NCBI GenBank assembly: GCA_001600495.1
Contig: BCKE01000107.1
Coordinates: forward strand, 1-45,311
Direction: 5' to 3'
Source of the DNA: Pilasporangium apinafurcum
Lineage: Eukaryota > Oomycota > Peronosporomycetes > Pythiales > Pythiaceae
Length of the DNA stretch: 45,311 nt
The position numbers and the translations under genes are program-made. Under the pieces are notes generated by a model. That model searched no databases. It was given only the letters and a program-made list of their open reading frames with translations, and was not told where the DNA came from. Positions 1-45,311 of the stretch are shown one piece after another. Each line of letters begins with the position of its first letter. Positions within the stretch are counted from its first letter, which is position 1.

Positions 1-964
1 GCACCGACTGTCGCTTGTATACTTGCACGCTTGGATTGGTCATCTCCAATACCATCGCTATGAATCAATCTCAAGAGCGCGTGGATAGGATGCAGCGTTG
101 TCGTAAAGTATCGCTCGTTTCTCATTGCTAAACAATCAATATCCGAGCTTTTTCGTATCGTACCTATTTCACACCTTTCTTTCTTTTGTTTTGTTTTATC
201 TTGCCTTGCCTTACTCACTCGCTTCATCAAACGAACTTCACCCTGCGGACTGCCTTCCTCAATATCACCATCTTGTCTGCGTATTTGAATCACCACCGTA
301 TTCATTCATCGTCAATATTACTTTGTTTTGTTCGAATCTTTGCAATTTCGCATGCTATAACGATTTGGATAAGACGCTTTGATTGTTTGGAAGAAACTCA
401 AAGCAAGCAAGCAGAGATCGTTCTTGAGTTACCAAATCGTACCTCATTTGAGACCAAACCAAATATAAGTATCCTTAATGCATTTTCGAGGTTTTTTGTA
501 ATGTGCCGTCAAAGTTGGTGCGATTTTGAAACTATATGTAGGTCCATTCGACAAATCTCAATTTTTGTACCAAAATCAACAATAGAAAAGTAATACTTCG
601 GGTGGGCTCTTCACATCTCGTCCTAATAACTTCATGGATACTCGGCCGATTTCTATGCTTGATAGCTCAAGATATAGCGGAAACGTTGAGAATATCGTGG
701 TATGCTTAGTTGAAAAACCTCAAAAAGCGTATAAGGATACTTTTGTTTGGTTCGGTCTCGTATGATCATTTTTTAATATTTACCATATTTAGTATATATT
801 AGATATTAGTGAGACGGGATAGTATGTAGCCATGTCTGTTCAATGGCATCGCTAAACTAATAATCGATTTTTAAAAATATCCTCAACATCCCTTTTTAAT
901 GTACACTATGTAAACTAAACTAGGACGTTCTGCTGTTCAACCCAAAAATTTGTAGTAGAAAACC
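1..964. other. Left-edge region without a convincing gene
   Basis: The two longest open frames here (from 125 and from 186) overlap in different frames, are rich in Phe/Leu/Ser from pyrimidine-rich DNA, and show no motif. From about 590 the sequence turns AT-rich up to the start codon at 965, so the last few hundred bases probably hold the promoter and 5' leader of the nucleotidyltransferase gene. An exon of a gene lying to the left cannot be excluded. Confidence 0.5.
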
Positions 965-3526
965 ATGAAGAACGCAGCACCAGATGCGGAATGTGCACAT
1001 GAGAGCACCAGCAGCAGCACATGTGTTCCTGCATCTTCAATGCTGCTGTTGCGGACACAGAATGAAGATCCCATAGATGAGAGCAATATCGACGTTGTGA
1101 AATCCAAGAAAAAACACTCAGGCCCACGTAAACGCAGACCGAAGAAGAAACCAGAAGCAAACAGTAACACCACTGGCTACTGCGCATCTCCGTCTACCTC
1201 TGTGGCATCGACTGGATCGGGTGCAGAAAACGAAAAGAACGTGCTTTGCGCCACTGCAAAGCCATTCCTTCCGCCTGTAGTAGGATTACGATCGCCTGTA
1301 CGACCACTCTACGAGCGTCGCGCAGTAGTGCGCTCTCCAGAGCAGGTTGAACCGCCGAGTTCCACTCTACCTCCTCATCAAGACGACGGTAACAATTCAT
1401 TGAATGAGCAGCAGGATCGATCATATTGGACACAATGGGTGATTGAAGCAGCCGAGAAAGAGCGTGCACGCAGACTCAACGCATTGAAGCAATTGCAACG
1501 TGAAGAAGAAGAAGAAATTCTGCGTCGTCGCCAATGGGCAATCGCCGCGATCGAGCGTGAGCAAGAGGCGATGATGCGTGAGATGTTCTTGGACAATATG
1601 AAGAATACACAATGGTTTCAGAGCACGATTTCGCGGTTCGCCGACGATTACGAGGTTGTGTGCCCGAACAGTTGGTTTGGGTGCACGTTTAGTTGTATGT
1701 TGAAAGATCTCCAGCAGCACTTGGTATGTTGTCAGTATCGACAAGTACCAGACACACTGGATCAGGTTGTGGACGATTCTAGTGCCGTCGATCTTTACTC
1801 TTATGATGTCGTGTGCCCAAATGCTGTGCTTGGTTGCAAGGAGATTTGTTCTCGAGAAAATCTTGCAGAACATCTAGCTACATGTCCAGTGAACGGCATT
1901 TCGCGTGAGAAAGAGTGGGAAGAACGATTGGAATGGCGACGGAACGTGCTCTTGGCGACTGAGCAAGAGCGTGAACGTCGCATGGATGAACAGCAACGCG
2001 ATGGACAGTTTTCATTTGGGCACCTCCAACAGCTCTATGAAGAGCAGACTGCGATGATGCAGGTCGTATTGCATGACGAAATCGTGGAATTTTATCAGCA
2101 TCAGCAAAGTGAATCATGGAGCCGTCGCCCTTGGATTGAAAAGGCGATTAGTATTATAAAAGAACAAATCCAAGAGCTCTGGGGCAAACAGACGTTAGTG
2201 GAAGGATATGGCTCTTATATCACACAAATGCACGGCGGGTTTAGTGATGTGGATCTTGTGGTTTTTGGTGCAACAGAAGATAATCACCTCACGTGCCAAG
2301 ACTGTGTCAGTGTATTAGGAGCGCATCTCGGTGCTTTGAACTCCTCTATGTTTGTTGAGATTAGCGCGATTACACGGGCGTCTATTCCACTTCTCAAAGT
2401 CGTCGTAGTTCTCAAGAATGATGAAACTGACGATGAGAATGGCGATAATTATGAGAAACAAGTACGAGTTCCATTTGACATTACATTCGATGACCCGGCC
2501 ATCGTTCATAACGGTGTTGCCAGCGCTACAGTTGTCCAGCATATGATTGATCGTTTGTACGGATTGCGTGAGCTTACATTTGTACTCAAACACTTTCTAG
2601 CGAAGCGTGGTCTAAACGATCCGTATGTCGGCGGTCTTTCGTCGTATGGACTCCTGATAATGATTGCACATACTTTACAAGAACGTGGCGCATTAAAGTC
2701 AAGTGTGGCTGGTGACAATCCATCGAGCTTGCCTGAATATCTAGCTCCCACACAAATGAAGTGTGATGACAACGAATTGCACAGCTCAGATATAATTTGC
2801 AACGCTCGCTTCAATGCACAACGTGAGAAGGGAGAAAGAGTAGCTAAAGTTATTATCCAGCAAAGTGTCGCAAAGCAGCAACAGTTGAAGCAGCAAAACA
2901 TACCGGATCAGATCATGAAAAAGATGGCGTCAAGAAGGACCTTGACTTCGTTCATGGCGAACATGAATGGCGATGGTCATGAGAAACGACCTTTTCTGCT
3001 AGGAAAATTGCTGATGGATTTCTTACAGTTTTATGGGAATGACTTTCGTCAGCATGTGGATACAATCAATCTCTTACCTGCCGCTCTTGCGGAAGATACT
3101 GGAATGAGAGAAAATCTACCTGCCATTGAAGCGCCAAAATCAGTATCCCCACCCCCAGCAAGGCTCTCTCCACCTTCGAGCATGGGTGGTACAGGTGCTT
3201 CGTTATCACCATCGTCACATCACGGATGTTTGATGATACAGGATCCATTAGATCCAACTAATAACTTGGGGAAGAACTGTTATCGAGTAAGTCAGGTGTT
3301 TCGTGATTTCTCTGATTTTCTCAGCTTTCTGACGGCGCTAATTGTCCGTGGAAGCGTCATGACGACGGGAAAAAAGAAGGTCAGCGCTGACATAGGTGCT
3401 CGATCGCCGAAGAACTCTCCTCTTCAGCCTCCACAACAGCAATCGCCACCTTCATACCGAATCCTATCCTCTGTATTTGGCATGAAAACACGAGAGACGA
3501 GAAGCAGTTTGGATCTCACAATATGA
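965..3526 (+). CDS. Trf4-like non-canonical poly(A)/uridylyl polymerase with two TRAF-type zinc fingers
   Basis: This intronless gene encodes 853 residues. Around residues 229-310 there are two tandem Cys/His modules, each starting with CPN and following C-x6-C-x3-C-x11-H-x3-C, as in TRAF-type zinc fingers. From about residue 415 the nucleotidyltransferase core appears: GYGSY, then SDVDLVVFG with the two metal-binding Asp, then a third Asp in VPFDITF near 502. GGLSSYGLLIM (about 556), LGKLLMDFLQFYG (about 678) and NNLGKNCYRVSQVF (about 766) match the central and PAP-associated regions of Trf4/Trf5/PAPD5-type enzymes. These add short A or U tails to RNAs for nuclear surveillance or decay. The N-terminus is basic with a KKK/KRR cluster, a plausible nuclear signal, followed by a Glu/Arg-rich helix. 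The zinc fingers in front of a Trf4 core are unusual. Which nucleotide is added cannot be told from the sequence. The gene converges on dihydroorotase, with 54 bp between stops. Confidence 0.88.
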   Translation: MKNAAPDAECAHESTSSSTCVPASSMLLLRTQNEDPIDESNIDVVKSKKKHSGPRKRRPKKKPEANSNTTGYCASPSTSVASTGSGAENEKNVLCATAKPFLPPVVGLRSPVRPLYERRAVVRSPEQVEPPSSTLPPHQDDGNNSLNEQQDRSYWTQWVIEAAEKERARRLNALKQLQREEEEEILRRRQWAIAAIEREQEAMMREMFLDNMKNTQWFQSTISRFADDYEVVCPNSWFGCTFSCMLKDLQQHLVCCQYRQVPDTLDQVVDDSSAVDLYSYDVVCPNAVLGCKEICSRENLAEHLATCPVNGISREKEWEERLEWRRNVLLATEQERERRMDEQQRDGQFSFGHLQQLYEEQTAMMQVVLHDEIVEFYQHQQSESWSRRPWIEKAISIIKEQIQELWGKQTLVEGYGSYITQMHGGFSDVDLVVFGATEDNHLTCQDCVSVLGAHLGALNSSMFVEISAITRASIPLLKVVVVLKNDETDDENGDNYEKQVRVPFDITFDDPAIVHNGVASATVVQHMIDRLYGLRELTFVLKHFLAKRGLNDPYVGGLSSYGLLIMIAHTLQERGALKSSVAGDNPSSLPEYLAPTQMKCDDNELHSSDIICNARFNAQREKGERVAKVIIQQSVAKQQQLKQQNIPDQIMKKMASRRTLTSFMANMNGDGHEKRPFLLGKLLMDFLQFYGNDFRQHVDTINLLPAALAEDTGMRENLPAIEAPKSVSPPPARLSPPSSMGGTGASLSPSSHHGCLMIQDPLDPTNNLGKNCYRVSQVFRDFSDFLSFLTALIVRGSVMTTGKKKVSADIGARSPKNSPLQPPQQQSPPSYRILSSVFGMKTRETRSSLDLTI

Positions 3527-3580
3527 GTACTTCGTGTATTAGTCGGGATGTGTCCCAAGAAAAGAAAATCACGGAAGAAA

Positions 3581-4802
3581 TTACTGAAGCTTCCAGCGCA
3601 TGACCTCACCAGCCTTCAGCGGAACCAATGCACCGCTTTCAAATTGGTAACTCTCTGGCACAACCCATTCCTCTTGTGTTAAAACTGTCTCGCCTGATCC
3701 TTCATTGCTCGGGATACCATAGAATGCTGCGCCGTTTTCGCACGCAAATGCCTGAAGTAGCTCCAATTTGCCGATGGATTCGAACGCTTCTGCATACAGT
3801 TCAAGCGCGGCATGGGCGGAGTAGATGCCGGCGCAACCACACGCGGATTCTTTCTTGGAAGACAGATGCGGCGCACTGTCAGTGCCCAAGAAGAACTTCT
3901 TATTGCCACTCGCGATAGCCTGAAGCAACGCCTGGCGATGGGTTTCGCGCTTGAGCACAGGGAGGCAGTACTTGTGTGGACGGAGTCCACCCTGGAAGAT
4001 GACTGACGGACCACAAACAAAAGTTTAGTATGGTAAAGAACAGTAGCGACGAATTGATGTAGAAATTCACGCACCATTGCGATTGTATAGCAAGTGTTGC
4101 GGCGTGATGGTGGCAGCAATGTTAGCAGGCGCATTGGTGACAAATTCAGCTGCTTCCTTAGTGGTGATATGTTCCATCACGACCTTGAGTTGTGGGAATT
4201 TCGTCACCAGTGGTTGCAAGACACGTTCAATAAAACACGCTTCACGGTCAAAGATGTCAATCGACGGGTCTGTCACTTCCCCATGCACGAGCAACGGCAT
4301 GCCTACTTCGGCCATAGCTTCAAGTGCTGGGTGAACATTTTCGATCTTGGTCACGCCTGAGTCGGAATTGGTCGTCGCACCAGCTAAAACCAGCAAGAAG
4401 GCAAAAGATGCGTATAGATCATGAGGGTGATACCGAATATAATACCGACAATGATGATTAACGCTTACCTGGATACAATTTGACGGCAAAAACTTTCCCC
4501 GAAGCGGCAGCGGTACGGATCTCCTCGGACGTCGTTTGGTCCGTCATGTAAAGCGTCATCATTGGTTGGAAACGCGTCTTGTATTCCTCAGGAATATGCG
4601 CCGTGATGCGCTCACGATAGGCCAATGCCATCGCAGTCGTCGTCACTGGTGGCACGAGGTTGGGCATGACAATGCAACGCGCAAATTGCCGCGCGACGTG
4701 TGGAACCGTCAGCTTCAAGGCGTCACCGTCACGCAAGTGGTGGTGCAGGTCATCTGGACGCGTCGACCAGCGTAGTTCTTTCGTTGAGGAGAAGGTAGCC
4801 AT
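3581..4802 (-). CDS. Dihydroorotase, PyrC/URA4 type
   Basis: Three exons on the minus strand (4802-4469, 4383-4075, 4002-3581) join in frame to give 354 residues, the usual size for single-domain type II dihydroorotases. The enzyme cyclises carbamoyl aspartate to dihydroorotate in de novo pyrimidine synthesis. Visible signature stretches are [10 protein letters not shown] (metal-binding His pair near the N-terminus), the [14 protein letters not shown] segment that carries the carbamylated Lys and is rebuilt only by splicing out intron 1, [40 protein letters not shown] and FLGTDSAPH with the catalytic Asp. Introns of 85 and 72 bp have GTAAGC/TTTTAG and GTGCGT/CGTCAG ends. The ATG at 4802 was chosen because the next in-frame Met codons upstream lie in sequence with no family match. 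It is a stand-alone protein, not the multifunctional CAD form. Confidence 0.95.
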
Positions 4803-5118
4803 GAAGCGAGGGGAGGAAGAGATGGAGCTGCTCAAGTAAGTATTTCTTGATACCAAAGGTGTCTTCAAGTGGCTCTTAGTGGTTCTGAAAGCCACCCACA
4901 TTCTGGGAGATAGAAAAATGAAGGTAAAGTAGCAGGTTCCACAGGTACAGAAGCAAAACGAAATAGATGTCAAAGAGTGGCAAATGCGCAAGCAGACGAA
5001 ATACGAAAATGATAAAAGTAAAACAAAAAGGATGGCGAATATGAGAGCTCTCCATTGACTGCTACATCAAAAGCCTGTTGTTCTTTTATACAGGTTTTGA
5101 GCTAACAAGACAAGTTGC
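4803..5118. other. Intergenic spacer between dihydroorotase and RPL11
   Basis: This stretch of 316 bp separates the dihydroorotase start from the RPL11 stop, both on the minus strand. It should contain the dihydroorotase promoter and the RPL11 3' untranslated region. No further open frame or RNA gene is evident. Confidence 0.5.
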
Positions 5119-6261
5119 TTAGTTATCCAAGACAATACCTTCGTATTTGGTCTGGAACCAATTGATGGCATCGTTCTTGTTGAGACGGTGAGGCGCACCG
5201 ACGCGCGATTGCTGCATCTTACGGCGGCTGACACGAGCACCCGGACGAGCGAGCACGACGAAAAAGTCCATACCGTAGATACCCGTGGAAGGATCGTACT
5301 TGATACCCAAATCAATGTGTTCCTGAATACCGAAACCAAAGTTGCCCGTGTTGGAGAAGTTCTTCTTCTTCAATTCGTATTCCTTGACCTTAAGGCCACG
5401 GTCCAAGATTTCCGAAGCAAGTTCACCACGGATGGTCACGTGGCACGAGATCTTTTCGTTACGACGGATACCGAAGGTACGCACGGTGTAACGAGCTACA
5501 ATGAAACAATATATCACATTATTAGCCTTGCTGAACTTGATCTATATCATTACTTGAAAAAGACGGAGAGAAGAGTGGATGGAAAAGAGGTATGGAACAC
5601 CTCACCCAGGAACCACCGTCTATCTTCACATCACGTCGAACAAAAAAACCACCAAAGGCGACTGGATAGACAGAGCGATACAAACCTCCAAGCACATACA
5701 AACATGTGTACATGGGCAGAGTTTTGATATCCATGCTTCCATCCATCCTTCTTTCGCTCAGTGGCGTGGTGTGTGACCAGAATTTCACCAGTCCAGTAGT
5801 ACTCATACGCACGCAATCGGGGATAAACCAAACTAATTGTCTCCATGATAGAGACAAAGCTCAGAACCCAGAAAGGTCGTTTCAATTAAGCACACCCCCA
5901 CAACTTTTTTTGCTGTTGGGTTTCGAATTGTGAAGCGAGATCGGTGGCCCGGGTAAGTAGCCCGTTAAGGCATTCTTTTCTTTTCCCATCTCATCATCTC
6001 ATGAAAGAGCGATGGGGAAAAGCTTACCCTTGGAGTACACTGGCTTTTGTCCAGTCAATTGTTCGAGCACACGGGCGGCACGGGTCAACTTATCGCCGGA
6101 TTCACCGACACAACAGTTGATCACCAACTTGTCGACCTTAATTTCGCGCATCACGTTGTTGCTCTTGTCGCCAGCCTAATCCATTTCATTAGAATCCGTG
6201 ATGTTAACAATGATGTCTCAAGCATTAAAAGACCACAAACAACAGCATTTCATTGTACCAT
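5119..6261 (-). CDS. RPL11: 60S ribosomal protein L11 (uL5 family)
   Basis: Exon 3 (5495-5119) and exon 2 (6175-6028) join in frame and carry family hallmarks: [67 protein letters not shown] and [14 protein letters not shown]. The C-terminus, [13 protein letters not shown], is also typical. The product is a core protein of the large ribosomal subunit that contacts 5S rRNA. A tiny exon 1 holding only the ATG (6261-6259) is proposed because the sequence there reads ATG then GTAC, and the acceptor at 6176 opens directly into GCTGGCGACAAG, giving MAGDKSNNV at the N-terminus. The total is 175 residues, the family length. The exon 1 call is less certain because its donor GTACAA is weak. Intron 2 (532 bp, 5496-6027) is long for this window. 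A decayed Fanzor element lies just upstream of the promoter side. Confidence 0.93.
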
Positions 6262-6635
6262 CTTGTCTGTTTTGGAGCTTTTGGAGAAGTAGCGATGGTC
6301 GGGAGGTCCTTCACCAAAATTCACTGGAGGGTGTCCTCTCACCCAATCAATTTCACATACGGGACATTTTCCCCTTGTTTTAATGTGTCCCTGATTTATA
6401 TGTTTGTAAAGTTAGGTACACGAGGGACTGCATCTTTGTGATCAACACTCTTGCAGCCATCTCTCTTATCTTATTTTCGCAAGCTGTCCGTCCGGCCAAA
6501 CCTGTCATACTGACTAGAAAACCTGACAAACGAATTACCTCGAAATCTTATTTTCAGTATGACCGACTGCAAATGTGTCATTGCAACCAGTATGGAGATT
6601 TTTTTTACTGGTATGTCATTCGACAATTCGCCACC
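6262..6635. other. Promoter region of RPL11 and left flank of the Fanzor relic
   Basis: The 374 bp between the RPL11 start (minus) and the Fanzor start (plus) hold no gene. Two inverted repeats are visible: GTCATACTG at 6504-6512 with CAGTATGAC at 6555-6563, and GGGACA at 6361-6366 with TGTCCC at 6386-6391. Either could be close to the left end of the mobile element, but no matching repeat was found on the right side. Confidence 0.4.
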
Positions 6636-8881
6636 ATGGCGTTAAAGCGCTCTCGATCGCAGGGAGCCCCCTAAGATCCTGGATCGGACTCGCAACATGA
6701 AGACACGGATACTGAAAACGACACCAAGCACACTCGCACACTCTCGAGACAAGAACAACGTGATGATGCCGAGCGCAAGGAAAGGGATTTTAACAAGCTC
6801 TGTGCGCAGTTCCGGAAAATGGTAATTCACGAGGATGAGATGTCTGCCATCAAGTGCACGCTTCACCAGCTCTTCGTCAAAGACTTGAACAAGCGACCGC
6901 AGCAACAACTGATCAAGGACGAGATTGAGCGAAGCGTGCGCGTATTACGACAGATCCAGATGGAAGCGTGGCATCTTATCAACTTTCATCTCTTGTAGTG
7001 TCTGGAGAGTCGTGACGATCCCGACCAAAACAAGTGCGTTGACTACCTTCCCGGTTTGATATCAACTTCTTCAATCGTTGTATTTCTGGGATCGGGATCA
7101 ACCAGTTTATTCCATCTAAGGGTGAAGATATCGCGCTCAACGAGAGCATTAGTCTCTTCCGACAATAGCGCGAGAGACAAGCTGGGTATCAACGTCCAAC
7201 TGTCGTGAACTGGGACATGTCCAAAAACGCGCTCAGCATGCAGATGAAGACGAACGCGCACAATATGATTGTTCTGCATTTCTACCGCCGTCTCTCCCGA
7301 TATGTCAAGCTGCGCTACGACCAACCGATGAAGGGCATCGTGCACATTTTGATTCGTGAAGCGTTTCAGCAGTGAGGACCCAGACGTGAAGTTGCGATGA
7401 TGGTACGAGAATGGTTGGGAAAGGAGCCATCAATCGACAACATTGAACGTGATCTCACGTATTTTATCGTCAAGCTGTACGAGATGCTGGTGTACATGGA
7501 GAGTCGTCAAGATGAAGAGTCCAACATCAAGGGCAACCGTGTTTTCTCTCTATTTCCTGTGGCAACGTTATTTATTCCCGCACATATCGCGATCGACTCT
7601 TCCGTTCTCCATCAGATGTGGACCCGAATTCACCAACAGCTCAAGCAAGAAAAGCGAGTCGATCGTGACCTGTTCAAGAAAATTTTAGTGGAAGGGGAGC
7701 GTGGGTTGAAGGTGCCTTCGAATAAGGAGTTCCAGCTATTTCGTGATGATCGCTGGCGAGGGTACTTTGATATTTCCAAGTTCGAGACCGGGAGATGGGA
7801 ATTTGCGCACTACATTACGACCAACGGATACGATGTGTTCGTCTTGCGCAAGCGAGATGTTATCGGTGGAGAGAACCCTTATCTGTCCAAGAAGGAGTTC
7901 GACCCGAAGATCGCACGAAATTTCTGCGCAACCAAGATCATTGGAATTGATCTCGACATGCATGCACTGTGCACAACTGCCACTGTCCGCACGTTGGAAG
8001 ACGACAGGTTTCGCCCACGGCAGTTTTTTCGATTTCGGAAGAAGGAGCGAGTTGCAGCTACGCGGAAACGTTCATCTCGACGCAGGAAGAAGAGACTCCT
8101 ACGACAGAAGAGACGTAAATCGGCTGGACCGGTGACATGAAGAGTTCATCTACAAGGTACGAATGGAAAACGCAGTCGTGGTCATCAATTGCTCGACATG
8201 TACGCCATCACGCAGATCTCGACTCGCGAGTATCGTCATCTTGCTGGATTCAACAGGGTTCGCGCTTGGAATGAAGGCATCAAACAACATGAAGTTGCGT
8301 ATGGAACCCTGATGCATGGCATGCCCTCTTTCAAAACCGCGTCCTCTTCACGATACTTTGAGCGTCTCAAGTTCGTATGGNCACACATCAACTGGCTTAT
8401 TGANTTTTGCTCACGCCATGCTTTCCGGAAGTGNCGCTTCTACCNGTACGTGTACAAGGCTAAGGCNTTGAGTCACNTGGNGGNNCGCATTGTACCCGTT
8501 GCGAGCAAGAACACGNTGGTCGNTTNTGGAAACTGGAGTTGTCATGATGGCATCAAGGGCCACGGTACCGGACCCNTCAAAGCGCTCAAGAAGGAAATGG
8601 CAAAGCGCGCTACCGTTCGTTCCGTCGACGACTTTCGTACAAGCAAGCGATGTTTCCACTGTCACGCTGAACTTTCGAAGGTAGTCTTCCCGAAAATGGT
8701 CAACGGCGTTCCCGATGGCACAATTGAATCTCGATCCGTTTTGCACTGTGAATCCAGTGAATGCAAGACGTTTTGGGATCGCGACGTGAACGCTTCGCTG
8801 AATATTATGCGCGTGACGACAGAACTTTTCAACAATCGAGCAAGACCAGAGTACTTGCAACGAGAATCAAGTGAGTCGTAG
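6636..8881 (+). pseudogene. Broken Fanzor (eukaryotic TnpB-like RuvC nuclease) gene
   Basis: The frame opens at an ATG with good context (CCACCATGG) and can be followed to a stop at 8879-8881 only by reading through in-frame stops at 6672, 6996, 7166, 7373 and 8138 and one frame change near 7050. The recognisable part is C-terminal. RuvC-I is KIIGIDLDMHA, with its Asp, near 7937. A very basic stretch resembling a nuclear localisation signal covers about 8060-8125. GNWSCHDGIKGHG lies near 8528. VDDFRTSKRCFHC is followed by CESSECKTFWDRDVNASLNI near 8630-8810, i.e. the four-Cys zinc ribbon and RuvC-III of TnpB/Fanzor proteins. Fanzors are RNA-guided DNA endonucleases carried by eukaryotic transposons. 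The acidic residue before FRTS is Asp, whereas from memory most relatives have Glu. Thirteen ambiguous bases (8381-8576) hide part of RuvC-II. Fanzor rather than a recent bacterial TnpB is inferred from length, the basic region and host. Confidence 0.85.
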
Positions 8882-8895
8882 AAGCGCAAAAAAAG

Positions 8896-9002
8896 CGTGA
8901 GCTCGGAGTCTTCAGACTTGAACCTGCTCACACGGTACAGTCCTTATTCTAGGTGTAGCCACTTGGTAGGCGCAACTCGCGAAGCGAGTTGGAGTAACCT
9001 AG
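8896..9002 (+). ncRNA. Candidate Fanzor guide-RNA (fRNA/omega-like) scaffold
   Basis: Starting 15 bases after the Fanzor stop codon the sequence folds into nested hairpins. GTGAGC at 8897-8902 pairs with GCTCAC at 8926-8931 and encloses AGTCT/AGACT (8907-8911 with 8914-8918). CTAGGT at 8949-8954 pairs with ACCTAG at 8997-9002 and encloses a perfect 8-bp stem, CAACTCGC (8973-8980), loop GAA, GCGAGTTG (8984-8991). Known TnpB and Fanzor systems produce their guide RNA from the 3' end of the gene and the adjoining element end, so position and structure fit. This is inference: no transcript or conserved copy can be seen from one sequence. Confidence 0.45.
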
Positions 9003-9036
9003 TTCCAGTGTTAAAAGGACAAAAATGGAACTTGAT

Positions 9037-9056
9037 GTGCGCTAAGGATAGCGCAC
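9037..9056. repeat. Perfect 8-bp inverted repeat (hairpin)
   Basis: GTGCGCTA (9037-9044), loop AGGA, TAGCGCAC (9049-9056) form a perfect GC-rich stem 156 bases after the Fanzor stop. It could be a subterminal hairpin of the element, or part of the guide-RNA region. It could also be 5' regulatory sequence of the membrane-protein gene that starts at 9205. Confidence 0.7.
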
Positions 9057-9204
9057 TTGAGCAGCAGTAATTGAAAATCATCGAAACAATAATTGGCGAT
9101 GTTGGTAGACTGATTTTAGTATATTTTGTGTTGGTGGAGAGACCATTTGTTGCTATTTTTTTTCTTGTGCCACCATCTGCATTAGGTGAAAGCAATAAAA
9201 GAGA

Positions 9205-10989
9205 ATGAAGACAAAGAGAGAGCAAAATTCGACGCCTACTATACGAAATGTATCCATAGTGATAGCGCCGAAACGCAATCGCAAGCGAACGTTATCGATA
9301 ATCGCCAACAGCGTCGTATTACCAATCGTAGAACGACCAAAGGAACCGCAGGTTCAAATGTCAGAGCAACCTCAATTGCCATCAAATCATAAAGATGAGT
9401 CTGAAATGGCCATCAGAGCGTCGACTACGGTGAAAGAGACAAGAGTGAGCAAGAGGAGAGCGACTGATTCAAAAGTATCGTATTTTACCACAGGATGGTC
9501 AGTATTCTGCAAGTTGGACGTGTGGCGTCGAGCGCTGTCGATGCATGTGCTATTGCTGCGGAATGTGCTTGCCTGTATCGCTGTTGCCTGGGCAGCGAAT
9601 TATTTCGTCCATTTGGGGAATGTTTTTACATTACGCGCGTCAGAATATCAGTCAAGGAGCTCATTGCTTGTTGCAAATTTGGTATGGACAAATTTGCTAT
9701 TTTGTTTGATCATAGTGTTTGTTCAAACAACGGTCCTGCTTCCCAACAGCTTCATTGCTTGTTCGAATCGAAAGCCTAGTGTGTGGTTTTGCGTCAAAAG
9801 ATTGATTTGCAGATCGTATCGATATTATGTGATATCTCTACTTTGTATGATCGCAACTGGCGTCGCTGCTGTGGAATCAATTCCTGTGAAATTGCAAAAA
9901 TTCAAGTTTGATTTCTACGTGGCGATCCTGTGCAATCACATCTACACTACAGGGATACTCTTAGTCACTAAACAGATCTATCGGCAAGAGACCGTAGAGG
10001 GAAGAGAGCGACAGCAAGCACAACAAGGTTTACCGTCTTTACCTGCGGCTGCGATGCTCCATCAGTCAAAAACACCTCTCAAACCCAAGCGAAAAGCAGG
10101 CTTCTGGCGAACATATTGGCAAAACATACCGAAAGTTCTCTCTCTCGTTTTTGCGGGGGGATACACTAGTGTTGTCAGCCAAAGCGGCCTTTTTGACAAT
10201 TCCTATGCAACGACAGTGTTTGTTGTGATCAGCTTACTCGCAAAACTGTTTATTCAGGAGCTCGCCAAAAGTTACCTCTTACGGAGAAATGTGCAAAGTC
10301 TACGCACCATGTCTGTTCTTGTGGGTTTACCAACCGTACTCATCGACACGCAAGTACGCATTGTGCTTCTTGGTGCTCCAAACAATAAGTATATTGCGGT
10401 CGGGACTATTGTGATGGCGTGTGTGGAAATTGTGTTACGTGTCTCAAAAGCAGCCCTGGTGCAAACAGAGATTCGACAACTCTACAAACAGATTGAGCAA
10501 CCGCGATTAGTACATGCAAATGACGTCTCTGTGGCTACAACTCGTGCTTTGAAAGCTCGCTATGAACGATGGAAGCGACAGGTGGTGTCTTTGCACACTG
10601 CAGAAGTAAATGCCGACATGTATGCAGAATATATTGCCATTGGATGCTCCGCCTCAATCTTGTACTTCTACGGTCACCATCCAAAATATCGTCTCAAATC
10701 GATGGCTTTGTCGTATTCCAACGCTTCTGTATCGTCGTCTAGCTCATCTGGTGAGGTGGAATCTAATGCTACAGTAAGCAGCAGTGTGCAATCAACATCC
10801 ACACAAGTACGCAACTTTGCATTCCAAGTCTGTGTTGAAGTGGTTGTTGACTATATCGCCTGTGCGTTGGAGACAGCACTAGGCATTGAAGTGGATAATC
10901 TTCGCAAGTTAAGTTCGTTCTTTGCACTCTTCTTCATGACATCAGCTGTGATCAATATCGAGATATCGGCAACTATATATCTGGCATGA
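9205..10989 (+). CDS. Multi-span membrane protein, unknown family (paralogue 1)
   Basis: This intronless frame encodes 594 residues: a basic, soluble first 100 residues and then about ten hydrophobic segments. These begin at LLLRNVLACIAVAWAANY and end at FFALFFMTSAVINIEIS near the C-terminus. A soluble, basic loop lies between segments 3 and 4, and a Ser-rich loop (SVSSSSSSGEV) before the last two. It is clearly homologous to 19747-21525. The shared blocks include WTNLLFC, RKPSVWFC, KLFIQELAK, LIDTQVRIV and MYAEYIAIGCSASIL. In one 61-residue stretch I count about 34 identical positions. I do not recognise the family or a transport signature. Start: the first ATG gives an N-terminal tail similar in length to that of the paralogue; a Met about 50 residues later is also possible. 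The promoter must lie in the 323 bp behind the Fanzor relic. Confidence 0.82.
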   Translation: MKTKREQNSTPTIRNVSIVIAPKRNRKRTLSIIANSVVLPIVERPKEPQVQMSEQPQLPSNHKDESEMAIRASTTVKETRVSKRRATDSKVSYFTTGWSVFCKLDVWRRALSMHVLLLRNVLACIAVAWAANYFVHLGNVFTLRASEYQSRSSLLVANLVWTNLLFCLIIVFVQTTVLLPNSFIACSNRKPSVWFCVKRLICRSYRYYVISLLCMIATGVAAVESIPVKLQKFKFDFYVAILCNHIYTTGILLVTKQIYRQETVEGRERQQAQQGLPSLPAAAMLHQSKTPLKPKRKAGFWRTYWQNIPKVLSLVFAGGYTSVVSQSGLFDNSYATTVFVVISLLAKLFIQELAKSYLLRRNVQSLRTMSVLVGLPTVLIDTQVRIVLLGAPNNKYIAVGTIVMACVEIVLRVSKAALVQTEIRQLYKQIEQPRLVHANDVSVATTRALKARYERWKRQVVSLHTAEVNADMYAEYIAIGCSASILYFYGHHPKYRLKSMALSYSNASVSSSSSSGEVESNATVSSSVQSTSTQVRNFAFQVCVEVVVDYIACALETALGIEVDNLRKLSSFFALFFMTSAVINIEISATIYLA

Positions 10990-11717
10990 ATGGTACTCGG
11001 CAACCTAATGACAAGCGTATTACACAACTATACACGAAAAGCGATCAAGATAGAACGATCTGATGTTGTAAACGCAAAAACATAACAAGTCATAACCAAA
11101 GCGCTTGCTTGGAGGCAGTCTGAAAAACCTTACGACATCATATTCTGCGTCGTACGATCATAGTATTGATATACATTTGTCATGAGATCACCAGTAATTG
11201 CTTAAAAACAAGCAGTAACTTTTACAAATCAGAAACTAAGATGTCAGTGCGTTAGAAATATCTCCATGCGATGGAAGCAGTGGTAGCTTGTCATTCCGGT
11301 TGAGAAACAAGTCCAAGTACGAAAAGAACTGCACACATCAGTGTCACTTCCCACCAAAATCCATCACTCAGTCCAATGTATCCATCGCAATTTTTACTGT
11401 CATGGCTCGTTAAAGTAAAGATACTTTATTAAGACTATTATTACACTCATTTAATAAAATCTCTTTTTTATAAAAGAAAATATTTAATCCACATGTCTAT
11501 GTGCTATATTAAGTGACCACACACATTTAAGCCTATACTTATGTGAAAATATGTGCATTATGAGTGCTGGTCGTTGCCATTTTAGGAGAGCGAGTGATGG
11601 TTCGTTCCCCCTTGGTGGGAAGAGCTACTTCAACATCTTACCACCTCGAGAAAGCGAACGACAAGCTTTTCCCCATTTCGAAACGTAACAACAAGTGACC
11701 AAATAGTACATCCAACC
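10990..11717. other. Gene-free AT-rich interval
   Basis: The 728 bp between the membrane-protein stop and the next start show no reliable open frame. The stretch around 11400-11560 is AT-rich, with a short TTTTTTATAAAAGAAAA run. It probably contains the terminator of the first gene and the promoter of the second. Confidence 0.5.
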
Positions 11718-12572
11718 ATGCCACAGGCGCTTCCTCCGCTCTTCCAGTCTTCCCCAAAGGCTATTTCCGTGCGCACACCCTCGTACACAGCAGGCGGTGG
11801 CATCACCAGTCCCACTTCTGGAATCTACAGCCCTTTCAAGACCCCACAAAAAACAACGACTGCGACGTCTTATGAACAAAGACCTGTGCACAACCATGCC
11901 TTCGTGATTAATTGGGAGAATGTGCTCTTCCCCATGAACTGGATGAGTGCAAAATTGGGTGGGAGCTTTAACATCCTCGCCAATACAACCACAGCCCAGG
12001 CACTACAGGCTGCCACAGCGTTTTTGCAACAGCATTCGCCGTCGTTTTTACAGGTGTTAGCTGCGATTGAAAGCCAAATCATTCAGTTGTTGACGCTCGC
12101 AATGCAGACTGGACCAGTGTTTATCGTGAGTGAGTGCACATCGAGCCAAGTGGAACTCGTCGCGAGTGTGCTGTTTCCAAGACTGACTGCTTGTCTGAGA
12201 AGTGCTACGAAGGGAATTTATGTGCTGGGAACCCCGGTAGCGACAGAGTTGACGCCACTGGAACTGGCGGCGTGGAAAATAAATATGCTGCAGACGATCT
12301 GCGCTGAGCGGATCTTCAGCTGTGCCGATATCAACCAAGTACTCTCTCACCCAACAAGTGGTCGCTTTGGCCTCGTAGCTCTCTGTGCGAACGACATGGA
12401 TGTGCTCGCCAGTACAAAAGTCATGGAAATCGCGCCTCATGCTGTGGTAAAACGCGTCACAGTCCGGCAAACTGGCATGCAATTGGAGGCGTTCAAAGCA
12501 CAACTCGAGCAATTAACGGCGTTCATCAAGCAAGCACTCACTTATAATGGTGCTATTCAGGTCGCTTTGTGA
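11718..12572 (+). CDS. Conserved-looking hypothetical protein with degenerate HAD-like motif
   Basis: A single exon encodes 284 residues. After a low-complexity, Pro/Thr/Ser-rich first 50 residues, the stretch HAFVINWENVLFPMNWM resembles a motif in oomycete proteins that I remember as LDWDDTLLPS, the nucleophile loop of HAD-fold proteins. Both acidic catalytic positions differ here (NWEN instead of DWDD), so phosphatase activity is unlikely. A later segment, TGPVFIVSECTSSQVELVA, could be the second strand of the same fold. No signal peptide or membrane span is seen. The ATG at 11718 sits after an ACC context. It converges on AP-3 beta. Confidence 0.6.
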   Translation: MPQALPPLFQSSPKAISVRTPSYTAGGGITSPTSGIYSPFKTPQKTTTATSYEQRPVHNHAFVINWENVLFPMNWMSAKLGGSFNILANTTTAQALQAATAFLQQHSPSFLQVLAAIESQIIQLLTLAMQTGPVFIVSECTSSQVELVASVLFPRLTACLRSATKGIYVLGTPVATELTPLELAAWKINMLQTICAERIFSCADINQVLSHPTSGRFGLVALCANDMDVLASTKVMEIAPHAVVKRVTVRQTGMQLEAFKAQLEQLTAFIKQALTYNGAIQVAL

Positions 12573-13008
12573 GTAACGAAACGCAATGTCAAACAACTAG
12601 CATGATTTAATGCATGCTAATGCAGGTTGTATATTTATAAGTAATATAGATTATGTATATTTTCACTACTTCTCGTCGCCTTCTTTTCAAATTGAGTAAT
12701 AGATGTAGATGAGTGCGTTTCCGGAATGATCGAAGCAGAGCCGGCGAGATGTATGTCCAGCGAGAAAAAAATACAGACTCAACCATCTCGTGATGAGCTC
12801 ACTCAAGTAGAGATTTTCCTGGTTCTAAAATGTTTATACCCGTTGTTCTTCCCTTTACATCTTTAGAGGCATTCTTGTTTGATTATTTTAGAACATAGAC
12901 AGGAACAACACAAGAGAATACGCCACATACGACGTAACTAGAAAACTTCATTTCTTACTTTTTAATAACGCCCCGTGATCAGTGCAAACAAAAGACCTGA
13001 TCGATTGC
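12573..13008. other. Convergent intergenic region
   Basis: The two flanking genes end toward each other here. The 436 bp are AT-rich, with no open frame of note, and should hold the two 3' untranslated regions and poly(A) signals. Confidence 0.5.
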
Positions 13009-16000
13009 CTAAGCATCCCGAACCGGCAGATTGCGCTTGATGCTCGCTAGAAGACGTTGAGCCAAGACAACATTACCAGATACCACCAGCAATCGTGTCT
13101 TCCCGTTCTGGACTTGGAATTCCGCACCAATCAGCACAACTTCACCTGACCCACGCATGCGTCCTGCAAATTTGCATTTTCCCACCGAGCTGTTCATGTT
13201 GTTGATCTCGTAAATCTGCGCTACGTTGCAGTCTTTCAGAATAGACTGTACCACGGTGTTTAATTGAATGGGGATCTGAAGTATGCAATCGATTGTATGC
13301 AGCGACGACGGATCGCTCATTGAAATGCGCTGCGCAAAGTCATCCAAGGTCATTTGCTGAGGAGAGAGCAGCTCGCCAGCCACCGGCGCCAAGTCAACAT
13401 CGAAAGTCTCTTCACTGGTGCTCACTTGCAACGCGATTTTATCCAACCGTCCACCAAAATCGACGTGTAGCTGCGCCATGGCAGGTGTTGCACCAGGAAA
13501 GAGCACGGGCACTTCTGGAAACGCCATCACTTGCTGTCCGTTTGACGGATCCTTGGCCACGATTTGAACCCGAGAAATGGGGTTGCTGGACTGATTGGCG
13601 AGCCAGAGTTGGATAAGATTAATATTTGGTGAGTACATTGACGGTTGTCGCAAGAATGAATACTGAATGTCGAGCCCATTGCCAATCAATGAAGACAACA
13701 GCTCCCGCTTGACAGGTGTGGCTGATGCCGAGGACATACTCAAGTTCATCAAATCACCCAAAAGATTGGTGCTGTTATGCATCATCGATGTTCCAAAGTT
13801 TGGCTGAGTAGTTCCACCACTAGGTGCATCAAAGAAATTGAGGGGATCAAAGAGATCCTGTTGTTTCGAAGCAGAACCTGATGGATTCTTCTTCTTTTGA
13901 GGAGAAACCGAGGTCTTCGCCTTACTACGCCCCTTTCGGCGTCGGCGTCGATCTACTTCAGAATCTTCCTCGGAAGACACGGCTTCGCTTTCTTCCTCTG
14001 ACGACTCATCACTGTCGTAATCCGATCCCGAGCCTGAAACAGATTCTTCCTCTGATAAGCCGGACACGCTTCCATCACTACTTCCGCTTTCTTCTTCAGA
14101 GCTGGCGTCAGAACCAGAGCTAGATACATCCGAATCCGATCCATCAGACTCTGAGTCGCTTTCTTCACTGTAAAAGTCTCCCGCGCCTCCACCGCGTTTA
14201 TCCTTTTTCTGTCGGTGAGAGCCATGACGAGGCGAACGACTGCGATCTTCATTCACGAAAGAAGATTCGTCACGCAACGAGCGATCAGGTTTCGTGACTC
14301 GCCATTGTGGTAGTGTCGAGTACCCGGGCACGTTATGGTTGACAATGTTCGACAGCGTACCCAACGTGAATCGCCGCTTCGACTCTTCCTCACAACCAAT
14401 CAAAGGAGCTGGTTTCTTGCTCACAAAGAGCTTATGAGGATTCACAATCGAGACATCTCCAGAAAGAGTAGCGCGCACCAACCGTGCACGGTCACGGACA
14501 TCATAGTCAATATCAAACTTACACAACTCAATGACGTATTGCAGCAACAGCTGAATAGGACGTTTCTGTGGTTCTCTTAGTCCCAACTTCACAGCCAAGT
14601 TCAAGATTTGCAGTCGGACTTCTGTTGCTTCGTCCGAGAAATTCTTCACCAACAACCGCAACGATTCTGCAGCGCATGTAAGAGCATTGCTACTACCCTC
14701 ATCATTAAACTCACCAAGCATCCACACAATTGAGGCTCTGGCTGACGGACTTGTCACACGGTTGGTCACTAACATAGCGGCAAGAGAACGAACGACAAGC
14801 AGTCGGTCTTTCTCAACAGTACGCTGCTGTAGTAGTTGTCGAATCACCACAACGCTCTCCGCAACAACCTGCTGATTCGACGATCGCACCAGTCGCATCA
14901 ATCCACTCAGACAGCGTTCTGCTACACTTGGCATTGCGTCCGCGACACGTCCAAGTGCTCGGACCGTCATGGTCACAAACGACTTGTCCACATGCCGCAC
15001 ATATGCCTGGAACTCACGTAGGATGATGCTTACATTGTCTTCGGTCACCAATGACGTCAAAATCTCCAGTTTCAACTTCCGAGCATATCCTGGATCAGTG
15101 GCACGCACGAAGAAATCCTGCAAAAACGGAAGAAACATATCTGGACGAGAGGTTGCCATAGAGGAGATAACTGAGAGTACCACGTATTGGATTTCTCGCT
15201 GATTGCGCATAATTCGAACCAACGATTTCCCGATCAATGTAGAAGTGGCCACACTGTGAGTTCCGCAATAGTAGTGCAACGTCGCTACTGCTAAAACCAC
15301 GGCGCTGTTACGTGACTTTAATAATGGAATTGACGAACGCAGCAGTAAACGGTGATCTTCATCCAATTCTTCTCCGCCGCCGATACCACTGGCAAGCGCT
15401 TCACTACGAAACACCGAGCCAATAGATGGCAGCGCTTCTCCATGTCTCTTCATCTGTGACGTCCCCAAGTGAAACGGTGATGCGCCGTGCATACTCGAAC
15501 TGTGACGATCTCTGTCGGAATTGTTTTCATCGTCTTCTTCATCCGAGTAGAATCCTTTCTTGGTTTTACGCTGCGGGAAAAAAAGCCCTTTATCCTTGCC
15601 ATTCCGGCTCTTCGAGTTTGAGTGATCCGCCAAGTTGTTGAGCAGCTCTGGCGTCTGGAATTGTTCTCGACAATACCGAATTAGAACATTCAAGGTCACC
15701 GTTTGTCCCCATTCATCAATATCTGCCAACAAATGGCAGAGCTTTCGAAATGGTCGATGCAGTAAATCCAATCGATCAGGACAGACTTCATCTAGCGCCT
15801 GTACGGCACTACCCAGCACCATTGTAGACGAATCGTTGAGTAGTTTGCCCAAAATCTCCGCCAAGACGTCCTTCTGCTCGGGATCGACGGCGTAAATCTT
15901 GCTAAGCGCGTTGGTTGCGCACTTGCGCACATATGGTGACTCGTCGGCAGCGCATTTTCGGATTGCGATCAACTGGATCTGCAGGATATCACGGACACGA

Positions 16001-16365
16001 ATGCTCGTCATTACACGCAACGCCAATGCGCGAATCAATGGGTTTGAATCCGCTAAATCTTTTTGAAAACTATTGATCGAGAGCAATGCCAACTCACGGC
16101 ATTGCGAATTTGCATCAGCGTAGTGCACCAAATACATGTATACAAGTTTCTTCACCTCCACAGATGCCACAATCACATTCTTGACGACGTCTGCAAAAAA
16201 CATGGACACGTCCTCACCTTTGCTGATCGATGCTAGCAGCGCCTTCATAGCCTCAAGTTTCTCTGAATGCCCCGCCACCCCGAGCTTGTTGTCAAGCAGT
16301 TTCCGGATCCGGTCCAGATTCATACTCTCCTCAAAGAAATGCGCGTCCCCAGATATCCCCTTCAT
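13009..16365 (-). CDS. AP3B: AP-3 complex subunit beta (beta-3 adaptin)
   Basis: This is a single exon of 1118 residues. The first ~620 residues form the adaptin N-terminal alpha-solenoid: MNLDRIRKLLD, then KKLVYMYLVHYAD, LALLSINSFQKDL, RALALRVMTSI and SPYVRKCATNAL. The middle (about 690-830) is an extreme Ser/Glu/Asp hinge interrupted by Arg/Lys patches, the hallmark separating beta-3 from beta-1/2 adaptins. The C-terminal third is the appendage-like region. AP-3 sorts cargo from endosomes or the Golgi to lysosome/vacuole-type organelles. The ATG at 16365 was used; the open frame extends 15 codons further but only to a TTG. An internal Met shortly after (MNLDRIRK) is an alternative. The gene is head-to-head with NSUN6. 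Confidence 0.93.
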   Translation of the reverse strand: MKGISGDAHFFEESMNLDRIRKLLDNKLGVAGHSEKLEAMKALLASISKGEDVSMFFADVVKNVIVASVEVKKLVYMYLVHYADANSQCRELALLSINSFQKDLADSNPLIRALALRVMTSIRVRDILQIQLIAIRKCAADESPYVRKCATNALSKIYAVDPEQKDVLAEILGKLLNDSSTMVLGSAVQALDEVCPDRLDLLHRPFRKLCHLLADIDEWGQTVTLNVLIRYCREQFQTPELLNNLADHSNSKSRNGKDKGLFFPQRKTKKGFYSDEEDDENNSDRDRHSSSMHGASPFHLGTSQMKRHGEALPSIGSVFRSEALASGIGGGEELDEDHRLLLRSSIPLLKSRNSAVVLAVATLHYYCGTHSVATSTLIGKSLVRIMRNQREIQYVVLSVISSMATSRPDMFLPFLQDFFVRATDPGYARKLKLEILTSLVTEDNVSIILREFQAYVRHVDKSFVTMTVRALGRVADAMPSVAERCLSGLMRLVRSSNQQVVAESVVVIRQLLQQRTVEKDRLLVVRSLAAMLVTNRVTSPSARASIVWMLGEFNDEGSSNALTCAAESLRLLVKNFSDEATEVRLQILNLAVKLGLREPQKRPIQLLLQYVIELCKFDIDYDVRDRARLVRATLSGDVSIVNPHKLFVSKKPAPLIGCEEESKRRFTLGTLSNIVNHNVPGYSTLPQWRVTKPDRSLRDESSFVNEDRSRSPRHGSHRQKKDKRGGGAGDFYSEESDSESDGSDSDVSSSGSDASSEEESGSSDGSVSGLSEEESVSGSGSDYDSDESSEEESEAVSSEEDSEVDRRRRRKGRSKAKTSVSPQKKKNPSGSASKQQDLFDPLNFFDAPSGGTTQPNFGTSMMHNSTNLLGDLMNLSMSSASATPVKRELLSSLIGNGLDIQYSFLRQPSMYSPNINLIQLWLANQSSNPISRVQIVAKDPSNGQQVMAFPEVPVLFPGATPAMAQLHVDFGGRLDKIALQVSTSEETFDVDLAPVAGELLSPQQMTLDDFAQRISMSDPSSLHTIDCILQIPIQLNTVVQSILKDCNVAQIYEINNMNSSVGKCKFAGRMRGSGEVVLIGAEFQVQNGKTRLLVVSGNVVLAQRLLASIKRNLPVRDA

Positions 16366-16727
16366 ATTTCCTCTTCCCCTCTTTCTTTCCTTTCCTTCCT
16401 GCCGCTTCAATCAGTGGATTTGCCCACGCGGGCTTCGCTTTGCTTCCCACCTCTCAACTTCCGCCCTTGAGCGAAAGATTTAGAAGAAATAAACCATAAC
16501 GTTAGGGAAAGAAGGAATGTATGTGCATCCGGAGTGAGGCGGTTCAGTCACAGACACGGTCCCACGATGTAACCGGTTCAATAGAAAAATATTGCTAATA
16601 GTTACCATGGTCCTACATTTAAGTTCAGAAACTCACATGGTGTTCTAGATAATTATGTGAAACACCATGTGGGGTTGTTTCCTTTCGATTGGCGCACCGA
16701 CTACAGATCAAGCATTCTTGAAATGCG
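16366..16727. promoter_or_regulatory. Shared promoter interval of AP-3 beta and NSUN6
   Basis: AP-3 beta (minus) and NSUN6 (plus) start 362 bp apart and diverge, so this interval must contain both promoters. A pyrimidine-rich tract sits next to the AP-3 beta start (about 16370-16410). I see no certain initiator motif. Confidence 0.55.
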
Positions 16728-18290
16728 ATGGCAATAATGGAGGATGGAGGAAACGATTTTGATACGTTCTGTGTCTCATTTCCACCGCAAGTCGAACAGG
16801 AATTTGAAGAAGCGTATGGTGAAAAACATTGGCGAGACATCAAACATGCGTTGGCTACACCGTAAGTGTGTTCATTCATTATCTGTCTCAACCCTGTCTG
16901 CATTTTTGTTGGTGCACTTTCGTTGACAGCTCGATCTGCATGCAGACCATCCTACACGGCCATTCGTGTGAACACCATCCGGTACGGCTCGCGTGAGGAA
17001 GCTATGGGACCACTAGAGAAAGCGTTGGAAGATTTTAACACGCATTTGGTGCAGGAAACGAGGCGCACACCTGTCAAACCGTTCATGCATCCATTGTTAA
17101 GTGATGTAATCATCATTCCATCCGCGCCACGCGTAGAGCCCGTGGTGCAATACCGTCCGGACTTCAAATCCATCATTGTTGATCGGTTATGTGGTGAGGC
17201 TGTGCTTCGTGGCAGCGACATATTTGCGCGTGGCATCATGAGCGCTAGCAGTGGAATCAACGCCGACGACCGCGTCAACATTTTCGTCGATCTTGACCAT
17301 CTCTCGACGCGTGGGAGCAACACAGACGACCACACAGGTAGAAAACTCCTGATCGCGCACGGCGTGACGAAAATGGCGCGCACGGAGATGTTTCGTGCAC
17401 AACGAGGGCTTGCGATCACATCGATTGTTCGCGTGTGTTCAGATGCACCACCGATGAATGGCGTGCTCAGCGGTGGCATCTACGCGCAAAACCTGCCGTC
17501 GACAGTAGTAGCACATGTACTAAATCCACAGGAAGGAGACTGTATTATTGACATGTGCGCAGCTCCTGGGGGGAAAACGTCGCATATTGCGACATTGATG
17601 AAGAACAAAGGGATTCTAGTAGCGTGCGATCGATCCAAACGGAAAGCAATCGAACTGCAAAAACTCTTTCAAGAACTGAGTTTTGACTGTGTTGTACCAT
17701 TAAAAATGGATTCTACGCATTCGGTGCTGCCTCAAAACAAAGATAGAGCAATCGTAAGTGTGCGTGAAATCTTGGAGAACGCGCGCGAAAAGACACCGAA
17801 GAACGCGCATCTGCTTCAGGTAGAAGGGTTTTATCCAGAGACATTTGATAGAATTCTGCTGGATCCACCTTGTTCTGCGCTGGGACTTCGGCCACGCTTG
17901 CTGCATGCAGGTGATGCCGATAATTTAGCCGAATATGCAAGCATGCAACGCAATTTCTTGTGGGCAGCAGCATTTTTACTCAAACCTGGAGGTACACTTG
18001 TGTATTCTACCTGTACGATTAACCCAAAGGAGAACGAGCAAATGGTGAAGCATGCGCTCGATAACTATCCCCTAGAACTTGTGCCTCAAGAGGTGCATCT
18101 CGGCGACACGGGACTTCTAAATCAAGGATTGAGTGCGCGAGAAGCGGCGATGGTTCAACGCTTTGACCCATCTAACAAAAACCTCGATACCATGGGGTTC
18201 TTCTGTGCAAAGTTCATCAAGACACGATCAATTAGAGACACGAATACAGTAGACAATGCATCACTAGTGAGCGAGAAGTCATCCATGTAA
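16728..18290 (+). CDS. NSUN6: NSUN6-like tRNA/RNA cytosine-5 methyltransferase
   Basis: Two exons (16728-16861, 16946-18290; 84-bp intron GTAAGT...TGCAG) give 492 residues. The N-terminal exon supplies MAIMEDGGNDF and ends in ALATP. The joined frame continues PSYTAIRVNTI, a typical entry to this family. A PUA-like segment follows (IIVDRLCGEAVLRGSDIFAR through GVTKMARTEM), the feature that sets NSUN6 apart from other NSUN enzymes. The catalytic domain has the SAM motif DMCAAPGGKTSHIA, motif IV LLDPPCSALG and motif VI YSTCTINPKENE, which hold the two conserved cysteines for the covalent intermediate and product release. In animals NSUN6 methylates the acceptor stem of some tRNAs and certain mRNAs; the targets here are inferred only. 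Without intron removal the open frame would start in non-homologous sequence at 16866. Confidence 0.92.
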
Positions 18291-19746
18291 AACAAAAAAC
18301 ATCAATTTTGGCTGCTTGGCTCCATCTGATGATCAATGTGCAAACAGAAAATGAATGTGGAATGGATGAGATATAAAGTGACTGTGGAAAGATTGAAGTG
18401 TTCAACTATGTCTGGATCTAAGTGTAGATCAATCTGTCAACCCATCACGAGGATGAACGAAATTGTACAGTGTCTGCATCAACAGCGGGTTCGACACGAT
18501 TAATGATCAAAATCTTGTTCCGTAACTTTCTACCTCTTTGTCGCAGCAGAAGACTGCCTAGATTCAGAGATGACACGTGAACCCCACGTTGGTGCTGACG
18601 GAATGATAGCAACTTATCCGATCGACAGCAGTAATTACAGGAGCACCCAGATATTGGAGAAAAACATGACATCAATCAAGAGCCGAGTTTCTCCCAGCAT
18701 TGGCGGCCCAAGTGTTAATCTTTTCATGAAAATGATGTTGATTTTGCCACACTACTTCGACTCATTATTTAATCGTCGCCCTTCGGTCTGTGTTATGTCA
18801 AGGAATTGGTTGCCATGCACCATTCTTTATAGCATTGCTGCAGTCCATTATCGCAACAGGAGACAGGCATGGTTGTTCCAGAGGTTTATCAAGAACTTAA
18901 CCAGCGACTGCACTTGGAACTGTACTTCGCTACGTATGAGACCACATCTATACTATGATCATCAATAAAGCGGTAGAGTTTTGGCTGTAGGTAAATCATA
19001 TTCCGATCTGGGCAACATTCACAACGGAGTGAAACACTCTGTAGCTCAAGCTTCCTTTGGACGAGATCTAATATTTTCCTTCAATCATAGTCCAAAATCT
19101 CCAGACCTATCAAGAGTAAATTATCACTCTATGTCTCATTTCGATTCTTTTGGTGCGAATTAATGTGCTAGTGAGTTACAACTAAGTGTGCTTTTTGTTG
19201 TTCTCTCAAAGTAACGAAGCGATAAAATCCTCTTTCCAGAGATCGGTTTCTTTGATGTACAATCATCGTGAATGATTTGCTATATTATCGCCCTGTTTTA
19301 CTTGATATTGATACTTTGCTTGCAAGAATACCAGTCAACTGTAACGCTTTACTACATTTTCATCCTGTTTTTTTACCCTTGCGAGGATCGCATCCGAAAT
19401 AGCTCAGCAATTAATTTTTTTCTAGTAGTTCCCCACACAAGGATCAGTGATAACAACACCAAAAACGATCAGTATGATCCACCGAGTGTGAGCACACAGA
19501 ATTTGCCAATTATTTCAGACTATCATGGCTACCAACAACGTTGCAGGCAGCGCAAATGTTATGAAGCACGAGCAAATCAACCTGGATGTTTCTTCGCCAC
19601 TTGTCTTGATGGCGATTAATGGTACAAATATCGGTAGACGAGCTCACAACATTATAAATAGATCGCAGCTCTCGCCGAGTGTAGCACAAGGTTTCTTTTG
19701 GTTCGGTTGTCAGTCTCGACACTCTACGTAGATCCACCCAATTGTG
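18291..19746. other. Long interval with coding-like scraps but no supported gene
   Basis: The longest plus-strand frame (18570-18968, 132 codons) has no recognisable motif. On the minus strand a short piece near 18960-18900 reads KLYRFIDDHSIDVVSYVAKY after a good acceptor (CTACAG), but no continuation could be assembled. A plus-strand frame at 19525-19731 (MATNNVAGSANVM...) ends just before the membrane-protein start. I found no splice path into that gene. The rest is AT-rich and should include the promoter of paralogue 2. Confidence 0.4.
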
Positions 19747-21525
19747 ATGGCACCAATACAGACCAAGGCACCCACAGGAAGGTCACCATCATACATATCA
19801 CATCTCAATATCAAAAGGACTTTGACAGCTCCCAAACTGACCGTTGTCAGTTGCCAGCACAACAAATCACACATGCCCAGCAACCAAGTCCATCCCATAA
19901 ACACATCACCAACACTGCCACGTGCAACAGCGCTAGTTGGAATCCAGGAAATGAAGAACGGTCCTTCCAGTCCAAGTTGCATAAACGACTCACAAATCAC
20001 TAATAGTACCTGGACACGACTCTGCCATCGACACGTGTGGAAAGAAGCGCTCCATGGCGAGCTGGCACTGCTTCGAAATGTTCTTGTGTGCATTATTGCA
20101 GCGTGGTTGACGAATCTCTGCTTCAGTTTGGGAAATATTTTTTCTTTGAAAACGCTAGTTCATCAATCGCGCGAGTCATTGATCGTAGCGACGCTCATCT
20201 GGACGAATCTGCTCTTTTGCATCTCCATGGTGCTCGCACACACAGCGGTACTGCTCCCAAACCGCTTCATGTCTTATCCTGATAGAAAACCGTCGGTGTG
20301 GTTTTGTATACAAAAGCTCGTGCGTGGGTCTTGCGGTTATTTTTTGGTCGCACTACTGCTGGCGCTTGCTATCGGGTGGCTTGTCGTGGATATTATACCA
20401 ACACGGTACCAGAAGTTCAAACTTGAATTCTATCTTGTCCCACTTGGCAACCACGTCTACACTGCGGGAATTTCGCTTGTCACACGGCGCGTGTATCTGT
20501 TGGAAACATGTCAGGGCCAGGAACGTCTACGTGCGAAAGAAAAAGCTCAAGCAGATACAGCTCATCCAAACAGCATAGATGGGAAAAATGGAAAAGCAAC
20601 CCAAAAGATGGCAGGTTCTAACCACAGAGTACGCGGGAGTTTTTGGCGTGCGTACTGGCAGCACATATCGAAGATCGTCATCATCCTCTTCGCCGGTGGA
20701 TACGTTCACATCGTGAGCGCATGTCACCTGTTCAAGAGCGAATTGGTTGTAATAATTTTCCTCGGTTGCAGCATGGCACTGAAGCTCTTTATTCAAGAAC
20801 TCGCGAAATGGTACCTCGTTTGGAAAAACGTGCACAGCATTCGCACTATGTGTATCGTTGTAGGAATCCCAACCGCGTTGATCGACACACAGGTGCGCAT
20901 CGTCGTGCTCGGAGTACAAAGCAATGCCGTCCTAAGTACGGTTGGCATGGCGTTTGTCGAGATTTTCATGCGCGTGGGGAAGGCTGTTTTCGTACAGGCA
21001 CAGATTCGATCGCACCAACAAGAACTTCGACGAAAACGACGCCGATTCGCCCGAGAGCTTTCGGATTCATCTCTTCACGCGATGACAACGCGCTTTGAGC
21101 ATTGGAAGCAACAAATACTGGCACTTTATACCGCCGAAGTGCATGCCGATATGTACGCTGAGTACATCGCTATCGGCTGCTCGGCATCAATCTTGTTTTT
21201 CTATGGAAAAAATCCAAAGTATCAGCTCCAGGAAATAACGCTAAACACGCTGGTCTCAGACGCATCATCATCATCTCTTTCGTCTTCGGTCGGCTCAGAT
21301 ACCGCAAACTCGGGAAGTGCTGCAACAACTGGATGGACAAACTTGCCTGCGCTTGGTGTCCAAGTTGCTGTGGAAATCGTTGTTGATTATATTGCGTGCG
21401 TACTTGAGCTGGCGATGGGCATGGAGTTTGGCCACATCCGTCGCTACAGGCATTTTCTAGCCTCAATCTTCTTGATCACAGCCGTTATGAACATTCAAAT
21501 GTCGTCAATTTTGTATATCAGCTGA
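19747..21525 (+). CDS. Multi-span membrane protein, unknown family (paralogue 2)
   Basis: The single exon encodes 592 residues from the ATG at 19747. It shares architecture and sequence blocks with 9205-10989: about 95 polar N-terminal residues, then LLRNVLVCIIAAWLTNL, WTNLLFC, RKPSVWFC, a soluble linker rich in Lys, and KLFIQELAKWYL. These are followed by IPTALIDTQVRIVVLG, MYAEYIAIGCSASILFFYG, a Ser-rich loop (SDASSSSLSSSVGS) and a final IVVDYIACVLELAMGME plus hydrophobic tail. About ten membrane spans are likely. No known transporter or enzyme signature is seen. The two copies lie in the same orientation about 8.8 kb apart with unrelated genes between, so this looks like an old local duplication. 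The N-terminal tails and the linkers differ most, which suggests a conserved membrane core. Confidence 0.85.
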   Translation: MAPIQTKAPTGRSPSYISHLNIKRTLTAPKLTVVSCQHNKSHMPSNQVHPINTSPTLPRATALVGIQEMKNGPSSPSCINDSQITNSTWTRLCHRHVWKEALHGELALLRNVLVCIIAAWLTNLCFSLGNIFSLKTLVHQSRESLIVATLIWTNLLFCISMVLAHTAVLLPNRFMSYPDRKPSVWFCIQKLVRGSCGYFLVALLLALAIGWLVVDIIPTRYQKFKLEFYLVPLGNHVYTAGISLVTRRVYLLETCQGQERLRAKEKAQADTAHPNSIDGKNGKATQKMAGSNHRVRGSFWRAYWQHISKIVIILFAGGYVHIVSACHLFKSELVVIIFLGCSMALKLFIQELAKWYLVWKNVHSIRTMCIVVGIPTALIDTQVRIVVLGVQSNAVLSTVGMAFVEIFMRVGKAVFVQAQIRSHQQELRRKRRRFARELSDSSLHAMTTRFEHWKQQILALYTAEVHADMYAEYIAIGCSASILFFYGKNPKYQLQEITLNTLVSDASSSSLSSSVGSDTANSGSAATTGWTNLPALGVQVAVEIVVDYIACVLELAMGMEFGHIRRYRHFLASIFLITAVMNIQMSSILYIS

Positions 21526-23376
21526 GATAGTATTTCGTCGTTAAGTGTATCAGTGCTTGTTCTGAGTGGGTCTTTCTCCCCATTCGGCTCACTCACTATT
21601 CGACCATTATGCCAAGTATAGGGAGGGGGATGAAAAAATATTTCTGACGAGATAGCTTTTGACGTATATGAATACATCCAGTCTCTACTTATCACAAGCT
21701 CCAGTCATTGGCATACACAGCATTCAGGGTTTATGAGACGATTTGAAAGAAAATGGTACTAGTGTCGTCTCAGCTCTTGGCTGAGACGTCCATGATAGCT
21801 TCACAATGGTAAACGCAGAGAATAAATTGCAAGGGAATGTGAACGATACCACCATTCCTATAGCTGATGTAATAGCGTCATGTGGATGTCTTTGGCAATG
21901 TTTTTCGATATACATCGACCAAATCTGTGAGGCTCGTTCTGGCCACCGTGATTGACAACTTAGAAAAGCAGGTAAACAAGGAAGATAGCGTGATTATGAT
22001 TGTGATCATTACTTTTTAACTTCAAGTGTTCATGAACGAAGATCCAATCGTCAGATACATATGGTCGCTCCAGAAGCAAGTAATTCCCAGCGAGCAACCT
22101 CTGCACTTCTACGGTCATCCATTCCATTCCACATTCTAGGCATGAACGGAGGAAAGAAGACAATGGTGGTAGTTGTGCTCGATCATGAAGGCGCTGAAGC
22201 GAATGAAAAGATTTCGGTCACGATAGATCTTCACCTTGACTCTGTCGGGATTGTGCTCTCCAGGAATCTTTAGGTGTGTTGTTGTCTGCATAATAAGGGA
22301 AAGTTCCTGGAGTATATCGGCAGTAACGCGGATGATTCTTCTTTCGAGCTTTTACACCAGTAAAAGACTTCATTACTAAGCAACGAGATAAGCACGCACG
22401 CCAATGTGCCTGCAATCGCAAAACAATATGTTTCTACAAAAAAAGAGAGATGGACATAGCCAGTTAATGAAAGAACAGGTACTTGCATCCCCAACTCTGT
22501 GTTGAACGAATGACGAAGTCGAAACCTTATGCTTTGATTTTGTAGTACGAACTCAACTACTGATCGACCATCCCAACCGACTGACGAAAACATTCGACCT
22601 CGAAATAAACTACTCAATGATATGCACGCATTACTGTATACATCTTCATTGTGGTGATTCTCCTCTTCGCTCTCCTGATTGAATATCAGTCCGCTTTCCA
22701 TTTGAGTCCAATATTATCGCTTGCAGGGCATTGGTGGGGTGTGCATCCAAGGCAACTATCATGAAACATGAAAAAGCGAATGTTCTTTGTATGTATGCAA
22801 GTTAATAAAATGAAGATAATTTCGGTTATCAGGGTGATTGATGTCCCTATAATCACTATGCTCCACCACGAGTTGCACAATAATTTTTCCGTGGCTTTGG
22901 GGCCGAGCACTTTCGATGTTAAAGCCTTTCCAGTGTAGCTTTGTTGTCCTTTACCTGCATGCCATTATTAATTACAATATATACCACGAAGAATGATCTC
23001 CACGCTTCGGAAACGATCGAAACCTTTGTAGTCCCATCCTTCTGCTATGTCACCTCGTTAATTATCGTATTTACTTCATTTTCATAGCGTGAGCAGGAGC
23101 AACGAGGGAGCATTGACATTAATCAGCGATGGGTAACTCATCGAAGCAATCGTGGTGGATAATGGTACTAAGCTCGTGGCTTTTCGATTAAAATTGATTG
23201 TGGTGACTGCTTTCGTCATTGTTGGACTAACTTTACTATGGTGGTTGCCTCAACACCCACCGGCGATTATCTTGCTCTATCAATAGGATGATGGCTTACA
23301 ATAATTACCGACAGACTGTCCGTCCATTCACCTGCGCGCATCAAGTCGCACACCCCGAAACGGTTCATTTTCTGTG
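21526..23376. other. Unresolved region with possible exons of a membrane protein
   Basis: Several pieces look coding but do not join into one convincing gene. On the minus strand, 22905-22690 contains a hydrophobic span (SWWSIVIIGTSITLITEII). 22700-22490 reads GRMFSSVGWDGRSVVEFV up to a plausible intron, GTACCT...TTTTTTTGTAG. 22290-22143 reads IPGEHNPDRVKVKIYRDRN to a stop. On the plus strand, 21878-22015 reads TSTKSVRLVLATVIDNLEKQ, and 23190-23285 reads TAFVIVGLTLLWWLPQHPP to a stop, like a C-terminal membrane anchor. The mixture of strands suggests decayed or multi-exon genes. I do not assign a function. Confidence 0.3.
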
Positions 23377-23898
23377 ATGGCTCTCCACCAGCCTGACGAA
23401 GATGAAGGATACGATAGCATCGATGAAGACGCAGAACTGGAACTCTCATGTGCATTACAAGACCTGGCGCTGCGAGTAAAATCCTTTGAAGAGAACATGA
23501 AAGGCCGTTTCCATCAGCATGAAGACGAAGAAGAAATCACTGAAGACATTCCCGAGATGGAGGATTGGCGAGAAGCGACTGCTTCGCCCAAGGATCGAAA
23601 GAAGAAAAGGTATGACCGCGGACGGAAAAGTGCCAAATCTGCCAAACAACAGGACGATGACGATGAAGGCGACGATGACGATGTCGTAAATGATAGCAGT
23701 GACGATGGCGGCGAGTTTGATGATGACGAAGATCACGAGCCGCAAGGTAAAGACACAGTTGATACTGGAGATTATACCGACGAAGAATGGAACGAAGGTC
23801 ATGAGAAGAAGGGACTTAGCGAATTGAAGCACAACATCGCATTGCTGCTGCAGGGTATGAAGGAGGAAGCAAAAGCACTCGAGATGGAGAATCAATGA
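23377..23898 (+). CDS. Acidic hypothetical protein
   Basis: This single-exon frame of 173 residues starts MALHQPDEDEGYDSIDEDAE. It is strongly acidic: a run with DDDDEGDDDD lies near the middle, preceded by a basic patch (KDRKKKRYDRGRKSAKSAK) that could be a nuclear signal. Two helical segments flank this (LSCALQDLALRVKSFEENMK and LKHNIALLLQGMKEEAKAL). I do not recognise a family. The composition fits a nuclear or nucleolar chaperone-like or scaffold protein, but that is only inference. GTG lies one codon before the chosen ATG. The gene may start from a short promoter just left of 23370. Confidence 0.65.
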   Translation: MALHQPDEDEGYDSIDEDAELELSCALQDLALRVKSFEENMKGRFHQHEDEEEITEDIPEMEDWREATASPKDRKKKRYDRGRKSAKSAKQQDDDDEGDDDDVVNDSSDDGGEFDDDEDHEPQGKDTVDTGDYTDEEWNEGHEKKGLSELKHNIALLLQGMKEEAKALEMENQ

Positions 23899-24310
23899 AG
23901 AAGGCAGGGATAGTATACCCATATGACCAAGAGCGGTATTCTCTTGGTCCAGCTTCCAGTTTTTCCTTTCACGAACATTGCTTTATATATATCGTACTTG
24001 TAGTTTCAAAAAGAAAAAAATGTCATCTACAACACAAAGCAAACAAAGCAAAATTAACACGCACGCAAATGTGGTCGAAGCGCACTACTTACCCATTTAC
24101 AATCCCAACGACAGATCCATTGTGTTACTATGTGATTTCCTTATATGTTCGCACGCTCATCACCAATCCAGAAAGAGAAGTGGACGGATATTCTGTCAGG
24201 CTGGTAGTCTGCTTTTAAACCCATAAACTCTCAGTCGTCGGAACGTTATTGTTGTTGCTGTTGTTATCGTCGTTCTCGCCCTCAATTTTGTGATATGGTG
24301 CGGCTAATTG
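23899..24310. other. Convergent intergenic region
   Basis: The plus-strand acidic protein gene and the minus-strand three-exon gene end toward each other across 412 bp. No reliable frame is seen. A palindromic ACCAAGAG...CTCTTGGT at 23927-23949 (arms separated by CGGTATT) directly behind the first stop could help termination or RNA 3' folding. Confidence 0.45.
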
Positions 24311-25451
24311 TCATTTGGACTGTAAATACTCAAGAAAGCGCTTCTGGAGTTCAAACTCTTGCTCACGAAGTTCCGTTTCCTTGATGCGCTGATCCATATC
24401 GAACTGGATCTTGCTCTCGATGAGTTCCAGCACACGTTCACGAAATGTTTCGCTGTCGATTGCGCCATTTCCCGCTCGCGTACCACCGGTAGAGTCGTAT
24501 TTACCAAGTAATCCACTTGCATCATCCAACTTGCGGCGTTTCTGACCGACAAAGCTGCCCACGCCTAGTTTCGATCGGTCTTTACCGTTATTGCTGGTAT
24601 CTATAAGCAGTGACGGTGATATCCGCGCAGCAACTTTGCTGTTTTTCCGCGCAAGTGACATATGAAGCTCACGTAAAATGGCTTCTTTTCGTGCATTTTC
24701 CTCCACAGATCCGTGCTTGAAGAGCTTCTCATGCTTGCCATCGGCGTACATTTTCATCAGCGCCGTCACGCGATCGCTGCTCCAGCCATGCCAGCATTAT
24801 ATCAAGTCATTTACAAAGGGCTTCGATGGGTGATTGATACAAACATAAGCAACTTACCGACAAGTATGCCACGAATAGGCCTCTGGGTTCTTAAAGAGCT
24901 CTTCGCCGACCGTTTCCGCGATATTTTGCCACATCTGCAGTCTCGTGCCGTGCTTAGCCGTGAACGGATTGTTGGCGCGCAACGCCTCAAGTAGCAGCAC
25001 GTCCATACCGCCATTAAATTTTGCATATCGGCCACGCACCGTGCGCTGGGTCGTTCCTAGTAATAATTGCACCATTCAATTCCATCAATGTGCCATACAT
25101 TGCTTACAAGTATACAACGCATAGCACACAATAGTACAAACAATAAAGCAAACTGCAGATCCATGGGTATATATGCACAGAAGAAAGAGCATATTTGCTA
25201 AACATCACGCTGCGCAGCACTCACTAACCCAACGAGCGCTTCGAAAGCAGTCAGGAGCATCAAGTATGCAGTCCACATCATACAATTCGAAAGCCTTAAT
25301 TAGTGCATGTGATCCACCTCTTACACTCAGCATACAAAAATAAAAATCGTATTGCCAATCGAGCCGAGTTCTAGACTATCACGTCGTCTTAGTTATGTCC
25401 CCAGGAAATACACGTACCATTGCCCACTGCGGGCGTCTCGCTCTCCGCCAT
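24311..25451 (-). CDS. Three-exon protein with NPF...HG...W motif, putative DNA-binding or nuclear
   Basis: Exons 25451-25418, 25056-24858 and 24776-24311 (introns 361 and 81 bp, donors GTACGT and GTAAGT) join in frame to 232 residues. The first exon gives MAESETPAVGN. The second holds LLLEALRANNPFTAKHGTRL followed by QMWQNIAETVG, a short helical module seen in oomycete and fungal proteins of SANT- or MADF-like style (from memory, not searched). Exon 3 continues DRVTALMKMYADGKHE and ends in a long charged helix, RIKETELREQEFELQKRFLE, a likely coiled coil for dimerisation. This arrangement of a small helical head and C-terminal coiled coil suits a transcription factor or chromatin protein. The first exon and long first intron rest on frame and splice sites only. 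It is head-to-head with CPT1. Confidence 0.75.
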
Positions 25452-25654
25452 CGTCTCCCAAGATGTTTATCAAGCGTAGCTCTTTGTTGCGTATCACAAT
25501 TGGTTCCTGAAAAATGTGAAAAATAGTATTATCATAAATTCATATTTGTGAAATATACAGTTTAAAAGAAAAAATCATATTTATTTTTAAAGGTATTTCG
25601 GATATTACAGTTAAAATCAATTTTAAAAGGTAATCATATTATATAAGAAAAATA

Positions 25655-25695
25655 TTTCCGGATAAAAAATGTGTGGAGTCACTATTATCCGGAAA
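25655..25695. repeat. Perfect 11-bp inverted repeat
   Basis: TTTCCGGATAA (25655-25665) and TTATCCGGAAA (25685-25695) are perfect reverse complements around a 19-base loop in AT-rich DNA. This could be a hairpin, a paired protein-binding site, or the remains of a small inverted-repeat transposon. Confidence 0.75.
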
Positions 25696-25757
25696 AGCGA
25701 GAAACTGTCAGTGAAGTCGTTTCATTCGTCGCCGGTGTCATTTCATGACCTCACCTA

Positions 25758-25805
25758 ACTTCAACCAAGGTTTTTTAAATAAAACCTTGATATCAAAACT
25801 GAAGT
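25758..25805. repeat. Nested inverted repeat (cruciform-like)
   Basis: CAAGGTTTT (25766-25774) pairs with AAAACCTTG (25781-25789) around TTAAAT. An outer pair, AACTTCA near 25758 and TGAAGTT near 25799, encloses it. Together they make a strong two-layer palindrome between the divergent NPF-motif and CPT1 genes. Confidence 0.65.
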
Positions 25806-26288
25806 TGACCATTTTGGTCTTCATCCTTATTGGTTAAAATAATTATTTTAAAATATAAATAATTTAATCATTGGTTATTAATATAAAATATTGATTTTGA
25901 TTGGTAAAAATTGATTTCCGTGTTGAAGCAGGTTTGGGGTTCTCTTTCCTATCAGTAAGTGATCATCACTCTTTCCTCCCACTCTTTTTCTCCAGGAGAT
26001 CCACTAGCTTGGTGCAAAAGAAAGTCACGTTTGACGTCGGTTGGTGCATCGCGCTCTGTGCTTGACGTGAAGAAGTGAGTAAGCAGACGCGTGTGTATTT
26101 CTTCTTCGCACTCGCCCGTTTCATCGCATCACTTTGGAATTCGTTTGCTGGCTGCACGATCAGTTTGAGGAGTTTCTAAGGCTGGTTGAGAAACCATCAC
26201 CACAACCAGCTCCGCGTCTCTTCACGTACATAACACATTCCCGAAGAGTAACGGTGAAGGGCAAGAAGAGAGCTAAGTAGGCAAAAGC

Positions 26289-28679
26289 ATGGCGGAAGCG
26301 CATCAAGCGATCGGCGTGTTTGAAGAACACAAACGTGGTGTCGAGCTCTTTTACTCGGATGAGGGCATCCGCATCTCATTCACGATCCCTCCACCATGGG
26401 AGCTGCGGCAAACGGCTGTGCGCAGCTACTACCACATGCAGCGCGCGGTGCTGCGTGGTGTCTACCCGGCTCCACCATTGGCTGCAATCGCGACGGTACT
26501 CGGGATCATTGTCGTCGTTCTAGTCTCTCCTACGGAGTCATGGTGGCGCAGCGGCTTTATCTCGACGAGTGTCTGGAATATTGGTAATTTCTTGATCCCG
26601 TTCGCGGAATACCTACCGAAATCACTCTACCTGGCGTACTTAGCGGCGTGGGCGGCGTTCTTGGGACTGTTGCTTTTGATGTGGATCCAACGGCTGATCC
26701 TGCGCGTGTTGCTGAGTTATCGCGGCTGGTTGTACTTGGCACCACGTGAGAAGAGCACCAAGGTGATGATCTGGGGCGCTCTCTTGAAGCTACTCGGTGG
26801 ACGGAATCCGTTGACCTACTCGTTCCAGGACGCGTTACCTCGCTTGCCACTACCACCACTGAAAGACACCGTGGCGCGCTACCTCAAGTCCGTGCATCCA
26901 CTCTTGACCGAAGAAGAGTACAAAGAAGTGGAGCACATGGCGGCAGATTTCGTGAAGAAAGAAGGCCCGAAGCTGCAGTTTTATTTGTACCTCAAGAGCT
27001 GGTGGTCGTCCAATTATGTCACAGACTGGTGGGAGAAGTATGTCTATCTGAAAGGTCGCACGTCACTCATGATCAACAGTAATTACTATGCACTACCGGG
27101 CGCCAATCTGCGGTTTACAATGACTAATAAACCAACGGCGTTGACGGCTGTGCTGATCCGTGAGTTTATGCTCTTCAAACAAGATTTGGACCGCGAAATC
27201 TTGCCACCACAACTTATTCGAGGCATTGTGCCGCTTTGCATGAACCAGTACCACCGCATTTTCTCCTGCACGCGCATTCCGGGCCGTGAAGTGGACCAAT
27301 TGAAGCTCTATCACCATAAATCGAAGCACGTTGCAGTGCTCTGCAAAGGCCGATTCTTCAAGATGCCACTTTTTGAAAAAGGTCAACACGGCAAATTGTT
27401 GTCGGCATATGAAATGCAGCGTCACTTGGAGTGGATCGTGTCGACCGCAACTCAATTGGAAGAAGTCGAAGGTATTACACCTGCCGAGCAGAACCTGGCT
27501 GCGTTGACCGCTGCTGGACGCATTGAATGGGCGGAAAACCGTGAGAAGTTCTTTTCTGAGGGCATCAACAAGCGGTCGTTGGAGGTTGTCGAGTCAGCAG
27601 TGTTTGTCGTGGTGCTGCAGGACGAAGAAATGTACGACTGGACCGAGATGGGCAAAGACTTGATTCATGGTAGCGGCGGCAACCGCTGGTTTGACAAGAG
27701 CTTCAATTTGGTGGTATATAAGAACTCTGTTGCGGGTTTCAATGCTGAACATGCGTGGGCTGATGCTCCTGTTATGGCGCATGCTTGGGAAACTGTCTAC
27801 ACCAAGCAAGTGTACTCGATGCAATACGATGCAGATGGAAACTGTAAGGTGATAAACGAAAAAGAACGCACGTCGACGCTCCACCCATGCCGCGTTTTGT
27901 CGTGGAAATTTTCGACAGGTTTAGATCAAGCAGTGATGAAGGCACTTGGAGACGCGAAAACTGCGATCGACGATTTTGACTTGCAGATCATCACACATAA
28001 CGACTATGGTAAGGGATTGATCAAGAAGTTCAAAGTCAGTCCGGATGCGTTTGTGCAAATGGCCCTACAACTTGCGTACTACCGCAACGCTGGGACTATT
28101 ACACAAACGTATGAGTCGAGTATGACGCGCCTTTACCGCGATGGCCGTACGGAAACTGTGCGCCCAGTTACGGACGAATCAAAGGCGTTTGTGTTAGCCA
28201 TGGAGGACCCGAATGTCTCGATTGCTGACAAGCTCAAGCTATTCCAGGAAGCCTGCAGCGTGCATCAAGATGGGTACCGTAACGCAATGAGTGGGAAAGG
28301 TGTCGACCGCCACTTGTTTACACTCTATTGTGTCTCTGTGGGCTTTAATATTGAATCACCATTCCTGAAGAATGCTTTGGGCCGCCCGTGGCGATTGTCG
28401 ACGAGTCAGCAGCCAATGCAGCAGACTGACAACTGGCGGATGGTGGAGAAGGCACTCGAAGGAACACAGTTCTCGATCGACGATGTGAAATGCCCTGGTG
28501 GTGGCTTTGGACCCGTGGCAGAAGATGGATACGGTGTGAGTTATATGGTGGCGGGTGAAAACATGATTGGCTTCCATATCTCGAGCAAGAAGAGCTGCCC
28601 AACGACGAGTTCCGAGAAATTTGCCAAGGATTTGCGCTCGGCGTTTGCTGACTTGAAGAGCCTCTGGGAGCAGAAGTAG
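26289..28679 (+). CDS. CPT1: Carnitine O-palmitoyltransferase, CPT1-like
   Basis: The intronless gene encodes 796 residues, the size of mitochondrial outer-membrane CPT1. The enzyme transfers long-chain acyl groups from CoA to carnitine to let fatty acids enter mitochondria. Two hydrophobic spans lie near residues 62-80 (AIATVLGIIVVVLV) and 115-138 (YLAYLAAWAAFLGLLLLMW), as in CPT1 rather than soluble CPT2. Signature stretches follow: LPRLPLPPLKDTV, YYALPGANLRF, CMNQYHRIFSCTRIPG, HVAVLCKGRFFKM, RWFDKSFNLVVYKN and FNAEHAWADAP, with the catalytic His at residue 488. Then come QLAYYR and TYESSMTRLYRDGRTETVRP (carnitine-binding region) and the C-terminal GGGFGPVAEDGYGVSY. Completeness suggests a working enzyme. 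Malonyl-CoA control cannot be judged. The gene ends 238 bp before a MULE transposon. Confidence 0.96.
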   Translation: MAEAHQAIGVFEEHKRGVELFYSDEGIRISFTIPPPWELRQTAVRSYYHMQRAVLRGVYPAPPLAAIATVLGIIVVVLVSPTESWWRSGFISTSVWNIGNFLIPFAEYLPKSLYLAYLAAWAAFLGLLLLMWIQRLILRVLLSYRGWLYLAPREKSTKVMIWGALLKLLGGRNPLTYSFQDALPRLPLPPLKDTVARYLKSVHPLLTEEEYKEVEHMAADFVKKEGPKLQFYLYLKSWWSSNYVTDWWEKYVYLKGRTSLMINSNYYALPGANLRFTMTNKPTALTAVLIREFMLFKQDLDREILPPQLIRGIVPLCMNQYHRIFSCTRIPGREVDQLKLYHHKSKHVAVLCKGRFFKMPLFEKGQHGKLLSAYEMQRHLEWIVSTATQLEEVEGITPAEQNLAALTAAGRIEWAENREKFFSEGINKRSLEVVESAVFVVVLQDEEMYDWTEMGKDLIHGSGGNRWFDKSFNLVVYKNSVAGFNAEHAWADAPVMAHAWETVYTKQVYSMQYDADGNCKVINEKERTSTLHPCRVLSWKFSTGLDQAVMKALGDAKTAIDDFDLQIITHNDYGKGLIKKFKVSPDAFVQMALQLAYYRNAGTITQTYESSMTRLYRDGRTETVRPVTDESKAFVLAMEDPNVSIADKLKLFQEACSVHQDGYRNAMSGKGVDRHLFTLYCVSVGFNIESPFLKNALGRPWRLSTSQQPMQQTDNWRMVEKALEGTQFSIDDVKCPGGGFGPVAEDGYGVSYMVAGENMIGFHISSKKSCPTTSSEKFAKDLRSAFADLKSLWEQK

Positions 28680-28909
28680 GAAGGTGCGAAGTAGCAACTG
28701 AATGCAGTTAGAGTTGTGCAGAGTAGGATGAAAAAGGGCCATGGCTGCCATGTTGGTCGTTTTTAGTTGTTCAGATTAGACTACCGTTCAATATAGATTT
28801 TTTTCTTGTTATTTGCGCTGTTCGAGTATTTGAGATTAAGGCTACACGGCGTGAATCAGCTAACCTTTGCAGTTCCTTAGCTCTACCAGTCATGAAAATA
28901 ATGATAGGA

Positions 28910-28917
28910 ATAATAAA
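28910..28917. repeat. Left 8-bp target-site duplication of the MULE
   Basis: ATAATAAA lies directly before the first base of the left inverted terminus and is repeated exactly after the right terminus at 31246-31253. Duplications of 8-11 bp are usual for Mutator-like elements. Confidence 0.75.
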
Positions 28918-29044
28918 GGAGCTTGATCCGCTGACACCCCTGCATCATAGTGTCAAATTATTAAAGAAACAATGAATTATTCGTACTGATTTATTCATCA
29001 TTCCATGCTAAAACTATCCTGTGAATCCAAACAATGCGGAACAG
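28918..29044 (+). repeat. Left terminal inverted repeat of the MULE
   Basis: About 127 bp matching the reverse complement of 31131-31245. It includes the transposase start codon: ACAATGCGGAACAG on the left corresponds to ACAATGTGGAACAG on the right. Confidence 0.75.
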
Positions 29045-31096
29045 CTTGCTTCCGGAGGAAGATGTCTATGACTCTCTCCTGGCTGCAGAGACTGCTATTA
29101 ATTACTTTGTAATCCAACAAGGATACGCCGTCGGTGGTCGTCGTCGCTCCAAACACGACAATCGGGACGAAATCTGAAAAGTCTGGCTTTGTTGTGCCCA
29201 TGGGCGCTCGTATGACAACCATCGTGAATATCTGACCGACGAAACAAGGTTGAAACAAACCAGTACGCGATGTGGAGGCTGTCCTTGGGCAGTGACAATT
29301 AAGTGAGAAGCCGACTCAAATGATGTGAATAGGCGTCATCAGTGGCGGGTTACTGTAGAAAACGCTACCCACAACCACGAAGCTGCTGTTAACCCTTCAG
29401 TCTATCCCTCAGCTCGAAAACTGCGCTTGGAAGATTTGAATACCATTCAACAAATGACCAACGCCGGTGCAGCTCCCAAAGCCATCGTTGCGACGTTACG
29501 GCAGCAGAATCCTGATTCTCATATCATTTCAAGAGATGTCTACAATGCAAGAGCAAGAGCTCGAGAAAAAATCTTTCTGGCTACACTCCACTGGAAGCAC
29601 TTTTAGACGTTTTGCAGATGAACAACATAATGCACGACTATCAACGCAATTCTGATGGGAAGATTACACATTTATTTCTTGCGTTACCTTCTTCAATAGG
29701 TTTGGCGAGAGAATTTCCTGACGTGTTGCTTATGGACTCTACGTACAAAACCAACCGGTAAGAACTTACACATTTTGCTGTATTTCATCGCAACTCATAT
29801 CGGATTTTCAGATTTAGAATGCCATTACTGCATATGATCGGGACGACGTGTACTCATAACAGCTTCTCTGTTGGTTTCTGCTTCATGAAAAATGAAACAG
29901 ACAGTGATTACGCTTGGGCGCTCTCGCGAGCTCGAGGCATCTATCATAGGCGGCAACCGAAGACCATAATCACTGACGGAAATCTTGCTCTGATGAATGC
30001 CGTTGAGAATATCTTCAGGGGCTCAACCCACATTTTGCGTTCTTGGCACATCGAAAAAAATATTGTCGCTAATCTCAAAAGGCATTTTTCCACGAAACAA
30101 AAACTTGACAATTTTTTGAAGGTTTGGAAAGAACTCATACGTGATTCTATAGACGAAACAGCGTTTGAAGCGAACTGGGAACGCCTACAACAGGATTTTG
30201 CTGCACATCATCCCGAAGTTGTAGCGTATTTGGACTCAACGTGGATTCCACATAAGGAAAAGTTTGCACTCGCATGGACGAAGCGTGCTTTACACTTCGG
30301 GCATCTGGGTATTTCGCGTGCTGAAGGAAAGCATGGGTCAGTCAAGGGATGGATTATGGTGTCCACTGGAGATCTCAAAGATGTCTACGAAAAAATGTGT
30401 TTGGCTGCTCAACACGAAGAGAAAGATATTCGCTATCAAATTGCTTTCAATCAAGCGAATAGCCTGCTCATCCTTTCTGATGACATCTGGGCAACTGTAA
30501 AAAGACGAGTGTCTCATTACGCTCTGAAAAGGGCTCACCAAGAATACGTCAAAGCAAAACATCTAATCGTTTCCGAAAATGGCACATCCTGCTCTGGGAC
30601 ACTTCGCACAACAATGGGTTTGCCATGTTCTCACGAGCTTAAGGCTATGATGGACTCTGGGGGTCGCCTGATGTTAGAGCACTTCGATCAGCATTGGTGG
30701 CTGGTCAAGCCTGTTGTTGATGCGCCTTTGGAGAGTATGTCTATCAAAAGATCTTTACCAGAAATTTCCAGCATTATCCAGTCTCAACACGACGATATGG
30801 CGTCCCATCAACAGCGCTTGCTGCAGCAGCATATGTTTCAATTCTCACAGAGTCCTTTGCTGGAAGCGGTTCAAGATCCACGACTAACCCGTTCCCGCGA
30901 CAGGCCTGTGCGATCAACTGCTGGTGTCGGATCCACTAGTACTCGAAGAGATCCTTCACTATTCGAGACAGCGGAAAGAGCACGACGAAAGTGCCGCATT
31001 TGCAATCAAGTGGGACATAACTGCAGAACATGCCCAGAGCGAAGCGGTGTTGATGATTTGGAAGGCGCCAAAATGCACAAGACTCAAGGATTGTAA
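29034..31096 (+). pseudogene. MULE transposase gene with two stops and one frameshift
   Basis: From the ATG at 29034 the frame runs through in-frame TGA codons at 29175 and 29304. It then needs a one-base shift in an A6 run (29566-29571) to continue as SGYTPLEALLDVLQ. A 54-bp intron (29758-29811) joins MDSTYKTNR to FRMPLLHMIGT. The N-terminal part is a FAR1-type zinc-binding domain (VWLCCAHGRSY, TRCGGCPWAVTIK, ATHNHEA). The MULE catalytic Asp-Asp-Glu residues appear in LLMDSTYKTN, IITDGNLALM and SRAEGKHGSVKGW. A SWIM-like finger with CSGTLRTTMGLPCSHEL follows, and a CCHC knuckle (CRICNQVGHNCRTCP) is near the end. Three small lesions in an otherwise intact gene could be real inactivation or, for the homopolymer, sequence error. 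Confidence 0.85.
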
Positions 31097-31130
31097 GCAA
31101 CTGAGGTTCGAGCCGTTGCCAACTGAGAAT

Positions 31131-31245
31131 CTGTTCCACATTGTTCTGATTCGCAGGATAATCTCAGCATGGAATGATGAATAATTCATCGTTTTTTTAA
31201 TAATTTGACAGTGTGACGCACCGAGATGTCGGTCGATCAAGCTCC
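31131..31245 (-). repeat. Right terminal inverted repeat of the MULE
   Basis: About 115 bp, reverse complement of the left end but lacking its 14-base insertion. The right end begins just downstream of the transposase stop at 31096. Confidence 0.75.
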
Positions 31246-31253
31246 ATAATAAA
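31246..31253. repeat. Right 8-bp target-site duplication of the MULE
   Basis: ATAATAAA follows the last base of the right terminus (GATCAAGCTCC) and is identical to 28910-28917. Confidence 0.75.
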
Positions 31254-31893
31254 ATGCTCAAGAATTATGCTAGTTGAAATTCCGAAGTAATCAGCCTGGA
31301 ATTATGCTACATTTCATTCAAATTGAGAACCTAATGTGCTGAAAGCTGTACGGGATCGAATATTCCTCACTAAAATCGTATAGCGAAGTAACCACGGAAC
31401 AAAGCTGGCCACTATCGTATCGTCATATTTACTTTTTTCATTTATGTGGTAACTCCTGCGCTGTTAACGATTGATTGAAATGCCACAATTAGTCGTTTAT
31501 ATATATACCAATAAAGGTAAGATCGGATAGCGAATCCAGATGGTGAGGTTGCGAGGAGCTGTGTAGATCTCCAACGTTGGTTCTAAATTTCTATATGAAC
31601 TGTCGACACGGTCTGAAGTGATAAATATCACTGCAACCCACGTGCTTTTGATATCCTACAGCAACACGTGTTGTTTGAATAGACCCATCATTGAGTAGAT
31701 CGTTAGTTGAGACTGCTTGAATTGATACATTTATTGGCATCACTGACTGTCGTACAATAATAGCAATGCGTTTCAACACTATTAATGGCACACGTCACAG
31801 ATTTTCTGTACCCATCTGCAAATCTTGGCGTGCGTAACACTATTGTAGGAATGATCCTTGATTTGCATTAATCAGCAGCTCAACCAAGCAAAT
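31254..31893. other. Gene-free interval upstream of N6AMT1
   Basis: The 640 bp between the MULE and the methyltransferase have no supported coding frame. The DNA is AT-rich, with a TATATATA stretch at about 31498-31508. The promoter of N6AMT1 should lie in its right part. Confidence 0.45.
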
Positions 31894-32968
31894 ATGTCAA
31901 ATTGCACAATGGCCGCTCTGCCGGAGATCGATATGCCATACGACTGCGACGTCTATGAACCTGCAGAAGATACTTTCCTCTTCCTAGATGCGCTTCAGGA
32001 TGAGTTACCGTTTCTGACAGCGTTGAACCCTTCGATTTGCCTGGAGATCGGGTAAAATTGATTATTGATGAGAGCTGCTTGATGTGTCAATGCTGACCTG
32101 ATGCACACAACTTGGTTATGAATGTTTATGTAGTTGTGGGAGTGGTGCTGTATTTGTGTATTTATCCACAGAGCTGCAGAAACGCAACGCGCACGCCATG
32201 TTTTTTGCAACCGACATCAACCCGCTGGCGACTAGTGTCGCGCAACGAACAGCTACAATCAATCACGTCCATGCATTTGACATTGCTCGAACAGATCTCG
32301 TGTCATGCTACGAGACGCGCTTGAAAGTACGTTCATAAAAACATTACGTATGTTAAAAATTTTGGCAGCTGAAACTGACGAAGTTTGCGCATGCGCTTGT
32401 TTCATGTAGGGTGCCATCGACGTGTTGTTATTTAATCCACCGTACGTCCCCACATCGTCTGAAGAGGTCGGCTCCACGTATGTCTTTATATCAATCGAAT
32501 ATCGCCTATGCTTGGGATGAGGGTGTATTTTTATGTCTCTGGTCGATTATACTTGTAACTTCGTAGTGGTATTGAAGCAGCTTGGGCAGGTGGCCGCCAT
32601 GGTCGTGAGGTCATCGACCGCTTACTTCCGAAAGTCAAGGTATTTACTTACGAAGGCTCTCTGGGAAATGGAACAGATGTGTTATATGGGGTATTTTCTT
32701 GCTGCCAAAATAGGACTTGCTTTCGCCGACGGGTGTTTTCTACATGGTCGTCGTCATTGAAAACAAACCGAAGGAAATTGCAGCCATTCTTGCTAAGGAT
32801 GGCTTCCACATGACAGTAAGAAAACATTTCTTTTCTTCTCTGCCACTGATACACCTAGAGTTCAACTGAACACTATCATAACGAAATTCTACTTTTCCCC
32901 AGACTGTCCGCTCCACGAAGGCGAAGAATGAGCGCCTCTCGATCCTCAAATTCACGCGAACAACGTGA
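31894..32968 (+). CDS. N6AMT1: N6AMT1/HemK2 (Mtq2) glutamine methyltransferase
   Basis: Six exons (31894-32051, 32134-32326, 32410-32477, 32567-32639, 32714-32815, 32903-32968) join in frame to 219 residues, close to the family length. The protein begins MSNCTMAALPEIDM; a second Met five codons later is an alternative start. VYEPAEDTFLFLDAL is the family N-terminus. The SAM-binding EIGCGSGA is rebuilt across intron 1, and FFATDINPLA follows. NPPYVPTSSEEV is the catalytic NPPY motif. AAWAGGRHGREVIDRLLP and FYMVVVIENKPKEI complete the fold, and the C-terminus is LSILKFTRTT. With a Trm112 partner this enzyme methylates the Gln of the GGQ loop in release factor eRF1, which supports translation termination. 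Five introns of 74-89 bp in a gene this short stand out against its mostly intron-poor neighbours. Confidence 0.94.
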
Positions 32969-33745
32969 AACACGGAGAAATCCCTTTCGAGTACTATAGA
33001 AAGAAAGTGTGTCATCGTCCCTGTTTACTGATTGCCATGAGGCTGTACTCCCAAGTCTGAACTGTTGTATGAGAGAACACGTTTGGGTCCGAAGATTTTA
33101 TCGCTGAATCTGATTGGTAAAAAGAAATTTAAACGACTTCTGGTTGGCTTTAAAATTGTCATTTGGACCACTGATTGGTTGTAATTCATGTTCTATTTTC
33201 CTCCCCTTCTCTATCTCAACCCAATTCTACGTACCAGACACACCCTAACAGTGGCCAGCTGCGAACTGGAAACAAAAAAAAAGCGCAAAAAATCCCGAAA
33301 TTTACGACACGACTGCATCGAAATAAAACATAAATTACTTACAGGCATTTACTGCTCATAAGAAAATACTTCTATACCCATTTTGCTGCTTCTGAGTTTC
33401 TTGTAATTTACGTGAAATATATCACCCGAGTTCTTCGACGTTCAAGTTGGTAAGTTAGAAAGTCAGTCAGTCCACAAGAACAAAGCGGAGAGGGGGGAGG
33501 AAAGTGAGAGAGAGCACGCGCAGACACATCCCTCTCGGCGGAAGGTATTTGAAGCTAGAGGAAGACCCACCGCATCTACCAGAGCGAGACATTACCACTA
33601 TCGTCACCACACCACATTACTCTCGAGTCGCAGGCAGTACCTTTTCCTGTGAGACAAGAACGAACAATTCAAAAACAAAAAAGTCCGATCCGATCAAGTA
33701 GCCGGTGGATTTTTTTTCTTTACTGGTGACAAGAGAACGTTGACC
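32969..33745. promoter_or_regulatory. Spacer and promoter region of the PH-ankyrin kinase gene
   Basis: This stretch carries two copies of TGATTGGT (33111-33118 and 33172-33179), inverted CCAAT boxes like those before CPT1, which also has one TGATTGGT at 25898. A long A-run lies at about 33270, and a purine-rich then pyrimidine-rich leader precedes the ATG at 33746. The minus-strand frame here (32740-33015) is a shadow of the methyltransferase exons. Confidence 0.4.
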
Positions 33746-36640
33746 ATGTCGAGCAATAGCGGACGCAATGGAAGCTCGAATGAACGCCAGACGATTAGCA
33801 TGCGGTTTTCGAAAAGCGCGCGTCGTCGTGGTAACAGCCAGGAAGCTGCGAGTTACAACAACGGCAGCTACGGTGCCAGTCCAAGATCAACGATGGCGGG
33901 ACGGAACACCATTTCCGGATTGGGCAAGCCAAACACTATGAATTCGCCTGTACTCAGCGGTAATGCTGGGAAAGAAGACCCTGGCGGATTTGTCTCCAGC
34001 AAAACGGGATTCCTGACGAAACGTGCCATGTCGTCTATGGATGCATTTGCAAATTGGAAAGAGCGGTTCTTCGTGTTGGCCGAGGGCCACTTATCGTACT
34101 ATAAACAAGGTGGTGGTTTTTTCAACTCGGGCAAGGAGGACATTGTGCATTTGAAAGGCGAATTGGAGCTCACGCCGGACTCGATCGTACGCAAGAGCAA
34201 CATTGATGACAAGGCAAATTGCTTTGAAGTCATTACCCCCCATAAAAAGATGTTTGCGCAAGCGAGCACCGCAAAAGAGATGGAAGACTGGGTAAAGTCC
34301 ATTTGGGCACACATTAATGCGCTCAAGCGCTCGCAAAGCCGCGGAAGTTTCCAAGATTCATCACCGCCATACCTCTCCGGGGCAGGAAGTGGCCAGTCCG
34401 GTAATGTTGAAGATTATTCTCGACCGAGTATGCTGGAAGATCATGAAATTGTGCGCGGCGCTGATAAATCCACAGACCCGAAAGATATCGTAATCAAGCA
34501 ATTGCTAGAAGAAAATCGACAGTTACGGGAGCAGTTGACGCTAAAAGACCAGGTAATTCACGAGCTTGAAATGAACGGTGGCCGGTTAGCAGATACCCAG
34601 GCGACCACTGCAGGAGGTGGCAAGGTGCGTTCAACGGCGCCACAAGTGATTCTGGATCTGCGTGACGTGAAGAAGAAGCAATTCCAACTCTTTGATGCTG
34701 CTGAAGTCGGCAATTGGCACTTGATTGCGACGTTGTTGCGTGATAATGTCGTGGATGTGAACGGTGTGGGAATCAACCAAACTACTGCTCTACATTTGGC
34801 AGCTAAGATGAATCATCCGAATTGCGTCAAAGAGTTGCTGGCACGAGGAGCAGACCCCACTGCACGGAATGGAGACAGCTACACACCGTTGCATTTGGCT
34901 GTTCAATCGGGAAATGTACAGTAAGTAGCTGTGTATTTTCTCTGTAGTAATGATGCTTTGTGATGGTTGTTCTGATATTGATTATTGCTTGATAGGTGTG
35001 TAGAAGAGTTGTTGGCTGCTGGAGCTGATCCGAACACAACTGATTACCAGGGCAATGGCGCGATTCATATGGCAGCCGAAACTGGCAATATTGCGGTTGC
35101 CAAGTTATTGATCTCTCGAGTTGCAAGGATTGATGTGCCCAACGCCAGTGGATCCTTACCAGTTCATTTGTCTCCAATCGGCCATCCAATTCGTGTGCTG
35201 CTTGGCAGTGGCGCAAACTTGGCTGCAACTAATCCATCGCAACCTCCAAAACCAAGAAATGAAAGCCGCGAAGTTAACGATACCCAAGTGAGCCATTTAG
35301 CTTTCAAGAACAAATACCAGAAGGATCTTGCACTTGGCCCACGCGATTTCGAATTCGTTAAGGTCTTGGGACGTGGTGCGTTTGCTAAGGTGTACTTGGT
35401 GCGTGGACGAGGCTCGAACCGTGACCAGTGGTATGCACTCAAGGCGTACAATAAACAAGCCATTGTGCAAAAGAACCAAGCACAATACATTCATACGGAA
35501 AAAGCTGCATTGCAAGCCTGCTCCGATCATCCGTACATTGTGACACTTTACTATGCCTTCCAATCCCAGGATCGCTTGTTCTTGGTCATGGAATATTGTG
35601 GTGGTGGCGATTTGCTGTCGGCTCTGACTAGACGGAAAGCGTTTACCGAATCGGAAGCAGCATTTTATATTGGTGAAATTGCGTTGGCGCTGTCACATTT
35701 GCATTCAAAGAATATTGTCTTCCGTGATTTGAAACCAGAAAACGTCGTGATGGATTTGGAAGGTCATTGTCTGTTGACCGATTTTGGTATTTCAAAAGAA
35801 GGCATCAAAGATCATACTTCGGCGAATACGTTTTGCGGGTCCCCTATGTATTTGGCACCTGAAATGCTTTCTCGATCAGGGTTAGTTGTACTTGATTGTG
35901 ATTTGGATAGTAGCTGATTTCTGACTTACTGATTATGTGTCTCTACTTTCTGTAGGCATGGTTTTGCCCTGGATTGGTATTCAGTTGGTGCTCTTCTCTT
36001 TGAGCTTCTCACTGGGCTTCCTCCGTTCTACACAAATGACAAGAAGCAACTTTTCCACAACATTCTGCGAGGCCACTTGGTTATTCCAGAATATCTGTCA
36101 CCGAATGCACGTGATTTGATTCAGCGATTACTGCATCGTGACCCGAAACAGCGATTGGGATCAGGTCCTAGCGGAGATAAGGAGATCTTTGTACGTTGGA
36201 GTTCATCGCTTATTATCTACGTCATTTCCAACTTGAACTAACTGTTTTGCCTTTTTTTCTCACAGGAACATCCTTTCTTTGCTGGAATCAATTGGGAACA
36301 AATGAAGAAGCGTCAACTTCCCCCGCCGTTCCGACCGAAGACTACGACGGATCCATCGGGTATTCCAGATACGTCCAACTTCCCCCAAGCGTTCACGGAT
36401 CAGGATATTTCCGACATTGAGCGTGGTTTTGAACTCATGGACCCCAACGCCCAGCAAATTCAGCGTATGGGTTCCTCTAGCCAAAAAGATGATCGACGTC
36501 TATTCCAAGACTTCGACTTCACACCAGAATTGCAGCTGGACAACGAAGCCAAGCAATTTGAGCAATTTGCGCTGCAGCAGAATAGTTACAAGAACTTGCC
36601 CGTGCCGGAGCTGCTGGAACAGGACGAATATAGCATTTAG
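33746..36640 (+). CDS. AGC-family Ser/Thr kinase with PH domain, coiled coil and ankyrin repeats
   Basis: Four exons (33746-34920, 34996-35880, 35956-36190, 36266-36640) join in frame to 889 residues. Residues ~84-191 form a PH domain (GFLTKRAMSSMDAFANWKER ... MEDWVKSIWAHI). Residues ~247-277 form a short coiled coil (LLEENRQLREQLTLKD). Residues ~310-475 hold four to five ankyrin repeats (TALHLAAKMNHPNCVKELLA, TPLHLAVQSGNVQ). The kinase domain follows from ~510: glycine loop LGRGAFAKVYLV, Lys in YALKAY, FRDLKPENVV, DFGISKEG, then SANTFCGSPMYLAPEML. The C-terminal extension carries a hydrophobic motif, LFQDFDF, with Asp where many AGC kinases have a phosphorylated Ser/Thr. The PH domain suggests phosphoinositide-directed membrane binding, as in Akt. 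The order PH-coil-ankyrin-kinase is not one I know from animals or plants. All catalytic residues are present. Confidence 0.93.
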
Positions 36641-37098
36641 TCGAGAAACGATTGAATGAATCGTTTAAACCTCCGCGACTTGACGAAACGTGTGAGGGCA
36701 TTAGGAGCGGATGACGGGCAGTATGACACACGAATTTGACGAAATGGGAGTCAACTTTAAAAAGAGTGATGATGATGAACGAGAGAAGAGAGAAACCTGG
36801 AATGAGAGAAAACAGAACAAACAAACAAAAAATGGCGAGAAACATGTACGACTTTGGGCTGGGAAGCATTTGTTTGCATGGATGACCGTGAGTGATAAAT
36901 GAAAAGAATGGAGCGCTTCCTTGTGTGGTAGAATTTGTTTTTTGTACTTGTCAACTATAATTATATAGTATCACTTGGTCTCACGTTTCACATATTACAA
37001 TGTGGGTCGACCCAGATTGGTGTGTGGGGCAATAAATAAATTCCCATTTTTTGGTGGTTGTTGCTACAGCAGAATCGAACGGTAACAAGATAGCAATA
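36641..37098. other. Intergenic region between the kinase and MYG1
   Basis: The 458 bp contain no supported gene. Both flanking genes read rightward, so it should hold the kinase 3' end and the MYG1 promoter. The MYG1 open frame extends left to 37051 but without an ATG. Confidence 0.5.
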
Positions 37099-38255
37099 AT
37101 GGCGGTCCCAACGAAAGCGGCGAATTTCGTGGCAAAGTCGGCATGTTTCGCGGCGTTTCGCGCGGCAAAAGTGACGTCGACTATCGTGGAAGGCACTAAA
37201 TACATTGGTACACACAACGGCACGTTCCATTGTGACGAAGCGCTCGCTGTATCGATGCTAAAACTGCTGCCACAGTTCCAGGCGCACGATATCCTGCGTA
37301 CGCGCGATGAAAACAAATTGAGTCAGTGCGATGCTGTGGTGGACGTTGGTGGTATATATGACGCCGAGAAGATGCGTTTTGATCACCATCAGAAGTCTTT
37401 TGATGGTGTGTTTGAGGGCAAAACCACCAAGTTGTCCAGCGCTGGTTTGGTTTACAAGTAAGTGATATAGGTTATGTAGCTTTTCATCCTTGCATGTATG
37501 ACCATATCCCCCTCACTGACTTGTGTATAATTGTCAATAGGCATTTTGGTCGTGAAATCATTCGCGTGCTCGCTGGTTCAACTGCACTAGACGATGAAAC
37601 GCTGGATATCCTGCACAAGAAGGCGTACATGAACTTTATTGAACACATCGATGGCATTGATAACGGTGTGGAGATCTCCAGCACCGGGGGTCCATTGAAC
37701 TACACGATCACGACGAGTCTCAGCAGTCGCGTTGGGTATTTGAACCCTGGGTGGAACGACGACCAATCAGAGTCCCACGTAAACCAGCAATTCCAGCAGG
37801 CCATGTACTTGACCATCACTGAGTTCACCAACACTGTTTTGGAACTTGTGCACTCGTGGCTGCCTGCACGGTCGATTGTGGAGGAAGCAGTTGCTAAGCG
37901 GTTCCAAACCCATCCATCCGGTGAAATCGTGTACTTCTCTCAATTCTGTCCATGGAAATCGCATCTGTACGATGTGGAAGAGAAACTGCTCATCAAAAAT
38001 CAACTCAAGTTTGTCATCTACAACGATGCACTAGGAAACATGACGCGTGTGCAGGGTATCAATGTGGAATCCGGATCATTTGCGCTTAGACAACCACTTG
38101 CTGCTGCATGGCGTGGGCTACGTGATGAAGAGTTGTCCCAAGTCTCGGGGATCGATGGCTGCACGTTTGTACATGCCGGTGGCTTCATCGGTGGCAACCG
38201 CACGTACGAGGGAGCTGTGCAAATGGCTGTGCAGTCTCTACAAACTAACGAATAG
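37099..38255 (+). CDS. MYG1: MYG1 (UPF0160) DHH-like exonuclease
   Basis: Two exons (37099-37457, 37541-38255; 83-bp intron GTAAGT...AATAG) give 357 residues. The family signatures are [39 protein letters not shown] (the DHH-like metal-binding part), [15 protein letters not shown] restored by splicing, [26 protein letters not shown] and [11 protein letters not shown] at the C-terminus. In yeast and animals MYG1 is a 3'-5' RNA exonuclease of nucleus and mitochondria that processes pre-ribosomal and mitochondrial RNAs. The first ~40 residues are basic and rich in Ala ([20 protein letters not shown]), as in a mitochondrial targeting peptide. The open frame extends upstream of the chosen ATG only through a TTG. 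Confidence 0.94.
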
Positions 38256-38455
38256 AGAATACAACCTCTTCTCCATTTAGTCAACATATATTAAATCACA
38301 AACGCAAACGTACGAAAGAACCACTGACTGTATTTCTCCTTCCCTTGCCATCGCATCAAAATTGCATGAACATGGTACTTGAAAGAAGGGATCACAAAAC
38401 GAGCAAAAACTCTCTCTTTAAAAAAAATCAAATTGACGTACTCATCCGTTTTGCT

Positions 38456-39856
38456 CTACAACACGTGAATACCGCCGTTCACCATGATATCGCGCTGGCG
38501 CTGTTGGTTTTTCTTATAGCTCGTGAAGATGGCGAAGCCTGCGACTGCCGCAACACCAACCACAATGACACCAGCGATACCTGTGGCCGAGACTCCACTA
38601 GAGGACTCGGTGCTTGATTCCGTGTTGGCCGTCGCCGACGTGCTGGATGTAGCAGAAGCTGACGCAGGCGTTGACGCTGTTGTCTCCGAGGTGGTCGTAC
38701 TCGTCGCAGCAGTCGCATCCGTCGTGGTTGTAGTCGTGGAGCTTTCTGCGCTGGTAGCAGAAGATGTAGTTTGGCCATCCGTGGCACTGGAGGTAGTACT
38801 AGTGGTGCTGGTCGCTGCGTTCGTGAACGTCGATCCAGAGTTGTCGCTTGGCTGCACCGTTCCAGGCGCCGACTCACCATCATCATCACTGGTAGTAGAG
38901 GTAGTGGTTTTCTTGGACGAACTAGAGCCGGTAGAAGATGCGGTTGTCGAAGGCGTGGTAGTAGTTTTCTTGTTCGAACTGGAGTCAGCATCATTATCTT
39001 CTTTATCCGACGACGCCTTCGTCAACGTTGGTGTTTCGTTCGTGGATGATGAAGAAGTGGACGTCGGCGTGGGCGTCGCAGTCGTCGACGTAGGCGCTGC
39101 AGTCGTCGACGCAGGATTTACGCTATCACTTCCGCCAGTAGCGGGACCTGCATCAGAACTCGATACAGTCTCTCCTAGTAGAGCCTTCTGCATGTTATCG
39201 ATGTAATCACTGTATACGTCATACGCATTCGAACCCGAAGGAATGGGTGCGATGTCATCGTACCCAGAGTCGCCGTCAACAATACATAACCCGACGCTGT
39301 CAACCGTTCCCGATGGGCACATCGAGCCTTGTGTAGCATGCGTATACCAGGCCGTACCCGCTGTATTTCCTGCTGGTGAATACTGACAGACAACCGCAAC
39401 GGCCGAAGAACAGGTCGCATACCCACAACCAACTTCGTTCGTCGTGGACCAGATGATCTGCGAGTACGAGTCATAGACACCCGTACCGACCGTATCACCG
39501 TCTGCTTGCGGTGCCGTGAGTGTCGGGAAAATCGACAACGACGTGGTAACCGCCCACTCTTTAAACGCCAAATCGATGAGTTTCGAACTGGCCGATCCCG
39601 AAGCTGCCGAATAAGCGTTCACGCCACTCGCCGTTGTCGACGTACACGTAGCAGCCGCTGTAGCAGCGGAAGTCGCGAGCGAATCACTCCATTTCATTTT
39701 TAGCATATCCCCTGCTGACCACGGGAGTGCGGTCATACGGAAATAATTGTGCCGATCTATCCAAAGCGCCTGTTCATCGGTTGTGAACGCATCGGCGGCT
39801 ACTTGTTTCGCTACCGCTGCTGCGACAAGCAATAGATATTGCCCGAAGACCTTCAT
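38456..39856 (-). CDS. Secreted CAP/PR-1-like protein with Ser/Thr stalk and membrane anchor
   Basis: The single exon encodes 466 residues. An N-terminal signal peptide (MKVFGQYLLLVAAAVAKQVAA) is followed by a CAP domain (about 25-170). Its parts include LWIDRHNYFRM, a region with MKWSDSLATSAA, DSYSQIIWSTTNEVGCGYA and several Cys that could pair. Oddly, the GHYTQ-type motif reads DSYSQ here, so one His of the usual CAP cavity is missing, and no GEN motif is seen. Next comes a ~200-residue stalk of Thr/Ser/Ala/Pro, likely heavily O-glycosylated. One membrane span (GIAGVIVVGVAAVAGFAIF) and a short basic tail (SYKKNQQRQRD) complete the protein. It should sit on the cell surface. CAP proteins often bind sterols or lipids, but no activity can be inferred here. 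Confidence 0.9.
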   Translation of the reverse strand: MKVFGQYLLLVAAAVAKQVAADAFTTDEQALWIDRHNYFRMTALPWSAGDMLKMKWSDSLATSAATAAATCTSTTASGVNAYSAASGSASSKLIDLAFKEWAVTTSLSIFPTLTAPQADGDTVGTGVYDSYSQIIWSTTNEVGCGYATCSSAVAVVCQYSPAGNTAGTAWYTHATQGSMCPSGTVDSVGLCIVDGDSGYDDIAPIPSGSNAYDVYSDYIDNMQKALLGETVSSSDAGPATGGSDSVNPASTTAAPTSTTATPTPTSTSSSSTNETPTLTKASSDKEDNDADSSSNKKTTTTPSTTASSTGSSSSKKTTTSTTSDDDGESAPGTVQPSDNSGSTFTNAATSTTSTTSSATDGQTTSSATSAESSTTTTTTDATAATSTTTSETTASTPASASATSSTSATANTESSTESSSGVSATGIAGVIVVGVAAVAGFAIFTSYKKNQQRQRDIMVNGGIHVL

Positions 39857-40176
39857 GTTGATGATAGTTTTCCTGTTTTGTTCACCTGTTGATGGAAGGA
39901 CGTTCTCACGAATGGAGAGATACCTGATGACGAAGAATTTGGAAAGGAAGGTTGTGTGATCGACTGCTCCGTGTACGTGTGAAGAGAAAGCTTGGCGCGC
40001 GCGTGTGTGTTCCGCCTACAACAACTCCACTGCCTCTCTGCGATCAGCTGTTTATTTTGATGGTTGATTTGTCGGTTTGTATGTAAGCGCGACGACCAGC
40101 TGGACGTACCAGCTGGTTTGGCGGACCGGATCGTGGAGCTGCTTTGTGTGTCAATACAAGTTGACCACCATAGCTG

Positions 40177-40285
40177 TTTTTCATATTCGATATACTGTTA
40201 TAATCTATTTATTTACTTGAAATGATTTTTCTTATTTATTAAATAATATATGAAAAATGGCCTTTATAAATAAGTTATTTTTCAT
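40177..40285. repeat. Three-copy inverted repeat in AT-rich DNA
   Basis: TTTTTCATAT (40177-40186) is matched by its reverse complement ATATGAAAAA (40248-40257), which overlaps ATGAAAAAT (40250-40258), itself paired with ATTTTTCAT (40277-40285). The arrangement could be the remains of a small inverted-repeat element. Confidence 0.6.
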
Positions 40286-40458
40286 GATTTGATAAATGAT
40301 TTCTATCCTGGTTTGTATAGGAAGACGAGCCATAGTGGCTGCGACAATCGGACGACGACTAGGTGAGTGGGAGGTTGCGGGGGAGTTGTAACGGCCAGCT
40401 GGATGGGTTTGGCATAGCGTAACGCATAAAGAATGAATAGGTTAAAAAAGTAAATCAA

Positions 40459-40476
40459 TAACTGTTATAACAGTTA
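40459..40476. repeat. 18-bp perfect palindrome
   Basis: TAACTGTTATAACAGTTA equals its own reverse complement. It contains two AACTG cores facing each other, the type of site bound by Myb-family proteins, which oomycetes use in developmental genes. Binding here is only a guess. Confidence 0.75.
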
Positions 40477-40976
40477 ATTTTTTAAAGGCTCTGGTCGTTT
40501 CGGTGTAGGTGGATAAAAAAACAAAAATGGTGATAATAAAGGAATGAGGTGCTCATTCTATCACATATCAGTGGCATATGCTATACGGATGATGATAACG
40601 AAGGAATGGGGAAAAATCGTAGGAAAGATGGCTAACTTTGGCTATTTTACCTGTAAAGGACACAAGGGGATAGGTGGATTGTAAAAAGATAGTAAAGGCG
40701 TAGAGAACATCTTAAATGTAGCCCCCACTTTTCGTCGTCATCGCTTTGGCTGTTACAGTAGAATTTTGATCAAGCAAAAACTGTCAAAAATTAAATGTTA
40801 TAGACATTTTAGACACGGTTGAATTATTTTCGACAAAAGTAAAAGTAGAAAAATGGAAAGTATCCTTTCGTCAGCATTATCTGTCCGTGTCAGGTGCATT
40901 AAGCATCCTTCCTCTCTTCCTCAAGTTCTCACTGTCTGTACACCTTCTACCATCACCAACCGCAGCAACAAGAGTG

Positions 40977-42088
40977 ATGGCGTGCGGACTGACGCCTGAT
41001 CTAGCGCGTATGCTGGCGCAAATGTCGGAAGAGAAAGAACGCAAAGTTGTGGAAGCCGAGCAACAGCTCCATGAAACGACCAAACACATCAAACAGGTTA
41101 AGCAGAAGATCGCCAAAATCGATGAAAAAAGTCAACAAAAAAAAGAACAGAGTGGCTATGTCGACTGGACATACACATACGAGAAATGGGATGCCTGGGA
41201 GGATCCCGAAGAACTCGCACGGAAGGAACAGGAGGCGCGTGAACGCAGCGAGCATGCCGCAAAGGCCCAGATTGGGTGCAACCACGATCATTCTGCGGTA
41301 CGTTTCACCATATGTCTTGTGACTGTGTATACCTACTCTAATTCAATGAAACGTTGGGATTTCAGGAGCAAAAATTAATGGATATGTCGACAGTGGAGAA
41401 GTTGGCTGCTTGCGACGAATTTCGCAAGCTTGGTAATCTTTTCTATGAGCAGGGCCAGTTTCAGCGTGCAGCCTACCATTACCACAAGGCATTGGTGTAC
41501 TTTGAATATATTTTCCCCGATAATGAGCCGGAAAACGAGCAGTTGGATGCACTAAAGCTGAAAGTCTTGCTCAACTTTGCGGCTTGTCGCCTCAAGACGT
41601 CCCATTTGGATGATGTGATCCATCATACCACCGAAGCGCTCTCCATTGATGCCGAGAATATCAAGGCACTCTATCGTCGCGCACAGGCATATCGACTCCG
41701 GGACGAATTTGATCTGGCGATGACAGATATCGCAAAAGCGATAGATTTGGCATCACACAAGGACCCTTTATTGGTTCAGGAGAAGACGCTATTACAGGCA
41801 AAGATAGCCGCCTACAAGCTCAAGAGCAGACAAGTGTCATCGGCCATGTTTGGTGGCGATAAGTCAGCTAATGGTACTCGAAAAAATGATGTTACCCGCA
41901 AGTATGGTTCTGGGTTGACCATGCCTGATTCCAGTGCGATGCTACTGGATCTGAAGAAGACAGCTGCGGCGTCGTCATCTTCCTCTGGGGCGATTTCATT
42001 CGATAGCTGGCAACCCAATACATGTGGACTGAAAGAACTCGAGACAGTCATCAGTTCGCTTCAAGCGTACAATATTAAGAGCAGTTGA
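40977..42088 (+). CDS. TPR co-chaperone-like protein
   Basis: Two exons (40977-41297, 41366-42088; 68-bp intron GTACGT...TTCAG) give 347 residues. The first exon is a charged helix (EEKERKVVEAEQQLHETTKH) followed by YVDWTYTYEKWDAWEDPEEL. That stretch resembles the W-x-x-W-D-P segment found near TPRs in RPAP3/SPAG1-like dynein or Hsp90 co-chaperones. The second exon has three tetratricopeptide repeats: FRKLGNLFYEQGQFQRAAYH, LLNFAACRLKTSHLDDVIHH and ALYRRAQAYRLRDEFDLAMT. After that comes a Ser-rich tail. Such TPR triplets bind the C-termini of Hsp70/Hsp90. The partner is inferred, not shown. The ATG at 40977 follows AGTG; the open frame extends 30 codons further upstream but only to a non-ATG codon. 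Confidence 0.82.
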
Positions 42089-42164
42089 TGTATCCATTGG
42101 ATGCAAACACAAATGTATTATTCTATAATGTAATTCTTGTTCGGTCGTTTGTACACACTGCTGT

Positions 42165-43810
42165 CTATTCGAACTTGAACGAATTGGACGCCATGGTAAT
42201 GGCACCGCACATATACGTGGAGCGCTTCTTCTTGTTCTTTTCCTTCGTGAAATCCTTACCTCGCACTTTCACGAGGATGTTGTTGGCTTTGCTGCCTACA
42301 CCATCATTTCCGAATGTTCCTGCATCTGTAGAAACAGAATCACATACGTGAGCAAAGCATAAAGAGATTCATGCACATATTTTTGTAAGTACGTACAGCT
42401 ATTATCGCGCAGAGTTTCGTCCACGATCTGCGTCGACCAGTACTCGCCGTCAACACGTTGGAAAGGTGTACCGGTTGATTTGCCATTCACCTGAGGTTTC
42501 TTCTCGATTTTTTTTGGTTGCCATTCGAGTGCAGCTTTTGCCGCAGCGACCCGTCGCTCTTCTTCCTTAGCATGTGCATCTGCGTCATCATCGCTGTCGG
42601 AATCCGAGTCCGAAGAACTCGATGACGAATCAGACGAGGAATCAGACGAGGAATCGGAACTGCTAACCTCCTCCTTCTTAGCCTTCTTGTTGCTGTTGGC
42701 AGTGGTGGGAGTGGCGTCTGCTTTCCGCTTCTTCGCTGGAACGGCAGCAGGTTTCTTTTTTGTCTTATCATCGTCATCAGAAGATGATGAATCCGAAGAA
42801 GAATTCGAAGAGCTGTCTGAAGATGAATCAGCTGCTGGTTTCTTTTTCGCAGCTGGTTGAGCGGTTTTCTTGGTCACTGGCTGTTGTTTCTTCTTTGCCT
42901 TGTCTTCTTCTTCACTTTCGTCATCGGAATCCGAGTCGGAACTGGAACTCGACGAGGAAGAAGCAGGCTTTGCTTTTGGCTTAGTAGCCGCAGCGACAAC
43001 CTTAGCCTTGGGTTTTGCTTTCTCATCTTCCGAGGAATCATCAGAGGAATCATCTGATGAATCCGACGAAGAAGATGACTCTTTGTTCTTCTTCCCAGCC
43101 GTACCGTTCGCTGGTTTCCCATTCATTTGCTTTAAAGCAGCAACTTTTTTCCCTGCGGATTTGCCTTCGTCATCAGATGAAGAGTCTGAACTGGAATCAG
43201 AGCTGCTGCTAGATGCTGCTTTCTTGGCTAGCACTGGAGCAGGTTTCTTAGCAGGAGTTGGTGCAGCTTTCTTCACAGGCGCTTCTTCTTCCGATTCAGA
43301 TGATGACGAAGATGACGAAGATGATGATGAAGAAGAAGATGATGAAGAAGAAGATGATGAAGCAGCTTTCTTCTTCGGTTTGGCCGCATCCACTACTGAT
43401 GACGCTGGAATATCGGCCTTTTTCGCCGGTTTATTCGATAAATAGAGCTTGTAGATCGTCAGCAAATCATCTTCAGGCCGGAAATTCTTTAAGCTCTATA
43501 GTCACAAAGAAAAAAACACCCAAAAAAAGCCCATGCGCATTTCATCAGTACATCACACAACATACCCATCTACCTCCATGCACTGTATACTGACCAATTT
43601 CGCTTCTTTCTCTAACGCCGCAGCAGATTTCTTCATACCGGAGCTCACCAGCAGTGCATGTATGAGTGGGTAGACGTCGCTAGCGACTGCATTCCCTTGT
43701 TTCTTGACCGCCATTGCCCTCAACTGCTTATCGAATTCGTTCAAAAGTGCACCAACAGATCCGACTTGTGCACACAACGTTTTGTGCTCCAGTCGATGAA
43801 AAGCGCCCAT
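42165..43810 (-). CDS. Nopp140/SRP40-like nucleolar phosphoprotein
   Basis: Three exons (43810-43595, 43495-42397, 42325-42165; introns 99 and 71 bp) join in frame to 491 residues. Exon 1 ends in a LisH motif (LIHALLVSSGMKKSAAALEK), as in Nopp140. Exon 2 holds about ten alternations of acidic Ser runs (SSSDSSSDSSSDD) and Lys/Pro/Ala spacers (KKAAPTPAKKPAPV), the CK2-phosphorylated repeats of the family. The C-terminus is the SRP40 domain, TPFQRVDGEYWST, then YAGTFGNDGVGSKANNILVK with VRGKDFTKEKNKKKRSTY, ending in NSFKFE. It is a nucleolar/Cajal-body chaperone for H/ACA and C/D snoRNPs. Exon 3 is needed for the domain. Without splicing the frame ends in unrelated sequence. Confidence 0.92.
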
Positions 43811-44167
43811 TTATAGAGGTTATTGCCTTAAATAACAATTCATTTTTAACAGGTAATTTATTTTAAAAGTGACCTTATAACGGGAATTATCAGAGCAATT
43901 CACTCTATATAGGGACAACTTCAACTCACAAAGCCCGCAACATTGGATGATTTGTTCGCGATGAGATGCTGGATATGAACGAGAATCGATTGATCTTAAG
44001 TGGCGCCCTATTGTCAACCATTCCCGCATAACTACACAAGGCAGTGTCTAATGCCGTGTATCTGCATGTTGTTCAGCTGCTGACCTTACCTCATCCGTGT
44101 GTATTGCTCCATTTATTACATTCGGCAGTGAGAATGTCACCCTTATCATCCATAAAAATATATAGCC
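43811..44167. other. Interval between the Nopp140 start and the transposase relic
   Basis: The 357 bp must include the Nopp140 promoter. No gene is seen. A terminal inverted repeat of the Tc1/IS630-like relic was looked for here and not found. Confidence 0.4.
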
Positions 44168-44799
44168 ATGAAATCAATTGTCGGGCGACAAATTTGTTTT
44201 CATCTTCGGATCCAAGGATTCACCTTCATCAAGATAGCTGAGATTCTTGATATAAGCAAACGAACCATTCAACATTGGCCCAGTGGTGTTAAGTTTGCAG
44301 TACGACCTCTCAATCGATCTCACGTGTGAAAATTGAATGACAACCAACTCGTCAATTTTTTCTCAATCGTAATACAAGCACACTTGCTAACAAAGTTGTT
44401 TTCGTGAAAAATACGTATGACGTTGATATCTCTCTACGAACAGTCCAGCGCATCTTGCTAGAACATAAAATCACGTACAAAAAGGCTTCCATTGCTTATC
44501 AAGAAGCCTGTAGCACACAACAACGCCATCTTTTGTCATCATTGTCCAAACATACAGAGAAAAAGTGGATAGCGTTGGATGAAGCAGCATTCTTTCTCAA
44601 TCACAGCCGAAAGTATGTATGGAGCATGAAAGATCAGAGAACTATTGTGAGAAAACCAGGAAGACGAGGAAATTTACATTTGTTGATCTTGGCGACATCA
44701 CCTAATGGGATTGTTGACTGGTGTTTGTTTTCAGGAAGTGTGAACTCGGTAAGTAAGAAGCTGCTACCCGTACAGACGTGGCCACAGAAGAAAAGCTAG
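44168..44799 (+). pseudogene. Decayed Tc1/mariner (IS630-like) transposase
   Basis: From ATG 44168 the frame reads MKSIVGRQICFHLRIQGF, then IKIAEILDISKRTIQHW, a helix-turn-helix of homeodomain-like transposases. It soon meets stops (near 44329 and 44406). In another frame, from about 44400, a second helix-turn-helix (DISLRTVQRILLEHKITYK) is followed by the DDE_3 start, KWIALDEAAFFLNHSRKYVW with the first catalytic Asp. GRRGNLHLLILATSPNGIVD and CLFSGSVNS come next. The second and third acidic residues are missing because the similarity stops near 44750. The gene is therefore broken in the middle and truncated at the end. No ends or TA duplication were identified. Confidence 0.75.
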
Positions 44800-45311
44800 G
44801 CAATGGTGCTGGTAGTAATTATGATCCAACTGCAATCTCTAGCGCAAGTTGATTAGCTTGCAGTGTTGGTAAATGCTCAAAATTGATATATTTTAGCACA
44901 CACAGTCCAGTTCTTCGAGTCCAAATTGCAGACTATTAGTTTTTGTAATGATGGCTACGCTTGTGCTGGGACAAAGAATTCTTGTTATTGAATGAATCCC
45001 CACGTTCTTCACAACAGATTTTTAGAAAAAATAAAAAAATGTCTCTCACTTTCACAAAAATAAAAAAAATGTTCCTTGAGAGTGAAAACTACATTACCTC
45101 AACAACAAAATAAAAACTACATGAAATATTACAATAGGAATTCATCCACTTTGTAAAAGGGTAACCCTTTTACTGGCTTACACTGTTGTGCAGTGAGGAA
45201 GCGCAATTGATTGGCGACGGACGTCGTCAATCAAAAGGAAAGGAAAGAGGAAAACCGAAAGAGACTTACTCTTTAGGAGGAAAATTAGGAACTGAATTAT
45301 TGTTTTAATAA
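44800..45311. other. Right-edge AT-rich region
   Basis: No gene is seen after the transposase relic. A quasi-palindrome lies at 45153-45173, and runs of AAAAATAAAAAAA near 45040-45070 suggest old transposon or spacer DNA. Confidence 0.45.
45153..45173. repeat. Perfect 10-bp inverted repeat with 1-base centre
   Basis: GTAAAAGGGT (45153-45162), centre A, ACCCTTTTAC (45164-45173). Almost no loop is left, so this is a dyad-symmetric site or two abutting element ends rather than a hairpin. Confidence 0.7.

Follow-up and report, generated by a model that had tools for sequence, protein, structure and literature searches.

A probable decayed Fanzor guide-RNA end at the 3' terminus of a transposon family with many ghost copies in Pilasporangium apinafurcum

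The window analysed here is a 45,311-nucleotide stretch of the Pilasporangium apinafurcum genome (assembly GCA_001600495.1, contig BCKE01000107.1) with eukaryotic gene content, exemplified by a gene for the AP-3 beta subunit. A MULE transposase domain (51.6 bits) is found in the frame 29819-31096. A tRNA gene scan of the window returned none and an Rfam scan no family above its gathering score; two low-threshold Rfam matches were taken as chance. The subject of this work is a transposon copy of 2543 bp at 6460-9002 (+ strand), assigned to a family designated A, which carries a Fanzor pseudogene followed by a cluster of stem-loops. Its limits are the points at which similarity with 39 other loci breaks in searches of the organism's own genome (36.5 Mb in 136 contigs).

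The Fanzor1-type pseudogene occupies 6636-8881 (+), with a start codon placed by inference and the stop at 8879-8881. Its homology is that of the RuvC/TNB region of Fanzor1 proteins: Pfam Cas12f1-like_TNB is matched at 35.8 bits and OrfB_IS605 at 21.1 bits, under its cut-off of 30.5, and 8141-8878 matches a Parasitella Fanzor1 (E 5e-5) and SpuFz1 in the PDB (E 0.041). The gene cannot encode a protein, being broken by in-frame stops (those at 7373-7375 and 8138-8140 are two of them), a frame shift upstream, and 13 N. The latter are single N bases at 8381-8576 and perhaps represent collapsed repeat reads. Forward open frames do not exceed 516 aa in the window copy and in loci L021-L027 (for L026, a first listing gave 738 aa with four stops, a frame that a six-frame recheck did not find), and the frame of L115 has six stops.

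Fanzor-like genes are numerous elsewhere in this genome, with at least 150 PF07282 matches scored among 852 candidates, those listed all lying above the cut-off. Family B, comprising the 3' ends L061-L079, encodes a protein about 40% identical to the window Fanzor (35-43% over the C-terminal part). Family C (L060 and L080) has a Fanzor frame open over 678 aa, and its protein matches the PDB chains of SpuFz1 (E 1.3e-8) and GtFz1 (E 3.8e-5). The frame at L080 (G000:C59:249180-252000, minus strand) is a candidate protein partner; its stop is seen in L060, a few codons on. In yet another family (e.g., L089, L091-L102), the 3' ends are nearly identical (..GATCTCCTTAGGCG) and several frames remain open over 500-800 aa; this family may be young or active.

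An initial annotation had described four inverted repeats in the 160 bases past the Fanzor stop, and all four are found in place. Stem-loop 1 (SL1; 8895-8931, +) pairs GTGAGC (8897-8902) with GCTCAC (8926-8931) and encloses an inner hairpin formed by GAGTC (8906-8910) and GACTT (8915-8919). The small stem 2 (SL2; 8932-8945, +) is ACGG..CCGT in the family A majority and in family B, and reads ACGG..CCTT in the window, with one of four pairs lost. Farther downstream, CTAGGT (8949-8954) and ACCTAG (8997-9002) flank a perfect 8-bp stem, CAACTCGC (8973-8980) with GCGAGTTG (8984-8991), and a second perfect 8-bp stem is formed by GTGCGCTA (9037-9044) and TAGCGCAC (9049-9056).

The excess of these stems over chance is mixed and depends on the bounds chosen. 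Stretches that take in the last of them, a host-flank stem as described below, beat most shuffled controls (8850-9100: z -1.99, 5 of 200 shuffles equally good; 8885-9065: z -2.76, 1 of 200), but the element part stays close to its shuffles (8888-9002: z -2.00, 7 of 200; 8881-9002: z -1.16, 22 of 200; sister copy L110: z -0.57, 52 of 200). In the same kind of comparison, the + strand of family A folds no better than the - strand; in the family B majority, the Fanzor strand beats 200 of 200 shuffles and the opposite strand is equalled by 22 of 200. Element-only values of -0.57 to -2.00 agree with the notion that inverted repeats of this sort are common in 160 bases and functionless. For the cluster at large, that notion is highly improbable because the stems recur in copies of the family and the core recurs in family B, and for 8895-8945 it is disfavoured by the alignment shuffles given below. 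For 9037-9056, chance is probably the correct explanation.

The cluster straddles the element boundary at 9002 and hence consists of three different things rather than a single unit. When the genome was searched with 8400-9300, the best 40 of 80 candidates were scored, window included, and 39 of the 39 sister alignments among them stop at 9001-9011, mostly at 9003-9004. An element end just past the scaffold had been predicted, and 9002, where the sister copies lose similarity, is that end. T follows the terminal CTAG (8999-9002) in 37 of 40 copies, then unrelated sequence; the next position holds T or G in 32 of 40. A pattern made from 19 bases of the element end is found, with up to two mismatches, at 77 places or more genome-wide (at least 77, window included), and its reversal at one. 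The hairpin at 9037-9056, to which no strand is assigned, is host sequence since sister similarity ends at 9002, and its flank matches only itself; its inclusion in the scaffold by the initial annotation is not upheld. No empty site for the window copy was found in the assembly, the flanks 6398-6459 and 9003-9064 having matched only themselves. The window copy starts with T after CA and ends with CTAG before T, and no target duplication is seen. The 5' end differs among copies, so that 6460 is accurate to a few bases: starts are ragged (TC, the start of Helitron1 elements, in many copies, TT in others) and fall at differing points within a pyrimidine-rich stretch.

The segment 8949-9002 (+), in which CTAGGT and ACCTAG surround the hairpin and which ends in CTAG, is the terminal structure of the transposon. 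Under the definition of Helitron 3' ends in passages of PMC3627910, this tail looks like a Helitron1 3' end, which is CTRR with a subterminal hairpin: here the hairpin CAACTCGC-GAA-GCGAGTTG (8973-8991, +), situated 11 bases before the element end, is followed by 7 bases and then by CTAG (8999-9002). A precedes the element in 36 of 37 copies and T succeeds it in 37 of 40, a picture that insertion between A and T, as in Helitron1, would give. At the one approximate empty site, that of L025 in a family B copy, there is no duplication and about 9 bases are missing. The L025 copy (G000:C1:1187400-1192240) sits in the SL1 region of its family B host. The loop of the subterminal hairpin is GAA in 43 of 52 rows and TTC in 7 of 52, an exact inversion of the hairpin. 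The inverted rows (L032, L039, L040, L049, L054, L104, and L113) are spread over three deletion classes, reflecting recurrent hairpin inversion or exchange between these classes, and the inversion argues for handling of the hairpin at the DNA level.

All the stems might then be 3' terminal hairpins of a rolling-circle (Helitron-like) transposon, with no role in RNA. The succession of hairpin, GAGTAAC, and CTAG, the insertion between A and T, the varying 5' end, and the DNA-level loop inversion across three deletion classes fit such an element. Such an element would account for 8949-9002 but not for 8895-8945, which is common to elements with different ends, and no Helitron-type partner was found in the genome; this explanation is clearly unlikely. 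The single PIF1 helicase match in the genome probably belongs to a host gene, and a Rep-domain search gave no match in the genome and none in its 14 controls. Because there is only one PIF1 match and the Rep search is silent in its controls as well, the terminus is called a Helitron-like end. Membership among the Helitrons was considered and not adopted, no autonomous partner having been found.

Fifty-two other family A loci were fetched (the 39 best DNA matches and 13 chosen ones), a part of the at least 77 ends. Eight of the 52 have almost the whole element, although L115 was fetched in part only, and the remaining 44 are internally deleted “ghosts”, that is, copies that have lost the Fanzor gene internally, kept the 3' end, and multiplied. 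The deletion joins approximately 6652 to 8577 in 32 of 52 loci, 6636 to 8694 in 8, and 6550 to 8727 in 2. L105 and L106 carry segments of the first class that were rearranged again: the inner stretch 8668-8877 no longer matches in L105, and L106 is without about 25 bases (8743-8769). The left breakpoints of the two larger classes (6636-6652) are located at or just past the presumed Fanzor start codon, 6636. All three classes retain at least the last 277 bp, and no locus with the terminal hairpin alone is present among the 52; with only three deletions, in part of the 77 loci, this is a hint and no proof that the hairpin alone does not suffice.

From the Fanzor stop (8879-8881) to the element end at 9002, the stem-loops lie 3' of the gene and on the same strand, the position of a Fanzor guide RNA. 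Their upstream part is homologous between families A and B, which share the order A-rich stretch, SL1, CACACGGT, SL2, and ATTCT. In family B, the end reads CCGTGGACA...GGAGTC-AACC-GACTT...TGTCCACACGG-TTAGG-CCGT-ATTCTGGTAATCGCCAG directly before TA. The family A majority reads GCGTGAGC...GGGGTC-TTCG-GACTT...GCTCACACGG-TACAGC-CCGT-ATTCTAGGTGTAGCCAG, and continues with a 40-base tail that contains the subterminal hairpin. Local alignment of the family A majority with family B scores 32 against a shuffle mean of 13.3, and that of the window row with family B scores 27 against 12.9; in each case 1 of 5000 shuffles reaches the score. In the window, as in family C, the motif CACACGGT begins 47 bases past the stop; in 10 of 17 family B loci the distance is 57 bases. 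Family C has GTGCG/CGCAC-ACGG after its stop; its sequence match is weak, with scores reached by 75 of 5000 shuffles for A-C, 20 of 5000 for window-C, and 561 of 5000 for B-C.

A covariance model (R2) built from 17 family B sequences only finds the same segment. Its top match in the whole window is 8891-8968 on the + strand (14.4 bits, E 0.34), and the next reaches 7.9 bits. With filters off, R2 scores 10.5-17.7 bits at the corresponding position in 13 of 16 family A loci, over a background of up to 7.9, and misses L026, L105, and L111; default filters reduce the yield to 8 of 20 family A loci. In family C, L060 yields only an off-place match of 7.2 bits. The 20 loci L083-L102, from other Fanzor families, were considered as scaffold relatives and set aside, since their 3' ends look different by eye and R2 gave at most 7.2 bits in the 10 of 20 scored. 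Among viral contigs no relative was confirmed, and 22 pattern matches failed tblastn.

The pairing of SL1 is maintained across the three families: 18 of 18 cells are paired with one row each for A, B, and C, one pair being AU/GC/CG and another GC/AU/GC, and slid versions of the stem show no such double changes. With three rows, two double changes are reached by 50 of 500 shuffles and the score by 21 of 500. SL1 measures 6 bp in A, 7 in B, and 6 with a GU pair in C, in line with a first stem of about 7 bp. Its loop in the family A majority is UUCG closed by C-G. A UUCG loop closed by C-G is an RNA-stabilising tetraloop. Within family A, the stems are kept in 51 distinct sister rows plus the window, with 97.4% of cells paired, but covariation inside the families is not significant, the two counts being reached by 54 and 45 of 500 shuffles in family A and by 233 and 202 of 500 in family B. 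Of the expectation that other copies would keep the stems and show compensatory changes, the first part is borne out, and for the second there is no significant signal within families; the folding energy of the element part, a third point of comparison, stays near that of shuffled sequence. Selection on the scaffold was not seen in the copies either, differences amounting to 2.7% in the scaffold and 2.0% in the former coding part over 49 rows. In four of 17 family B loci (L066, L071, L073, and L074), the protein frame stays open across the core, with its stop at the end of the element, and gene and RNA may overlap there.

The ends of families A and B differ (CTAG before T in A, CCAG before TA in B), and for that reason the shared core appears tied to the Fanzor gene and is unlikely to be a transposase site. 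Based on the homology between families and the compensatory pairs, the region 8895-8945 is probably a guide-RNA scaffold core that resembles SL1 and SL2 of the solved Fanzor1 RNAs. The candidate scaffold that the initial annotation had placed directly past the Fanzor stop thereby gains a probable core, while 8949-9002, which it had counted as scaffold too, forms the terminus of the transposon, with no more than a possible place in the RNA. We infer from sequence that the core acts as RNA and is bound by Fanzor; the homology of the core, the element end, the CA motif described next, and the copies are direct observations.

On the 5' side, CA precedes the element in 34 of the 37 copies with a recognisable 5' end (31 clear cases, with L036, L037, and L038 less certain), TA in 2 of 37, and CG in 1 of 37, relative to a background of 7.5% CA among the dinucleotides of those flanks; the boundary was placed by eye, which inflates the P value for CA. 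Three of the 40 copies (L035, L048, and L054) have other 5' ends and were left out of this count. L035 and L054 carry another 5' end, TGTAAAAGGGTAATCCTTTTACTGGCG..., together with TACTGGCG as at the family B terminus, and are possibly chimeric elements. A transposase target preference would look like the CA motif.

We propose that the 3' end of family A is composite, with a Fanzor1 guide-RNA scaffold core upstream and a transposon terminus that also closes as the last stem of the RNA, a reading to which we assign a probability of roughly 0.55. The core, 8895-8945 with SL1 and SL2, would be transcribed from the + strand as part of the Fanzor 3' untranslated region, and 8949-9002 would serve both as the DNA terminus and as the closing stem. 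Where the copy is functional, SL1 would be the binding site of Fanzor, and the RNA would run past the element end and draw its guide from the host DNA that starts at 9003. The CA upstream of the 5' end would be the target-adjacent motif read by Fanzor, and the complex would cleave versions of the site without an insertion. As ghosts keep only the ends, they would need Fanzor from elsewhere. If the RNA does reach the element end, the putative guide is 9003-9022 (+), host sequence that differs between copies, a position suggested in part by SpuFz1 as presented in PMC10432273.

The same core may instead end at an older junction, near 8962. At 8947-8962 (+), the alignments place TTCTAGGTGTAGCCAC, the counterpart of the family B 3' terminus (TTCTGGTAATCGCCAG before TA), now internal. 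Family A aligns with family B through TTCTAGGTGTAGCCAG and TTCTGGTAATCGCCAG, as far as the last base of B before TA, and this preservation of a B-like end 40 bases inside family A favours an internal junction. The next 40 bases of the tail would then be a fixed guide, useless or self-matching, and Fanzor would be passive cargo after capture of the right end by another transposon. The broken frames are compatible with cargo of this kind (none above 516 aa in the window copy and L021-L027, six stops in L115); the family C frame is open over 678 aa. On the other side, CTAGGT finds its partner in the six terminal bases of the element in 49-52 of 52 rows per pair (GU counted), giving a stem right before 9003; such variable stems before the guide are tolerated in solved Fanzor1 RNAs, according to passages of PMC11423790; and the CA before the 5' end is retained. 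A guide at 9003 is favoured by this terminal pairing and by the CA, and a junction near 8962 is rather unlikely.

The initial observation holds in part, and its reading is probably right as to kind: the locus would be the guide-RNA end of a Fanzor element, now decayed, in a family rich in ghosts. A more far-reaching proposal can be put forward only tentatively: the scaffold core may have moved between two unrelated kinds of end, one flanked by TA and one ending in CTAG; the RNA may have been rebuilt with the terminus as its last stem; and dozens of protein-less copies may be scattered guide-RNA genes that each take a separate guide from the host DNA.

The comparison with known systems draws on passages of the Fanzor literature (Bao and Jurka 2013, PMC3627910; Saito et al. 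2023, PMC10432273; NAR 2023, PMC10711439; Xu et al. 2024, PMC11423790). As in the SpuFz1 omegaRNA, the scaffold lies between the Fanzor stop and the right end, and the guide would come from the flank (PMC10432273). As in Spu-1 of Spizellomyces punctatus, CA is found upstream of the left end, and protein-less copies outnumber Fanzor copies; passages of the same source give 134 Spu-1 ghosts and 42 loci with a full or partial Fanzor, CA upstream of the left end in Spu-1 and its ghosts, and CATA as the demonstrated motif (PMC10432273). Spu-1 differs in its 30-nt inverted repeats and in having its expression shown (PMC10432273), whereas no such repeats were noticed here, the 3' end consists of a hairpin and CTAG, and the Fanzor genes looked at in family A are disrupted.

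The GtFz1, SpuFz1, and PpFz1 omegaRNAs, as described in passages of Xu et al., have in common a first stem-loop of seven base pairs, with variable stems before the guide, and on that description the RNA proposed here has a similar layout, a first stem-loop of about 7 bp and then variable stems (PMC11423790). SL2 of PpFz1 is as small as 4 bp, like SL2 here (PMC11423790). In contrast to these three, again compared by description, SL1 measures 6 bp in family A and 7 in family B and contains an inner hairpin. The Chlamydomonas elements CRe-1, CRe-2, and CRe-3 (Helitron2) likewise place Fanzor1 in Helitron-featured elements with frequent internal deletion, intact 3' ends, and ragged 5' ends (PMC3627910). 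Helitron2 has hairpins at both ends, and the CRe target is TTTT (PMC3627910), whereas family A has a 3' hairpin, a CTAG end, and a target in which insertion separates CA from T. Family B resembles, by the TA after its right end and by description, PUl-1 and PUl-4 of Pythium ultimum, in which Fanzor1 is carried by Tc/mariner elements (PMC3627910).

The kind of locus is already known from SpuFz1 and its ghosts, and its unusual part is the presence of a single scaffold core at transposon ends of two kinds, for which a limited search of the literature, in the parts of the papers at hand, found no report. The part common to differently ended elements (SL1, CACACGGT, and SL2) distinguishes the requirements of Fanzor from those of the transposon. 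Comparisons of this sort can reveal whether a carrier transposon, of whatever type, benefits from Fanzors and their RNA-only copies; for the ghost elements of Spizellomyces, Saito et al. raise this as a possibility (PMC10432273).
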